Below, one piece after another: positions 1 through 59,064 of a stretch of DNA of 59,064 nucleotides. Position numbers and translations under genes: made by a program. The DNA comes from Syntrophomonadaceae bacterium (GTDB taxonomy: Bacteria; Bacillota; Dethiobacteria; DTU022): contig PWYU01000021.1 in assembly GCA_003567725.1 (NCBI GenBank), forward strand, positions 1-59,064, read 5' to 3'. Numbering within the stretch: the stretch's first letter is position 1; the number at the start of each line of letters is the position of its first letter. The notes under the pieces were generated by a model that made no database searches, was not told the DNA's origin, and was given only the letters and a program-made list of their open reading frames with translations.

Positions 1-546
1 GATGAAACATCGCAAGCGACCATTGTGGAAAGAATCCCCTTGCACTGGGCTGTTGCGATCCTGGTAGCTTTAGTTTTACCGCTAAGCCTATATTTGGGTG
101 AGTTCAATTTCCCCCTTTGGGTAGCCTTTATAGTGTGGGCTGAGTATTTTGCACTGGGTGGCAAACCTGAAACCTGGAAAGTTATCATCCCTTCTCTTCC
201 CTGGGGTGTGCTCTGTGGAGTGCTCTGGATTGCGTTTGGACATTTTTTAGCCGGTTTTGTGGGTGATTTCCTGGGACTGGTTATTTCCTGCTTTATTTTT
301 ATTACCTTACTGGTTTATGGCCTGCGCTGGTCTGAGGCCTGGCAAAACGGCACTCTTGCTGTTTTCAACGGTTTTACTTTATTTCTTGCCGTGTACTTTA
401 CAGGTACAATACCTGCAGTAGGACCTGTTGGAAACCCCTACTGGTTGATCCTTTTGGCTGGTCTATGGACATTAGTGCATGCCTGGTTTGGCTGGTTTTT
501 GGGCTGGTTTAATATTGTACTCACCTTTCCTTATCAAAAAACCTGA
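1..546 (+). CDS. DUF1097-like small integral membrane protein (5' end probably outside window)
   Basis: Hydrophobic protein of at least 173 residues with about five to six predicted membrane segments rich in Trp, Phe and Gly. The pattern (a W-V-A-F-I-V-W-A segment followed by a GGKP turn) resembles DUF1097 inner-membrane proteins, whose function is unknown. The frame is open to base 1. The first possible start inside the window is GTG at 25, but no ribosome-binding site precedes it, so the true start probably lies upstream. It stops with TGA at 544-546. The following gene begins more than 450 bases later, so it is probably the last gene of an upstream unit. Confidence 0.6.
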   Translation, partial: DETSQATIVERIPLHWAVAILVALVLPLSLYLGEFNFPLWVAFIVWAEYFALGGKPETWKVIIPSLPWGVLCGVLWIAFGHFLAGFVGDFLGLVISCFIFITLLVYGLRWSEAWQNGTLAVFNGFTLFLAVYFTGTIPAVGPVGNPYWLILLAGLWTLVHAWFGWFLGWFNIVLTFPYQKT

Positions 547-571
547 TTCTTTCTGTGTAAAAGTAAAAAAA

Positions 572-599
572 GCCGGGCAGGTATTAACGCCAGCCCGGC
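572..599. terminator. GC-rich hairpin after the DUF1097-like gene
   Basis: Inverted repeat GCCGGGCAGG / CCAGCCCGGC (572-581 and 590-599) with one mismatch and an 8-base loop. An A-run lies on the left side (565-571), so the U-tract would be on a minus-strand transcript. On the plus strand only a weak T-poor tail follows. It may work bidirectionally. Confidence 0.4.
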
Positions 600-1009
600 A
601 CGAACTTTGAAAAATTAATGAGGCTTGCATCTAGTTCATACCGCTCACAATAAAATAGCGGCTGAGATTTTATTGATTGCAGCTGTTACAGCTATTGGAG
701 TCATGATAGATTATCTTGCCTGGCCCTGGCATAAGTGTTACTATAATAATGTAGCTATTTGAAAAACAGGTTTGTTTATTCTGGCTATTATTATAATACG
801 AACTGAAGCTTGCATTTACTCCTATAATATATAGCTCGTGCCTATAGTAAATAATTTCATTATGGTGATAAATTATAAAATTAAAAACCGGGGAGTTTTA
901 TAACTTCCGGTAAATTATGTACTGCGGTAGAGGCAGTCAGTCTGAGTTAAGCATTATTATCTTACAGGCTTTTCACTAAAAAATACTTTAACGAGGAGGA
1001 TTAAGAATC
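600..1009. other. intergenic leader before the first aminotransferase
   Basis: No open frame with a credible start and ribosome-binding site was seen. The stretch is AT-rich, with possible -10 boxes (TATAAT at 823-828) but no well-spaced -35. It probably carries the promoter and leader of the aminotransferase gene at 1010. Confidence 0.3.
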
Positions 1010-2338
1010 ATGGAGGAAAAAAATGTTAACTTGAAAACAGCTCTTCCTGGTCCAATCTCCAAGCAGATGGGGGAGCTAAGAGAACAGAATGTGCCAAAGG
1101 GTTTAACATCATTGACCCCGGTTTATGCTGCCGAAGCTGAAGGTGCTTTACTAAAGGATGTCGATGGCAACGTCTTTCTTGATTTTGTGGGTGGAATTGG
1201 GGTTTTAAATGCCGGCCACTGCCCACCGGAGGTTGTAAAGGCTGTAAAAGAACAGTTGGATAAATTTCTACACACTTGTTTTCAGGTAATGCCGTATGAG
1301 CCTTATGTGAAGCTGGCAGAACAGTTAAACCAGCTTGTCCCCGGAAATTTCCCCAAAAAAACCATGTTTGTAAACAGCGGCGCTGAAGCCGTTGAAAATG
1401 CGGTGAAAATAGCCAGGAGGTATACTAAAAAAACTGGAATCATATCTTTGGATTGCAGCTTTCATGGTAGGACCTATCTTGGTATGAGCCTGACCGGTAA
1501 AGTAAAGCCCTACCGTTATAACTATGGGCCTTTTGTTGCAGATACCTATAAGATACCTTCACCATATTGTTATAGGTGTTTGCAATATAAAGAGTACCCG
1601 GGTTGCAACATTGAATGCCTCGAATTTCTCGAAAGATTTTTTGTTACCAGCGTTGAGCCGGATAGAATCGCTGCTGTTATTATTGAGCCGGTCGAAGGAG
1701 AAGGAGGATTTATCGTAACTCCTCCTGAGTATTTCGAAAAGCTGCGGGGAATATGTGATAAGCACGATATTCTTATGATCTGTGATGAAATTCAGACCGG
1801 ATTTGGGCGTACAGGTAAATTCCTGGCGATGGAACACAGCGGTGTGGCCCCGGATCTTACTACTACAGCAAAATCACTTGGAGCCGGATTGCCGATAAGT
1901 GCCGTAACCGGAAAGGCGGAGATTATGGATGCCGTTGGGCCTGGTGAAATTGGAACTACTTATGGAGGCAACCCGTTAGCCTGCATTGCCGCCCTGGAAG
2001 TTGTGAAAATGATGAAAGAACAGGATTTGCCCGCAAGAAGTCAGGAAATCGGAGATAAAATATTTGCAAGATTAAAAGAGCTGCAAGCTAAACACCCTTT
2101 TATTGGAGATATCAGGGGGCAGGGAGCGATGGTTGCCATTGAAACAGTAAAGCCAGGCACCAAGGAGCCTGATCCCGCTAAAGCAGGCCAGATCATTGGA
2201 AACTGCATCAATAGCGGCCTGCTTGTTTTAAAAGCCGGAATATACGACAATGTCGTCCGCATGCTTGTTCCTCTGGTTATAACGGAAGAACAACTGGCTT
2301 CCGGCCTGGATTTATTACAAGCTGCAATTGAAAAGTAA
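1010..2338 (+). CDS. class III aminotransferase (GabT/omega-amino acid type), copy 1
   Basis: PLP-dependent fold-type I aminotransferase of 442 residues, about the family's usual length, probably cytosolic. The SGAEAVENA phosphate-binding segment, the DEIQTGFGRTG segment and the PLP lysine in TTAKSLGAG (about residue 288) are all present. The family moves an amino group from an omega-amino acid, diamine or alanine to a 2-oxo acid. A Cys cluster with spacing C-x2-C-x8-C-x3-C follows the SPY segment, and it recurs in the aminotransferases at 8587 and 14466. The ATG at 1010 has GAGGAGGA at 993-1000. Next to CoA-transferase, acyl-CoA ligase and aldehyde oxidoreductase genes it probably supplies an aldehyde for oxidation. 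Substrate (GABA, beta-alanine, 5-aminovalerate, taurine or another) cannot be fixed from sequence. Confidence 0.9.
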   Translation: MEEKNVNLKTALPGPISKQMGELREQNVPKGLTSLTPVYAAEAEGALLKDVDGNVFLDFVGGIGVLNAGHCPPEVVKAVKEQLDKFLHTCFQVMPYEPYVKLAEQLNQLVPGNFPKKTMFVNSGAEAVENAVKIARRYTKKTGIISLDCSFHGRTYLGMSLTGKVKPYRYNYGPFVADTYKIPSPYCYRCLQYKEYPGCNIECLEFLERFFVTSVEPDRIAAVIIEPVEGEGGFIVTPPEYFEKLRGICDKHDILMICDEIQTGFGRTGKFLAMEHSGVAPDLTTTAKSLGAGLPISAVTGKAEIMDAVGPGEIGTTYGGNPLACIAALEVVKMMKEQDLPARSQEIGDKIFARLKELQAKHPFIGDIRGQGAMVAIETVKPGTKEPDPAKAGQIIGNCINSGLLVLKAGIYDNVVRMLVPLVITEEQLASGLDLLQAAIEK

Positions 2339-2631
2339 TTAAGGTTTGTTTTAATGATCCCGGTTTGTCCAGGCTAAAAAGGCTGCCCGTACTAATTATG
2401 CCTTTATATAACAGGCTTTTGTAAGAATTAGATGGGATGTATTTAAAGAAGCAGTTATAAGCTTTACTTTGATTTGTTAAGCTAAAGGTTATGCTGAAAA
2501 TTGTACCTGCCATATGGCGGGCAGTCTTAACTTTTAAATTCCCTCCGCTTTATCATTTGCCTGATTAACATTAAGGGAAGAAATACCTTAATTTAGCTCA
2601 CTTAACTAAAAGGGGAGGCTTACTAAAAGAA

Positions 2632-4140
2632 GTGGTTCCAAGTTATGATCAAATTGCAGAGAAAGTACGGCACGTAAAGTTACGGGATAAAATTGGTAAT
2701 CCTCAGGAAGCGGCTGCTGCTGTAAAAGATGGCATGATCGTTGCCACCAGCGGCATGGCAAGAGCAGGCTATCCAAAATCTTTTCCAACGGCTCTGGCTG
2801 AAAGGGCCAGGTCAGGGGAAAATCTTAAAATCGATTTATATACCGGGGCTTCTGTTGGGGAAGAATTAGATGGGCAGTTAAGCTCCCTTGATATGATTAA
2901 AAAGAGATTACCCTATCAATCTGTAAAATCAATCCGGGATTCTATTAACAAACGTAAAATACAATTCATTGATCAACATCTCAGCCATACTGGTGAACAG
3001 GTGGGTTATGGTTACCTGGGTAAAATTGATATGGCCATTATTGAAGCTCTCGCTGTAACTGAAGAAGGAGGAATTATCCCTACTACTTCGGTCACTAATT
3101 CTCCTATTTATGCTCAGGAAGCTGAATCTATAGTGGTTGAGATTAATACGGCGCAATCTGCTGAACTGGAAGGTGTGCATGATATTTACATCCCGGAGAG
3201 CCCGCCCTATCGCCGCGAAATACCTCTCTACCGCAGTCAGGATCGGATCGGGCTTCCTTATATTAAAGTGCCGCCGGGAAAAATTAAATATATTATAGGC
3301 TCAGATGTTCCCGATAATCCTTACTCGCTTGCTGTTCCCGATGAAATATCGCTTGCTATAGCCCGTCAGCTCTGCACTTTCTTGCAGGGAGAAGTTAGGG
3401 CAGGCCGCTTACCCGAAAATCTCTTGCCTGTCCAGGGCGGAGTTGGGACTATCGGTAATGCCATCCTGGAAGGGTTGGCTGAATTCAAAGGAGTTGAAAT
3501 ATACTCAGAAGTTTTGCAGGATAATGTTTTTAAATTAATGGAAGAAGGAAAAATAGCGGCTGCTTCAGGATGTGCTATAACTTTGTCTCCTGAAGGTCAG
3601 AAAAAGTATTTGCCCAGGATAGGATTGTTTAAAGATCATCTTGTCCTGCGCCCTCTTGGTATTAGCAATCATCCGGAATTGATCAGAAGGCTTGGGGTAA
3701 TAGCGATCAATACTGCTGTTGAGCTGGATATCTATGGCCAGGTGAATTCGACCCATGTAATGGGTTCTAAAATGTTAAATGGCATTGGTGGTTCGGGTGA
3801 TTTTGCGCGGAATGGATCGCTTTCAATATTTGTTACACCTGCTACAACAAAGAATGGCGCAATATCCTGTATCGTGCCCATGGTTACACATGTCGACCAC
3901 ACCGAACATGATGTTATGGTGGTTATAACCGATCAGGGTATTGCTGATTTGAGAGGCCTTTCGGCGGAAGAAAGAGCAGAGGCAATTATTGAAAACTGCA
4001 CTGCAGCGCAGTACCGCCCCTTGTTAAAAGAGTATTTCAGCGAAGCATGTAATAAAAGTGGAGGAAATCAGCCTCAGCTTTTAGATAAAGCCTTTCAATG
4101 GCATTTACGTTTGCAAGAAACCGGATCAATGCTGCTTTAG
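2632..4140 (+). CDS. acetyl-CoA hydrolase/CoA-transferase family (Cat1/Ach1-like)
   Basis: Protein of 502 residues matching the acetyl-CoA hydrolase/succinyl-CoA:acetate CoA-transferase family. The loop VQGGVGTIGNA is followed by the segment IYSEVLQDN, whose glutamate (about residue 293) is the expected covalent CoA-thioester residue. The conserved C-terminal HVDHTEHDV and DQGIADLRGL segments are present. These enzymes transfer CoA between carboxylic acids. The GTG start at 2632 follows AGGGGAGG at 2611-2618 with a rather long 13-base spacer. It stands alone between an aminotransferase and an ADP-forming acyl-CoA ligase, which suggests it activates or recycles the acid end product. The exact acid is unknown. 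Confidence 0.85.
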   Translation: MVPSYDQIAEKVRHVKLRDKIGNPQEAAAAVKDGMIVATSGMARAGYPKSFPTALAERARSGENLKIDLYTGASVGEELDGQLSSLDMIKKRLPYQSVKSIRDSINKRKIQFIDQHLSHTGEQVGYGYLGKIDMAIIEALAVTEEGGIIPTTSVTNSPIYAQEAESIVVEINTAQSAELEGVHDIYIPESPPYRREIPLYRSQDRIGLPYIKVPPGKIKYIIGSDVPDNPYSLAVPDEISLAIARQLCTFLQGEVRAGRLPENLLPVQGGVGTIGNAILEGLAEFKGVEIYSEVLQDNVFKLMEEGKIAAASGCAITLSPEGQKKYLPRIGLFKDHLVLRPLGISNHPELIRRLGVIAINTAVELDIYGQVNSTHVMGSKMLNGIGGSGDFARNGSLSIFVTPATTKNGAISCIVPMVTHVDHTEHDVMVVITDQGIADLRGLSAEERAEAIIENCTAAQYRPLLKEYFSEACNKSGGNQPQLLDKAFQWHLRLQETGSMLL

Positions 4141-4468
4141 AGCAAATCACCTGGCAGGCTGCTTAACTTTTATAATACTGTTATTTATAAACAGGATATT
4201 GCTGCTGGCAAATAAGATCTAAATAGACTTAAGGTCCCGTTTTTAAAGCGTTTTTAAGAAATAATTTTATTTACAAGGGACAATAACAGCAATACAATGA
4301 TTAGGATATTATGAGGCAGGTGAGTCGTTTCATTAAATCAGTAGATGAGTTTTTATATGTGTCTTGAATGTATAGTCATTTAGGATAAACGACAAGACAG
4401 GTTAATAATGGCAATTAAAAGATTAATGAACTTTAAAACCATAAGTTTCGTTCCAGGAGGGAATTAAA
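4141..4468. other. intergenic region between CoA-transferase and acyl-CoA ligase
   Basis: No gene was found. It contains two overlapping short inverted repeats: GTCGTTT/AAACGAC at 4324-4330 and 4387-4393, and TGTCTTG/CAAGACA at 4360-4366 and 4393-4399. They could form alternative hairpins ahead of the ligase gene. No convincing T-tract or promoter pair was identified. Confidence 0.3.
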
Positions 4469-6577
4469 ATGTCAAGTATTGAGAGTTTTTTTAACCCCAA
4501 ATCTGTAGCAGTAATAGGTGCTTCAGCTAATTTGGATTCTATAAGTGGCCGCCCCATCAGGTATATGCAGGAGCACGGCTACCAGGGTAAGATTTATCCC
4601 ATTAATCCGAAGTATGATGAAATTGCAGGGCTAAAGTGCTATAAAAGCATTTTAGAAATCCCTGATGATGTTGATCAGGCCCTGGTGGCAGTTAATTTTA
4701 AGATTGTAATGAAAACTTTAAATGAATGTGTTCAAAAAGGGGTTAAACACGCTCTAGTTTTCAGTTCCGGGTTTGCAGAATCAGGCGAAGAAGGCAAAAA
4801 AGTACAAGATGAAATTGTGGAGTTGTCTAAAAAAACCGGTTTAAGAGTATTAGGTCCCAACTGCCAGGGCATGGTCAACTTGCTGGATCATATACCCTGT
4901 ACATTTAGCGCTTCATTAGAAATCCAACCTGCTTTAAAAGGGTCCATTGGTTTTGTGACTCAAAGCGGAGCTTTAGGTTATTCAATTTTTAATCTGGCTC
5001 AAGAAAGCGGGGTTGGTTTTAGTTATGTAGTAAGTACAGGAAATGAAGTAGACCTTAATTCAGTCGATTTCATAGAATATCTGGTTGAAAATGAAAAAAC
5101 TAACATGATTATTACCTACACTGAAGATATTAAGGATGGCAAGCGCTTTAAAAAGGTTGCTGATAGAGCTCTTGAACTGGGTAAGCCCATAGTATGCATC
5201 AAAGTTGGTTCGTCTGAGGTGGGGCAAAAAGCGGCTGCTTCTCATACCGCGGCGTTAACCGGATCGGACACCCCTTATCAAACCCTGTTTAACCAGAGGG
5301 GTATTATCCGGGTAGATGAAATTCAAGATGCCATTAATTTTGCGATTATGATGGAAAGGATTAAGAAAATACCGGATGATATAAACCTGGGGGTAATTAC
5401 TACATCAGGCGGCGCCGGCATATTACTGGCAGATAAGGCTGAAGAATATAATCTAAATTTGCCGGAACTTGATAAAAAAATTAGGGATATTGTTGAAGAA
5501 AATATCCCTATCTATGGTTCTTCCCTCAACCCTGTTGATGTAACGGCACAGGTTATTAACGAACCTGATAATTTCAAAAATGTTCTTCAGGTTATGGCAG
5601 ATTATCCCGGGATTGATGGTATTGTGATTGTAATCAGTATGATTTATGGGGCTTCGGGGGCAACTATGGCTAAGTGCATTGTTGAAATGAAGGAGAAAAC
5701 AGATACACCGATTATCGTTACCTGGCCCGCCGGTGACAGGCTGATGAAAGATAATTTTGATATTCTTACCGAAGGTTATATTCCCTGGTATAAGTCGCCG
5801 GAACAAGCTGTTAAAACCCTTGGCTCCGCCATGAAATATGGAAAGCTAAGAAGAGAAGTGAGGGAACACAAACCGCTCTCCGAGGTAAAAGCGAATAAAG
5901 AAGTGTATCAGGCAATCGATGCTAAAGACCGTTATTCAGAACATGACGCTAAAGACATTTTGGATAAATACGGCCTTCCCATAACCATGGAAAAAGTTGT
6001 AAGTTCCAGCGAGGAAGCAGTTCAGTTTGCATCAGAAATAGGTTTTCCAGTTGTGTTAAAAATAGATTCACCTGATATTTTGCATAAAACTGACGTGGGG
6101 GCTCTAAAACTAAACTTGAACAGCGCTCAGGAAGTTGAGGAAGCTTATGAAGTGATTATGCAAAATGTAAAAAAACATAAACCTGATGCTTCATTAAATG
6201 GAATTCTGGTTCAGGAAATGGTTAAAGGCGGCAAAGAAATGATTGTGGGTATCAACAAATCCAGGTTTGGCCCTATGGTTATGGTGGGTTTGGGGGGAAT
6301 ATTTGTTGAAGTATTAAAAGATGTTTCCTACCGTATAGCGCCCTTTACCAGAGAAGAAGCGCTCCAGATGCTCAAAGAGTTAAACAGCTATAAGATTTTA
6401 ACCGGCGTAAGAGGCGAAAAGCCGTCTGATATAAACAGCCTTGCAGACATGCTGGTAAAAATGGGCCAATTTGCTTTTGAGTTTGAAGACAAAATATCTG
6501 AATTAGATATCAACCCGGTTATGGTACTGTCAGAAGGTAAGGGCGTAAAAATAGCAGACGCCTTGATCTCAAAATAA
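4469..6577 (+). CDS. ADP-forming acetate/acyl-CoA ligase, fused alpha-beta (AcdAB type)
   Basis: 702 residues in the order CoA-binding Rossmann domain (about 1-130), succinyl-CoA-ligase-like domains (about 140-460) and a C-terminal ATP-grasp domain (about 490-700). The phospho-histidine segment SHTAALTGSD is intact (His about 259). The ATP-grasp part keeps PVVLKIDSPDILHKTD and the glycine-rich MVMVGLGG segment. This family converts acyl-CoA, ADP and phosphate into free acid, CoA and ATP, so it conserves energy at the end of amino acid fermentation. The start is ATG with CAGGAGGG just upstream. It fits with the neighbouring CoA-transferase and aldehyde oxidoreductase. Whether it prefers acetyl-CoA or a longer acyl-CoA is not visible. 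Confidence 0.9.
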   Translation: MSSIESFFNPKSVAVIGASANLDSISGRPIRYMQEHGYQGKIYPINPKYDEIAGLKCYKSILEIPDDVDQALVAVNFKIVMKTLNECVQKGVKHALVFSSGFAESGEEGKKVQDEIVELSKKTGLRVLGPNCQGMVNLLDHIPCTFSASLEIQPALKGSIGFVTQSGALGYSIFNLAQESGVGFSYVVSTGNEVDLNSVDFIEYLVENEKTNMIITYTEDIKDGKRFKKVADRALELGKPIVCIKVGSSEVGQKAAASHTAALTGSDTPYQTLFNQRGIIRVDEIQDAINFAIMMERIKKIPDDINLGVITTSGGAGILLADKAEEYNLNLPELDKKIRDIVEENIPIYGSSLNPVDVTAQVINEPDNFKNVLQVMADYPGIDGIVIVISMIYGASGATMAKCIVEMKEKTDTPIIVTWPAGDRLMKDNFDILTEGYIPWYKSPEQAVKTLGSAMKYGKLRREVREHKPLSEVKANKEVYQAIDAKDRYSEHDAKDILDKYGLPITMEKVVSSSEEAVQFASEIGFPVVLKIDSPDILHKTDVGALKLNLNSAQEVEEAYEVIMQNVKKHKPDASLNGILVQEMVKGGKEMIVGINKSRFGPMVMVGLGGIFVEVLKDVSYRIAPFTREEALQMLKELNSYKILTGVRGEKPSDINSLADMLVKMGQFAFEFEDKISELDINPVMVLSEGKGVKIADALISK

Positions 6578-6632
6578 AACCGTACCCAGGTTTATAAAGG
6601 GCATAATCTGATGAAGAAAGGATGAAGCTGTA

Positions 6633-8357
6633 ATGACAAAAATCTTACGGGTTAATATGGCAGAACAGTCCGCTAAGATTGAAGATTCACCATCTAAATA
6701 CCGTTATAACGGTGGCAGGGGCCTTACCGCCCAAATCCTTCTTGAAGAAGTAGTGCCGACCTGTGAACCATTGGGTCGTCATAACAAGCTTGTTTTAGCA
6801 CCGGGTTTTCTTGGGGGAACAGCTGCCCCCTGTTCAGGCCGCCTTTCAATTGGAGGTAAAAGTCCTTTAACAGGCGGTATAAAAGAATCTAATTCTGGCG
6901 GGATGTTTGGGCAAAGACTGGCCAGGACAGGATATCAGGCGGTTATTATTGAAGAACAGCCTGATAGCGGCTGGTTCATTCTAAAAATTGATGCTAAAGG
7001 CGTATCCTTTTTAAGCGCAGATAAGCTGCTTGGGCTTGACAATTATGATGCCTGTGAAAGCTTGCGTGAAGAACACGGTGATAAAATAGGCATTGTGGTA
7101 ATCGGCGAAGCAGGAGAAAGACAATATTCTATAGCAACCTGTGCTATTGCAGATATTGATGGCATACCGGCCAGGCAGGCTGCCCGCGGCGGTTTGGGTG
7201 CGGTGATGGGCAGTAAAGGCATTAAAGCTATTGTAGTTGATGATAGTGAAACTGTAGATTTTGAGTTCTCCGATGAAAAACTTTACCGTGAGACATGCCA
7301 GGCCTGGCGTAAAGAGTTGATTGAAAAGAAAAAAGTCTTAACCGATTATGGGACTGCCGCCCTTGTGATGGGAACTTCAAAAATCGGCTGTCTGGTCACC
7401 CGTAATTATAGATCCGGTGACCCGGATAAAAAAGAAAGTATTTCTGGAGAGCGCCTGGCAGATCTGATGAAAGAGCGGGGAGGTAATCCAACTCATAACT
7501 GTATGAAGGGTTGCCCGATTCGCTGCTCAAATATTTATCATGATGCGGACGGCAACCATTTGACCTCCAGCCTGGAGTTTGAAACTATAGGCCTTCTTGG
7601 CAGCAATTTAGAGATATATGACCCTGACCTGATAGCAAAACTCGATCGGTTTTGCGATGGTTTTGGAATTGATACCATGGACTTTGGCGGAGCAATCGGG
7701 GTGGCTATGGAAGCCGGCCTGCTTGAATTTGGCGATGGTGATGCTGTGGTCGGTCTCATCGATGAGATTAAAAACGATACTATGTTAGGTAAAATTTTAG
7801 CCCAGGGTGTAGCCATTACCGGCCGGGTGTTAGGGGTTCGCAGAACCCCGGCAGTTAAAGGTCAGGGTTTGGCAGCTTATGATCCACGTTCTTTGAAGGG
7901 CACCGGGGTAACCTATGCTACCTCACCGATGGGAGCAGATCATACTGCCGGTAATTGTTTGCCCGGACGTAAAGGCTACCGGCCTAAGACCCATGATGTT
8001 ACCGATACAGGGTTAGCTGGTGGGCAGATAGATTTATCTCAGGATTTTCAGATCCTGCATGCTATTTGTGACGCAGCCGGATTGTGCTTTTTTGTAGGCG
8101 CTGATGAAGTTACAGCTAATCATGTAAAAACATTGCTTAATGCTCGTTACAATGAGAGTTTTTCCTTCGAGGAAATACTGGATATTGGGAAAAACACGAT
8201 TCTAACCGAGCTTGAATTCAACAAAAAAGCCGGGATCACCAGTGCGCAAAACGATTTGCCTGCCTTTTTCCGGGAAGAAGAGCTTCCCCCCCGGGGCACG
8301 CGTTTTGACATTGACGCAAAAGAACTTGCCGCTTTTTATGATGATTGGTATAAATAG
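6633..8357 (+). CDS. aldehyde:ferredoxin oxidoreductase (AOR family, tungsten/molybdenum)
   Basis: 574 residues, slightly shorter than typical AOR. The N-terminal GGRGLTAQIL segment and the APGFLGGTAAPCSGR and GRLSIGGKSPLTGG segments of the pterin-binding domain are clear. A cysteine trio (NCMKGCPIRC, spacing C-x3-C-x3-C) and a later Cys in AAGLCFF are the likely [4Fe-4S] ligands. These enzymes oxidise an aldehyde to its acid and reduce ferredoxin using a tungsto- or molybdopterin. The gene lies 55 bases after the acyl-CoA ligase, probably in the same transcript. It would consume the aldehyde made by the neighbouring aminotransferases. A MoaD-like gene near the end of the window could serve its cofactor. 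Confidence 0.88.
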   Translation: MTKILRVNMAEQSAKIEDSPSKYRYNGGRGLTAQILLEEVVPTCEPLGRHNKLVLAPGFLGGTAAPCSGRLSIGGKSPLTGGIKESNSGGMFGQRLARTGYQAVIIEEQPDSGWFILKIDAKGVSFLSADKLLGLDNYDACESLREEHGDKIGIVVIGEAGERQYSIATCAIADIDGIPARQAARGGLGAVMGSKGIKAIVVDDSETVDFEFSDEKLYRETCQAWRKELIEKKKVLTDYGTAALVMGTSKIGCLVTRNYRSGDPDKKESISGERLADLMKERGGNPTHNCMKGCPIRCSNIYHDADGNHLTSSLEFETIGLLGSNLEIYDPDLIAKLDRFCDGFGIDTMDFGGAIGVAMEAGLLEFGDGDAVVGLIDEIKNDTMLGKILAQGVAITGRVLGVRRTPAVKGQGLAAYDPRSLKGTGVTYATSPMGADHTAGNCLPGRKGYRPKTHDVTDTGLAGGQIDLSQDFQILHAICDAAGLCFFVGADEVTANHVKTLLNARYNESFSFEEILDIGKNTILTELEFNKKAGITSAQNDLPAFFREEELPPRGTRFDIDAKELAAFYDDWYK

Positions 8358-8380
8358 TTTTTACTAGCTTCTAATTATTA

Positions 8381-8414
8381 GCCTGAGCTTATTGTGGATC
8401 TAATAGGCTCAGGC
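8381..8414. terminator. hairpin after the aldehyde oxidoreductase gene
   Basis: Perfect 8-base arms GCCTGAGC (8381-8388) and GCTCAGGC (8407-8414) with an 18-base loop. No strong T-tract follows, so it is at best a weak intrinsic terminator or an RNA-stabilising hairpin. Confidence 0.4.
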
Positions 8415-8586
8415 TTAAATTACTAAATCAATACGAAGCACGATTCTCAGGCTTTTTAAAAATGCTTTAAATATGGTAGCGATAGATGCTAAATTGGGGT
8501 GATTTTGGAAGAACCAATGCGGGCAAATCATGTCACCTCAAGCAGCGTTAGCTTGTCAATCTGATATTAAGTCAGGAGTTGATAAA

Positions 8587-9930
8587 ATGGATCGTTCAGC
8601 TGAAAACCATATGCTTTATAGCTTTGCATCGCTCTCAGAAGTGCAGCAAAAAGGGGCCACAGTTATTGTCAAAGGAGAAGACTGTTATGTTTGGGATCAG
8701 GAAGGAAAGTGTTATATTGATGGGTTTGCCGGCCTACAGGTAGTAAATATCGGCCACGGAAGAAAAGAAGTGGTCGATGCAGTTTACCAGCAGATGCAGG
8801 AATTGCAGTACTGGCATAGTTTTTTTGGTTTTACCAGCAAACCGACTGTCCAGCTTGTTGAAAAATTGGCTGAGTTATTACCCGGGAACCTTAATGTTTC
8901 GCACTTTGTCAATAGTGGTTCGGAAGGTAATGACAGTGCTTTTAAGATAGTAAGAGCTTACTTTAAAAGTATTGGACAGGGTGGTAGATACAAAATTATC
9001 TACAGGGATAAAGCCTACCACGGCATGAATATGGGGGCCACCAGTGCCAACGGTTTTGCCAACAACAGGGCGCCTTATGAACCGCTGGTGCCTGGATTTA
9101 TAAGAATTCCTCACTGCCATTGCTATCGCTGTCCCATGGATAAAGAGTATTCATCTTGTAACATCGAATGTGCTTATGCCCTGGAAGAAGCAATTATAGG
9201 TGAAGGGTCTGATACCGTAGCGGCCTTTATTGCTGATCCGGTCCAGGGAAGCATAGGGGGATATGTGCCAGCAGTGAAAGAATATTTTACCATTGTAAGA
9301 GAAATATGTGATAAGTATGGTGTGCTATTCATCTGTGACGAAGTCATAACCGGATTTGGGCGCACCGGAAAAATGTTTGGTATTGAACATTATCAAGGGG
9401 TTGAGCCTGATCTTATGGTTATGGCTAAAGGTTTAAGCAGTGGTTATATTCCCATGGGAGCAGTTGTAGTATCTGATCAGATCGCTTCTGTACTGGCCAA
9501 AGGGATGTTTGCGCACGGTTATACCTACGGCGGGCATCCAGTTGCTGCAGCATGCGCCCTTTCCAATATTGGTATTATCGAAAGGGAGAACCTGGCTAAT
9601 AAAGCGGCAGAAACCGGAGCTTATATTGCACAAGCCCTGGAATCTTTTTTAAAGTATCCCTGGGCAGGAGAAATAAGGGCCAAGGGAATGATGTTTGGTA
9701 TCGAGCTGGTTCAGGATAAAGTAAACAAAAAACCCTTTCCTGTTGAATTTGCAAAAAGTATTCTTGATCTGGCCCGGGATAAAGGGCTGCTGCTACGGAT
9801 GAATACCGGTGGTAATTCTCTATTGCTCTGCCCACCTCTAACCATGAGTAAGGATATTGCTGATAATATGGTTGCCATCCTGGAAGAAGTAATTGTCCAG
9901 ACAGCAGAAAGCTATCACTATAAGGCATGA
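8587..9930 (+). CDS. class III aminotransferase, copy 2
   Basis: Fold-type I PLP aminotransferase of 447 residues. It has NSGSEGNDSA phosphate binding, DEVITGFGRTG and the PLP lysine in MAKGLSSGY (about residue 281). It carries the same C-x2-C-x8-C-x3-C motif as the other two copies. The ATG at 8587 is preferred because AGGAG lies at 8574-8578 and the resulting N-terminus aligns with copy 3. An upstream in-frame ATG at 8530 lacks a good ribosome-binding site. The conserved WHSFFGF segment differs from copy 1 and resembles pyruvate-linked omega-aminotransferases such as taurine- or putrescine-pyruvate types. That assignment is tentative. It precedes the TRAP transporter genes. Confidence 0.87.
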   Translation: MDRSAENHMLYSFASLSEVQQKGATVIVKGEDCYVWDQEGKCYIDGFAGLQVVNIGHGRKEVVDAVYQQMQELQYWHSFFGFTSKPTVQLVEKLAELLPGNLNVSHFVNSGSEGNDSAFKIVRAYFKSIGQGGRYKIIYRDKAYHGMNMGATSANGFANNRAPYEPLVPGFIRIPHCHCYRCPMDKEYSSCNIECAYALEEAIIGEGSDTVAAFIADPVQGSIGGYVPAVKEYFTIVREICDKYGVLFICDEVITGFGRTGKMFGIEHYQGVEPDLMVMAKGLSSGYIPMGAVVVSDQIASVLAKGMFAHGYTYGGHPVAAACALSNIGIIERENLANKAAETGAYIAQALESFLKYPWAGEIRAKGMMFGIELVQDKVNKKPFPVEFAKSILDLARDKGLLLRMNTGGNSLLLCPPLTMSKDIADNMVAILEEVIVQTAESYHYKA

Positions 9931-10154
9931 TGCAGTCTAAAGTAAATACCTTACTGGCACGGCATTAAGATTGTTAGATAAGTTGGAAGAACCATAGCGT
10001 TGTAAATCTTTCCAGTTAGCTTTAAGGCCACCTGGCCTGTTTTAAGCTGCGATCATTAAACACTTCTTATTATGTTCTCCTGTCAAAAATAAAAAAACCT
10101 GGGCAGATCATTTTTTATAGATAGAAGCTGTACAATAATGTTTTAAAGCTTTTT

Positions 10155-10180
10155 GACCCCTGATCAAGGGTCTTTATTTT
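10155..10180 (+). terminator. intrinsic terminator downstream of aminotransferase copy 2
   Basis: Arms GACCC (10155-10159) and GGGTC (10168-10172) plus an inner T-A pair, followed by TTTATTTT. It lies just before a promoter, separating the aminotransferase transcript from the transporter operon. Confidence 0.5.
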
Positions 10181-10181
10181 C

Positions 10182-10211
10182 TTGACATTGTGCCACTATT
10201 TATGCTATTAT
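10182..10211 (+). promoter_or_regulatory. sigma-A type promoter for the TRAP transporter operon
   Basis: TTGACA at 10182-10187, an 18-base spacer and TATTAT at 10206-10211. It follows a terminator directly and precedes a leader of about 290 bases before the permease gene. Confidence 0.55.
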
Positions 10212-10217
10212 CAGTAC

Positions 10218-10505
10218 CGTAAATTATCCGTATAGATCAAACAGTAGCTTTCTTCAATATCTTATAATACTTTTACATATATATACATTAGCTAATATTA
10301 CAACAGAATAATCAAGAAACGGGGCTTTTTTTAATATTAGCGCTTCTAAACTCAACACTTCAGGCATTTTTATATCTAATACCCTCTATAGTTTTTTTGG
10401 ATTTACCTGTTTCAATATTACAAAAGAGGGGGGTGAGATCATAACAACAGGCTGTCCTGATAAGAATAGCTACTTCATTTAAAAGGGGAGGAAAGTCACA
10501 AGTAG
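10218..10505 (+). other. long AT-rich 5' leader of the TRAP operon
   Basis: No gene with a credible start is present. The leader is AT-rich with several T-runs. I saw no recognised riboswitch signature, and its length is the only hint of leader regulation. Confidence 0.3.
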
Positions 10506-12515
10506 ATGAATCAAGACAATCATAACAACTTATCTGAAGAAGAACAATTGAGGATAGATCGGCTTGCAGAAGAAAAATTGGAACAAGGGTCGGAAGAAGC
10601 AATTGGCTTGCACAATCACCGGTCTTTTGATTCCAAAATTATCACCAATATCGTTTCTTTTATCTGTGTTGTATTTGCTTTAACATTCATCTATTTTGCA
10701 TACTGGGGTTACCCCAATCCCCAAATAAGCCGTGGTGCATATCTCGGTTTTATCCTGGTGCTATGTTTTCTCTTATTTCCGGCAACGAAAAATTCACCTA
10801 AAAATAAACCCTCTATTATAGACTGGATTTTAGCGGCTGTCTCTGTATATTGCTGTGTTTTCTTTATTTATGTTTATGAAGATATCATGTTTCGAGGTGC
10901 TGATGTCACAGCGCTTGAAATCATAATTAGCGTAGTCGGCATCTTGCTATGTCTTGAGGTAACCCGCCGCGTTGTTGGTAATTTTATGCCTGTACTGGCC
11001 ATCCTTTTCCTGCTTTATGCCTATTTTGGCCCTTATGTCCCGGGTATGCTGGCCCACCGGGGCTACGATTTTGCCAGAATAGTATCGCAGCAATGGTTAA
11101 CCATTTATGGTATTTTTGGGGTTGTTACAGCAATATTTGCAAACTTTGTTTTTCTTTTTATCATATTGGGAACTATTCTGGAGCGCTTTGGAGCAGCCCG
11201 GTTTTTTATTGAGCTTCCGTACTCCCTGGTAGGCCGTTCCAGGGGTGGACCGGCAAAGGCAGCGGTTTTGGTCAGTGGGTTTATCGGTTCGATTAGCGGC
11301 AGTGCGGTGGCCAATGTTTCAACTACGGGAACTTTTACCATACCGTTAATGAAAAGGACAGGATATAAACCTTATGTAGCAGCAGGTGTTGAAGCAGCAG
11401 CTTCTACCGGTGGGCAGATGGTGCCCCCTATCATGGGTGCTGCAGCTTTTCTAATTGCCGAATTTGCCAACGTTCCCTATGCTACTGTGGTGCTTGTTTC
11501 TATTGGCCCGGCAATTCTTTATTTTGCTTCGGTGCTCTGGATGGTCCATTTAGAAGCTGTAAAGGAAGGGTTAGAAGGGCTTAGAAAAGACCAGCTGCCC
11601 GACCTAAAAGTAACCTTTAAAAAGGGCTGGTTTTACATAATCCCCTTTGTTATTATTTTTGTCCTCCTTTTCGAGGGTTATTCACCCGGGTTGGCAGCTT
11701 TTTGGGCAATTGTATCCATATTTGGCATCGGTATGATCAATCCTCAGACGCGGATGAATTATTACGGTATAGTTGAAATGCTTACGCTTGCCAGCAAAAG
11801 ATCCTTGTTAATAGGTTCTATGGCCGGCAGTATTGGGGTATTAATCGGGGTTGTGCAGCTTACAGGATTAGGTCTCAGGGCTTCAGAATTTATTGTTGAT
11901 TTGTCAGCGGGTATTTTACCCCTGGCTATAATCATGGTTGGGGTTGCCTCATATATTTTAGGTATGGGATTAACAGTAACTTCATCATATGTAATCCTTG
12001 CCATTCTGGCTGTTCCAGCCCTAACAGAATTAGGTATTGCTGCGCTGGCAGCACACCTGATTGTATTCTGGTTTAGCCAGGACGCCAATGTGACTCCGCC
12101 GGTCTGCCTGGCAGCTTATACCGGGGCGGGGATTGCCGGCGCAAACCCGATGCAAACTGGCTGGCAGTCCTTTATGTTTGCCAGGGGCCTGTATGTAATG
12201 CCATTTATGTTTGCCTATGTGCCTGCTTTTTTGCTGGACGCTCCGGTTTACGATATAGTATTGAACTACTTAGCAGTCCTTTTCGGTTTACTGGCCATGG
12301 GAATATTTTTCAGAGGTTTTTTTGTTACCAGGATGTTCTGGTGGGAACGTATCATAGCCGCAGTGTCCGCCTTTTTGCTCTTTACTCCCTGTCATTACCA
12401 GGATTTAATAGGACTTGCGCTATTTGTGGGATTGTTTATCTTTGAAAGAAAAGTTTCTTTACCTAAGGCAATTCAGGACAAAGAACAAACAGCAGCAATA
12501 ACAGAATCACAATAA
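10506..12515 (+). CDS. TRAP transporter fused permease (DctQM, TAXI type)
   Basis: 669-residue polytopic membrane protein. After an acidic cytoplasmic N-terminus (about 1-45) come four segments like the small DctQ subunit (about 45-170). A long DctM-like part follows, with the glycine-rich VSGFIGSISGSAVANV and EAAASTGGQMVPPIMGA segments typical of fused TAXI permeases. It drives sodium- or proton-coupled import together with a binding protein. AGGGGAGG at 10484-10491 precedes the ATG by 14 bases. The binding protein and a DUF1850 protein follow. Aminotransferase genes on both sides suggest an amino compound or keto acid as cargo (inference). Confidence 0.92.
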   Translation: MNQDNHNNLSEEEQLRIDRLAEEKLEQGSEEAIGLHNHRSFDSKIITNIVSFICVVFALTFIYFAYWGYPNPQISRGAYLGFILVLCFLLFPATKNSPKNKPSIIDWILAAVSVYCCVFFIYVYEDIMFRGADVTALEIIISVVGILLCLEVTRRVVGNFMPVLAILFLLYAYFGPYVPGMLAHRGYDFARIVSQQWLTIYGIFGVVTAIFANFVFLFIILGTILERFGAARFFIELPYSLVGRSRGGPAKAAVLVSGFIGSISGSAVANVSTTGTFTIPLMKRTGYKPYVAAGVEAAASTGGQMVPPIMGAAAFLIAEFANVPYATVVLVSIGPAILYFASVLWMVHLEAVKEGLEGLRKDQLPDLKVTFKKGWFYIIPFVIIFVLLFEGYSPGLAAFWAIVSIFGIGMINPQTRMNYYGIVEMLTLASKRSLLIGSMAGSIGVLIGVVQLTGLGLRASEFIVDLSAGILPLAIIMVGVASYILGMGLTVTSSYVILAILAVPALTELGIAALAAHLIVFWFSQDANVTPPVCLAAYTGAGIAGANPMQTGWQSFMFARGLYVMPFMFAYVPAFLLDAPVYDIVLNYLAVLFGLLAMGIFFRGFFVTRMFWWERIIAAVSAFLLFTPCHYQDLIGLALFVGLFIFERKVSLPKAIQDKEQTAAITESQ

Positions 12516-12652
12516 ACAAGGAGGTGATTTATAGAAGAGGGATCGTTGCTGTAGCTCTGCCCAGCTTATCGTAAGCAGTAATTGGCAGCAGTTTTGTTCA
12601 GCGTGTAAAAGAGTTCAGAATTAAAAAAACATGAAAGAGGGAGGTAAAGAAA

Positions 12653-13738
12653 GTGAAGAGAAGATTATGCTGGCTAGTTTTAGGGATGTTTTTAGTGGGT
12701 ATGCTGACTATGGTTGTAGCTTGTGAGGATCCTGAGCCGGATGAACCGGTAGTTGATCCGGATGAAGAAGTAGAGGAAGAAGTTGATGAAGAAGTAGTAG
12801 AAGAAGAAGAAGTTGATGAAGATACTGTGGAATTTCTCAGTATTGTAACCGGCGGTACCGGAGGGGTCTACTTCCCTTATGGTGGAGGAATGTCTACGGT
12901 TATCAACCGTCATGTTCCTTACCTGCGCGCTACTGCAGAAGTTACCGGGGCGTCGGTGGAGAATACCCGGATGATTGCAGAAGAAACGGCTGAACTGGCC
13001 TTGATCATGAATGACGTTGCTTACATGGCATATAATGGTATCGGTGAACACTTTGAAGGTGACCCACAACCGATCCGCACAATTTTCGCCATGTATCCTC
13101 ATCATTATCATGTAGTGGTGTTGGAAGACTCTGATGTAGAAACTATCGATGACATTCGCGGTAAAACAGTTTCCGTTGGAGCCCCGGGCAGCGGAACTGA
13201 GTTCAAAACTGATCTGGTTTTAAGCACGCTTGGGATCAGCTATGACGAGTTTGATGTGGTCAGGCTTCCTTTTGCCGAAACCGGCGTTGATTTAAGGGAC
13301 GGTCGGATTGATGTCGGTATCTGGGACGTGGCTGCGCCTACATCTTCTATCGAAGAAGTTACCGCTACTCGAGATATCAGAATCATTTCATTTTCAGATG
13401 AAGAAATTGATACAATTACTACAGAGCACCCCTTCTATTCTCGTTTTGAAATGGAACCGGGAACTTACGCAGGCCAGGATGAGCCGGTTGTAAACCCCAG
13501 TGTATGGAACTCTGTAGTTGCTCACGAGGATTATCCTGAAGATTATGTCTATGATATTGTGAGTTCTATGTTTGAAAACATTGATCACCTGATTGCGATT
13601 CACCATTTCGCAGAATTTTCTACGGCGGAGAATACCATGGAACATGCTGTTATTCCACTCCATGCTGGAGCTGTAAGGTATTTTGAGGAACAAGGTATTG
13701 ATATCCCGGATGAATTAATTCCGCCGGAGATGCAGTAA
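12653..13738 (+). CDS. TAXI-family TRAP transporter substrate-binding lipoprotein
   Basis: 361 residues. A signal peptide ends in a lipobox with Cys at residue 24, followed by an extremely acidic linker (about 25-58, nearly all Asp, Glu, Pro and Val). The binding domain begins at about 60 with the family's GGTGGVYFPYGGG motif. It is anchored outside the membrane and hands ligand to the fused permease encoded just upstream. The start is GTG at 12653 with AGAGGGAGGT at 12636-12645. The acidic linker is unusual in length and suggests a salt- or alkali-adapted cell surface. The ligand is unknown, and glutamate-like acids are common for the family. Confidence 0.92.
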   Translation: MKRRLCWLVLGMFLVGMLTMVVACEDPEPDEPVVDPDEEVEEEVDEEVVEEEEVDEDTVEFLSIVTGGTGGVYFPYGGGMSTVINRHVPYLRATAEVTGASVENTRMIAEETAELALIMNDVAYMAYNGIGEHFEGDPQPIRTIFAMYPHHYHVVVLEDSDVETIDDIRGKTVSVGAPGSGTEFKTDLVLSTLGISYDEFDVVRLPFAETGVDLRDGRIDVGIWDVAAPTSSIEEVTATRDIRIISFSDEEIDTITTEHPFYSRFEMEPGTYAGQDEPVVNPSVWNSVVAHEDYPEDYVYDIVSSMFENIDHLIAIHHFAEFSTAENTMEHAVIPLHAGAVRYFEEQGIDIPDELIPPEMQ

Positions 13739-13750
13739 CACCCGGCTTTA

Positions 13751-14335
13751 ATGATGATCATTAATAGCTATTGCTCAAGCTTGACTGAAATTGTAAGACA
13801 ACTAAAAAAGAGGAAAAGGATGCTTTTGCTCCTTTTCCTCTTTACCTTTTTAATCGCCATTATGCTCTATTTGGTAAACAATTCATACCATTACCTGGTC
13901 ATTGAAAACTTAGAGCAGGCCGGTGAAAAGTATTATCTTCCCGTACAAGAAGAAGAAGAATTTACAATTAAGTATATTCACTCGGTAGATCTTTTACCGG
14001 TTTATGAAATATATAGCCATCATAGGGGCAATATTCAGCTAAAAGAAACCCATTTTTATAATTTTGGGGCCGGGATGGGCTTGCTTAAAGATAGAGGTGT
14101 TTATGTGGAAGAAGGAGATCTGCTGAAGATTATTGAAATAAATGAACAAGTTGAACCCTTTGTACTCAGGACCGGTGAGGGGCCCAATCAAATCCTGATG
14201 CATAGAGGTAAGAACTACATGTTGGCTGAACACTTTGGCAATGATGCCAGGCTGCTTTTAAAAACTACAGAGCTTTCCGGGATAGAGCTTTTCACAAAGG
14301 CGCTCATTCCAGGTGAAGAAATAAAAACTAAATAA
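13751..14335 (+). CDS. DUF1850 protein associated with TAXI-TRAP transporter
   Basis: 194 residues with one N-terminal membrane segment (about residues 24-43) and an extracytoplasmic domain. The segment FTIKYIHSVDLLPVYEIY matches the DUF1850 signature, and this family is regularly encoded beside TAXI binding proteins and fused permeases. Its molecular role is not known. It starts 12 bases after the binding-protein gene, so it is in the same operon. ATG at 13751 has no clear ribosome-binding site. ATG at 13820, just before the membrane segment and after an A/G-rich stretch, is a plausible alternative start. Confidence 0.8.
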   Translation: MMIINSYCSSLTEIVRQLKKRKRMLLLLFLFTFLIAIMLYLVNNSYHYLVIENLEQAGEKYYLPVQEEEEFTIKYIHSVDLLPVYEIYSHHRGNIQLKETHFYNFGAGMGLLKDRGVYVEEGDLLKIIEINEQVEPFVLRTGEGPNQILMHRGKNYMLAEHFGNDARLLLKTTELSGIELFTKALIPGEEIKTK

Positions 14336-14465
14336 TCGAAAGGACTTTGATTTAGTTTTTATTTTCATGGACCATGCATATTGAACTGTGTTTGTTAAAC
14401 AAGGTCATGCCTGTTACAAGTGAGATAATAATCAAACCCATAGTTTTTATTTAGGAGGTGCTTTT

Positions 14466-15785
14466 TTGTCAAAAGCAGAAAATCTGGAGAGGCAATATGT
14501 GTTAAGGTCATGGGCGGTTCAGGGGACAATGCCTTATGACGAAATCGTAGGAGGTAAAGGATGCTGGTTTTGGGATAAAAATGGGAAAAAATACCTTGAT
14601 TTTTCTTCCCAGTGGATTAATACTAATATTGGCCATCAGCATCCCAAAGTAGTTGAAGCTATAAAAGAACAGGCTGAAAAACTATGTTTTATAGCCCCAA
14701 ACTTTGGCCATGAATCAAGAGGCTTATTAGCCGAACAGATAGTGAAAGTCACACCTGGAGATCTAAACAAGGTGTTTTTTACCCTGGGTGGAGGTGAATC
14801 GAACGATAATGCTATCAACCTGGTCCGTCAGGTTACCGGCCGGTATAAAGTAATGTCGCGTTATCGTTCTTACCACGGTTCTACGTTGGGCGGACTAAGT
14901 ATTAGCGGGGAGCCGCGACGTTTGCCGGCAGAGCCTCTCATGCCTGGAATAATCAGATTTTTTGATCCATACTGCTATCGCTGTAGCTTCGGTAAATCTT
15001 ATCCGGGCTGTGGAATTGAATGCGCGGAACATATCCGTGAGATTATGCTGTATGAAAACCCGGAATCAATTGCAGCGCTTTTCTTAGAACCGGTAACCGG
15101 TACAAACGGTGTCTTTGTGCCTCCTAAAGAATATTTGCCCAGGGTAAGGGAAATTTGTGATGAATTTGGAGTTTTACTGGTAGCAGATGAAGTGATGTCC
15201 GGCTGGGGGAGGACCGGCAAATGGTTTGGTGTAGACAACTGGGACGTGGTGCCCGATGTGATGACCATGGCTAAAGGGGTAACCCAGGGCTATGTACCTC
15301 TCGGAGCAATTGTGGTCAATCAAAAACTGGCCGATCATTATGATGATAAAATGTTCTGGTGCGGTTTAACCTACAGTGGTCATCCCCTGGCCTGCGCTGC
15401 CGGTGTAGCTACTGTCAAAATATATGAAGAAGAAAACTTAATTGAGAACTCTGCCCGGATGGGTGAAAAATTGAGCAGTGGGCTAAAAAGACTAAAAGAT
15501 AAACATCCTTCAGTAGGCGATGTTCGTTCAATTGGACTTTTTTCTTCTATCGAGCTGGTTAAAGATCGGGAAACAAGAGAACCTTTAGCTCCCTGGAATG
15601 GGCCGGATCCGGGGATTATGGCTAAGATTAATCATTGCTTGCGGGATAAAGGGGTCTATGTTTATATTCGCTGGAACTACCTGTTCATTGCCCCTCCGCT
15701 TTCTATCAATGAAGAAGAGCTTAATTTTGGATTAGAAGCAGTTGATCAATGCTTAGAGCTGGCTGATCAAGAAATTCAAGCTTAA
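14466..15785 (+). CDS. class III aminotransferase, copy 3
   Basis: 439-residue PLP aminotransferase. It has GGGESNDNAINL in the phosphate-binding region, DEVMSGWGRTG and the PLP lysine in MAKGVTQGY (about residue 270). It carries the C-x2-C-x8-C-x3-C motif (YCYRC...C...C). The GWGRTGKWF segment resembles taurine-pyruvate and related pyruvate-accepting aminotransferases, but the substrate cannot be fixed. The start is TTG at 14466 with AGGAGGTG at 14453-14460. It is the last plus-strand gene before the convergent MttB-family gene. Confidence 0.88.
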   Translation: MSKAENLERQYVLRSWAVQGTMPYDEIVGGKGCWFWDKNGKKYLDFSSQWINTNIGHQHPKVVEAIKEQAEKLCFIAPNFGHESRGLLAEQIVKVTPGDLNKVFFTLGGGESNDNAINLVRQVTGRYKVMSRYRSYHGSTLGGLSISGEPRRLPAEPLMPGIIRFFDPYCYRCSFGKSYPGCGIECAEHIREIMLYENPESIAALFLEPVTGTNGVFVPPKEYLPRVREICDEFGVLLVADEVMSGWGRTGKWFGVDNWDVVPDVMTMAKGVTQGYVPLGAIVVNQKLADHYDDKMFWCGLTYSGHPLACAAGVATVKIYEEENLIENSARMGEKLSSGLKRLKDKHPSVGDVRSIGLFSSIELVKDRETREPLAPWNGPDPGIMAKINHCLRDKGVYVYIRWNYLFIAPPLSINEEELNFGLEAVDQCLELADQEIQA

Positions 15786-15789
15786 ACAG

Positions 15790-15839
15790 TAAGTCAGAGG
15801 TTTGACGAAGATTTTTACATCCGCCATTCCTCTGACTTA
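15790..15839. terminator. hairpin between convergent aminotransferase and MttB-family genes
   Basis: Perfect 11-base arms TAAGTCAGAGG (15790-15800) and CCTCTGACTTA (15829-15839) with a 28-base loop. The position between two convergent genes suggests a shared terminator, although the T-tracts are weak. Confidence 0.5.
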
Positions 15840-15867
15840 TCTATTTAATGTCAGGCTTTAAATTTTG

Positions 15868-17304
15868 CTACTTGATATTCTTAAACTTTGATCTTAAGCT
15901 TTTTTCCATATCTTCGCTGAAACCAAGCGTTTTGTGTTCTTTTAAGATGCGCTTTACTTCTTCGTTAGCTCTGGTATATGAATCCTTGGATCCTTCAGCT
16001 TCCCAAACACTGCGCTGGCTCCGATCGGCATGAGTGGGGATATAGAATTCTTTGCGGACATTTTCAAATGTGTGCTTATGGTCCAGGAAATGCCCCCCCG
16101 GTCCTACTTCAGCGATAACATCCCTGGCGATCGTATTTTCGTTTGTTTCCACACCTTCTACGGCTCTCAGGGCCATCCCTACAGAATCGTTATCGATAAC
16201 CATTTTTTCATAAGATAAAGTGGTGCAAAACTCTATGATGCCGAAAGCATCGTGAATGTAGTTGCAACCTGAAAGTGCTACAATCATAGCCGTATTTGCG
16301 CTTTCGTATCCTGCCTGGGCATCGACTGTTTTCGAATCAGACATGCCTCCGGTTCCGTAAATAGGCACTTTGTAGTACTGCGCCATTTGAGCACAACCGA
16401 CATTAATCAAGGCTGATTCTATACAGCCCGCCAGATAGGTACCGCTTTGCATATTTATTGTACTGGCAACACTGCCGTAAATGGTAGGAGTCCCTTTATT
16501 GACCAGCTGGGCCAAAACCAGTCCGGCCAATGATTCTGCATTATTGATGGTGACTGTTCCGGCCATTGTAACAGGAGAAGTTGCTCCTGCCAAAGGCTCT
16601 GCCGGAGTTGTAACCGGAAGGCCGCGCTTGGCTATTTCAATCAAAAAGTCACTATAGGTGTTTTCCATCTTCAATGGGCTCATGATCAGGGTAATAAAAG
16701 AAACAAAGGGGCGATCCTTCAATTTTTCTTTTCCGCCGGCTATTTCTTCAGCCATTTCAATTACCGACATCATCCCGTCCATGGTGTAAATACCACCCAT
16801 TACATGCTTTGATGTGTTGGCGAAAGAGTGAAAAAAGCGATTGACGTCTTCATCTTCAATAGAAACATCGCCTGCATAACAGTTAATCAGGAAAAATGCG
16901 ACATTGTCCAGTGCATCAGTCATCTTTGCGTACCCGGCAACATCTCTTACTTCGGTTGGCCTTTTTTTGCCTGTATCGATATCAAGGGTGTTTAAGGCCG
17001 TGCCGCCTGTGCCCAGGTAAACGTTTGTTCCTTCTAAAACCAGGTCATTTTTCTCTTCCCGTCCGCAGAGCACAACTTTTGACGGAGCAGAATCAACTGC
17101 ATCTTCAAGCATACCTCTGGGGATTTTGACTATCTTGTTTTCTTTGTCTGTTGTTGCCCCATTGTCGGCAAAGATTTGCATTGCCCTTTTATTGTGGACC
17201 TGGATACCTACATTCTCAAGCAGGTAGACAGAAGCTTCATGAATCTCTTTCATATCACTTTCACTAAAAACCTTGTAGCTTCCACCTTTGTACTGTTTAA
17301 ACAT
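15868..17304 (-). CDS. trimethylamine methyltransferase (MttB) family, non-pyrrolysine
   Basis: 478 residues covering the whole MttB-like TIM-barrel length in one uninterrupted frame. It keeps SHVMGG-like and GTGGMSDSKTVDAQAGYES segments. Members move a methyl group from a quaternary or tertiary amine to a corrinoid protein. Versions without pyrrolysine act on glycine betaine, proline betaine, carnitine or gamma-butyrobetaine. No in-frame amber codon occurs inside the gene. It stops with TAG, and readthrough would add only eight residues. AAAGGAG lies at about 17312-17318 before the ATG. No corrinoid protein gene lies next to it, so its partner must be elsewhere. Confidence 0.88.
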   Translation of the reverse strand: MFKQYKGGSYKVFSESDMKEIHEASVYLLENVGIQVHNKRAMQIFADNGATTDKENKIVKIPRGMLEDAVDSAPSKVVLCGREEKNDLVLEGTNVYLGTGGTALNTLDIDTGKKRPTEVRDVAGYAKMTDALDNVAFFLINCYAGDVSIEDEDVNRFFHSFANTSKHVMGGIYTMDGMMSVIEMAEEIAGGKEKLKDRPFVSFITLIMSPLKMENTYSDFLIEIAKRGLPVTTPAEPLAGATSPVTMAGTVTINNAESLAGLVLAQLVNKGTPTIYGSVASTINMQSGTYLAGCIESALINVGCAQMAQYYKVPIYGTGGMSDSKTVDAQAGYESANTAMIVALSGCNYIHDAFGIIEFCTTLSYEKMVIDNDSVGMALRAVEGVETNENTIARDVIAEVGPGGHFLDHKHTFENVRKEFYIPTHADRSQRSVWEAEGSKDSYTRANEEVKRILKEHKTLGFSEDMEKSLRSKFKNIK

Positions 17305-17757
17305 AATTAAACTCCTTTCATTTTTAAAAAACCAAACTTATTTATTTTTTAGATCTTTCCCCTTACCTTAAAGAAAGGCTTTATCATGACTCTCCCAAAA
17401 TAATTTGACTGCAATATTACTCCGGTTATTTCGCAACTACAGTTTTAACCACGCTCCTTCCTTTATTAAAAGAGGTGCTAAATAACTAAATCATTGCAGG
17501 TTCCCTGTTTTTATAATTAACCATGCATAGATCTTTAAATTAAACAAATGACAGACTATAAGCCTGCCTGATAAATAACTGGCCAAAGGTTAACTTGGGG
17601 AATGTGAATTAACTGTAAAGCAAGCTTGAATAGAAAACTACGTTTCATAGCCTCACTGGTTGATGCGCCTGTATTATTATAATGACTGTGGTAGAAAAGT
17701 GCATGATATCAAGATGCTAATAAGCTGCAGCTTTTTAGGAGCAATATTAAAATTCTG

Positions 17758-17852
17758 GTTTATCAATCAGGCCCTCGTTGTTACAGCCAAAAAGAGCTGC
17801 GATGTTTAATATATCAGATCGGGCTGTAATAACGAAACCCTGTTTGATTAAC
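17758..17852. repeat. long imperfect inverted repeat in the non-coding region
   Basis: Arms 17758-17788 and 17822-17852 are complementary at 25 of 31 positions. A perfect run of 8 bases sits next to the loop (TTACAGCC / GGCTGTAA), with a 33-base loop. It could be an RNA hairpin, a MITE-like remnant or a protein-binding palindrome. Confidence 0.55.
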
Positions 17853-18205
17853 AATCATACTCCTTTCTTTTTGTATTAATCTAGACTTAGCTGCTCCCCT
17901 TGAAACAGTTAAAACCTTTAAACAGCTAAACTCCCATTAAAACTGAACTAATAAAAGCAGTTACGAGTAACTGCTATTTATATAATACGCCAAATTAAGG
18001 AAAATTACAAGTGATTTCAGGCCATTTTAATTATTCGAAAATGGCCCAGGTAGCATAAAGCATAGAGAGGCATGAAGAATCAGAATCATAGAGGTTCAGG
18101 TCTTTAATGATGAGTTTTAAAAAATGGAAGGTTATGGTTTATGTTTATTGAAAAAAGAATCAAGTTTTGAATTGTTGAATCGTTTAAAAAGATCCTTTCA
18201 AAACA

Positions 18206-18235
18206 TTTACTTCTCCTTTTAATTTATTCTATGCT
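18206..18235 (+). promoter_or_regulatory. possible promoter for the C69 peptidase gene
   Basis: TTTACT at 18206-18211, an 18-base spacer and TATGCT at 18230-18235, about 150 bases before the start codon. Both boxes are imperfect. Confidence 0.3.
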
Positions 18236-18386
18236 ATCATATATTCATCATGGTCATAAAATTACGCATTGAATGGCCAAAAGCCATCTATCATATAACA
18301 ACTAGAGGGAATGCCCGCAATGATATCTGCAGAGATGATCGGGATCGCAAAAGCATCTTTCTTTATTTTTTGGGAGGACTAATGAT

Positions 18387-19793
18387 ATGTGTGATACTAT
18401 GGTTGCCCTGGGAAACAGCACTTTAGACGGCTCAGTAATTTTTGCAAAGAACAGTGATCGACAGCCCAACGAACCCCTGCTAACTATTAGAGTGCCCCGA
18501 AGAAAGCACGGTCCCGGCAAGAAACTGAGATGCACCTACTTAGAAATCGATCAAGCCGAGGAAACCTACGAAACCCTGCTTTTAAGACCATCATGGATGT
18601 GGGGAGCCGAGATGGGGGCTAACGAATTTGGCTTAAATATTGGAAACGAGGCTGTTTTTACCCGAGAGAAAACCGGTCCGGATAATTTAATCGGCATGGA
18701 TTTGCTGCGCCTGGCCCTGGAGCGCTGCCAGACCGGCAAAGAGGCTTTGAGCTTGATTATTTCATTTCTTGAACAGTACGGACAGGGCGGGAACTGTGGC
18801 TTTGAAAAGCCATTTCATTACCACAACTCCTTCTTAATTGCCGACCCTGAATCGGCCTGGGTCCTTGAAACAGCAGGCCCTTACTGGGCTGCCCAGGAGG
18901 TAAAAGATATCAGGGTTATCTCTAACCGCCTCAGTATTGGCAGAGATTATGATCTGGCGCATCCGGACCTGGTTAAGAATGCGGTAGATAAAGGCTGGTG
19001 CAAAAACGAAACTGACTTTGACTTCGCCCGCTGTTATTCTCGCAAACTGCACACTTTTTTCAGCGGTTCCAGGCAGAGGAGTTCGATTAGCAGCTGCCGG
19101 TTGGAGAGTGAAAAGGGACGGATTACGCTGGAAACGGTCAAAGGTATTTTACGTGCCCACGAAGAAAGAGTAGAGGGTAAGCAGTTCCATAAGGCTTCAC
19201 TGAAAAGTGTTTGCATGCATGCCGGTAATATAATCGGTGATCACTCTACCGGTAGCTATGCAGCCCGCCTGAAGGGAAACAGCCACACTTACCTCTTAAC
19301 CGGAAGTTCTACGCCCTGCCTGGCTCTCTACAAACCATACTGGATGACCGGTGGAGAAAAATTCGCCTTCAAGCCCGGCCAGGAAGAAAAGGCCCTTAAC
19401 TTCTGGTTGAAGCGGGAACGTTTGCACCGGGCTGTTTTGGAAAACAAGCTTCCCGGCCTTCATACCTACCTGGAAAAAAGAGATCAGATCGAGCTGGAAA
19501 TAGGGCGCCTCCTGAACCGGATCAGGCCTGAATTGGATCAGGCCGCAGGCCTGCCCCCGTTAAGCCACGACCTCACCCCCGATTCCGGTTCTCTTGAAAA
19601 ACAAAAAAAAGAGATAATGCAATACGCCTTCAAAGCCGAAGAAGAGCTTCTTGATAAAACCCTGTTGCAAATTCTTGCGCCTGATCAACCTGGCCGGATC
19701 AAAGGAAACCCGATTTTTCGTTGTTACTGGAAAAACCAGAATCAAAACTTAACCAATAAAATATCAAAGAGCATATTTCAAGAAGAATTATAG
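18387..19793 (+). CDS. C69-family dipeptidase (secernin/PepD-like Ntn hydrolase)
   Basis: 468 residues. The N-terminus begins M-C-D-T, so removal of Met or a short propeptide exposes Cys2, the expected nucleophile of C69/U34 N-terminal-nucleophile hydrolases. The NSTLDGSVIFAKNSDR segment and the HYHNSFLIADP segment are typical of the family. No signal peptide is seen, so the enzyme is likely cytosolic and cleaves short peptides. GGGAGGA at 18372-18378 precedes the ATG. The C-terminal 100 residues are charged and helical. It appears monocistronic, with a promoter-like sequence before the next gene. Confidence 0.83.
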   Translation: MCDTMVALGNSTLDGSVIFAKNSDRQPNEPLLTIRVPRRKHGPGKKLRCTYLEIDQAEETYETLLLRPSWMWGAEMGANEFGLNIGNEAVFTREKTGPDNLIGMDLLRLALERCQTGKEALSLIISFLEQYGQGGNCGFEKPFHYHNSFLIADPESAWVLETAGPYWAAQEVKDIRVISNRLSIGRDYDLAHPDLVKNAVDKGWCKNETDFDFARCYSRKLHTFFSGSRQRSSISSCRLESEKGRITLETVKGILRAHEERVEGKQFHKASLKSVCMHAGNIIGDHSTGSYAARLKGNSHTYLLTGSSTPCLALYKPYWMTGGEKFAFKPGQEEKALNFWLKRERLHRAVLENKLPGLHTYLEKRDQIELEIGRLLNRIRPELDQAAGLPPLSHDLTPDSGSLEKQKKEIMQYAFKAEEELLDKTLLQILAPDQPGRIKGNPIFRCYWKNQNQNLTNKISKSIFQEEL

Positions 19794-19842
19794 AAGCCGC
19801 AATTATTGAATGCTAAATTGCAAAAATGTAAATCTAAGCTAA

Positions 19843-19872
19843 TTGCATAAAAGCAAACTATTATTGTATAAT
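19843..19872 (+). promoter_or_regulatory. promoter of the exporter operon
   Basis: TTGCAT at 19843-19848, an 18-base spacer and a perfect TATAAT at 19867-19872, 72 bases before the adaptor gene. Confidence 0.5.
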
Positions 19873-19943
19873 TAGTAAAATTAATAATCCTTATCATTTA
19901 AAACTATCTAAGGGTTTGTGAAAGGTGAGAGGTATCCTGTTAG

Positions 19944-21302
19944 ATGTGGTTTAAGCGTTTGATTATACTTTTTGTAATTGTTATGCTTGGTGGATCCGCT
20001 TACTGGAGCTGGTGGTATTTCAGCATCCCGCGTGTTTCATACTTGACTTTGCAGCTTGATGAAGCCGTGGAAACCTTGCTGGTTTCCGGACGCGTAATCG
20101 GGGATGGAGCGGTTCCGCTTTCATTAGAGCAGCCAGGACAGGTTATGGCTGTAGCTGTCCAGGAAGGAGACCTGGTAGCAGAAGGAGATATTCTGGCTAA
20201 TCTTGACGATATGCAGGCAGAAGATCTGGTTTTGCAAAGCGAGAGTGATTTGGAAAGTGCCAGGCTGGCCCTTGGTCGTCTTAAAAATAGAGATCTACCC
20301 CAGGCTCGTGAAAATTTAACCCAGGCATCCAGGCAGGCTGAACTGGCTGACAGGATTTACGAAGAAACTTATGAAGAAAAGTATGCGCCTATCCTGGAAC
20401 GCCTGGAAAGAGCAGAAGAAGACGAACAGGAAGCCCGCCGTCGCTATGAGGAAAAAGAAAAGCTTTATAGCGATGGTGAAATGGAAATTGAAGATTTCAG
20501 GGAGGCCGGCACTGAGTGGGATCAGGTTAAAGCTGAGCTGGCAGTGGCGCAAGAAGAAGAAAAAGTTGTTGCGCGTGAAGTTGAAAGGTTAGAAGCCGAG
20601 CGTGATATAGTTTTATCCCGGTATAGATCGGCCCGCTCTGTTTTGGCTGCCCTGGAGAATGAAGACATCAGGCAGGCTCGGCTCAATATTACCCAGGCCG
20701 AAAATCGCCTGAAGCAGGCTCGCCGAAGCCTGGATAATACCGATCTTAGAGCCCCCTTCGCAGGATTAATTGCTGCAATTAATGTAAACCCGGGCCAGTA
20801 CATAAATACCGGCCAGGAAATATTGACCATTATACCCGATCCGGATCGGACTTACCTGGAAGCCCAGGTAGACGAAGAATTTACAGGAGACATAACGGTT
20901 GGACAGGAGATTAAAGTTAGCAGTTCCGCTTTTCAGGATCGGACTTTTAGCGGCCGGGTCGACCGGGTTTCTCCCACAGTCGATCCATCCCGTGGCACTT
21001 TCAAAGTACGTTTTGTCCTGGAGCAATATGAACCCGATTTGCTACCTGACCTCTCTGCCAGCATTGAAATTGTTACTGAGCGGAATGATCAGAGCCTGAT
21101 TATAGAACAGGGATATACTTTTTGGGAAGATAACCTTCTTTATGTATTTGTAGCAGAAGATGATATTGCCAGTTTACGTGAAATAAAAGTTGAAGATTTA
21201 GGCCGGGGCAATTACCTGGTGAAGGAAGGGCTTTCTCCTGGAGAGCTTGTCCTTGCAGATACCGGCCTGGAAGACGGTCAGAGAATTAGATTAAATGATT
21301 AA
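19944..21302 (+). CDS. HlyD/MacA-like periplasmic adaptor (membrane fusion protein)
   Basis: 452 residues. One N-terminal membrane anchor (about 5-27) is followed by a split lipoyl domain (about 55-95 and 260-290), a long charged coiled-coil hairpin (about 95-255) and beta-barrel and membrane-proximal domains to the C-terminus. Such adaptors link an inner-membrane ABC exporter to the exterior or an outer-membrane channel. The FtsX-type permease and ATPase follow directly, the same order as devB-devC-devA. The ribosome-binding site is weak (AGGTGAGAGGT at 19923-19933). No TolC-like gene is in the window. The cargo is unknown. Confidence 0.85.
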   Translation: MWFKRLIILFVIVMLGGSAYWSWWYFSIPRVSYLTLQLDEAVETLLVSGRVIGDGAVPLSLEQPGQVMAVAVQEGDLVAEGDILANLDDMQAEDLVLQSESDLESARLALGRLKNRDLPQARENLTQASRQAELADRIYEETYEEKYAPILERLERAEEDEQEARRRYEEKEKLYSDGEMEIEDFREAGTEWDQVKAELAVAQEEEKVVAREVERLEAERDIVLSRYRSARSVLAALENEDIRQARLNITQAENRLKQARRSLDNTDLRAPFAGLIAAINVNPGQYINTGQEILTIIPDPDRTYLEAQVDEEFTGDITVGQEIKVSSSAFQDRTFSGRVDRVSPTVDPSRGTFKVRFVLEQYEPDLLPDLSASIEIVTERNDQSLIIEQGYTFWEDNLLYVFVAEDDIASLREIKVEDLGRGNYLVKEGLSPGELVLADTGLEDGQRIRLND

Positions 21303-21316
21303 GGAAAGAAAAACCT

Positions 21317-22570
21317 ATGTTCATCTGGAAAGCGGCCTTAAGGTTTTTAATTGAAGGCCGGTCGCAAACCTTATTTATTGCAGTTGGGATCGCTATCGGC
21401 ATATCTGTGCTAGTGTTTTTAAATATTCTCATTACAGGCCTTCAGCAAGATCTGGTTAACACTACTGTGGGTGATTCTCCCCATATTGTGGTTACATCAA
21501 GGGAAGACCCTCTTCAGAGCCTTTTTAATCCTGAGGATGATATACTCATTTTAAGCCGATCGGGAGGAATGTTTGACACCTCCAGGCCTTTTAACGATTG
21601 GCAGTATGTTATGGATCAGCTTGGAAATAGAGAGCTGCTATCTGCTATTTCACCGGTAGCCGAAGGCTCTGGTTTTATTTCCCGAGGAGAAAAGACTGTC
21701 TCTATCAGGGCCCGCGGTGTGGATTTGAATCGGGCAGACGGCATTTATAATGTCAGGGACCGCCTGATCGATGGTGACTTTGTTGTTGGGAAAAATCAGG
21801 TCCTGGTAGGGATTGGTTTAGCGGAAGAACTGGACTTAACCCCGGGTGATCTAATTCGCCTTTCTGCCCTTGAGGGAAATGGAGGCGAACCGGGACCTGC
21901 AAATCCATCCATAGCCGGGAGTTATAGTGTCCGCGGAATATTCGATCTGGGCAGTCAGGCTGTCAATTCTTCTTGGGTTTTTATTTCCCTTGAGGGTGGA
22001 CAGTCTCTCTACCGGTTATCAGATGGGGTAACTTCCCTGGAACTTCAACTCAATGATGTTTTTCAGGCTGAAGAACTGGCCCGGAATTTGGAAAAGAGCT
22101 ATCCTTCTTTGTCCTGGAGCAGCTGGGAAGAAGAGAATCCGGACCTGCTTAGCGCGCTTAGCAGTCAAAGCATATCATCTTATGTAATACAAGCTTTTGT
22201 CCTTCTAGCTGTAGCCCTTGGTATTTCCAGTGTTCTGGCTGTCTCTGTGATGCAGAAATCAAAGCAGATTGGCATCTTAAAAGCTTTAGGTATATCAACA
22301 GCCGGAGTGAGCCGGATTTTTTTAATCCAGGGGGCCTTACTGGGACTGATCGGTTCAATTCTTGGGTCTGTAATTGGCGGATTTTTACTATGGGGCTTTT
22401 TTACATTCACGGCTGATGAAACCGGTGAACCCCTTTTCCCAATAACTTTTGATCCCCTGGTCTTTATCATGGCCATTGCAATAGCAACCCTGGCCGGCAT
22501 GGGGGCGGCTGCCATCCCCGCCCGCCGTGCAGCTAAGCTTAATACTATCGAGGTGATTAAAAATGGCTAA
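21317..22570 (+). CDS. ABC exporter permease (MacB/DevC/FtsX type)
   Basis: 417 residues with one N-terminal membrane segment (about 17-40), a large extracytoplasmic MacB-PCD-like domain (about 45-285) and three C-terminal membrane segments. The last is preceded by the typical FtsX-family [20 protein letters not shown]-terminus. It starts 14 bases after the adaptor gene with AAGGA upstream. Its end overlaps the ATPase start by 8 bases, a sign of translational coupling. These permeases use mechanotransmission to export lipoproteins, peptides or glycolipids, and nothing here identifies the substrate. Confidence 0.87.
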   Translation: MFIWKAALRFLIEGRSQTLFIAVGIAIGISVLVFLNILITGLQQDLVNTTVGDSPHIVVTSREDPLQSLFNPEDDILILSRSGGMFDTSRPFNDWQYVMDQLGNRELLSAISPVAEGSGFISRGEKTVSIRARGVDLNRADGIYNVRDRLIDGDFVVGKNQVLVGIGLAEELDLTPGDLIRLSALEGNGGEPGPANPSIAGSYSVRGIFDLGSQAVNSSWVFISLEGGQSLYRLSDGVTSLELQLNDVFQAEELARNLEKSYPSLSWSSWEEENPDLLSALSSQSISSYVIQAFVLLAVALGISSVLAVSVMQKSKQIGILKALGISTAGVSRIFLIQGALLGLIGSILGSVIGGFLLWGFFTFTADETGEPLFPITFDPLVFIMAIAIATLAGMGAAAIPARRAAKLNTIEVIKNG

Positions 22571-23339
22571 CCTGCTTTCGCTGGTTGACATTAATAAGAT
22601 ATACGGTAAAAAAGTTCAGACCCATGTTCTTAAAAATATAAACCTGGAATATGAAAAGGCCGAATTTACATCTATTATCGGTCAATCAGGCTCAGGCAAA
22701 AGTACCCTTTTAAATATCCTCGGTTCTCTGGACCGCCCGACCAGTGGTAGGGTTTATGCAGAAGGTAAAGACCTTACCACTCTTAATGACGATGCACTGG
22801 CTATTTTTCGCAACCAGATGATGGGTTTTATTTTCCAGTTCCACTATCTTCTTCCTGAATTTTCTGCCCTGGAAAATGTCCTAATCCCTCACTGGCTGGA
22901 TCGAGGCTCTGCACAGGCTGAAAAAGTGACTCTGGCCAAAGAACTCCTGGAAAGAGTCGGGGTTTCAGAAAGGATGAATAACAGGTCAACTGACCTTTCA
23001 GGGGGTCAACAGCAGCGGGTAGCCATTGCCAGGGCTCTTATTAACCGTCCGAAAATAATCCTGGCCGATGAACCAACAGGAAATTTAGACAGTGAATCAG
23101 CCACGCAGGTCAACGGCCTGATGCGTGAAATCAATCAGGAGTTTAAAACCACTTTCATTATTGTGACTCACGATAACCATATCGCTGCTCAATGTGATCG
23201 AGTTGTTGAGATTAAAGACGGGATGATCGTTCAGGATTATCCGACTGCTGAAAAAACAAAACAGGAAAACTGGGAAAACCTGGCTCCCTGCTACTGCTTA
23301 CAAAAAGAGGGTTTGGTAGAGTGGAAGCAGAGCAACTGA
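22563..23339 (+). CDS. ABC exporter ATP-binding protein (LolD/MacB/DevA type)
   Basis: 258 residues with Walker [10 protein letters not shown], signature LSGGQQQR and Walker [12 protein letters not shown], all intact. An H-loop lies in IIVTHDNH. The [20 protein letters not shown] segment is typical of the LolD/MacB branch. It energises the permease encoded just upstream, with overlapping reading frames. The last 35 residues extend beyond the usual end and contain a Cys-x-Cys pair, of unknown meaning. Confidence 0.93.
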
Positions 23340-23404
23340 GCCTCATAAAACCTGTAACCTGGATACAAAAACCAGATTACATAACTTAAATCAATTGCCC
23401 TGCA

Positions 23405-23433
23405 TTGGGGTAAAAGCATAATTGTGTTATAAT
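23405..23433 (+). promoter_or_regulatory. possible promoter of the amidohydrolase gene
   Basis: TTGGGG at 23405-23410, a 17-base spacer and a perfect TATAAT at 23428-23433. The -35 box is poor. It lies 46 bases before the start codon. Confidence 0.4.
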
Positions 23434-23478
23434 TTAAACATTTAACACAGCTTTTTACTTTTAGAAAGCGGGTAAGCT

Positions 23479-25056
23479 ATGAAAATATTTCATGGAACAA
23501 TCATTACCTGTGATTGGGACAGCTCAGTTTATCAATACCTGGTTGAAGATGAAGGTAAAATTGCTTTTGCCGGCAATTATTTGCCTAATATTTATGCTAA
23601 CCTTGAAAGTGCTGACTATATTGAGCTGGAAGAACGGGCCCTGCTTCCTGCTTTTGGAGACGGGCATATTCATTTTTCCCAGTGGGCATTATTTAATAGT
23701 ACTTTCGATGTGCGCTCAGCCAGCTCCATTGAAGATACCGGCAAGATTATGCAGCTCTATGCCGCGAACGATCCGCAGGCCAAAATGATTCTTGGCTTCG
23801 GACATAACCCGCTTACTGTCAAAGAGAAAAGGTTGATTACCCGCCCCGAGATGGACAGGTTCATAAAAGATAAGCCTGCCGCTCTGGTTAGTTATGATGG
23901 GCATTCGGCAGTGGCAAATTCGAAAGCTATCGGCCTTCTGCCCTATAAAATCAGGGAATTACGCGGTCTTAACCTGGAAACAGGTTTAATCAATAGCGAA
24001 GCTTACCTAAAAGGCACCAACTATCTCATCAGCAAAATCCCTCTATCTGCAATTCTTACTTCTTTAATCAACAGCCTCAATGAACTGGCAGTTTATGGAG
24101 TCGGCCTTGTGCACACTGTAGAAGGGATAGGATACCCCAAAGATAGAGACGTCGATCTGGTCCGGTTTATAACAAAGGGTTCGCAGATAAGGTTCAGGAC
24201 TTATTTACAAACCATGGATTTGAAAAAAGTTAAAAAGCGAAATTTGGCAGGGGTTGGCGGTTGTTTTGATTGTGCTCTTGATGGGTCTTTTGGCTTAAAA
24301 GATGCCGCTTTGCTGGAGCCCTACACTAATGATGATCACAATAACGGAACCCTGTTTTACAGTGATGGCAAGATCATTAATTTTGTCAAAAAAGCCAATC
24401 GGGCCGGCCTGCAGGTTCAGCTGCACTGTATTGGGGACGCCGCTGTAGTCCAGGCTGTTAAAGCCATAGAAGCCGCCTTAGAAGATTATCCTCGCGAAGA
24501 TCACCGCCATACTTTAATTCATGCCTGCTTGATTCCTGATTATATTTTAGAAAAAATAGCTGAACTTGGTATTGGTATTAGCCTTCAACCGGGTATTTTA
24601 GTTTCCCAGCTGGAACCTCGCCATTATCTTGAAGAACTTTTGGGAAACCGGGCTGCAGAAATATGGCCGCTTAAAAAGCTAATGTCGATGGGTATCAATA
24701 TCAGTGGTGGCTCTGATGGCCCGGTGACTAATCCTGATCCGTTAATAGGGATTTATGCAGCCTGCAACCACCCTGTATCGGGCTGCTCTTTAGATCTAAA
24801 GGATGCCCTCGCGATGTATACCTATAATATTGCCAATACTTCATTTGATGAAAAAAAGCTGGGCAGTCTAGAGGCTGGAAAAGAAGCGGATATGATTATT
24901 CTAAACAAAAATCCATATGATCTTAAAACCGCTTCGATTAATGATTTAAAAGTTGAAAAGCTATATCTTTCAGGTGAAGAATATAGTGGTAATAAAACAG
25001 TTGCTGGAGCGCTATTTAGCAGCCTGAAAACTTTCACTCGGAAAGAATATAATTGA
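23479..25056 (+). CDS. YtcJ-like metal-dependent amidohydrolase
   Basis: 525 residues of the amidohydrolase superfamily (amidohydro_3/YtcJ type). The metal-site HxH lies in GDGHIHF. Further ligands are likely in LQLHCIGD and LIHACLI, and the catalytic Asp lies in SGGSDGPV. The C-terminal GSLEAGKEADMIILNKNP segment closes the composite beta domain. These enzymes hydrolyse amide or imine bonds in varied small molecules, and substrate prediction is unreliable. The protein has no signal peptide. The ATG at 23479 lies close behind AAAGCGGG. It appears to be its own unit. Confidence 0.82.
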   Translation: MKIFHGTIITCDWDSSVYQYLVEDEGKIAFAGNYLPNIYANLESADYIELEERALLPAFGDGHIHFSQWALFNSTFDVRSASSIEDTGKIMQLYAANDPQAKMILGFGHNPLTVKEKRLITRPEMDRFIKDKPAALVSYDGHSAVANSKAIGLLPYKIRELRGLNLETGLINSEAYLKGTNYLISKIPLSAILTSLINSLNELAVYGVGLVHTVEGIGYPKDRDVDLVRFITKGSQIRFRTYLQTMDLKKVKKRNLAGVGGCFDCALDGSFGLKDAALLEPYTNDDHNNGTLFYSDGKIINFVKKANRAGLQVQLHCIGDAAVVQAVKAIEAALEDYPREDHRHTLIHACLIPDYILEKIAELGIGISLQPGILVSQLEPRHYLEELLGNRAAEIWPLKKLMSMGINISGGSDGPVTNPDPLIGIYAACNHPVSGCSLDLKDALAMYTYNIANTSFDEKKLGSLEAGKEADMIILNKNPYDLKTASINDLKVEKLYLSGEEYSGNKTVAGALFSSLKTFTRKEYN

Positions 25057-25241
25057 GATCATATTCATAGTATAATTTTACTGGCAGTTCCGTTGCATGA
25101 GGAAAATGGAATTATAAGCATTTAACTGGCTTGAGGTTTCTTGACTGTTCAAGACATTCATAATTCTGAGACTCGCCTGACTATGCCCTGTTAAATTTTA
25201 GCCCACTGCTGGTTAGTGCTGGCACCTTTTTGGAGGCGGCG

Positions 25242-27965
25242 ATGACAGCGCAAAAAGACCATTCTTATATTCACCCGGCAAAGCTTCTGGAGGTTTCATT
25301 TGATGCCACCAAAGATGGAATCTGTGTGCTCGATCCCGATTTTAATATTCTGCGGATTAACCGGGCCATGAGAGAGTGGTATAAGAATAAGCACTTCATA
25401 AAGGGCGGCAAATGCTTTCAGGTCTTTATGAACAGAGATGAACCCTGCGAAAAATGTCCTTCTTTTACTGCTCTAAAAACCGGTAAACCGGCGGTAGAAA
25501 AAATTCCTTTCAGAGTTAACAGTGAACAATGTCGGTGGATTGAGCTTTACGCCTACCCTCTTCAGAATGAAGCAGGCCGGATCGGCGGGGTAGTGGAATT
25601 TGTGCGAGATATTACTGAAGAACTAACCATCAGGCAGGCCCTGGAAGATAGCGAGAAGAAATACCGGGCCCTCGTTGAGCAATCCATAGAGATGGTTTAC
25701 CTGCATGAGCTGGATGGCTCCATTGCAGAAGTTAATCAGGTTGCCGTGGAATGGACCGGTTATTCCCGGGAAGAACTGGACCGGATGAACGTGTTTGACC
25801 TGCACCCTGATTTGCATCCCACTGTGGATATTAAAGAAGACATAATCAGGCAGTGGCAAAACTGGGAACCGCAGAGTGGTGCTCATAATATTGAAACGGT
25901 GCACCGGCGTAAAGACGGTACTGTCATTCCGGTCAGCGTCAATAGCGGTAAAGTGCTGGTTGGAGAAAAAGCGATGATCCTGGCCCTGGTCAGAGACCGG
26001 AGCGAACAGTTAAAGGCTGAAGAAACCCTGCAGTACCAGTACCGTTTTGAAAGTATGATCGCCGATATATCTTCAACCTTTGTCAACGCTCCTGCAGAGG
26101 ATATAGACCGGGCCATTGATCATGCCCTGGCTTTAAGCGGAAAATTTTTTGACGCCGATCGCAGTTATCTCTGCCGTTTTAGTGAAGATGGATTTTACAT
26201 GGATAATACCCATGAGTGGTGCGCCCAAGGTATTGATTCAATGAAAGAAAGAAATCAGGGCTTTGCCCTTGATAAAGCGCCCTGGTGGGCGGAGCAGCTG
26301 CGCCGGGGGGATTATGTTTATGTGCCCGATGTAGATGTTGTGCCGCCTGAAGCAGAAAAAGATAAGCAAGAATTTAAAACCGAAAAGACCAAATCATTCT
26401 TAAGCATTCCAATGGTTAAAGATGACAAAGTGATCGGTTTGTACGGCTTCAAGGTAGTCAAAGAGAAAAGAACTCTTTCTGAACAGCAGATTAGCTTGCT
26501 TAAAGTTGTGGCTGATTTAATTACAGGAGCCCTGGTTAAACATGAATCCGAGGAAGCGCTGAAGGAATCAGAGGAGCGTTACCGTGAGATCCTGGCCACC
26601 ATGGAAGAGGGTTATTATGAAGCTGATTTGGCAGGGAATATTACCTACTGTAATGACGCTGCCTGCTGCCTTTTTGGTTACGTGCCGGGCGAGTTGATTG
26701 GGATGAGCTATAAAAAGCTTTACAAAGATCCCGAAAAAGCCTATAAAACATTTTTCCAGGTATTTAATACCGGCAAACCTGAACGGGGGTTGATCCTGGA
26801 AATGTATCGCAGTGACGGAACGCTCGGGTACGGGGAACTCTCTATAACCCTGATCAAGGATAAGGAAGGTTACGTGACCGGTTTTAAGGGTATTGGCAGG
26901 GATGTTACTGATCGGATCCAGTATGAACAACGCCTGGAATACTTAAGCCTCTATGATCAACTGACAGATATCTATAACCGCGCCTACTTCGAAGCGGAGC
27001 TTAAACGCCTGAACGATGGGCGGCATTATCCGGTAACCATTATTTCTGCTGATTTGGATGGACTGAAGCTGGTAAACGATACTATGGGCCATGATGCTGG
27101 AGACAGGCTGCTCAACAACTGTGCTTGCGTGATCAAGAATACTTTGCGTTCATCAGATGTTCTGGCCCGGGTGGGCGGGGACGAATTCTCAGCCATCTTG
27201 ATCAAAACCGGCCGGGAAACGGGAGAAAAAATCCTGAGCCGGATTCGGGAAAACGTGGAAGAGTATAACCGGGATAACGAAGAACTGCCACTGGGCGTTT
27301 CTTTGGGGGTGGCAACAACTGAAGGTCCGGGAGTATCGCTGAAGAAACTCTACAAGCGGGCTGATGATATGATGTACCGTGACAAGCTCTACAGCAGCAA
27401 GAGCAGCCGGAGCAAAATCGTCCAGAGCCTGTTGGCGGCACTGGCCGAAAGAGACTACATTACAGAGGGTCATGCCCGGCGCCTGGAGAATTTATGCCGT
27501 GCGGTGGGCGAAAAGATTAACTTATCCTCGCACCAGCTGGCAGACTTAGCCCTGCTGGCCCAGGTACATGACCTGGGCAAAGTAGGGATACCTGATCAGA
27601 TCCTATTCAAGCCGGGGCCTCTAAGTGAGGAAGAATGGGAAATCATGCGCGGTCACCCTGAAAAGGGTTACAGGATTGCAACCTCCTCACCTGATCTGGC
27701 GGCAGTAGCCGATCTGATTTTAAAACACCATGAGCGCTGGGATGGAAAAGGCTATCCCCTGGGGCTTAGCTCCATTTCAATCCCGGTGGAATGCCGGATC
27801 CTGTCTGTTGTCGATGCCTTTGATGCCATGACTAACGAACGCCCTTACAACAAGACAATGACCCGGGAAGAAGCAATACAGGAGCTAAAGGATAACGCCG
27901 GAAACCAGTTCGATCCCGAATTGGTCCAGGTCTTTATTGCGTTGCTGGGGGAAGATCTAGAATGA
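25242..27965 (+). CDS. PAS-PAS-GAF-PAS-GGDEF-HD-GYP c-di-GMP enzyme
   Basis: 907 residues: PAS1 (about 10-125, with a C-x2-C near CEKC), PAS2 (about 135-250), GAF (about 265-430), PAS3 (about 440-565), GGDEF (about 570-725) and HD-GYP (about 735-905). The cyclase motif GGDEF (residue 645) and its inhibitory RxxD site (RSSD, 636) are intact. So are the phosphodiesterase HD (776-777) and HHExxDGxGYP (829) motifs. Both synthesis and hydrolysis of c-di-GMP are therefore possible. No membrane segment is seen, so it senses cytosolic signals. ATG at 25242 with GGAGG five bases upstream is preferred to TTG at 25230. Two c-di-GMP riboswitches lie 1.6 kb downstream. Confidence 0.93.
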   Translation: MTAQKDHSYIHPAKLLEVSFDATKDGICVLDPDFNILRINRAMREWYKNKHFIKGGKCFQVFMNRDEPCEKCPSFTALKTGKPAVEKIPFRVNSEQCRWIELYAYPLQNEAGRIGGVVEFVRDITEELTIRQALEDSEKKYRALVEQSIEMVYLHELDGSIAEVNQVAVEWTGYSREELDRMNVFDLHPDLHPTVDIKEDIIRQWQNWEPQSGAHNIETVHRRKDGTVIPVSVNSGKVLVGEKAMILALVRDRSEQLKAEETLQYQYRFESMIADISSTFVNAPAEDIDRAIDHALALSGKFFDADRSYLCRFSEDGFYMDNTHEWCAQGIDSMKERNQGFALDKAPWWAEQLRRGDYVYVPDVDVVPPEAEKDKQEFKTEKTKSFLSIPMVKDDKVIGLYGFKVVKEKRTLSEQQISLLKVVADLITGALVKHESEEALKESEERYREILATMEEGYYEADLAGNITYCNDAACCLFGYVPGELIGMSYKKLYKDPEKAYKTFFQVFNTGKPERGLILEMYRSDGTLGYGELSITLIKDKEGYVTGFKGIGRDVTDRIQYEQRLEYLSLYDQLTDIYNRAYFEAELKRLNDGRHYPVTIISADLDGLKLVNDTMGHDAGDRLLNNCACVIKNTLRSSDVLARVGGDEFSAILIKTGRETGEKILSRIRENVEEYNRDNEELPLGVSLGVATTEGPGVSLKKLYKRADDMMYRDKLYSSKSSRSKIVQSLLAALAERDYITEGHARRLENLCRAVGEKINLSSHQLADLALLAQVHDLGKVGIPDQILFKPGPLSEEEWEIMRGHPEKGYRIATSSPDLAAVADLILKHHERWDGKGYPLGLSSISIPVECRILSVVDAFDAMTNERPYNKTMTREEAIQELKDNAGNQFDPELVQVFIALLGEDLE

Positions 27966-27992
27966 AAAATACAAAACATTTGATCTTACGCG

Positions 27993-28018
27993 CCGGACAG
28001 GTCATCTCTGGTTTTTTT
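27993..28018 (+). terminator. weak hairpin with T-run after the c-di-GMP enzyme
   Basis: Five-base stem CCGGA/TCTGG (one G-U pair) at 27993-27997 and 28007-28011, followed by seven T. The stem is short. Confidence 0.35.
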
Positions 28019-28070
28019 CGTGCGGTTTATTATAGCCTGGATAAATTTCATATTAAGCGGTAAAGAATAT

Positions 28071-28100
28071 ATTATGGAGTCATTGTTATGGACCCATAAT
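28071..28100. promoter_or_regulatory. inverted repeat upstream of the cbiZ-like gene
   Basis: ATTATGG-A-GTC pairs with GAC-CCATAAT: ten base pairs with one bulged A and a 9-base loop, 40 bases before the gene. It could be an operator or a leader hairpin. No cobalamin riboswitch boxes were found here. Confidence 0.35.
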
Positions 28101-28140
28101 AGATGTGACATTTGCCTTTCAGTAAGATATCATATTGCAC

Positions 28141-29322
28141 ATGGATCAAATTATGCTTCCCACCGGTGACCGGTTAACCCGAGAAGATAAAGCTATTGTG
28201 GTCAGGTTTGCAGGTGCCCGCAGGCTGCTCAGTACTTCCGTTTTGAACGGGGGTTGCCGGACCGATTTATCCTGCCTTTTTAACTACTGCGAGGTCTACG
28301 GTAAAGCGGATGAGCGCTGCACAATGCGGGCTGCCACCTACGAAGAACACCTGTGTTTACTTGCAGAAGAACTTGGTTTGGATCCCCTCTTTACCACCGG
28401 TTTAAGCACTGCGGCCAAGATGAAATATGCCCAGATAAACAGTGAATCTCACAAAGATTTTAGCGTTACGGTAATAGCTACCGGCGGAATCGATGTTAAC
28501 GGTAGCCGCGCAGGAGATCCGGCCTTATGGCATGAGCATAATGGCAGGTCTTATCCTTATGAGCCCGGCACGATCAATATACTGGTATTCATTGACGCAA
28601 AATTAAAAGAAGCGGCGTTGACCCGGGCCCTGGTTACTGTAACTGAAGCAAAAACTGCTGCTCTGCAGGAGGTGCTTGCCCCCAGCTGTTACTCTCGCGG
28701 CCTGGCTACGGGATCGGGTACCGATGGCACCATCATTGTCAGCAACTTAGAGGCCCCGGTGGCCCTGACTGATGCTGGCCAGCATAGTAAATTGGGTGAA
28801 TACATTGGAAGAGTGGTTAAAAATACGGTAAAAGCAGGACTAACGGCAGAAAATGGGTTCATTTCTTATGCCTGCAGCAGTATTTTAAGACGGATCGGCC
28901 GGTTCGGTATCACCGAAGAAGGCCTGTGGGGGAAATACTGTTCACTTAAGAACCCCTTTAATTTAAACCGGGATGATTTTAGATGCAGGCTAATGAGGCT
29001 GGATAAGGACTCTTCTTTGATGGCCCTGGCTGCGGTTTATGCCCATATTTTAGATTTACTGGACTGGAACCTGATTGATAACAGGGCTGCTTTGCGCATG
29101 GTTAGAGATCTTTTAAAGGGAAATACTGCCGGCATAATTGAGAAGTCAAAGCCAGCGGCGGTAAAATTTAATAGTACAGGAGATTGTAAGATCGATCCTT
29201 TCCAACCTCTTAAAGATTTAAAAAGCATAACCATTCAGGACATATCCGCCCCGGAAATGATAGAACAGCTGGTGGCTTGCTTTTCCTGGTTCCTGGTTGC
29301 CTGCCTGATCTATGAACTTTAA
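28141..29322 (+). CDS. cbiZ: adenosylcobinamide amidohydrolase (CbiZ) with C-terminal extension
   Basis: The first about 235 residues match CbiZ: LSTSVLNGG, FTTGLSTAAKM, VIATGGIDVNGSRAGD, INILVFIDAKL and the signature GLATGSGTDGTIIV. CbiZ cleaves the amide bond of adenosylcobinamide to salvage incomplete corrinoids. Residues about 245-393 form an additional, mostly helical region with no family that I recognise, and the usual protein is only about 230 residues. ATG at 28141 is taken as start, although the ribosome-binding site is weak and an in-frame TTG lies at 28135. A strong terminator follows. Proximity to the cobalamin cluster supports a salvage role. Confidence 0.83.
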   Translation: MDQIMLPTGDRLTREDKAIVVRFAGARRLLSTSVLNGGCRTDLSCLFNYCEVYGKADERCTMRAATYEEHLCLLAEELGLDPLFTTGLSTAAKMKYAQINSESHKDFSVTVIATGGIDVNGSRAGDPALWHEHNGRSYPYEPGTINILVFIDAKLKEAALTRALVTVTEAKTAALQEVLAPSCYSRGLATGSGTDGTIIVSNLEAPVALTDAGQHSKLGEYIGRVVKNTVKAGLTAENGFISYACSSILRRIGRFGITEEGLWGKYCSLKNPFNLNRDDFRCRLMRLDKDSSLMALAAVYAHILDLLDWNLIDNRAALRMVRDLLKGNTAGIIEKSKPAAVKFNSTGDCKIDPFQPLKDLKSITIQDISAPEMIEQLVACFSWFLVACLIYEL

Positions 29323-29418
29323 CCTTGCAGTTAATGCAATTTAAAAAGGGCAGCGGCATTTAAACGGCTTTTCCCAGGATTAATTACTACCAGCGGCTTA
29401 CTTAAAAAACATCTATTC

Positions 29419-29494
29419 GTAAATTCCCAGACTAAATGCTACACCTTCGTCCACTGTGGAACTTACTTTGGGAATTTACTATTTTTTATTTTTT
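29419..29494 (+). terminator. intrinsic terminator after cbiZ
   Basis: Perfect 11-base arms GTAAATTCCCA (29419-29429) and TGGGAATTTAC (29469-29479), followed by a T-rich tract (29480-29494). Confidence 0.65.
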
Positions 29495-29505
29495 GCCAAA
29501 ATTCC

Positions 29506-29534
29506 TTGACAGCCCCGGTTAATTAGTGTATAGT
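29506..29534 (+). promoter_or_regulatory. strong sigma-A promoter for the riboswitch-transglutaminase unit
   Basis: Perfect TTGACA at 29506-29511, an ideal 17-base spacer and TATAGT at 29529-29534. Transcription would begin just before the first c-di-GMP aptamer. Confidence 0.75.
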
Positions 29535-29547
29535 TAAACCAGAAGTT

Positions 29548-29668
29548 CTGTAAAAGCCGGAACGATAATGGCAAACCTGCCGAAAGGCAGCGACGCAAAG
29601 CTAAAGGGCCTAAAGCTCTAAAAGGAGCAAAGGTAGCCTGGCCACCGAAACGGGTTTTTTATTTACAG
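29548..29668 (+). promoter_or_regulatory. c-di-GMP-I (GEMM-I) riboswitch, first of two
   Basis: The core from 29570 shows the GEMM-I landmarks in order: GGCAAACC, a CTGCCGAAAGGCAG hairpin with GAAA tetraloop, GACGCAAAGC, GGGCCTAAAGC, GGTAGCCTGGCCACCG. Closing arms CTGTAAA (29548-29554) and TTTACAG (29662-29668) are complementary. A T-run follows the core (29655-29660) but no strong terminator stem, so this aptamer may act with the second one. Confidence 0.9.
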
Positions 29669-29837
29669 CAAGAAATAAAATAATATTTGCTGGTCGTTTA
29701 GAATGTGAAGCTCGCTTGCGGGCATCATAAATAAACCTGACCGACAAAGGCAAACCTGCCGAAAGGCAGCGACGCAAAGCTAAAGGGCCTAAAGCTCTAA
29801 AAAGAGCAAAGGTAGCCTGGCCACCGAAACGGGTTTT
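29570..29837 (+). repeat. tandem duplication of an 89-base riboswitch core
   Basis: Segments 29570-29658 and 29749-29837 are identical except for one base (AAAAGGAGC versus AAAAAGAGC), a repeat distance of 179 bases. The intervening and flanking sequences differ. Confidence 0.9.
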
Positions 29838-29858
29838 AATTGTTTCACTTTGTCGGTC
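29739..29858 (+). promoter_or_regulatory. c-di-GMP-I (GEMM-I) riboswitch, second of two
   Basis: Carries the same GEMM-I core as the first copy (29749-29837). It is enclosed by a perfect 11-base pairing, GACCGACAAAG (29739-29749) with CTTTGTCGGTC (29848-29858). The last three bases of that helix are shared with the left arm of the terminator at 29856, so the closing helix and the terminator compete. Confidence 0.9.
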
Positions 29859-29879
29859 CCTCTGAAGGAGGGACTTTTT
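29856..29879 (+). terminator. riboswitch terminator that contains the ribosome-binding site
   Basis: GTCCCTC (29856-29862) pairs with GAGGGAC (29868-29874), five-base loop, followed by TTTTT. The right arm includes GGAGGGA, the ribosome-binding site of the ATG at 29881, so folding would block both elongation and initiation. Confidence 0.8.
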
Positions 29880-29880
29880 G

Positions 29881-31101
29881 ATGAAAAAGATAAGATTACT
29901 AAGGAGCGCAGCTATCTGCCTGGTAGTTGCAGTGGTATTGGCGGCAGGACTATTCCTGTTTACAGGCGAAGAGGCCGTATTTGTGAACAGCAAAGTGGAG
30001 GCTGATCTTAACGGCCATAGTGGAGCACTAAATTTTGAGGCAGCCAGTGAAGCCTCAGCGGAAACAGCTGAGACTGCACAAGAACAGATAAAAGCAGAAG
30101 GTGAAAGTGAAACAGAAGAACCTGCAGTCGTCAGTGGAGATGAAGAAGAAGGTTCAAGTGACGAAGAAGAAAAGGAAGAGCAGGCGCCTGAGGAAAAAGC
30201 GGATCAAGAGGAAAATGAACAAACAGATTTAGCAAAACCAGATCAAGAAGAAGATAAACAGGCAGCTGAAGAAACTTCAAATCAAACAGAGGAAATTGAA
30301 AACTCTAAAGAGCAGAATCTATCAGATGAAATCCCTGTCATACAAACCCAGGGTTTAGAAGCTGAAGCCGAACAGAAAGAACCCGAAGCTGAGACTGAAG
30401 CGGAAGTAACTGTAGAAGCCGATCAAACTGCAGTAGAACCTGCACCCGTGGTACAGGTATCATATTCCTGGGGTGGAGCAAGGAACTTTACCTTCAGAAC
30501 GGAAGTAACCCTTACCAATAATGGCAGCAGCACTTCAGAAAATGTCAGGGTTTCAGTGCCTCTGCTGGAAAACCGTTCACCATACCAGACCACCACTTTA
30601 AGGTCGGTAAACTACAATGTGGTATCTACCTCTGGTCGGGTAAGCACATTTAACCTGGGTAATCTTGCCCCCGGCGAAACTAAGACCATCGTTGCTGATT
30701 TTGATGTGGCGCTGCGCACGGTTTCCCTCAACTCAAGCAATGAAACAATAGAAAAAGCACGCCAGGCTTTTGAGCAATATAAAGGTAGCGTCAACTGCCG
30801 CACCCTGGCCCTGGGCTTTATCAGTAAAAGCCGTGAGCTGGGCATAGAAGCAAGAGAAGTAATTGGCTATGCCCGTCCCGAGCACGGACCGATGACCGCC
30901 GGTTCTCTGGCCGGCGCACGCCACAGCTGGGCTGAGTTCTATGTTGACGGCCTGGGCTGGGTCCCGGTTGATTTAACTTTTAAGTATTTTGGTGAGTTTC
31001 CCCACCACTCGCATGTAGTGGAAAGTTACAGCGACGAATCAATTCAGGTTAATTTTAACGGTGGAAACTTAAGCGCAACCTGGAGCAATGCAATTTACTA
31101 A
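29881..31101 (+). CDS. exported transglutaminase-like protein with acidic stalk
   Basis: 406 residues. A signal peptide or membrane anchor (about 5-30) is followed by a Glu/Gln/Ala-rich low-complexity stalk (about 45-185). Next comes a beta-sandwich segment (about 190-285) with LTNNGSSTSENVRVSVP and NLAPGETKTI, as in DUF11-like domains. A transglutaminase core closes the protein. The catalytic triad is visible: Cys in SVNCRTLALG, His in ARHSWAEFYV and Asp in WVPVDLTF. It could crosslink or cleave surface proteins. Its start lies six bases after the riboswitch terminator, so c-di-GMP should control it. ATG at 29881 is preferred to TTG at 29878. Confidence 0.85.
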   Translation: MKKIRLLRSAAICLVVAVVLAAGLFLFTGEEAVFVNSKVEADLNGHSGALNFEAASEASAETAETAQEQIKAEGESETEEPAVVSGDEEEGSSDEEEKEEQAPEEKADQEENEQTDLAKPDQEEDKQAAEETSNQTEEIENSKEQNLSDEIPVIQTQGLEAEAEQKEPEAETEAEVTVEADQTAVEPAPVVQVSYSWGGARNFTFRTEVTLTNNGSSTSENVRVSVPLLENRSPYQTTTLRSVNYNVVSTSGRVSTFNLGNLAPGETKTIVADFDVALRTVSLNSSNETIEKARQAFEQYKGSVNCRTLALGFISKSRELGIEAREVIGYARPEHGPMTAGSLAGARHSWAEFYVDGLGWVPVDLTFKYFGEFPHHSHVVESYSDESIQVNFNGGNLSATWSNAIY

Positions 31102-31150
31102 ATGCATCCCTCCTTCAATCTTTTAGAGATGCATATTATTAATGAAAAGA

Positions 31151-31189
31151 AGCCCCGAACCTCCACTGTCGGGGCTACTTTTCGTGGTT
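31151..31189 (+). terminator. intrinsic terminator after the transglutaminase-like gene
   Basis: AGCCCCGA (31151-31158) pairs with TCGGGGCT (31169-31176), ten-base loop, followed by two T-rich tracts. Confidence 0.75.
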
Positions 31190-31252
31190 TTTTTGGATGA
31201 GCATGGACAAGCGATATCTTTTGTGCTACCATTAGTAAAATTAAATAAACGC

Positions 31253-31430
31253 ATTGAGGTGCCTTTAAAAGGCGAAGAGGGAAACCGGTGCAAATCCGGT
31301 GCGATCCCGTCACTGTAAGCAGGAGCTAACCCCACGATTCCACTGGCAAAAAGCTGGGAAGGAGGGGAAGGCGATGATTGTAAGCCAGGAGACCTGCCTG
31401 AATGTCGCTACGTTCCCCTTCGAGTGAAAG
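31253..31430 (+). promoter_or_regulatory. cobalamin riboswitch
   Basis: Contains GAGGTGCC, GAGGGAA, the GGTGCAAATCCGGTGCGATCCC region, GTCACTGTAAGC and the B12 box AAGCCAGGAGACCTGCC (31382-31398) in the canonical order. It sits at the head of the porphyrin/corrin gene cluster, so adenosylcobalamin should repress that transcript. Confidence 0.95.
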
Positions 31431-31445
31431 GGCTGGTCGCGAAAA

Positions 31446-31477
31446 GCGCCTAAAGTGATTTCACCAGGCGTTTTTTT
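31446..31477 (+). terminator. first terminator of the cobalamin riboswitch expression platform
   Basis: CGCCT (31447-31451) pairs with AGGCG (31466-31470), with an inner GTG/CAC pairing, then seven T. CTGGT at 31433-31437 can instead pair with ACCAG at 31463-31467, a possible antiterminator. Confidence 0.75.
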
Positions 31478-31487
31478 ATAAATAATG

Positions 31488-31525
31488 ACTCCGGCTTCTT
31501 TGAATGAGAAGGTCGGAGTTTTTTT
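31488..31525 (+). terminator. second terminator before the cysG-like gene
   Basis: ACTCCG and CTTCT pair with AGAAG and CGGAGT (31488-31499 with 31507-31519), followed by a run of seven T. It lies only 10 bases after the first terminator's T-run. Confidence 0.7.
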
Positions 31526-31549
31526 ATTAGAGCAAGGAGAGTGCGTTAG

Positions 31550-32203
31550 TTGGAATCATTTTGCCCTCTGCAAATTGATTTAAATGACAGGGAATGCCTG
31601 GTAATCGGCGGCGGTATAGTGGCCGGGCGCAAAGTTAAAACCATGCTGTCCTACCGGGCTAAAGTAACCGTTTTAAGCCCTCATCTTTCTATGGAGCTGT
31701 CCGGGCTGCTAAAAGAAGATAAAATCTTCTACCAGGCCGACATTTACCGCCCGGTATACCTGAAAAACAGCTTTTTAGTGATCTGCGCTACTGATAGCGT
31801 TGCAGTAAATCGCAGGGCTGCCAAAGACTGTATCGAGCGTGGCATTCTTGTTAACACAGTGAGCGATCCCGGGATGTGCACTTTTTTTCTGCCCGCCCTC
31901 TACAGGAAAGGCCCTTTAACTTTAACTGTATCCACTGCCGGGAAAAGCCCGGCTTTAGCCAGCCGGCTGAGAGATGAGCTGGCCGGGAATCTCGAGCAAT
32001 CTTATGCTGATTTTGCCGATTTTTTAGGTCATGCCCGGGCGCTGATCTTAGAAAAGGTGCAGGACCAGGCCAGGAGGAGAGAATTGTTAGAGCATTTGGC
32101 CGGTGAGGATTTTTTTAATGAATACAAAAGCCTGCCTGATAAGCAGGCTTGGCAAAGACTTGAAGAATTACTCCAATCTGAAAAAAACCAGGAGCGGAAT
32201 TAG
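31550..32203 (+). CDS. precorrin-2 dehydrogenase (CysG N-terminal/Met8/SirC type)
   Basis: 217 residues with an N-terminal NAD-binding Rossmann motif (VIGGGIVAGRKV) and the family segments VNTVSDPGMCTFFLPA and STAGKSPALASRLRDEL. It oxidises precorrin-2 to sirohydrochlorin, the substrate of cobalt insertion by CbiX, and may also insert metal. The start is TTG at 31550 with AAGGAGA at 31534-31540. It is the first gene behind the cobalamin riboswitch and overlaps hemC by one base. Confidence 0.88.
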   Translation: MESFCPLQIDLNDRECLVIGGGIVAGRKVKTMLSYRAKVTVLSPHLSMELSGLLKEDKIFYQADIYRPVYLKNSFLVICATDSVAVNRRAAKDCIERGILVNTVSDPGMCTFFLPALYRKGPLTLTVSTAGKSPALASRLRDELAGNLEQSYADFADFLGHARALILEKVQDQARRRELLEHLAGEDFFNEYKSLPDKQAWQRLEELLQSEKNQERN

Positions 32204-33192
32204 TGGGGAAAAAATGGTTGAAAGGCCAGACATCATTAGAAATGGCAATAAAAAGCCTTGTTATCGGCACCAGGTGCAGTAAGCTTGCCCTGATCCAGTC
32301 CAGCCTTGTAAAAGAGGCGCTTGAGCGCACTTTTCCGGATCTTGTGGTGGAATTAAAAGAGATTAAAACCACCGGAGATGTCATAACAGATATTCCCCTG
32401 GAAAAGATTGGCGATAAGGGGATTTTCATTAAGGAACTGGAAGCAGCGCTGCTGAAAGAAGAAATTGACCTGGCGGTGCACAGCATGAAAGATATGCCTA
32501 CCATTTTACAACCAGGGCTCAAAATAGGGGCGATTATGGAACGTGAGGAACCCTGGGATGTATTTATTTCTGCCAAAAAAGTTGCAAAGCTTTCCGATTT
32601 AGCAAAAGGGGTTTGTATCGGAAGCAGCAGCCTGCGGCGTCGGGCACAGCTTTTACATCACTACCCTAATCTTGAGATAAGCTCGATCAGGGGCAATCTC
32701 GATACCCGGCTTAAAAAAATGCAGCGGGGCGAGTGTGAAGGTATTATTCTCGCTTACGCTGGAGTGAAAAGGATGGGTTGGACCGATTTGATCAGCGAGA
32801 TTATTCCCGGTGAAATTTGCCTTCCCTCTGTGGGGCAGGGGGCGATTGGCATTGAAATCAGGTCAGATGACCGAACAGCAGAAGCGCTGGTAAAGGCTCT
32901 GCATTGTGCCCGTACCGGTGTGGCGGTAGAAGCCGAGCGGGCTTTTTTGCGCAGGCTTGAAGGTGGTTGCCAGGTGCCAATTGGAGCTCTTGCCCGCTGT
33001 AATAAAAAGAGCTTACAGTTGACCGGCATGGTGGCTTCTCTTGATGGGAACTTGATGTTTCGAGATGAAAAAATAGGCAGCATTGATGAGGCGGAAACTA
33101 TAGGGATTAATCTGGCAGAAGATCTGCTGCAGGAAGGATGCGGCAGTATCCTTGACCAGATCCGGCAGGAGTGTGAATTAAATGATGAGTGA
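32203..33192 (+). CDS. hemC: porphobilinogen deaminase (hydroxymethylbilane synthase)
   Basis: 329 residues. VIGTRCSKLALIQS, the GDKGIFIKELE loop, AVHSMKDMP and the dipyrromethane-binding Cys in EGGCQVPIGA (about residue 256) are present. It polymerises four porphobilinogens to hydroxymethylbilane. The GTG start at 32203 overlaps the preceding stop and has AGGAGCGG upstream. It adds 13 residues ahead of the usual N-terminus, and ATG at 32242 is an alternative without a ribosome-binding site. Confidence 0.95.
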   Translation: MGKKWLKGQTSLEMAIKSLVIGTRCSKLALIQSSLVKEALERTFPDLVVELKEIKTTGDVITDIPLEKIGDKGIFIKELEAALLKEEIDLAVHSMKDMPTILQPGLKIGAIMEREEPWDVFISAKKVAKLSDLAKGVCIGSSSLRRRAQLLHHYPNLEISSIRGNLDTRLKKMQRGECEGIILAYAGVKRMGWTDLISEIIPGEICLPSVGQGAIGIEIRSDDRTAEALVKALHCARTGVAVEAERAFLRRLEGGCQVPIGALARCNKKSLQLTGMVASLDGNLMFRDEKIGSIDEAETIGINLAEDLLQEGCGSILDQIRQECELNDE

Positions 33193-34753
33193 TGGAGCTA
33201 AAAAACATGCAAAAAAAAGCGGCCTGGTTTATTTGATTGGGGCCGGCCCTGGCGATCCAGGGTTGATCACCCTGAAAGGGCTCAAATGCATCAGCAGGGC
33301 GGAGGTTGTGGTTTATGATCGCCTGGTTTCTAAACGCCTGCTGCAATATGCCCCTTTCGGAGCGGAATTGATTTATGTGGGTAAAAAACCCGATCGGCAT
33401 ACCCTGAAGCAGGATCAGATCAATTCCCTGCTGGCAGAAAAAGCTTTGCAAGGTTTAGAGGTAGCTCGTTTAAAAGGTGGCGATCCTTTTGTGTTTGGAC
33501 GCGGCGGAGAAGAAGCGGCTTTTTTGGTCGAAAAGGGCATTGATTTTGAAATTATTCCCGGCATAACTTCTGCAGTAGCGGTCCCTGCTTATGCCGGGAT
33601 ACCGGTCACTCACAGGGGCCTGGCTGCCGGCTTTACAGTAATCACCGGCCATGAAGACCCGGAAAAGAATGGATCTGATTTGGACTGGTCCGCCCTTTCT
33701 AAAGGTGCTGGCACCAATGTTATTTTGATGGGTATGGGAAAGCTGGATTTAATTGCTAAACGGTTGATAAACGAAGGCCTTTCGCCTTCTACTCCAGTAG
33801 CTTTAATTCAAAATGGCACCCGGGCCGGCCAGAAAATTTTGACCGGCTCCCTGGAAGATATAGCGATGAAAGCAAATATGGAAGGCTTTAGTCCGCCGGC
33901 CATCATTATTACCGGCAACGTAGTAAGCCTGCGCCGGGAGCTAAAATGGATTGAAAAAAAACCCCTTTTCGGGAAAATAATTGTTGTATCAAGAGCCCGG
34001 GCCCAGGCCAGCGCTTTTTCAGAAAAATTGGAAGCCTTAGGTGCAGAAACGATCGAATTTCCGGCGATTAAAATAGAACCTCCTGAGGATTACGGGCCCC
34101 TAGATCAAGCCCTGGAGAAACTTAATCAGTATCACTGGGTGATATTTACCAGTGAGAACGGGGTTAAGTATTTTTTTTCCCGCTTAAGAGAAAAGGACCT
34201 TGATATTCGCAGTATGAAAGAAGCCCGGATCTGTGCTATTGGCCCGAAAACAAAAGAGGCTTTATCAGATAAAGGGCTGAAGGTCGACTTCATGCCTCCA
34301 CAGTACAGGGCTGAAGCTGTTGTGGATCAGATCAAAACTGAAATCAGGGCCGGTGAAAAGGTGCTTCTGCCCCGTGCCGATCTCGCTCGCCCCATTTTAG
34401 CGCAGGCGCTGGAAGAACTCGGTGCCCTGGTGGACAATATCAGCTGCTACAGTACCGTCCGCGGTGATGCAGACGTCAAATTGTTAAAAGAACTTTTGAC
34501 TGAAAAAGAGGTGGATATGATTACATTTACCAGCTCATCCACCGTTAAAAACCTGGTTGCTATGCTTGGCCGAGAAGCAAAAAATCTTTTGAACGGGGTG
34601 GCTCTGGCTGCCATCGGCCCCATTACTGCTGACACGGCCCGAGATAAGGGCTTAACAATAGCAGTGGAAGCTGAAGAATATACTATAGCAGGTTTAGTAG
34701 AGGCTATAAAAGACTACTTTGGTCATCAAACCTCTGAAGGAGCATCTAAATGA
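33182..34753 (+). CDS. cobA-hemD: uroporphyrinogen-III C-methyltransferase/uroporphyrinogen-III synthase fusion
   Basis: 523 residues in two parts. Residues about 10-255 are the SAM-dependent methyltransferase: [31 protein letters not shown] and [17 protein letters not shown]. Residues about 260-520 are the HemD synthase fold. The protein cyclises hydroxymethylbilane to uroporphyrinogen III and methylates it at C2 and C7 to precorrin-2. This fusion is common in Bacillota and channels carbon to corrinoids and siroheme. The gene overlaps hemC by 11 bases and hemB by 4. Confidence 0.94.
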
Positions 34754-35754
34754 ATATAAAACAGACAGGACATTTAATAAAGACTCCAAAATTCAGGCCG
34801 CGGCGCCTGCGGGCTACCGAAGCAATACGCAGCATGGTCAGGGAAACAAAACTATTACCATCTGATTTGATCTATCCCATTTTTGCTGTTAATGGCACCG
34901 GCAGAAAAGAACCGATCGAGCCTTTGCCGGGGATAAACCGCTTATCAGTAGACTATATTCTTGAAAAAGCAGGCGAAGTCCGGGCTCTTGGCATCCCGGC
35001 GCTCTTGTTATTTGGCATTCCTGCTTATAAAGATGCGCGCGGTAGCGCGGCCAGTGATCCGGAAGAAGCAGTGCAGAGGGCGATTAGCGCTATCAAAGAG
35101 CGCTTTCCCGAGATTTTGGTCATTACCGATCTTTGTTTATGCGAATATACTGATCACGGGCACTGCGGCGTGGTTGAAGATGGGCGGGTCGATAACGATA
35201 AAACCCTGGAAGTACTGCTTGAAGCCGCTCTTTCCCATGCCCGGGCAGGGGCAGATATAGTAGCACCCTCAGATATGATGGACGGCCGGGTGGCTGCTAT
35301 CCGGGCCGGGCTGGATCAGGAAGGATTTTGTGAAACGGCTATTTTATCTTATGCCGTTAAATATGCTTCTGCTTTTTACGGCCCTTTTCGCGAAGCGGTT
35401 GGATCGGCTCCCCGGCATGGCTGCCGCCGTTCTTACCAGATGGACCCGGGTAATGTTAGGGAAGCTCTTAAAGAAGCAGCTCTGGATGTTGAAGAAGGAG
35501 CCGACATGATCATGGTTAAACCGGCTCTCTCTTACCTTGATGTTATTAGAGCTGTGCGTGAGGAGGTCAATTTACCACTGGCCGCCTATAATGTCAGTGG
35601 TGAATACGCTATGGTCAAAGCAGCAGCCGAAAATGGTTGGATTGATGAGCAAAAGGTGATCATGGAGCAGCTTTTTTCTATGAAGCGGGCCGGGGCAGAT
35701 TTGATTATCACTTACCATGCTTTAGATGTTGCCCGCTGGTTAAATGACTTTTAA
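34750..35754 (+). CDS. hemB: porphobilinogen synthase (delta-aminolevulinate dehydratase)
   Basis: 334 residues. The Cys-rich metal site [14 protein letters not shown] indicates a zinc-dependent enzyme. The Schiff-base lysines lie in [15 protein letters not shown] and [12 protein letters not shown]. It condenses two aminolevulinates to porphobilinogen. The start overlaps the preceding gene by four bases. It belongs to the five-gene set that makes uroporphyrinogen III from glutamyl-tRNA. Confidence 0.96.
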
Positions 35755-35886
35755 GATCTACCTGGCTAGCGGGGTTTCATTTTAATGAGTGTTAAATGAT
35801 AAAAAAGGATGAAAATATTTGAGGGCGTTAGCATAACTGAATGGAATTAATTATTGAGGACAATTTTGAGATGGAGGGATTAAGTA

Positions 35887-37212
35887 ATGTATGAAAAGTC
35901 ACGAGCCTTATTCGCCGAAGCGAAAGAGGTCATCCCGGGTGGAGTGAACAGCCCGGTCCGGGCCTTTAAATCGATTGCCCACCAGCCGCTATTTATCGAG
36001 CGGGCGGAAGGAAGCCGTGTGTATGATGTCGACGGTAATGCCTATATCGATTACGTCTGCTCCTGGGGAGCTTTGATCCTGGGCCATGCTAACTCCCGGG
36101 TTGTAAAGATGATCGCAGAAACAGCGGCAAAAGGGACCAGTTTTGGAGCACCTACAGTATTAGAAACGGAAATGGCGTCCCTGGTGGTCGATGCGCTGCC
36201 TTCTGTTGATCAGGTCAGGATGGTCAATTCGGGCACCGAAGCGGTGATGAGTGCTCTTCGCCTGGCTCGTGGTTATACGAAACGGGATAAAGTTATCAAG
36301 TTCAGCGGCTGCTATCACGGACACTGTGACAGCTTTTTAATCAGGGCCGGATCTGGTGCTGCTGCTCTGGGCTATCCGGACAGCCCGGGAGTAACCGGCG
36401 GCACTGCTACTGATACCATTCTCCTTCCATACAATGATCTGGAAGCGGTAAAAGCAGTTTTTAAGCAGTTTGGCGAAGATATTGCAGCGGTAATTGTCGA
36501 ACCTGTAGCCGGCAACATGGGCCTGATATTGCCCGAAGACGGATTTCTGCAGGGGCTGCGCCAGGTGACAAAACAGCATGGTGCGCTGTTGATTTTTGAT
36601 GAAGTAATTACCGGTTTTCGGGTTGGGCCGGGCGGCGCCCAGCAATGTTTTGATGTATTTCCCGATTTAACTACCCTTGGTAAAATTATTGGCGGAGGCC
36701 TGCCGGTAGGCGCTTATGGTGGCAGGCGTGAAATTATGGAGCACCTGGCTCCGGAGGGGCCGGTTTACCAGGCCGGAACACTCTCCGGTAACCCGCTGGC
36801 CATGGCTGCCGGTGTGGCTACATTGCAACAATTAAAAGAACCCGGCTTTTACGAAGCGTTGAATAATAAAAGAAAGAAATTGGAAACCGGGCTGGCCGAA
36901 GCGGCAGCTGCTGCGGGTATTGCCATTAGTCAGGCTGGAACTGGGTCTATGTTCGGCACTTTCTTCAATGACGGGCCGGTGGTCGATTTTGATAGTGCCG
37001 CCAGTTCTGATGGTGAACGGTTTAAAATCTTTTTCCGGGCACTGCTCAAAAGCGGTGTTTATATCGCCCCCTCTCAATTTGAAAGTGGTTTTGTCTCCGC
37101 CGCCCATAGCGAGGCGGATTTAGAAGAAACTGTTGCTGCGGCAGAGAAAGCTTTTGCTGCCCTGAAAATACACCTGGAACAGCAACAAAAGGCTGCTAAG
37201 AGGATTTCTTAA
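35887..37212 (+). CDS. hemL: glutamate-1-semialdehyde 2,1-aminomutase
   Basis: 441 residues. The [13 protein letters not shown]-terminal motif, [16 protein letters not shown] and the PLP lysine in [17 protein letters not shown] (about residue 266) are diagnostic. It makes 5-aminolevulinate from glutamate-1-semialdehyde. It lies 133 bases after hemB and 22 bases before hemA, which supplies its substrate. It lacks the Cys motif of the catabolic aminotransferases at the start of the window. Confidence 0.96.
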
Positions 37213-37234
37213 GCAAAGTTGGAGGTTATTACTG

Positions 37235-38611
37235 ATGCAAATTATTGCACTTGGCATCAACCATAAAACAGCGGCCCTGGAAACCAGGGAAAAGATTGCC
37301 TTTGCGGCTAAAGACAGGGCTGGTGTCTACACCTGGCTTGGCAGCTGTGAACCTGTTTCTGAAGCAGTCATTTTGTCAACCTGCAACCGTACTGAAATCT
37401 ACGCCTGCTGCCGTGATGCGACGGAGGGAAGGCAGGCCATGGTCAAGATGCTGGAAGTTGCCAGAGGGGTGCAGTTTTCTGAAATCGAAAATAGCCTCTA
37501 CTTCTATAGCGGTTTCGAGGCTGTTTCCCACCTGCTGGCAGTAACGGCCGGGCTCGATTCGATGATTTTGGGTGAAACACAGATCCAGGGCCAGGTTAAG
37601 GAAGCTTTTGAAGAAGCGTCAGAAGCCGGCGCAGTGGGCAAAGCCCTGCACGGCCTGTTTCGGCAGGCAGCCAAGTGCGCCAAACGGGTTCAGACTGAAA
37701 CCAGAATCAATCATAACTCGGTTTCGGTCAGTTATGTGGCTGTAGATATGCTTAAAAAAGAACTGGGCAGTTTCGATCATCTGGCGGTCCTGGTCATCGG
37801 AGCGGGTAAAATGTCCAGGTTGACCTTGCAGCATTTGTTCGAATTTGGAGCCAGGGATATCCGGGTTACCAGCCGCACTTTCGAACGGGCCAGCGACCTG
37901 GCTCACCTCTTCAACGCCAGGGCCATAGATTTCACCCGCAAGGAGGAGACCCTACCGGCCATCGATATTATTATTACCTCCACCGGGGCGCCTCACTTGA
38001 TCCTGCGCCGATCGGATTTAGAAAAAGTGATGAAAAGAAGAAAGTACAGGCCTTTGTTTATCATCGATATTGCTGTGCCCCGGGACGTGGAAGCGTCCGT
38101 GCGTGATATGAAACGCGTCTATTTATATGATATGGATAGTCTCCAGCAGGTGGTAACTGCCAATCAAAAGGAACGCGAAAAAGAAGCTTTGGTTGCCAAA
38201 AACCTGGTGGCAGAAGAAACGGAAGAATACCGGGAGTGGTTTAAAGCGCTGGATATTGCCCCGGTAATCAAGGCCCTGCGCCAGAAGGCAGAGCGGATCC
38301 GACAGGTGGAGACGGAAAAATGCCTGGAGAAAAAACTGGGGCGCTTGAATGAAAGAGAAAAGCAGGCTGTTGAAAACCTGACTCGTTCGGTTATGAACGC
38401 CCTGCTCAAGGAGCCGATTATAAACATGAAAAGCACTGCAGTTAAAGAAACGGACGATTTCCACCTGGAATGCCTCTTTTACCTTTTCAATCTGCAGCAG
38501 GAATTCGAAACCTCCGGGCATACTGTATCGGTGGAAGCGAACCGGGCTCTGGAAAATTATGGCTTAGAAAAAGAAAAAAACCGTGAAGGAGGAAAGGTAG
38601 ATGGGCGGTAA
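37235..38611 (+). CDS. hemA: glutamyl-tRNA reductase
   Basis: 458 residues. The GINHKTAALETREK N-terminus, nucleophilic Cys50 in LSTCNRTEIY, the LGETQIQGQVKEA segment, the NADPH-binding VIGAGKM and the C-terminal dimerisation helix are present. It reduces glutamyl-tRNA to glutamate-1-semialdehyde, the first committed tetrapyrrole step. It overlaps the cobalt transporter gene cbiQ by 11 bases, tying precursor supply to cobalt uptake. Confidence 0.96.
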   Translation: MQIIALGINHKTAALETREKIAFAAKDRAGVYTWLGSCEPVSEAVILSTCNRTEIYACCRDATEGRQAMVKMLEVARGVQFSEIENSLYFYSGFEAVSHLLAVTAGLDSMILGETQIQGQVKEAFEEASEAGAVGKALHGLFRQAAKCAKRVQTETRINHNSVSVSYVAVDMLKKELGSFDHLAVLVIGAGKMSRLTLQHLFEFGARDIRVTSRTFERASDLAHLFNARAIDFTRKEETLPAIDIIITSTGAPHLILRRSDLEKVMKRRKYRPLFIIDIAVPRDVEASVRDMKRVYLYDMDSLQQVVTANQKEREKEALVAKNLVAEETEEYREWFKALDIAPVIKALRQKAERIRQVETEKCLEKKLGRLNEREKQAVENLTRSVMNALLKEPIINMKSTAVKETDDFHLECLFYLFNLQQEFETSGHTVSVEANRALENYGLEKEKNREGGKVDGR

Positions 38612-39356
38612 TCATTCTCAGCATGGCAGCCTTCTAGGAGGCCGGTCGGGATATCTGGTTAGGCGCAGACCCCTTGAACCGCGCAGCAAGCTGGTTACCG
38701 GAATCATCTTTGTTTTCGGAGTGATCAGCATCGGGGAGCCCTTGCTGCTTGTAGCGGCTTTTAGCTTTGCCGTTATATTTGCCGTGCAAGGTGGATTTAC
38801 GGTGGGACAGCTTTTTAAAAAGCTGTCCTTGATTGTGCCTTTCCTGGCCCTGATGGGCATCCCTCTGCTACTGGGATCTGGTTTGCCACCAACTCCTGAG
38901 CGGGTGGGACTGGCTTCTTTAATCCTGCTCAAAGCCCTGACAGCAATGACCTTTACACTTTATGTCTTTTTCAACCAGCCTGTTGAGGAGATGCTGGAAG
39001 CAATGGATCACTTAAAAGTGCCGCCCGCCGTAACAGCTGTTATCTACCTGGCTTATCGCTATGGTTTCCTGTTTATTCAGGAAATGCAGACTACTATCAA
39101 GGCCCTGCAGGCCCGGTTATTCAAGGCCCAGCTCAGCAGGCAGTCGCTTCCGGTCTACGGGGAAGTGGCAGGCGGTCTTTTTATTAAATCGCTCAACCGT
39201 TCAGAAACCGTCTACCGGGCTATGGCTGCGCGGGGCTTTGACGGAAAGATCCCTGTCGGTAAACCCAGGCCAATCACAAACCCGGACCTGGCCATGGCAG
39301 CCGGGCCGGTAATTTTTCTGGCCGCCTTATTAATCCTGGAACAGGTGGTGTTATGA
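38601..39356 (+). CDS. cbiQ: cobalt ECF transporter T component CbiQ
   Basis: 251 residues with about five to six membrane segments. After a short His/Gly-rich N-terminus it has the T-component coupling segments with Ala-Arg-Gly signatures (KALQARLFKAQ and YRAMAARGFDG). It couples the CbiO ATPase to the CbiM substrate subunit. The end overlaps cbiO by four bases. Confidence 0.9.
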   Translation: MGGNHSQHGSLLGGRSGYLVRRRPLEPRSKLVTGIIFVFGVISIGEPLLLVAAFSFAVIFAVQGGFTVGQLFKKLSLIVPFLALMGIPLLLGSGLPPTPERVGLASLILLKALTAMTFTLYVFFNQPVEEMLEAMDHLKVPPAVTAVIYLAYRYGFLFIQEMQTTIKALQARLFKAQLSRQSLPVYGEVAGGLFIKSLNRSETVYRAMAARGFDGKIPVGKPRPITNPDLAMAAGPVIFLAALLILEQVVL

Positions 39357-40186
39357 TGTCCTATGCCTTAGAAATAGAAAACTTATGCTATGCTTACCCG
39401 GATGGCACTCCGGCTTTGCACGGGGTTACTCTGAAAGTCAAGAAAAAGAAAAAAACAGCTGTTCTGGGTACGAACGGCAGCGGTAAGACTACCCTGCTCT
39501 ACCACCTTAACGGAACCATCCCGATCCAGGAAGGATTGGTCAGGGTGATGGAATGTCCGGTATGTAAAGAGAATATATCCCGCATCCGGCGGATGGTGGG
39601 CCTGCTTTTCGATAATCCCGATAATCAACTTTTTTCAACCACCGTCTTTGGTGATATTGCTTTCGGCCCTCGCAACATGGGCCTGGTGGAGGAAGAGATC
39701 GAAACAAGGGTTGATGAAGTGATCCGCAGGGTGGGAATCGAAGATTTGGCCGAGCGCCCGCCCTACAGCCTCAGCCTGGGCCAGAAGAAACGGGCTGCCA
39801 TTGCCGGCCTTTTGGCAATGCGCCCGCAGATAATGGCCTGCGATGAGCCATTTTCAGGGCTCGACCCGGCCGTAGCTGCACAATTCAGAACGATCCTGGA
39901 TCAATTGAAGGAGCAGGGAAGAACTCTCATCTACAGCACCCACGATGTTGATCTGGCCTATGGATGGGCCGATGAAGTGGTGGTTATGAAAGAGGGACAG
40001 ATCCTGAAATCAGGAGCGGTGGACATGCTGCGTGATGAAAGCTTGATGAAGGAGGCTTCTTTACAGCTGCCTGTGCTGGCCGAGCTTTTCAAGAATAGCG
40101 CCTATAAACCTAGAACTGCTGCAGAAGCTTCCCGAATTTTGTCCGGTTTAGGGTTTAAGGCTGCTTCTGATGGAGCAGGCTTATAA
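39353..40186 (+). CDS. cbiO: cobalt ECF transporter ATPase CbiO
   Basis: 277 residues with Walker A GTNGSGKTT, signature LSLGQKKR and Walker B IMACDEPFSGLDP. The DNPDNQLFSTTVFGDIAFGP segment is typical of ECF ATPases. It powers cobalt uptake with CbiQ and CbiM. The last 40 residues are variable. A 236-base gap follows before the lipoprotein gene. Confidence 0.93.
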   Translation: MMSYALEIENLCYAYPDGTPALHGVTLKVKKKKKTAVLGTNGSGKTTLLYHLNGTIPIQEGLVRVMECPVCKENISRIRRMVGLLFDNPDNQLFSTTVFGDIAFGPRNMGLVEEEIETRVDEVIRRVGIEDLAERPPYSLSLGQKKRAAIAGLLAMRPQIMACDEPFSGLDPAVAAQFRTILDQLKEQGRTLIYSTHDVDLAYGWADEVVVMKEGQILKSGAVDMLRDESLMKEASLQLPVLAELFKNSAYKPRTAAEASRILSGLGFKAASDGAGL

Positions 40187-40422
40187 ACCGGACTTAAGGA
40201 AAGAGGCTTAGTAATTAACAGGGGAGGTGCGTTATCAAATCTGACTGCTGAAAAGGTTTCTGCCCGGCCGGTTTGAGCGGTAACAGGTTTGAGTAAAAGC
40301 ATGAGATAATGGCGGTTTTTTAACACTGAGCGAATTAAGCGTTATTAAATATTCTATGAATGTTTTGGTTTAGGGTCGCGGATGCTAAATTAAATGATTG
40401 GAGAAATAGGAGGAAACAATTG

Positions 40423-40890
40423 ATGAAGAAATATTTCTGGATTTCAGCTTTAGTGCTGGTTGGATTGCTGACCATGGTAGGCTGCGAAGAAGAGGCGCAG
40501 ACGGCAGACGATCACTACGGCCAGGATCATTCTCATCATGAAGTGATCACAATATTTGAGGTTATTGACCGCCGGGCGGAAGAAGTAACCGCCTATGTCC
40601 ATGGCGATCACTGGCACGGCAACCTGCCTGAAATACCCGAAGGTGAAAACATATCCCTCGGTGCTTATATCGAAGAAGATGATGAGGAAGTGCTGCTTGA
40701 CGGCGATCATCATGCTCTGGGTGTGACCCTGGCCGACGGAGCTGAAGAAGGTATTGTCAACTTCGATCTGCACGGTGACCATGTGCACATCATCGGAGAG
40801 CAGGAAGGCGAAACCATGGTGGTTTTCCAGTTTATCCATGATGGTGATGTTGAATACGTAACTCCGCCGCTAGAAGTTAAAGTCAAATAA
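40423..40890 (+). CDS. histidine-rich lipoprotein with two HxxHxH motifs
   Basis: 155 residues from ATG 40423, which has AGGAGG at 40408-40413. An earlier in-frame ATG at 40360 lacks such a site and would precede the signal peptide with 21 residues. The signal peptide ends in a lipobox with Cys21, and a His/Asp-rich stretch follows. Two copies of H-G-D-H-x-H lie at residues 60-65 and 117-122, the metal-binding pattern known from streptococcal histidine-triad (Pht) proteins. Lying between cbiO and cbiM, it probably captures cobalt or another divalent metal outside the cell. CbiN is absent and this protein may take its place (inference). Confidence 0.75.
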   Translation: MKKYFWISALVLVGLLTMVGCEEEAQTADDHYGQDHSHHEVITIFEVIDRRAEEVTAYVHGDHWHGNLPEIPEGENISLGAYIEEDDEEVLLDGDHHALGVTLADGAEEGIVNFDLHGDHVHIIGEQEGETMVVFQFIHDGDVEYVTPPLEVKVK

Positions 40891-40942
40891 TTATCCTGGT
40901 AATTATTTATCCAGATAATTATAGCAGGAAGGAGTTGTTTTT

Positions 40943-41584
40943 ATGCATATCGCAGATGGCGTATTGAGCACATCCGTGGCAGCCGGCACCTCAGCGGTAA
41001 CTGCTGCCACCCTGGCTTATTCAGTCAAGGGAATGACAGAAGAAGAGATGCCGAAAACCAGCCTGATGGCCGGGGTATTTTTCGCCGTGTCCCTGATCAG
41101 TATCCCTGTGGGCCCTTCAACAATCCATCCTTTGTTTGCCGGTTTGCTGGGAGTGATCCTGGGCAGACGGGCCCCGCTGGCTATTTTCGTGGGCTTGCTG
41201 CTCCAGGCTGTGCTGTTCCAGCACGGGGGGCTAACCACTCTTGGCGCCAATACCCTGATGTTGGCGGTTCCGGCACTTTTATCCTACCGGGTTTATCATG
41301 CCTTAACCGGCCGGCCTGTTTTTTTCCGTGGGGCCCTGGTCGGCGGTTTGTCAGTGGCGATTACTGTTTTTCTACTGGTAATTCTTTTGATTCTAACTGA
41401 TATGGCCTTTACTGAAGGCACTTTTTCAGTAATCAATATCTTGATTCTAAGTCACCTGCCGCTGATGGCAATAGAAGCGGTAGTTACCGGCTCTGCTTTG
41501 CAGCTGATTTATAAAGCCAGGCCGGAAATACTTGGAGAGATTAGAGATAAAAAAGAGGCTGTCGCAAAGGGCAGCCGGACATAG
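40943..41584 (+). CDS. cbiM: cobalt ECF transporter substrate-specific component CbiM
   Basis: 213 residues. The N-terminus is MHIADGVL, in which His2 and the amino terminus form the cobalt site of CbiM/NikM proteins. About six membrane segments follow, with PVGPSTIHPLFAGLLGVILG typical of the family. It binds cobalt and works with CbiQ and CbiO upstream. AGGAAGGAG lies before the ATG. Confidence 0.94.
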   Translation: MHIADGVLSTSVAAGTSAVTAATLAYSVKGMTEEEMPKTSLMAGVFFAVSLISIPVGPSTIHPLFAGLLGVILGRRAPLAIFVGLLLQAVLFQHGGLTTLGANTLMLAVPALLSYRVYHALTGRPVFFRGALVGGLSVAITVFLLVILLILTDMAFTEGTFSVINILILSHLPLMAIEAVVTGSALQLIYKARPEILGEIRDKKEAVAKGSRT

Positions 41585-41629
41585 GAAACATTTTAAAGTA
41601 TTGAAATTTATTAAGGCTTATTAATATTT

Positions 41630-41687
41630 GGAAGGGTACCGTTCTTCACTCCTTTCTTACGGCAGGCAATATGCCTTTAACCCTTCC
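41630..41687 (+). other. predicted three-way-junction RNA downstream of cbiM
   Basis: Outer stem GGAAGGGT/ACCCTTCC (41630-41637, 41680-41687) encloses two hairpins: CCGT/ACGG (41639-41642, 41659-41662) and AGGCA/TGCCT (41664-41668, 41672-41676). It matches no riboswitch class I know and stands directly before a terminator and the NikL-like gene. Confidence 0.4.
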
Positions 41688-41696
41688 GGTTAAATA

Positions 41697-41757
41697 CTGT
41701 CCCTTTCCGGTGTCTGAAAGCCATCAACCCGGGAAGGGGCAGGCCACTTTTTTATTT
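41697..41757 (+). terminator. strong intrinsic terminator between cbiM and the NikL-like gene
   Basis: Arms 41697-41710 and 41729-41742 form 14 continuous pairs including two G-U pairs, followed by TTTTTTATTTT from 41748. It separates the cluster into two transcripts or acts as an attenuator for the next gene. Confidence 0.75.
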
Positions 41758-41815
41758 TGGTAAAGCATCATAGTATAATTATAAACTACTGTTGATAAAA
41801 TCCGAGGTGGTAAAG

Positions 41816-42250
41816 ATGTTTAAAAAATATAGGTCTATTATATTACTTCTGGGAGTGCTGGCAATACTCCTGTCCGCTTCTCCGGTTTTTGCCCACCTGA
41901 TGCTGATCGAACCGGTAGAGGAGGGCAGGGTGAGAGTGGCTTTTGATGACGGCAGTGCAAACCGCCACGCAGAAGTGGTGGTTTATGATGAAAATGAGAA
42001 CGAAATTGCCAGGGGAGATGTCGACGGCGAGGGTTATTTCAACTATGATCCGCAAGAGGCGGAGCTGCTGGTAGCAGATGATGGTTTCGGCCACCGGGCC
42101 GAATATGTCGCGGGGGAAGAAACACAGCAGGCCCTGCAACGGGGGCCGGTGGTGGCAGGAGTTCTGTTCGGATTTGCCTTCATAGCAGGTTTATTTCAGT
42201 ACAGGATCCAGAAGAAAAACAGTAATGTACAGGAAGAAAGCGGTAATTAA
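41816..42250 (+). CDS. NikL/CbiL-like accessory protein of a cobalt/nickel ECF transporter
   Basis: 144 residues. The signal peptide ends S-P-V-F-A, so the mature protein would begin with His27 (HLMLIEP). A small carboxypeptidase-regulatory-like beta domain (about 28-95, with VAFDDGS and GDVDGEGYF) and one C-terminal membrane segment (about 112-130) follow. This layout matches NikL-type auxiliary subunits found with CbiM/NikM. A mature N-terminal His could bind metal. The start at ATG 41816 with GAGGTGG at 41804-41810 is better than an upstream in-frame TTG at 41792. It precedes cbiX. Confidence 0.65.
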   Translation: MFKKYRSIILLLGVLAILLSASPVFAHLMLIEPVEEGRVRVAFDDGSANRHAEVVVYDENENEIARGDVDGEGYFNYDPQEAELLVADDGFGHRAEYVAGEETQQALQRGPVVAGVLFGFAFIAGLFQYRIQKKNSNVQEESGN

Positions 42251-42280
42251 TAAGAACTGGTACAATGGAGGTTGATATAA

Positions 42281-42649
42281 TTGAAAAAAAGCTTGATTGT
42301 TCTCGGCCACGGCAGCAAGGCGCCCGAAGCTACTGAAACCCTGGCCGCCGTTACAGCCATGGTCAGGGAAAAAACAGCTTATGACCGGGTTGATTATGCA
42401 TCCCTGCAGTTGAGCGAACCTGATCTGGCAGAGGTGGTGCGAGACCAGGCCGCAACCGGGATGGGGCAAATTACGGTTCTGCCCTTTTTAATTGCCGTCG
42501 GCCAGCATGTAAAGATAGATATCCCGGAAGCTTTGGCCGAACTGGGCCGGCAGCTACCAGAAGTTGAAATACGCCTGGCTGGGCCGCTTGGTGCTGATCC
42601 GCGGCTGGCCGAGATCCTGGTTGAGCGGGCCCAGGAAATGGAGCGCTGA
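42281..42649 (+). CDS. cbiX: sirohydrochlorin cobaltochelatase, short form (CbiX)
   Basis: 122 residues, the size of the small homodimeric CbiX type. The metal-binding His lies in LGHGSKAPEA near the start and a second in GQHVKIDIPE. It inserts cobalt into sirohydrochlorin, the step that defines the anaerobic early-cobalt route. The start is TTG at 42281 with GGAGGT upstream. cbiC begins two bases after its stop. Confidence 0.9.
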   Translation: MKKSLIVLGHGSKAPEATETLAAVTAMVREKTAYDRVDYASLQLSEPDLAEVVRDQAATGMGQITVLPFLIAVGQHVKIDIPEALAELGRQLPEVEIRLAGPLGADPRLAEILVERAQEMER

Positions 42650-42651
42650 TC

Positions 42652-43296
42652 ATGAAATCATTTATAACCAATCCGGAAGGGATAGAAAACAAGAGTATGC
42701 TGATCATCGAGGAAGAGCTGGGCAATAAATTGAAAACCTTCAATTCGGCAGAAGGGGCGGTGGTCAAAAGAATTATCCATACTACGGCTGATTTTGAATA
42801 TGCCGATCTCCTGGCTTTATCTCCCGGCGCCCTGGAGGTGGCTAAAAATGCCATCAAGGCAGAAGGCCAAGTGATTGTTACCGATACTAATATGATTGCC
42901 GCCGGGATCAATAAAGCGCTGCTGGTTGATTTTGGGGGGCGGGTGGAATGCCTGGTGGCAGAAGAAGAAACCAGGACGGCAGCCCTGGAAGCAGGCTTGA
43001 CCCGCTCCATGGTTAACATCAGGCGGGCTGTTAAAAAATACCCCGGTGCCATTTATGTTATAGGAAATGCTCCCACTGCTCTATATGAGCTGCTCCGGCT
43101 GGTGGAAGAAAATAAAGCAAACCCCGTCCTGGTGGTCGGTGTCCCCGTCGGTTTTGTAGAAGCACGGGAGTCGAAGGAAGAACTTTTAAAATCGGCAGTT
43201 CCCCATATCGCGATCCGCGGCCGTAAAGGCGGAAGCACAGTAGCTGTAGCCATTATTAATGCTTTGCTCAAGCTGGCGGCAGGTCCTGTTGAATAA
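42652..43296 (+). CDS. cbiC: cobalt-precorrin-8X methylmutase
   Basis: 214 residues with VTDTNMIAAGI, NAPTALYELL and VGVPVGFVEARESKEEL, which are family-specific. It moves the methyl group from C11 to C12, giving cobyrinic acid. It is tightly spaced behind cbiX. Confidence 0.95.
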   Translation: MKSFITNPEGIENKSMLIIEEELGNKLKTFNSAEGAVVKRIIHTTADFEYADLLALSPGALEVAKNAIKAEGQVIVTDTNMIAAGINKALLVDFGGRVECLVAEEETRTAALEAGLTRSMVNIRRAVKKYPGAIYVIGNAPTALYELLRLVEENKANPVLVVGVPVGFVEARESKEELLKSAVPHIAIRGRKGGSTVAVAIINALLKLAAGPVE

Positions 43297-43369
43297 TTTA
43301 TTTGGATCTGCCGGCCGGTTTGCCGGTTTAATAAATGCTTAAAACGGCAATGCAAAAAGGGGTGCTCCT

Positions 43370-44482
43370 ATGAGCTGGGAAAATACCGTTACCGAGGGAC
43401 GCAGGCTCAGGCGTGGGCGCAGCAGCGGGTCCTGTGCCGCGGCTGCAGCCAGGGCTGCCGTTGCTATGCTTTTTAATGACGAAAAGCTAAAAAAAGTGAG
43501 TATCAATACTCCCGCCGGTGTCCGTCTTAAAATGGATTTGGAAGATGTTGATTGTAAAGCCGGCATGGTGAGCTGTGCGGTACGTAAAGATGCAGGCGAC
43601 GATCCCGATATTACCAATGGTATGCTAATCTATGCCCGCGCGATCGTCGTTTCCGAGCCGGGCGTGAAGATCAAGGCGGGTCAGGGTGTGGGGATGGTAA
43701 CCAGGCCAGGTCTGCAGGTAGAAGTTGGCAAGCCGGCCATTAACCCGGTACCTGAAAAGATGATTCTAGAGGAAGCCTGCGCTGTTCTTCCCCCTGGCAA
43801 AGGTGTGGAGATCGAAATAAACATCCCCGATGGAGAGCGCCTGACCCAAAAGACCCTCAATGCCAGGCTCGGTATAACCGGTGGGCTTTCCATATTAGGG
43901 ACGAGTGGTTTGGTAGAACCGATGTCGGAACAATCTTACAAAGATACCCTGGCCCTGGAGCTAAAAGCAGTTCGCCAGGAGCACAGGGGACCGGCTGTAC
44001 TGGTAACCGGCAATTATGGGCGGGAGCTGGCCCGGGAACATTTCAGGCTGCCCGAGAAAGCAATAGTTAAAATCGGTAACCTGATCGGTTTTTCTTTAGA
44101 CCGCTGCCTGGAGCTTGAATTTGAAAAAATCTTACTCATCGGTCATATTGGAAAGCTGATTAAAGTTACAGCCGGTGTTTTCAATACCCACAGCCGGATA
44201 GCTGATGCCCGTTTTGAAATTTTTGCCGCCCGGGCTGCCCTGCTTGGGGCCGCGCCGGAGCAAATTAGAAAACTGCGGGAGATGACGACCACCGAAGATA
44301 TGGTTGATCTTCTGGCCGGTCTTGGTGACGAAAACATTTTTAACCGGTTAGCAGTGGATGTCAGCAGCCGGGCTGGCGATTATTTATACGGCCAGATGGA
44401 GGTTGGAACGATATTATTCAATTTCAGGCGGGGCCTGCTCGGGTGTGATGAAAAGGCCGGCCAGATACTGGAGGAGTTTTAA
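43370..44482 (+). CDS. cbiD: cobalt-precorrin-5B C1-methyltransferase
   Basis: 370 residues. The N-terminal RRGRSSGSCAAAAARAA motif and the ITGGLSILGTSGLVEPMS segment identify CbiD, which acts only in the anaerobic pathway. It methylates C1 after loss of acetaldehyde by CbiG. A 73-base gap separates it from cbiC. Its stop lies one base before the cbiE start. Confidence 0.95.
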   Translation: MSWENTVTEGRRLRRGRSSGSCAAAAARAAVAMLFNDEKLKKVSINTPAGVRLKMDLEDVDCKAGMVSCAVRKDAGDDPDITNGMLIYARAIVVSEPGVKIKAGQGVGMVTRPGLQVEVGKPAINPVPEKMILEEACAVLPPGKGVEIEINIPDGERLTQKTLNARLGITGGLSILGTSGLVEPMSEQSYKDTLALELKAVRQEHRGPAVLVTGNYGRELAREHFRLPEKAIVKIGNLIGFSLDRCLELEFEKILLIGHIGKLIKVTAGVFNTHSRIADARFEIFAARAALLGAAPEQIRKLREMTTTEDMVDLLAGLGDENIFNRLAVDVSSRAGDYLYGQMEVGTILFNFRRGLLGCDEKAGQILEEF

Positions 44483-44483
44483 A

Positions 44484-45125
44484 ATGCATAAGATTTATGT
44501 CCTGGGGGTGGGCCCGGGTTCAAGCGACTTTCTGCCGCCGGTGACGGCACAAAAAGCAGCCGAAAGTGATGTCCTGGTTGGAGGCAGGCGCAGCCTGGCC
44601 CTTTTTGAAGATCTGGAAAAAGAAAAGATCGAGATCACGGGCCGCCTTGATCCGGTTATAAAAGCGATCAATCAAAAACGGGAGAAAAAAAAGATTGCCG
44701 TTTTAGTTTCTGGAGATACCGGAATATACAGCCTGCTGCCCCGCCTGGCCGAAACCTTCGGCCGCTATTCGCTTGAAGTATATCCGGGCATAAGTGCCGC
44801 GCAGTATTTTTTCGCCAGGCTGGGGCTGTGCTGGCATGAAGCCGTTTTTATTAGCCTGCACGGCCGCAGCTCAGACGAGCTGCTTCAGCAGGCCTTGACA
44901 GCAAAGCGGCTGGTTGTTTTTACCGATCCAAAGCATACACCGGCTCTGATCTGCCGGGAGCTGGTGGAAGCGGGATTTGTCAATAAAAAGATCTACCTGG
45001 GGGAAGACCTATCCTATCCGGAAGAAAGGATCAGTTCCGGCTGTCCGGAGGATTTTACCACCTATGAAGCCTCAGGCTTGAATGTGATGATCATCGATTC
45101 AGATCTAAATCTAAAAATAGATTGA
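44484..45125 (+). CDS. cbiE: cobalt-precorrin-7 C5-methyltransferase
   Basis: 213 residues of the tetrapyrrole methylase fold: VLGVGPGSSDFLPPV at the N-terminus and LVSGDTGIYSLLPRL. The ATG at 44484 has GAGGAG at 44471-44476. An upstream in-frame start at 44358 would overlap cbiD and add residues unlike the family. It methylates C5, while the separate CbiT handles C15. Confidence 0.9.
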   Translation: MHKIYVLGVGPGSSDFLPPVTAQKAAESDVLVGGRRSLALFEDLEKEKIEITGRLDPVIKAINQKREKKKIAVLVSGDTGIYSLLPRLAETFGRYSLEVYPGISAAQYFFARLGLCWHEAVFISLHGRSSDELLQQALTAKRLVVFTDPKHTPALICRELVEAGFVNKKIYLGEDLSYPEERISSGCPEDFTTYEASGLNVMIIDSDLNLKID

Positions 45126-45270
45126 ACTTAATAAAAAGCTTAATGGGCAGCTAATATAATGCGGGTTGAAAGATAGGGCATCAACGCCGGAGCTTCTGTT
45201 TTAAACCTGGCTTGTATTAGTGAAGCAATCATGCCGGTCTTTGAGCTGGAAGAAGAAGCAGGTGACTGCA

Positions 45271-45912
45271 TTGGCAGATAGAGAAAAAAAGACAATTACA
45301 CCGGGGCTTCCCGATGAGCAGTTTATCAGGGGGGATGTGCCCCTAACCAAGGAAGAAATCCGCTGCCTGACTCTTTCCAAGCTGAGGTTGAAAGAAGGGC
45401 AAACGGTTCTTGATGTGGGAGCGGGTAGCGGGGGCTTGAGCATAGAAATAGCCCTGCTTATGCCTGGAGGGATGGTTTTTGCCGTAGAGCGCGATCCTGA
45501 AGCGGTAGCCCTGATCAGGGCTAACCTGAAAAATTTTGGCGCCGGGAATATTGTTATCCTGGAAACCAGCGCCTCACAGGCCCTCGAGGGAAATGATCTG
45601 CCGCAGACACTGGACCGGGTTGTAGTGGGAGGAAGCGGCGGAGAACTGGACCTGATTATCAAGCGCGGTTTTGAGCTGCTGGTGCCGGGTGGGATCATGG
45701 TTATAAACTGCATCTTGCTGGAAACCCTGCATGATAGCCTGCAGTTGCTGGGGCAAACAGGTTTTACCGAAATCGGCTTTATCCAGGCTTCTATAGCCAG
45801 GTCGCGTGAAATGGGGAAAAAGAGGGCTTTGAAGCCGCTTAATCCCGTCTTTATCGTCTCGGCGGTAAAGTCCGGCCAGGCAAGAAGCGCCGGTAGCAGA
45901 GGAGGGTATTGA
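45271..45912 (+). CDS. cbiT: cobalt-precorrin-6B C15-methyltransferase (decarboxylating)
   Basis: Class I SAM methyltransferase with TPGLPDEQFIRGDVPLTKEE, the typical CbiT N-terminus, and the SAM loop LDVGAGSGGLSIE. It methylates C15 and removes the C12 acetate carboxylate. The start is uncertain: TTG at 45271 with AGGTG upstream is chosen, giving 213 residues. In-frame GTG codons at 45262 and 45220 are alternatives. The stop TGA overlaps the next ATG by one base. Confidence 0.88.
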   Translation: MADREKKTITPGLPDEQFIRGDVPLTKEEIRCLTLSKLRLKEGQTVLDVGAGSGGLSIEIALLMPGGMVFAVERDPEAVALIRANLKNFGAGNIVILETSASQALEGNDLPQTLDRVVVGGSGGELDLIIKRGFELLVPGGIMVINCILLETLHDSLQLLGQTGFTEIGFIQASIARSREMGKKRALKPLNPVFIVSAVKSGQARSAGSRGGY

Positions 45913-46634
45913 TGAAAGGAAAATTTTATGGTATCGGGGTCGGCCCGGGCGATCCGGAGCTTTTGACTTATAAGGCGGTGCGAATTTTACAAGAGGTTGA
46001 CTGTGTAGCAGTGCCTGTCACAGTTAAAGATAAGGAAAGCACGGCTCATAAGATTGCCAGGCGTTTTATCAGTCCTGAAGCGGTACTGCTCGAAATCGAT
46101 TTTCCCATGACCAGGGATCGGGCCTGCCTGGAAGAGGCCTGGCAAAGGGCCCGGGGGGTAGTACAGGAGAAACTGGATCGGGGTCAGGATACGGCCTTTT
46201 TAACCCTGGGTGATCCAATGCTTTACAGCACTTATATTTATCTTTACTACCATCTTGAGCAAGCCGGGTATGCGGTTACTACTGTGCCTGGAATTACATC
46301 TTTTTCAGCTGCTGCGGCCTCGGCCGGGGTGCCGCTGGCTTTTGGCGATGAGAGGGTGGCTCTGCTGCCGGGAGCAGCGGCACAAGAACTGACAGCTGCT
46401 GAATTGTCCGCTTTTGATACCCTGGTATTATTCAAAGTGGCTCGCTGTTACAAGTGCATTTTAGAACTGCTGGAAGCGGGAGGCCGCCTGGGTGGGAGTG
46501 TGCTGGTTATGTCCTGCGGCCACCCTGAAGAAAAAATAATTACAGATTTGAAAGCAGTGTCAGGGGACGAGCTGTCATATTTTTCATTAATCATTTCGCG
46601 AAAGGAGCCGGTCCTGGAATGTCAAAACCATTAA
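45912..46634 (+). CDS. cbiL: precorrin-2/cobalt-factor-II C20-methyltransferase
   Basis: 240 residues. YGIGVGPGDPELLTYKAVRIL and FLTLGDPMLYSTYIYL are typical of CbiL/CobI. It methylates C20 of cobalt-sirohydrochlorin. ATG 45912 follows GAGGAGGG, and a TTG three bases earlier is less likely. The end overlaps cbiF by 16 bases. Confidence 0.93.
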   Translation: MKGKFYGIGVGPGDPELLTYKAVRILQEVDCVAVPVTVKDKESTAHKIARRFISPEAVLLEIDFPMTRDRACLEEAWQRARGVVQEKLDRGQDTAFLTLGDPMLYSTYIYLYYHLEQAGYAVTTVPGITSFSAAAASAGVPLAFGDERVALLPGAAAQELTAAELSAFDTLVLFKVARCYKCILELLEAGGRLGGSVLVMSCGHPEEKIITDLKAVSGDELSYFSLIISRKEPVLECQNH

Positions 46635-47383
46635 TACATATCGTGGGGGCGGGCCCGGGAGACCCGGAATTGATTACGGTTAAAGGTGATCGCCTGCTCC
46701 GAGAAGCCGATTTAATAGTATACGCCGGATCCCTGGTGAATAAACAGGTTTTGGAAGCAGTTGGTTCAGAATGCGATTTTTACGACAGTGCGAGCATGGA
46801 TTTAGAAGAGATCTGCCGGATTATGATCGACTATGCCAGGGAGGGTAAAAAGGTGGTCCGCTTGCATAGCGGGGATCCCAGCCTTTACGGAGCACTGCGG
46901 GAGCAGATGCAAATTTTAGAAGAAGCCGGGGTCGGTTACCGGATGGTCCCGGGTGTGAGTTCGTTTTCGGCCGCTGCGGCTGCTGTGGGCAAAGAATACA
47001 CCCTGCCGGATATCTCGCAAACCGTAATCCTGACCCGCCTTTCCGGGCGCACGCCGGTACCCGAAGCGCAGGCCCTGGGCCGGCTGGCCAAGCATGAAGC
47101 CAGTATGGCCATTTTTCTGAGCATCGGCATGATCGACAGGGTGGTTGAAGAGTTGAAGCAGGGCTACAAGGAAGACACTCCGGCGGCGGTAATATACAAG
47201 GCTTCCTGGGATGAAGAACAGGTGATCTATGGAACAGTGGGTAACATCGCAGAAAAAGTCAAAGAGGCTGGTTTTAAACTCAGTGCGCTGATCCTGGTAG
47301 GGCGGTTTTTGGGAGATCCCATCAGCCGTTCAAAGCTTTATGATGCAAACTTTAGTCATGGATGCCGGGAGAGCAAGAAATGA
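46619..47383 (+). CDS. cbiF: cobalt-precorrin-4 C11-methyltransferase
   Basis: 254 residues with HIVGAGPGDPELITVKG, VRLHSGDPSLYGALREQM and VPGVSSFSAAAAAVGKEYTL. The acceptor segment QTVILTRLSGRTPVPE identifies the C11 branch. It overlaps both cbiL and the start of cbiG. Confidence 0.94.
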   Translation: MSKPLIHIVGAGPGDPELITVKGDRLLREADLIVYAGSLVNKQVLEAVGSECDFYDSASMDLEEICRIMIDYAREGKKVVRLHSGDPSLYGALREQMQILEEAGVGYRMVPGVSSFSAAAAAVGKEYTLPDISQTVILTRLSGRTPVPEAQALGRLAKHEASMAIFLSIGMIDRVVEELKQGYKEDTPAAVIYKASWDEEQVIYGTVGNIAEKVKEAGFKLSALILVGRFLGDPISRSKLYDANFSHGCRESKK

Positions 47384-48708
47384 AAGTGGCTATAATAGCG
47401 GTAAGCAGGGATGGAATCAGGCTGGCAAAAAAACTGACCGGGTTGTTTGAGGCAGTCGATATTTATGTGCCGCCCCGTCTGATTATAGAAACAGGCAAAG
47501 CAGAAGGTGGGAAAGCAGGCCCTGAAGCAGATTTAAGTAAGGGCTCAAACGAATCCTGTGATGCATACTATAAGGAAAAGCCGGCTAAAGAGGGTTTAAA
47601 TACAAATACTGGAAAAGCAAAACAAGTAAAAGGAATCACCCTGCCGGCTGGAAGGCGGGGTGGTGATAAAGCCTTTCAGGAGCAGGGTGCAGTATTAAAG
47701 CCCCTCCGCCTGGGTTTTTACTCCGGGGTGGCGGAAATATTTCGCACCTATCAGGCCCTTATTTTTATCTCAGCAGCCGCTGTAGCAGTGAGGGCTGTTG
47801 CGCCTTGCCTGGCGGGGAAAGATAGTGATCCGGCTGTTGTGGCAATCGATGAAAGGGGGCGTTTTGCGATAAGCTTGCTCTCGGGACACCTGGGTGGGGG
47901 CAATGATTTAACTAAAAAAATTGCCGGCTTTATCGACGCACAGGCTGTGATTACTACTGCTACAGATGCGAAAGGTCTGACCGCTTTCGACAGCCTGGCC
48001 AGGCAGTGGGATTGGACTGTTGAAAATTTGCCTGATTTAAAGTATATCAGTGCTGCCATGCTGGAGGGGCGTGAAATAGTGGTTTACGGGCGGCAGCCAC
48101 GAGATGGGGTAGTACTGTATAATAATCCAACTTTTGAAAACCTAAAGGATGTCCTGACAGGAAAGCTGGCAGGAAACATCAATATCACAGAAGATTCGGC
48201 AGAGCTTTCCCGGGCCCGGCACGGGGCGGTGGTGATCGATAACCGGCTGGAGAAATGGCCGATCCCGGAAAACATACCGCAGATTATTCTGCGGCCGAAA
48301 AATGTGGCGGCGGGTGTAGGCTGCAGGAAAGGTATCCCGGCTCAAAAAATCATCAAAGCGGTTGAGCGGGCCTTCAAGGAGGCCGGTCTATCACTGGAGA
48401 GCCTTAACTGCCTGGCCAGTGGAGAGTTTAAGGCTGATGAAAGAGGGCTGATTGAAGCTGCCCGTTTTTTAGGTGTGCCTTTTAAGATATTTACCCGATC
48501 TGAAATAGCTGCCCTGCTGAGAAAAGAAACGCTTAATGAATGCAGCCGCTCCGCTTTTGTAGAAGATCAAGTCGGAGTGGGTGCTGTGGCTGAACCCTGC
48601 GCTGTGCTTGGCAGTGGCGGGAGCGGAGTGGTTCTGCCTGTCATTAAAGCCGGAGGTATTACCGTTTCACTGGCCGAAGGGCCGCTTTTTACTGCCACAA
48701 ATATTTAA
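47380..48708 (+). CDS. cbiG: cobalt-precorrin-5A hydrolase CbiG with an enlarged linker
   Basis: 442 residues from ATG 47380, preceded by GGGAGAG. An in-frame ATG at 47362 is possible. The conserved core has AAAVAVRAVAPCLAGK, DERGRFAISLLSGHLGGGND and the C-terminal GVGCRKGIPAQKI and FLGVPFKIFTR. It opens the ring delta-lactone and releases acetaldehyde. Between the first strand and the core, residues about 38-100 form a Lys/Gly/Glu-rich low-complexity insertion not usual in CbiG. The reading frame is intact. Confidence 0.9.
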   Translation: MKVAIIAVSRDGIRLAKKLTGLFEAVDIYVPPRLIIETGKAEGGKAGPEADLSKGSNESCDAYYKEKPAKEGLNTNTGKAKQVKGITLPAGRRGGDKAFQEQGAVLKPLRLGFYSGVAEIFRTYQALIFISAAAVAVRAVAPCLAGKDSDPAVVAIDERGRFAISLLSGHLGGGNDLTKKIAGFIDAQAVITTATDAKGLTAFDSLARQWDWTVENLPDLKYISAAMLEGREIVVYGRQPRDGVVLYNNPTFENLKDVLTGKLAGNINITEDSAELSRARHGAVVIDNRLEKWPIPENIPQIILRPKNVAAGVGCRKGIPAQKIIKAVERAFKEAGLSLESLNCLASGEFKADERGLIEAARFLGVPFKIFTRSEIAALLRKETLNECSRSAFVEDQVGVGAVAEPCAVLGSGGSGVVLPVIKAGGITVSLAEGPLFTATNI

Positions 48709-48791
48709 AGCTATGTATAAATATGCATTATAGACGGTAAATCTATTTTTAAACAGTAATAAACGCCGCATTAGAAGGAGTGGGAGTAAAA

Positions 48792-49535
48792 ATGCCTGCA
48801 GGAAAAGTGAGCGTGGTCGGAATCGGGCCGGGGTTGCCCGATCACATGACCGCAAAAGCCAGGGAAGCGCTTGAAAAAAGTGATGTAGTGATTGGATACA
48901 AACTCTATGTGGAGCAGGTGAAAAATCTGCTTAGCCAGCAAGAAATTATTGCTTCGTCCATGGGTAAAGAAGTGGAGCGCTGCCTTCTGGCGATAGATAA
49001 GGCAGGGAATGGGAAAAAGGTAGCCCTGGTTAGTGGAGGCGATCCGGGTATTTACGGTATGTCCGGTTTGCTTTTGCAGTTAGCAGGTGAAAAAAACCCT
49101 TCCCTTGAGGTGGAAATTATTCCCGGAGTAACGGCAGCCGGGGCGGCTGCAGCGCTGCTTGGGGCCCCATTAATGCATGACTTTGCCGTGATCAGCTTAA
49201 GCGATCTGCTCACTCCCTGGGAGTTGATTGAAAAACGCCTGGAGGCTGCGGCCTATGCTGATTATGTTATCGTGCTTTACAATCCCCGCAGCAGGGGGCG
49301 CAGTGATCTTTTAAGCCGGGCCAGGGAAATTGTTCTAAAACACCGTCAGAGCGAGACCCCGGTCGGGATTGTCCGCGGGGCAGGGCGCAATAATCAAAAG
49401 CAGTGGGAAACTACCCTGGAAGAGTTAACTGTTTTGATCGAAGCAGTAGACATGGCCAGCCTGGTTATTATTGGAAACAGCCATACCTACTGGGATGGTT
49501 GTAAAATGATCACACCGAGGGGGTATCAAGTATGA
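48792..49535 (+). CDS. cbiH: cobalt-precorrin-3 C17-methyltransferase
   Basis: 247 residues. VVGIGPGLPDHMTAKAREAL, LVSGGDPGIYGMSGL and HDFAVISLSDLLTPWELIEKR are typical of CbiH/CobJ. It methylates C17 and contracts the ring. ATG 48792 is preferred, with AAGGAG and GGGAG just upstream. The in-frame GTG at 48780 overlaps that site. It overlaps cbiJ by four bases. Confidence 0.94.
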   Translation: MPAGKVSVVGIGPGLPDHMTAKAREALEKSDVVIGYKLYVEQVKNLLSQQEIIASSMGKEVERCLLAIDKAGNGKKVALVSGGDPGIYGMSGLLLQLAGEKNPSLEVEIIPGVTAAGAAAALLGAPLMHDFAVISLSDLLTPWELIEKRLEAAAYADYVIVLYNPRSRGRSDLLSRAREIVLKHRQSETPVGIVRGAGRNNQKQWETTLEELTVLIEAVDMASLVIIGNSHTYWDGCKMITPRGYQV

Positions 49536-50239
49536 TCCTGGTCCTGGCAGGAACAAGTGAAGGCCGGCTGGCAGCGGCATCTTTGGAGAAAGAAGGCCTG
49601 GAGGTAATTGCTTCCACAGCTACAACATATGGAGGTGAATTGCTGGCCAAAGATTTTAAAGGGGAGATAACGGCTCGGCCTTTAAGTTTTGCAGAAATGG
49701 TTCAGTTGATCACCGACAAAAAGATTGACAAGGTAATCGATGCCACCCATCCTTTTGCCGTAGAGGTCACCAATAATGTCCGGGAAGCCTGCCGGATTAA
49801 AGGTGTAACCTATGAACGTTTGGAAAGAGAAGGGGAAGAATTTGCTGAAGATGAAGGTATTGTCAAGGCCAGGGATGTCGAAGAGGCAGTTCAGCTAACT
49901 GCTGAAAGGGAAAGTAAAATAAGGGGCAATATTTTTTTGGCTACGGGTAGCAGCAAGCTGGAGTATTATATCGCCAGTCTGGATCCTGAAAAGCTGGTAG
50001 TGCGAATCCTGCCGGTAAAAAAATCTCTGGAAAAATGCCTGGAGCTTGGTATATCTCCTCAAAATATTATCGCCATGCAGGGCCCCTTTGATGAAGAAAT
50101 CAACCGCTGTTTGTTTAAACGTTACGGCGCTTCACTGGTTATTACCAAGGATAGTGGGCCGACTGGAGGGACAAAGGAGAAAATTGATGCAGCGAAAGGG
50201 TTAAATATTCCAGTAATCTTGATAAAACGACCTGACTAA
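49532..50239 (+). CDS. cbiJ: cobalt-precorrin-6A reductase
   Basis: 235 residues. The N-terminal LVLAGTSEGRLAAASL, the DATHPFAVEVTNNVREAC segment and GPTGGTKEKIDAAKGLNIPVILIKRP identify CbiJ/CobK. It reduces the macrocycle with NAD(P)H. It is the last gene of the ring-building series, followed by about 690 bases without an intact gene. Confidence 0.94.
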   Translation: MILVLAGTSEGRLAAASLEKEGLEVIASTATTYGGELLAKDFKGEITARPLSFAEMVQLITDKKIDKVIDATHPFAVEVTNNVREACRIKGVTYERLEREGEEFAEDEGIVKARDVEEAVQLTAERESKIRGNIFLATGSSKLEYYIASLDPEKLVVRILPVKKSLEKCLELGISPQNIIAMQGPFDEEINRCLFKRYGASLVITKDSGPTGGTKEKIDAAKGLNIPVILIKRPD

Positions 50240-50929
50240 TGAATTGTTTTGTAACTGTTTAGCCTGCTTAAGAAAACTGCACTTGCTGATCGTTTAGGCT
50301 GGAACTGCACCGGCTTAGCTTTAAGCCTTGCGCCTGGATTGCCCTTTTGACAAGCTCATCTTAAGCTCTCGCTCAGTGGCCGACTTCCTGCCTGCTGGAC
50401 CGCTTTAGGCCTCGCTTCACCGGCATTTCCATGCCTGCACTTTATGTTCGCTTCAGTACTTTAAAGATTATTTGGTCATAACCAGTCTTTATAGATAATA
50501 AAGGAACTGGCAGTGAGAAAGTTTTGGAAATACAAGAAGCAAAAACCTTCAGTTCTTTGAGATTGCCACAAATAATCCAGCTAATTTTCCAAATAAAAAA
50601 TTATATGATATTATTAATACTGTAACTGAATATAGCATACAATTTAATCATGAAGATATTGTATTTATGCAGCCGCCGGATGGTTGAACTAATTGCCTGA
50701 AACTAAAATTTAACTCGCAGTGTTTCAGCTTCGGCCTTTCACCTGGGCTTTCCTTGTGTTGAACTCAGCTTAAGCTTTGCCCTGGCAAAAAGAGCATGCC
50801 ATCGCTTGATTTATGAATCTATGTAAAATGCCTTTATGCAACTTCAGATTTTTTTCGCTGGTTTTTATGCCTGGAGATTATTATTCGTTCTGACCTTGAT
50901 ATTTATAGATACAGGGGGTGTTGGTACGG
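50240..50929. other. 690-base region without an intact gene after cbiJ
   Basis: It consists of a pyrimidine-rich part (50240-50470), a stretch with coding-like codons but no start (50517-50687) and another C/T-rich part (50700-50830). CTTAAGCT-like words recur in both C/T-rich parts. No tRNA, riboswitch or clear terminator was recognised. Confidence 0.4.
50517..50687 (+). pseudogene. possible 5'-truncated gene remnant
   Basis: Open frame of 56 codons ending in TGA at 50685-50687, bounded upstream by TGA at 50514. No usable start codon lies near its beginning. The product (including FEIATNNPANFPNKKLYDI and FNHEDIVFMQPPDG) reads like real protein, but I do not recognise the family. It is probably the tail of a decayed gene. 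Confidence 0.35.
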
Positions 50930-51823
50930 ATGAACAGCCGAGAATTCGGAAAGTTAATGGCGGCATTGAGAAAGCAGAATTTAAATGAATTTGGAAAAAC
51001 ATGGAGCAGAGAGGAATTGGGTAAATATATTCATATCAGTCCCCACCAGTTAGGAAGGCTGGAGCGGGGAACAAGAAAATACCTTGATATTGAAACATTA
51101 CAGCTATTAGCCGATGCATTTAATTTGACCACCTTGGAACGAAAAGAACTATTTTTTGCAGCAGTAGGAGTATCGGAAGATGAAATAGTAAATCCGGATG
51201 ATTCTGAAACCAAATTAGAATTAAAGAAATTGCTATCTACTCTAAAAATGTTGCAAACCCCGGCTTTTCTGGTTGATGATTATGCTGATATTGTGGCAAG
51301 CAACATGATGACGATGCGCCTTTATCAAGCCAATGAAGAATATATGGAAAAAAGCGGCGAAGGTTATGCCGCTTTTAATTTATTAAAGTTTATTTATGAC
51401 GAAGCATCGGGTTACAGGAAAGCTGTTGGGGCTGCCTGGGAGGATATGGCTAAGCGTAATATAAATTTTTTCCGGCGTATATCACTTAGACAAAGGCATA
51501 AGCATTACTTTAAAAAAATCCTGGCTGAATTACGCAGGATTCAGAAATTCGATGTTCACTGGTATGAAGTAATCAGGGGCCCTACCTGTATAGATTCTGT
51601 TTATGATATATTTAAGTGGAATCACCCTTTTTATGGACCGATCCATCTTGTTTTTACCGAAGCACCTCTTCCTACTCGTTATGGTATTTTGTATTTGTTC
51701 ACTTATTCTCCTATGGATATCACCACTGCAAAGGTTTTCCTGGAAATCGCCAGAGAAGTTGGTGGCCAGGTCTTCCAGTTCGCTCCCTGGCCCATAAAGC
51801 CCCTAAACGAGCCTGAAGAGTAA
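50930..51823 (+). CDS. XRE-family regulator with MmyB-like sensor domain
   Basis: 298 residues. An N-terminal helix-turn-helix (about 15-65, WSREELGKYIHISPHQLGRLERG) is followed by an MmyB-like PAS-type ligand domain (about 95-280). ATG at 50930 is favoured, with AGGGGGTG at 50913-50920. In-frame GTG and TTG at 50918 and 50921 lie inside that site. Its neighbours are a broken pyrophosphatase gene and the corrinoid adenosyltransferase, and the target is unknown. Confidence 0.8.
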   Translation: MNSREFGKLMAALRKQNLNEFGKTWSREELGKYIHISPHQLGRLERGTRKYLDIETLQLLADAFNLTTLERKELFFAAVGVSEDEIVNPDDSETKLELKKLLSTLKMLQTPAFLVDDYADIVASNMMTMRLYQANEEYMEKSGEGYAAFNLLKFIYDEASGYRKAVGAAWEDMAKRNINFFRRISLRQRHKHYFKKILAELRRIQKFDVHWYEVIRGPTCIDSVYDIFKWNHPFYGPIHLVFTEAPLPTRYGILYLFTYSPMDITTAKVFLEIAREVGGQVFQFAPWPIKPLNEPEE

Positions 51824-51865
51824 ACTGTTTTGCCGTAGTAAACCATGCTGGAAGGGGGGAAAGTT

Positions 51866-52155
51866 ATGCCAGATAAGCGAGATTATGATCGGGCCGGTTC
51901 CGACCTGCGCTACCGGGCCCATCCCTGGCACGGGGTTTACCTTGGTGATAACTGGCCCGGTGTTTTCAACGCCTAGAGCGAGGTTGTGCCGAGCGATACT
52001 GTGAAGTATGAACTGGACAAGGAAACGGGGATCTCCTGCAGATCGACCGGCCCCAGCTTTATTCAAGCATTTACCCGACCCTGTACGGAATGCTGCCCCG
52101 GACTTACTGCGGCCGGAGGGTCGGTGACTTTCCGCCTGTTTTAAGTTATCATTAA
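51866..52155 (+). pseudogene. inorganic pyrophosphatase remnant (amber stop, frameshift, truncation)
   Basis: Translation from ATG 51866 gives a soluble pyrophosphatase N-terminus with RYRAHPWHGVYLGD, then TAG at 51974-51976. The frame continues with [17 protein letters not shown]. Near 52030 one base is missing, and in the next frame the family sequence resumes with [20 protein letters not shown] and [11 protein letters not shown], then ends at TAA 52153-52155. The C-terminal half with most metal ligands is absent. Three independent defects make function very unlikely. Confidence 0.85.
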
Positions 52156-52173
52156 TAACCGGGGAGGAAGCGG

Positions 52174-52704
52174 ATGGAAAAAGGATATGTGCAGATCTAC
52201 ACCGGCGACGGTAAGGGCAAGACAACTGCCGCCCTGGGCCTCGGCCTGCGGGCCGTGGGCAGCGGTTTAAAAGTGATCATGTTCCAGTTTTTAAAAGGGA
52301 TGCACAGCGGCGAACTGGAAAGCGTCCCTTTGCTCGGGGGCAGTTTCAAAATCTACCGCCTGGCCGAAAGCAATAAGTTCTTCGGCGCTATGAACGATGC
52401 TGAAAAAAAAGAACTCGGGGCGAAGCTCAGGCAGGAACTGGTCCGGGTGCGGGAAGTAATGGAACAAGAAGCGTGCGATGTGCTGATCCTGGATGAAATC
52501 ATGGCCACGATCCACGGAGGGCTGCTCACGGTGAAGGAAATTTGCGCCCTGGTTGATGCCCGCCCGCCGGGAATGGAACTGGTCTTGACCGGGCGAAATG
52601 CCCCACAGGAGCTTATTGATCAGGCTGATTTGGTTACAGATCTGGGTTGTGTAAAGCATTACCTGGATGTCGGTGTTGCCGCCCGCCGGGGCATCGAGAA
52701 ATAG
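52174..52704 (+). CDS. cob(I)yrinic acid a,c-diamide adenosyltransferase (CobA/BtuR/CobO type)
   Basis: 176 residues. Walker A GDGKGKTTAALGLGLRA, VIMFQFLKG and the LILDEIMATIHGGLL segment are typical of this family. TGRNAPQELIDQADLVTD and the C-terminal H-Y-L-D-V-G-V-A-A-R-R-G-I-E segment match well. It attaches the adenosyl group to corrinoids with ATP. AACCGGGGAGGAAGC precedes the ATG. It lies about 2 kb from the ring-building genes and complements them. Confidence 0.95.
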   Translation: MEKGYVQIYTGDGKGKTTAALGLGLRAVGSGLKVIMFQFLKGMHSGELESVPLLGGSFKIYRLAESNKFFGAMNDAEKKELGAKLRQELVRVREVMEQEACDVLILDEIMATIHGGLLTVKEICALVDARPPGMELVLTGRNAPQELIDQADLVTDLGCVKHYLDVGVAARRGIEK

Positions 52705-52873
52705 CAATTTTAAATTTTAGGCAGGATTTATTTTTTTTGCGGAGAATGAAAGTAATAAGATTGTATTTATCCTATATAAGCGATAGCTATATAACCCTAA
52801 TCCTGAATATTATTAAGCGGTTTTGTAAGGAGATGATAAGGCATTAATACTGACTAAAGGAAAGATTTACTAC

Positions 52874-52891
52874 ATAAGTGACTCCACTTAT
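52874..52891. promoter_or_regulatory. perfect palindrome upstream of the Rrf2 gene, candidate operator
   Basis: ATAAGTG-ACTC-CACTTAT at 52874-52891: 7-base arms with a 4-base centre, about 100 bases before the Rrf2 start. Its position suggests autoregulation, but no match to a known NsrR or IscR consensus is claimed. Confidence 0.4.
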
Positions 52892-52990
52892 TGAAGCAAA
52901 ATTTTAAGTATACCAGAGTTTAACCTGGCGCCGCAGTTAAATAGCTATACTTGATAACGGGTTTACAGGTTAAGGGGGTGAGGCCAGTTT

Positions 52991-53413
52991 ATGCAGTTAA
53001 CGAGGCAATCTGAATATGCTATAAGGACTTTACTTGAGCTCTCCAAATATTCTGATGGAGAGTTTATACAGAGTCGGGCCATTGCGATCCAGCAGGACTT
53101 GCCAGTACAGTTTTTAAATAAGACTGTGCAAATATTGGCCCGGACCGGGCTGGTAGAGACCAGGCGGGGCATGCAAGGAGGAATAAGGCTGGCTGTAAAG
53201 CCCGAAACTATAACCATTGCTGATGTAGTGGTTGCAATTGAGGGAAAAATAGCGATCAATCCCTGCCTGGCGGACGATTATCACTGTGTCAATCGTCCAA
53301 ACTGCCGGGTACACGAAATTTTAGAACGGGCCCAATCAGCAATGCTGGCCGAACTGGACAAAGAGACTTTAGCCGATCTGGTAAGAGATGATAACAACGA
53401 AAGGGTTATCTAA
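52991..53413 (+). CDS. Rrf2-family iron-sulfur regulator (NsrR/IscR-like)
   Basis: 140 residues. An N-terminal winged helix (about 1-80, with TRQSEYAIRTLLELS and a wing near RRGMQGGIRLA) is followed by three cysteines with spacing C-x6-C-x5-C (about residues 97-110), the usual cluster ligands. It lies 24 bases before the hybrid cluster protein gene, the classic target of NO-sensing NsrR-type regulators, so nitrosative stress control of hcp is likely (inference). GGGGGTGAGG precedes the ATG. Confidence 0.88.
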   Translation: MQLTRQSEYAIRTLLELSKYSDGEFIQSRAIAIQQDLPVQFLNKTVQILARTGLVETRRGMQGGIRLAVKPETITIADVVVAIEGKIAINPCLADDYHCVNRPNCRVHEILERAQSAMLAELDKETLADLVRDDNNERVI

Positions 53414-53437
53414 CTAAAATATCTTGGAGGGATCTTA

Positions 53438-55072
53438 ATGTTTTGTAATCAGTGTGAACAGACAGCAAAAGGACAGGGATGTACCCTTAAAGGTGTGTGC
53501 GGAAAATCATCGGATGTGGATTTTCTGCAGGATTTGCTGGGCCACCTGCTTAAAGGAATCGGAGTGCTGGCCCACGAGGGACGTAAGGTGGGGATTACAG
53601 ACCCGGAAGCGGACCGCTTTACGGCTCAGGCTCTCTTTTCCATAGTTACCAATGTTAATTTTGATCCGGAGCGTTTCGCCGGGTTTATCCGGGAAGCTGC
53701 CGGGTACAGGGACAGCCTTAAAGAAAAAGTGCAATCAGCGGGAGGCAGGGTTGACCTTAATGCAGCGCCCGTCAGCTTTCAGCCCGCAGATGATCTGGAA
53801 GAGATGATCAGGCAGGGAGATGAGTTAGGCCATCCCTGCACCGGTAACCATGAGGGGCCTGATGATACCGGCTCACTGCGCCAGATCACGTATTACGGGA
53901 TCCTGGGGATGGCTGCTTATGTCCACCATGCTGCAGCTTTGGGCAAAGAGGATGACAATGTTTATGCCTACCTCCATGAGGGACTGGCCGCGCTGGGCAA
54001 TCCCGACCTGTCCATGGACGACTGGCTGGGCATGGTCCTGAAATGCGGCGAAATCAACCTGAAGACGATGGAGATGCTTGATGCCGCCCATACGGGGGCC
54101 TTCGGACACCCGGTGCCCACCGAGGTGCCCCTGGGCCGCAGGCAGGGGAAGTGTATCCTGGTTTCAGGCCACGATCTGCACGATCTCAAAAATATTCTGG
54201 AGCAGACCGAAGGCAGGGGCATCTATGTTTATACCCATGGCGAAATGCTCCCGGCCCACGGTTATCCGGGACTGAAAAAATTCAGCCACCTCTACGGCAA
54301 TTACGGCACGGCCTGGCAAAACCAGCAGAAGGAATTCCCCGAGTTTCCCGGGCCGATTATTATGACCACCAACTGCATCCAGAAGCCAAAAGATTTATAC
54401 TTAAGTAATATCTACACCCGCGAGATGGTGGGCTGGCCGGGAGCAGGGCATATTGAAGGTGACGATTACAGTGAAGTGATTGAAAAGGCCCTGTCCATGT
54501 CCGGGTTTAGCGAAGATGAAGATAAAGGCATGGTTAAGGTCGGCTTTGCCCACAACGCTGTGCTGGGAGTTGCCAACAAGGTCATCGAAGCCGTTAAAAG
54601 CGGCGCTATCAGGCATATTTACCTGGTCGGGGGCTGCGACGGGGCTAAACCCGGACGCAATTACTATACTGAATTTGTGGAAAAAGCGCCTGAAGATACC
54701 ATCGTCCTGACCCTGGCCTGCGGCAAGTACCGTTTCTATGACCGGGATCTGGGCGACATCGGCGGTATTCCCCGGTTGCTGGATATGGGCCAGTGCAACG
54801 ATGCCTATTCGGCCATCAAGGTCGCTTCCGCCCTGGCCGACGCTTTCGGGGTGGATATTAATGAGCTGCCGCTTTCCCTGGTTTTGTCCTGGTACGAGCA
54901 GAAAGCGGTGGTGATCCTGCTCACCCTGCTCTTCCTGGGCGTAAAGAATATCCGCCTGGGGCCGACGTTACCGGCTTTTGTTACCCCGAATGTGCTTGAT
55001 GTTCTGGTCGAGAAGTTTAACATCATGCCCGTGAAAAGCCCCGAAGAAGATCTGGCGGAAACCCTCGGTTAG
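53438..55072 (+). CDS. hcp: hybrid cluster protein (hydroxylamine reductase/NO reductase)
   Basis: 544 residues. The N-terminal cysteines 3, 6, 15 and 21 (C-x2-C-x8-C-x5-C) follow the strict-anaerobe type that binds a [4Fe-4S] cluster. Hybrid-cluster ligand regions are visible in VGGCDGAKPGRNYYTEF, LACGKYRFYD and GQCNDAYSAIKVA. The protein reduces NO or hydroxylamine in the cytosol. TGGAGGGA precedes the ATG. It is probably cotranscribed with the Rrf2 regulator. No hcr reductase gene is next to it. Confidence 0.96.
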   Translation: MFCNQCEQTAKGQGCTLKGVCGKSSDVDFLQDLLGHLLKGIGVLAHEGRKVGITDPEADRFTAQALFSIVTNVNFDPERFAGFIREAAGYRDSLKEKVQSAGGRVDLNAAPVSFQPADDLEEMIRQGDELGHPCTGNHEGPDDTGSLRQITYYGILGMAAYVHHAAALGKEDDNVYAYLHEGLAALGNPDLSMDDWLGMVLKCGEINLKTMEMLDAAHTGAFGHPVPTEVPLGRRQGKCILVSGHDLHDLKNILEQTEGRGIYVYTHGEMLPAHGYPGLKKFSHLYGNYGTAWQNQQKEFPEFPGPIIMTTNCIQKPKDLYLSNIYTREMVGWPGAGHIEGDDYSEVIEKALSMSGFSEDEDKGMVKVGFAHNAVLGVANKVIEAVKSGAIRHIYLVGGCDGAKPGRNYYTEFVEKAPEDTIVLTLACGKYRFYDRDLGDIGGIPRLLDMGQCNDAYSAIKVASALADAFGVDINELPLSLVLSWYEQKAVVILLTLLFLGVKNIRLGPTLPAFVTPNVLDVLVEKFNIMPVKSPEEDLAETLG

Positions 55073-55095
55073 GGCTCTAATTAGCCTGAGCTGAG

Positions 55096-55130
55096 GTTAA
55101 AGCGGCCGGGGCTGCCCCGGCCGCTTTAAC
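55096..55130 (+). terminator. very stable hairpin after hcp
   Basis: Perfect 16-base arms (55096-55111 and 55115-55130) around a 3-base loop CTG, with a GC-rich top. No T-tract follows, so it may stabilise the 3' end rather than terminate by itself. Confidence 0.6.
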
Positions 55131-55325
55131 CCGGGCGGAAAACCGCATAGTTTTAGGAAGCCGGCTTTTGTATTAAGGTTTATTTAATATCTATTTTGAT
55201 GGAAAGGGAATGAAAATAATAAAAAATACCCGGTGTCTAGACTGGTTGTATACCGGGAGTGGTAAGCGTGATAATATTATAGATAAAAAAATTTGAATAT
55301 TATAACAGCAAAAGGAGTGGCGGAT

Positions 55326-56546
55326 GTGGGTAGTGGAGATTTTGAAAAGCAAAAGCAGGTTATTAAAGCTATTATTTTAGAGCTGCACCAGGGGCTTAGT
55401 TTTGAAGAAGCCCAAAAGAGGCTGGAACAGGAAATAGGCTCTATTTCTTCTAAGGAAATTGGCCAGGTGGAGCAATCGCTGATCGACGATGGTATGTCAC
55501 CTGATGAGATCAAAAAATTCTGCAACGTTCACGCCTTCCTTTTTGAATCAACTTTGCAAGTCGACCTGGGCGGGGAAGAAAACGAAGCCCACCCGGTAAA
55601 CTTTTTCAAAGCGGAAAACCGGGAAATAGAAAGGATTACTGCCCTCTTAAAAGGCTTGGCCCTAAAGGACGAGGAGAAAGATCCGGCAGAATTCCGCGAA
55701 AAAGTGGCTACCCTGCTCGATCAACTGGCGGGAGTGGAACAGCACTATGTCAGGAAAGAACAGATCCTGTTCCCATACCTGAAGCGCTACGGCTTTATGG
55801 GTCCCACTCAGGTAATGTGGGGCAAGCACAACGAGATCAGGGAGCTTTTCAAACAGGCCCAGTCTGAGCTGGTTAAAATTGCTACTGCCAAAGATGTGGA
55901 AAGGTTTGTTGAAAGCCACCTCAACCCGCTGGTGGAGGAAGTGGACGGCATGATCTTTAAGGAAGAAAACATCCTGTTTCCCACTTCCCTGGAAAAGCTG
56001 CAGACCGAAGACTGGGTCGAAGTGCTCAAGGAGAGCGAGCAGGTCGGCTATGCCTTTATTGAACCTCCCGCGGACACTTCCCACTTGGTCGACACTTTGA
56101 AGGAATCGGCGGGTGAAGAACCTTTTCTGGGAGATAACCAGATCAAGCTGCCCTCGGGGGAGCTGACCCCGAAACAACTGATGCACATGCTCAACGCTCT
56201 GCCAGTCGATTTAACCTTTGTCGACCATGATGACGTGGTGCGCTACTTTTCTGAGAATGAAGAGCGGATCTTTGTCCGGACCCGGGCCATCATCGGGCGC
56301 AAAGTGGAAAACTGCCACCCGCCCCAGAGCGTAGACAAGGTGGAACAGATCTTAAATGAGTTTAAGGCAGGCACCAGGGAGAGCGCGGAATTCTGGATCA
56401 ACTTGCAGGGCAAGATGATCTTCATTACCTTTTTTGCAGTTCGAGACGGCAACGGGAATTACCTGGGGACCATGGAAGTGGCCCAGGATATCACCGGGCT
56501 GCAGAAATTGACCGGGGAGAGAAGGTTACTCGATGAAGGAGAATGA
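55326..56546 (+). CDS. DUF438-hemerythrin-PAS sensor protein
   Basis: 406 residues. A DUF438 segment (about 5-75) is followed by a hemerythrin-like four-helix domain (about 85-230) with expected iron ligands in EQHYVRKEQILFPYL, WGKHNEIRE and VESHLNP...KEENILFP. A C-terminal PAS domain (about 280-395) ends in GTMEVAQDITGLQKL. Hemerythrins bind O2 or NO at a di-iron centre, so next to hcp it is probably an O2/NO sensor. GTG 55326 with AAAGGAG at 55311-55317 is a better start than TTG 55293. It overlaps the next gene by 14 bases. Confidence 0.87.
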   Translation: MGSGDFEKQKQVIKAIILELHQGLSFEEAQKRLEQEIGSISSKEIGQVEQSLIDDGMSPDEIKKFCNVHAFLFESTLQVDLGGEENEAHPVNFFKAENREIERITALLKGLALKDEEKDPAEFREKVATLLDQLAGVEQHYVRKEQILFPYLKRYGFMGPTQVMWGKHNEIRELFKQAQSELVKIATAKDVERFVESHLNPLVEEVDGMIFKEENILFPTSLEKLQTEDWVEVLKESEQVGYAFIEPPADTSHLVDTLKESAGEEPFLGDNQIKLPSGELTPKQLMHMLNALPVDLTFVDHDDVVRYFSENEERIFVRTRAIIGRKVENCHPPQSVDKVEQILNEFKAGTRESAEFWINLQGKMIFITFFAVRDGNGNYLGTMEVAQDITGLQKLTGERRLLDEGE

Positions 56547-57564
56547 TCTGAAACTGGAAGGCGGATGCCGTACTACGGCCATGGGGATCATGCCCCATAC
56601 CGATGTGGAAAAAGCTCTGGACCTGGCTTTGAGCGTGGATATACCTTTTTGGCCCCAGTTGCCGAAGGTCAGTTTCCTTGAAGATATGTATGCCCAGGTT
56701 TCCGAGCATTTTCCCGGTATAAAGCTGGACATGGACAAGCGGATGGTCAGCTTTTCCATTGACAAGTTTTACGAAGATTTCGAAGAATATATGCCCCACT
56801 GGGAGGAGGAAGAGTTTTTTCGCCTTTCCCCCGAATATTCGGCGGTCTTCCGCCGCTTCCTGGAACAGAACCTGTCGCATTACAAGTATATCCGGGGCCA
56901 GAGTATCGGCCCGGTCAGCTACGGGTTGAAAATACTTGATGAATATAACAAGCCGATGATCTATTACGAAGAGGTCAGGCAGATCGTATTCGACTTTGTG
57001 GCCAAGAAGCTGAGGGCGCAGCTAAGCGAAATGCAGGAAGCCCATCCCGGGGCTTTTGTATGGGTGGATGAACCGGGCCTGGAGATGATTTTTATGGCCA
57101 TCAGCGGCTACACCAGCGAAAGGGCGAAAGAAGATTACCTGGCTTTCCTGAAGTATTTTCCCGGGCCCAGGGGGGTGCACCTCTGCGGCAACCCGGACTG
57201 GTCCTTCTTACTGCAGATGGAACTGGATGTGCTGTCGCTGGACGTTTTGGCTCAGGGCCATATTTTCAGCCGTTACTCAGAAGAGGTCCGGAAATTTCTT
57301 GACCGGGGCGGCATTATTTCCTGGGGAATAACCCCGACCCTGACCGAGGAATTTGAACGGGAGAACGTCCAGTCCATGATCGAGATGCTGGATGGGTTAT
57401 GGGAAAGCCTGGACCGGCAGGGAATCCCCCGGGAACAGATCCTCAAGCAGGCCTGGCTGGCCCCGGCCCGCTGCTGCCTGGTTAATCAGGACGGGGAAGA
57501 AACGGTTGCTAAATCTTTTCGCCTGCTGCAGGAAGTGGCCGATTATTATAAAAAGACGCTATAA
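56533..57564 (+). CDS. UroD/MetE-like superfamily protein (possible methyltransferase)
   Basis: 343 residues resembling the C-terminal catalytic barrel of cobalamin-independent methionine synthase and uroporphyrinogen decarboxylase-like methyltransferases. Candidate zinc ligands are His and Cys in VHLCGNPDW and Cys near PARCCLV. WVDEPGLEM and the IPFWPQLPKVSF segment are typical of a MetE-like branch often encoded beside DUF1638. No N-terminal MetE domain is present. It overlaps the sensor gene upstream and is followed by DUF1638 after 35 bases. The methyl donor and acceptor are unknown. Confidence 0.72.
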   Translation: MKENDLKLEGGCRTTAMGIMPHTDVEKALDLALSVDIPFWPQLPKVSFLEDMYAQVSEHFPGIKLDMDKRMVSFSIDKFYEDFEEYMPHWEEEEFFRLSPEYSAVFRRFLEQNLSHYKYIRGQSIGPVSYGLKILDEYNKPMIYYEEVRQIVFDFVAKKLRAQLSEMQEAHPGAFVWVDEPGLEMIFMAISGYTSERAKEDYLAFLKYFPGPRGVHLCGNPDWSFLLQMELDVLSLDVLAQGHIFSRYSEEVRKFLDRGGIISWGITPTLTEEFERENVQSMIEMLDGLWESLDRQGIPREQILKQAWLAPARCCLVNQDGEETVAKSFRLLQEVADYYKKTL

Positions 57565-57599
57565 AAATCAGGGATTTTGATTAGCGAGGTGGATTTGTG

Positions 57600-58253
57600 A
57601 TGAGCCAAAAAGTCAAACTGATTTGCTGTAAAACAATGATGGAAGAAGTGGAAAGGATCAGGCCGGAAGGGATGCCGGTTGAATACATGGAGTATGCCCT
57701 GCACCGGACTCCCGAAAAGCTGCGCCAGGAACTGCAGAAACAAATCGATGAAGAAAAGGAAGCAGACATCCTGGTCTTTATTTATGGGCACTGTTCCAGG
57801 GGTCTGGAAGGGCTAAAAGCCCGGGATAAAACCCTGGTTATTCCAAGGGTGCACGACTGCATCAGCCTGCTGCTGGGGTCCAGGGAAAAATACGCTGAAG
57901 AGTTCGGGCAGGACCCCGGTACCTATTACCTGAGCAAGGGGTGGGTCGATCAGAAAGCGGATCCCCTCCAGGAATATGAGGAGTATGCCAAAAAATACGG
58001 TGAGGAAAATGCCCGCTGGGTTACCGAGGAGATGTACAAGAATTACAAGCGGGTGGCCTTTATTGATACCAACCTGGCCGGGGTTGAAGATTACGAAGAG
58101 TATGCCAGGAGCGTGGCCGATTTCCTGGGAGTGGAGTTTATGCGCCTCCAGGGGGTAAGCGACTTTTTTGAAAAGCTGATCGGCGAAGACTGGGACCGGG
58201 ATTGTATTGTCGTCATTCCCGGGGAAGAATCAAAGTTCCGGGATTTCATGTAA
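57600..58253 (+). CDS. DUF1638 protein
   Basis: 217 residues with the DUF1638 landmarks: ICCKTMMEEV at the N-terminus, YALHRTPEKL, FIYGHCSRGLEGL, VIPRVHDCISLLLGS and GTYYLSKGWVD. Conserved Cys and His in YGHCSRG and PRVHDC could bind a metal. The function is unknown, and the family recurs beside methyltransferase genes. ATG 57600 with GAGGTGGA at 57586-57593 is preferred over the in-frame GTG at 57597. It is probably cotranscribed with the MetE-like gene. Confidence 0.8.
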   Translation: MSQKVKLICCKTMMEEVERIRPEGMPVEYMEYALHRTPEKLRQELQKQIDEEKEADILVFIYGHCSRGLEGLKARDKTLVIPRVHDCISLLLGSREKYAEEFGQDPGTYYLSKGWVDQKADPLQEYEEYAKKYGEENARWVTEEMYKNYKRVAFIDTNLAGVEDYEEYARSVADFLGVEFMRLQGVSDFFEKLIGEDWDRDCIVVIPGEESKFRDFM

Positions 58254-58385
58254 TTGACCGCATAGCAGGTAACCGGGATCAAATTAATTTTACAGTAGCC
58301 GCTTAACCTGGCCCTGCTCCTGCTGCCGAGAGGCTCACAATAGCTACTTTCGCTATGATTAATAGTATGTTCAGGAGATGGATTC

Positions 58386-58643
58386 ATTGAGGATATAGAT
58401 AACCTGCTGCTCATGGGGGCAGGTTTCGGGCTGGTATACGGAGGCCTTCCTGCAAAAAGGCGATTTCTGCTTTGTTTCGGCTTTCAGGGACTGGTTTGCT
58501 TTTAAGCACAACCGGGTTTTGCAGGGGGTATTTTGGCGGTAAGCGGGTCTATTATCCTGTATAATTACATCTCACCGGCGGCGGTTAAAGAAAAGAAGCT
58601 GGCCGAAATCCTGGGTATAGATGAGCCTTTGGCCGGCCTGTAA
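58386..58643 (+). pseudogene. broken small membrane protein gene
   Basis: A single frame reads from codon ATT 58386, preceded by AGGAG at 58373-58377 where a start is expected, through a hydrophobic segment (LLLMGAGFGLVYGG). It hits TAA at 58503-58505 and continues in the same frame with GILAVSGSIILYNYISP and a charged tail to TAA 58641-58643. Start loss (ATG to ATT) and one nonsense codon would explain it. I do not recognise the family. Confidence 0.45.
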
Positions 58644-58720
58644 ATCGTAATTTCATGCCCAAGGAGCCGGTCAGCAGTAAGACAGGAGCCGTTAACCTTA
58701 AGGAGAAAGGAGGCTAAAAT

Positions 58721-59064
58721 ATGGCGCAAAAAGTTGGGATCTATATACCGACGCCATTTCGGGAATTTACAGAAAGCAAAAAGCGGCTGGAAGTTGAAGC
58801 CGGCAGCATTGAGCAGGTGCTGAAGGAAATCAAGGAACGCTACCCGGCCCTGAAAGAAAGAATTTATGATAACAGTGAACCAGCCCGCCATCTGAACATT
58901 TATGTCAACGGGGCGGAAATACACACCCTTGCCGGTGTCGAAACTGCCCTCAAGGAAGGTGACGAGGTGACCCTGGTGCCCGCCATGGCCGGCGGAGCAG
59001 ATAGCAGCGGTGCTTCCGGTAATGAGGAGCCCGTAAATAACGGAGGCGGATCTCCCTTGTTGAC
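58721..59064 (+). CDS. MoaD/ThiS-like ubiquitin-fold sulfur carrier, 3' end outside window
   Basis: At least 114 codons from ATG 58721 with AAAGGAGG at 58706-58713. The ubiquitin-like fold is visible: YVNGAEIHTL, ETALKEGDEVTLVPAMAGG. MoaD and ThiS normally end at this Gly-Gly, which is the thiocarboxylate site. Here the frame continues with a Ser/Gly/Asn-rich linker to the window edge. It may be fused to a further domain such as a ThiF/MoeB-type activator, or be processed to expose Gly-Gly. A role in pterin cofactor supply for the aldehyde oxidoreductase is possible. Confidence 0.75.
   Translation, partial: MAQKVGIYIPTPFREFTESKKRLEVEAGSIEQVLKEIKERYPALKERIYDNSEPARHLNIYVNGAEIHTLAGVETALKEGDEVTLVPAMAGGADSSGASGNEEPVNNGGGSPLL

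Follow-up and report, generated by a model that had tools for sequence, protein, structure and literature searches.

Our analysis of the window, i.e., the whole stretch of 59,064 nucleotides from a Syntrophomonadaceae bacterium, is best explained by an old, homogenised tandem of two c-di-GMP-I aptamers with one visible expression platform, acting as an OFF switch driven by its second copy in front of a gene for an exported transglutaminase-like enzyme, a reading that we consider moderately probable. Both copies lie on the forward strand, at 29560–29649 and 29739–29828, and match Rfam RF01051 (c-di-GMP-I, GEMM-I; gathering score 35) with 74.9 bits (E 6.7e-13) and 74.1 bits (E 1.1e-12), respectively, each covering model positions 1–87 of 87, that is, the whole model in sequence and structure. 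By this family match, the two copies are c-di-GMP-I aptamers, as an earlier note had recognized from the letters alone, and should bind c-di-GMP. The 89-nt direct repeat (29570–29658 and 29749–29837) contains a single mismatch (29624 G vs 29803 A), exactly as that note had counted, and the cores agree at 79 of 80 positions. The one strong promoter that it placed before both copies is found as a sigma-70-type TTGACA-17-TATAGT sequence (29506–29534, forward strand; 11 of 12 consensus bases), and the leader comparison showed TTGACA/TATAxT-like boxes upstream of most tandem leaders. Furthermore, the leader is more stably folded than its own shuffles (z −3.66). The c-di-GMP signal is very likely present in the organism, judging from the 24 GGDEF matches in its genome (2.39 Mb in 127 contigs, with 11 c-di-GMP-I matches), one of these GGDEF matches being in a gene two genes upstream of the riboswitch (25230–27965, forward strand) for a PAS/GAF protein with GGDEF and HD-GYP domains.

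The downstream gene (29881–31101, forward strand) starts at ATG 29881 or TTG 29878, and its product belongs to the transglutaminase-like superfamily, with a PF01841 (Transglut_core) match at E 2.3e-13 and with Cys306, His348 and Asp364 unchanged across 16 homologues, so that the exported target with an intact Cys-His-Asp triad proposed in the earlier note is confirmed. The AlphaFold2 model consists of an N-terminal helix (residues 3–26) and a low-confidence, disordered acidic stretch (28–183), then a beta domain and the transglutaminase-like catalytic domain. A search by sequence found no relative among solved structures, and the match is by fold only, the closest being 3isr, a putative cysteine protease (E 8e-7), followed weakly by TgpA. 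Note that a short motif ending in VEA (residues ~38–43) is conserved after the N-terminal helix amid unconserved surroundings. Just 3′ of the gene, before siroheme/heme genes, lies a Cobalamin riboswitch (122 bits; 31240–31415, forward strand), which L014 and L017 have in the same position. Elsewhere in the window, an MttB-like methyltransferase gene (15868–17304, reverse strand) matches PYLIS_3, a pyrrolysine insertion family, but has a normal sense codon at the UAG position of the model and no in-frame stop.

The expression platform is a hairpin, GGTCCCTCTGAAGGAGGGACT (29855–29875, forward strand), which is terminator-like, is followed by U's up to 29879, and sequesters in its 3′ arm the Shine-Dalgarno sequence AGGAGGG (29866–29872), 8 nt before the ATG; a hairpin with the Shine-Dalgarno sequence directly 5′ of the start codon is conserved in 27 leaders. 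The earlier note had reported a single terminator after both aptamers, and the window indeed shows one terminator-like hairpin there and none between the copies; what it had not described is the Shine-Dalgarno sequence inside the hairpin, and a fully matching rearranging strand on copy 2 only. In L024, L028, L032 and the paralogous L002, the hairpin is kept and the U tract is absent; burial of the Shine-Dalgarno sequence is therefore the shared feature, to which termination has been added. Some distant homologues have, in addition, a distinct canonical terminator upstream of Xb; as an example, L036, L037 and L039 carry one inserted between P1 and Xb, whose loop region GCCUGGC could pair with the aptamer sequence GCCAGGC.

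Two alternative pairings connect this hairpin to copy 2. On the forward strand, the P1 stem joins AACCTG (29734–29739) to CGGGTT (29830–29835), with pairs that vary on both sides among 27 leaders, and the switching strand Xa, GACCGACAAAG (29739–29749), which is conserved in 33 leaders and extends into the ligand-binding core of copy 2, can pair with Xb, CTTTGTCGGTC (29848–29858), whose final four nucleotides form the hairpin foot. Pairing between GACCGACAAAG and CUUUGUCGGUC was found in 335 of 363 cells of the 33 leaders. In the 27-leader alignment, P1 and Xa:Xb cross each other and show both-sided changes at 3 and 2 pairs, respectively, and 91.5% of the cells of the whole structure are paired versus 27–50% after sliding; the covariation of Xa:Xb is limited by its high conservation (permutation P 0.035). 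As read from this alignment, P1 and Xa:Xb are thus two conserved and mutually exclusive helices. The foot matters for the hairpin, the energy of which is −13.5 kcal/mol as a whole versus −4.0 kcal/mol without it.

These exclusive helices suggest how the gene may be controlled. When c-di-GMP is absent, Xa of copy 2 would pair with Xb and block P1, and this would remove GGUC from the hairpin foot and leave a weak stem no longer joined to the U tract, past which transcription and ribosome entry would continue. When c-di-GMP is present, copy 2 would fold with P1 and set Xb free, and the full hairpin would both terminate transcription and bury the Shine-Dalgarno sequence. Hence, c-di-GMP most likely strengthens the hairpin (OFF), mainly via copy 2. 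The modelled ensembles, which are equilibrium estimates of secondary structure that exclude ligand and tertiary energy, are consistent with this direction: Xa holds GGUC at a probability of ~0.5–0.98 in 10 of 17 tandem leaders without ligand, and never does so in the 17 leaders when aptamer 2 is forced, while in the window itself the modelled value is 0.14 in the unconstrained ensemble and 0.87 with aptamer 1 folded. The opposite direction, in which binding of c-di-GMP opens the hairpin and switches the gene ON, has a precedent in the c-di-GMP-I tandem of B. thuringiensis (PMC4759541); here it appears rather unlikely, since the hairpin stays intact in the models with aptamer 2 forced and a strand able to pair with the hairpin arm while the aptamer is folded was not found. 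Note that the Shine-Dalgarno sequence remains largely base-paired in all modelled states (accessibility 0.0–0.3), and thus the proposed OFF switch would have to be kinetic or need ribosomes that open the weak stem.

The two copies differ in their relation to this platform. The switching strand of copy 1, GAACGATAATGG (Xa1; 29560–29571, forward strand), forms 9 of 11 pairs with Xb versus 11 of 11 for copy 2, with pairing energies of −5.9 and −16.8 kcal/mol, respectively, and copy 1 is the worse match to Xb in 13 of the 17 tandem leaders, the number of pairs being equal for both copies in L015, L024, L028 and L032. Judged by base pairing, the visible link to the gene-controlling hairpin is thus made by copy 2 only, as the fully matching strand is found only there. 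When the aptamers are forced in the ensemble models, the formation of aptamer 2 costs more than that of aptamer 1 in every one of the 17 leaders. Copy 1, an easily formed aptamer whose strand has no fully matching partner of its own, would probably make the response more sensitive or supply one more step of pausing or termination. We tentatively propose a more specific form of this arrangement, in which the two homogenised aptamers share one platform, the downstream copy alone being wired to it through a strand spared from homogenisation and the upstream copy being an unwired helper that forms more easily. As to the sharper or logic-like response that the earlier note had mentioned for tandem aptamers, the models yielded no consistent thermodynamic cooperativity of the two copies, whose modelled coupling (−2.0 to +3.0 kcal/mol, in an equilibrium model without tertiary contacts) varies in sign.

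A different reading would make the locus an ordinary pseudo-cooperative tandem of two complete and independent riboswitches, in which the platform of copy 1 has gone unrecognised, e.g., P1 and a U-rich tract that pause or terminate transcription with ligand. We give this reading appreciable weight while not favoring it. Indeed, in published c-di-GMP-I tandems each aptamer has a platform of its own, L028 carries a canonical terminator 3′ of copy 1, and a U-rich tract follows the copy-1 P1 in all 17 tandem leaders, against a background of 0.058 in the remaining spacer. However, the spacer of the window (29660–29733, forward strand) and those of the other tandem leaders contain no recognisable conventional terminator in 16 of 17 cases, and the P1 of the window itself consumes most of the U's. 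Likewise, the combination of P1 and U tract was rejected as a speciality of copy 1, since it also occurs in copy 2 (14 of 17 leaders).

The preferred reading of an old tandem relies on the comparison with relatives. When 60 related genomes were searched at the protein level, 35 proved to carry the gene, ~20 of them with a strong match, and further relatives came from a scan of named genomes (MAGs with Syntrophomonadaceae or Bacillota in their titles). All of the 20 best homologues are preceded by one or more c-di-GMP-I-type aptamers, as are several distant homologues of the order. The comparison of copy number in related genomes, which the earlier note had suggested, gave 16 tandem and 10 single leaders among 26 placed on the protein tree of related Bacillota; since at least six changes are required, copy number is labile. 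Over 17 tandem leaders, the mean core distance within one leader is 0.119, compared with 0.231 between leaders at the same position and 0.230 at different positions (permutation P 5e-5, the permutation ignoring tree structure). The cores are identical within L015 and within L032, and position-specific core differences are retained in the close pair L014/L017. In contrast to the cores, the switching strands keep their identity by position, as the distance between leaders is 0.037 for the copy-2 Xa, versus 0.28 between the copy-1 Xa and the copy-2 Xa, and all single leaders have the copy-2 form. It should be noticed that in L014, L016 and L028 the two copies differ in their best match, which is c-di-GMP-I for one and c-di-GMP-I-GGC for the other, a difference that might reflect mixed ligand specificity.

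The cores being closer within than between leaders and the tandem being old, their near-identity points to homogenisation, by gene conversion or by repeated unequal recombination, which are indistinguishable here. The earlier note had offered recent duplication or gene conversion, and the second fits the core distances. A recent duplication within the lineage, with no special function, would agree with the 79 of 80 identical core positions, but it is contradicted by the relatives and was rejected as highly improbable: the tandem is common across the family (16 of 26 homologous leaders), and the diverged strand of copy 1, GAACGATAATGG, occurs in more than one genus and in a glucosaminidase leader of the same genome. 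A literature search found no relevant work on concerted evolution of riboswitches.

This glucosaminidase leader constitutes a second target of the same RNA module. A covariance model built from the copy-2 module gave its top scores to transglutaminase-like leaders, and the module also lies upstream of a gene for an exported glucosaminidase, whose linker is acidic or rich in proline, in the own genome as well as in G001, G002, G006, G007 and G010; G005 has such a leader by sequence likeness, with the frame cut off. The Pfam assignment of the glucosaminidase covers the protein of the own genome and that of L069, and in both the leader is a tandem with the diverged copy-1 strand. Both the transglutaminase-like enzyme and the exported glucosaminidase that shares its module would be made at low c-di-GMP, and the former may remodel the cell surface. 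Other c-di-GMP-I aptamers of the own genome precede genes for products that look, by eye, actin/ParM-like (L004, G000:C116:2440-2530) and like an HD-domain protein (L007), and further ones precede genes for acidic-tail (L003), RCC1-repeat (L008), sensory dCache/HAMP (L010) and O-antigen ligase-like (L011) proteins.

LapG and PPEP-1/Zmp1 are known examples of c-di-GMP-controlled exported hydrolases that act on surface proteins, and the predicted enzyme would resemble them in this respect. LapG is also transglutaminase-like, a likeness at the superfamily level, and its control is post-translational, unlike the leader RNA proposed here. Altogether, the locus may tie two exported surface enzymes of a little-studied family of bacteria to c-di-GMP, and it offers a case of concerted evolution within a riboswitch leader from which the switching strand is exempt. 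Moreover, the related species that have either a tandem or a single leader before this gene, together with the paralogous leader, form a natural series for learning what a second identical aptamer adds.

The locus belongs to a known kind, i.e., tandem c-di-GMP-I before COG1305, to which our study adds anatomy and evolution. Indeed, COG1305 in Bacillota is already listed as an enriched target of tandem c-di-GMP-I (PMC12452182, Table 2), and the output is thus not unusual, contrary to what the earlier note had supposed; beyond that work, a literature search found nothing relevant that connects tandem c-di-GMP riboswitches to transglutaminase-like genes of Firmicutes. Riboswitch class, doublet, gene group and phylum are the same in both cases; however, PMC12452182 counts arrangements with complete sensor and regulatory domains, whereas here a platform is recognisable at copy 2 only and the cores evolve in concert. 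More generally, c-di-GMP-I doublets (347) and triplets (12) exceed those of every other riboswitch class (PMC9481103). The Bc3-5 triple tandem of Bacillus thuringiensis (PMC4759541) similarly places c-di-GMP-I aptamers before cell-surface protein genes, but has a terminator per aptamer and acts as a transcriptional ON switch, in contrast to the single hairpin with an embedded Shine-Dalgarno sequence and the predicted OFF direction of our locus. Finally, the tandem glycine riboswitch (PMC9481103, Table 1) likewise combines a pair of homologous aptamers with a single visible platform, and differs in ligand and in fold; as for cooperative contacts between aptamers, the modelled coupling at our locus is of inconsistent sign.
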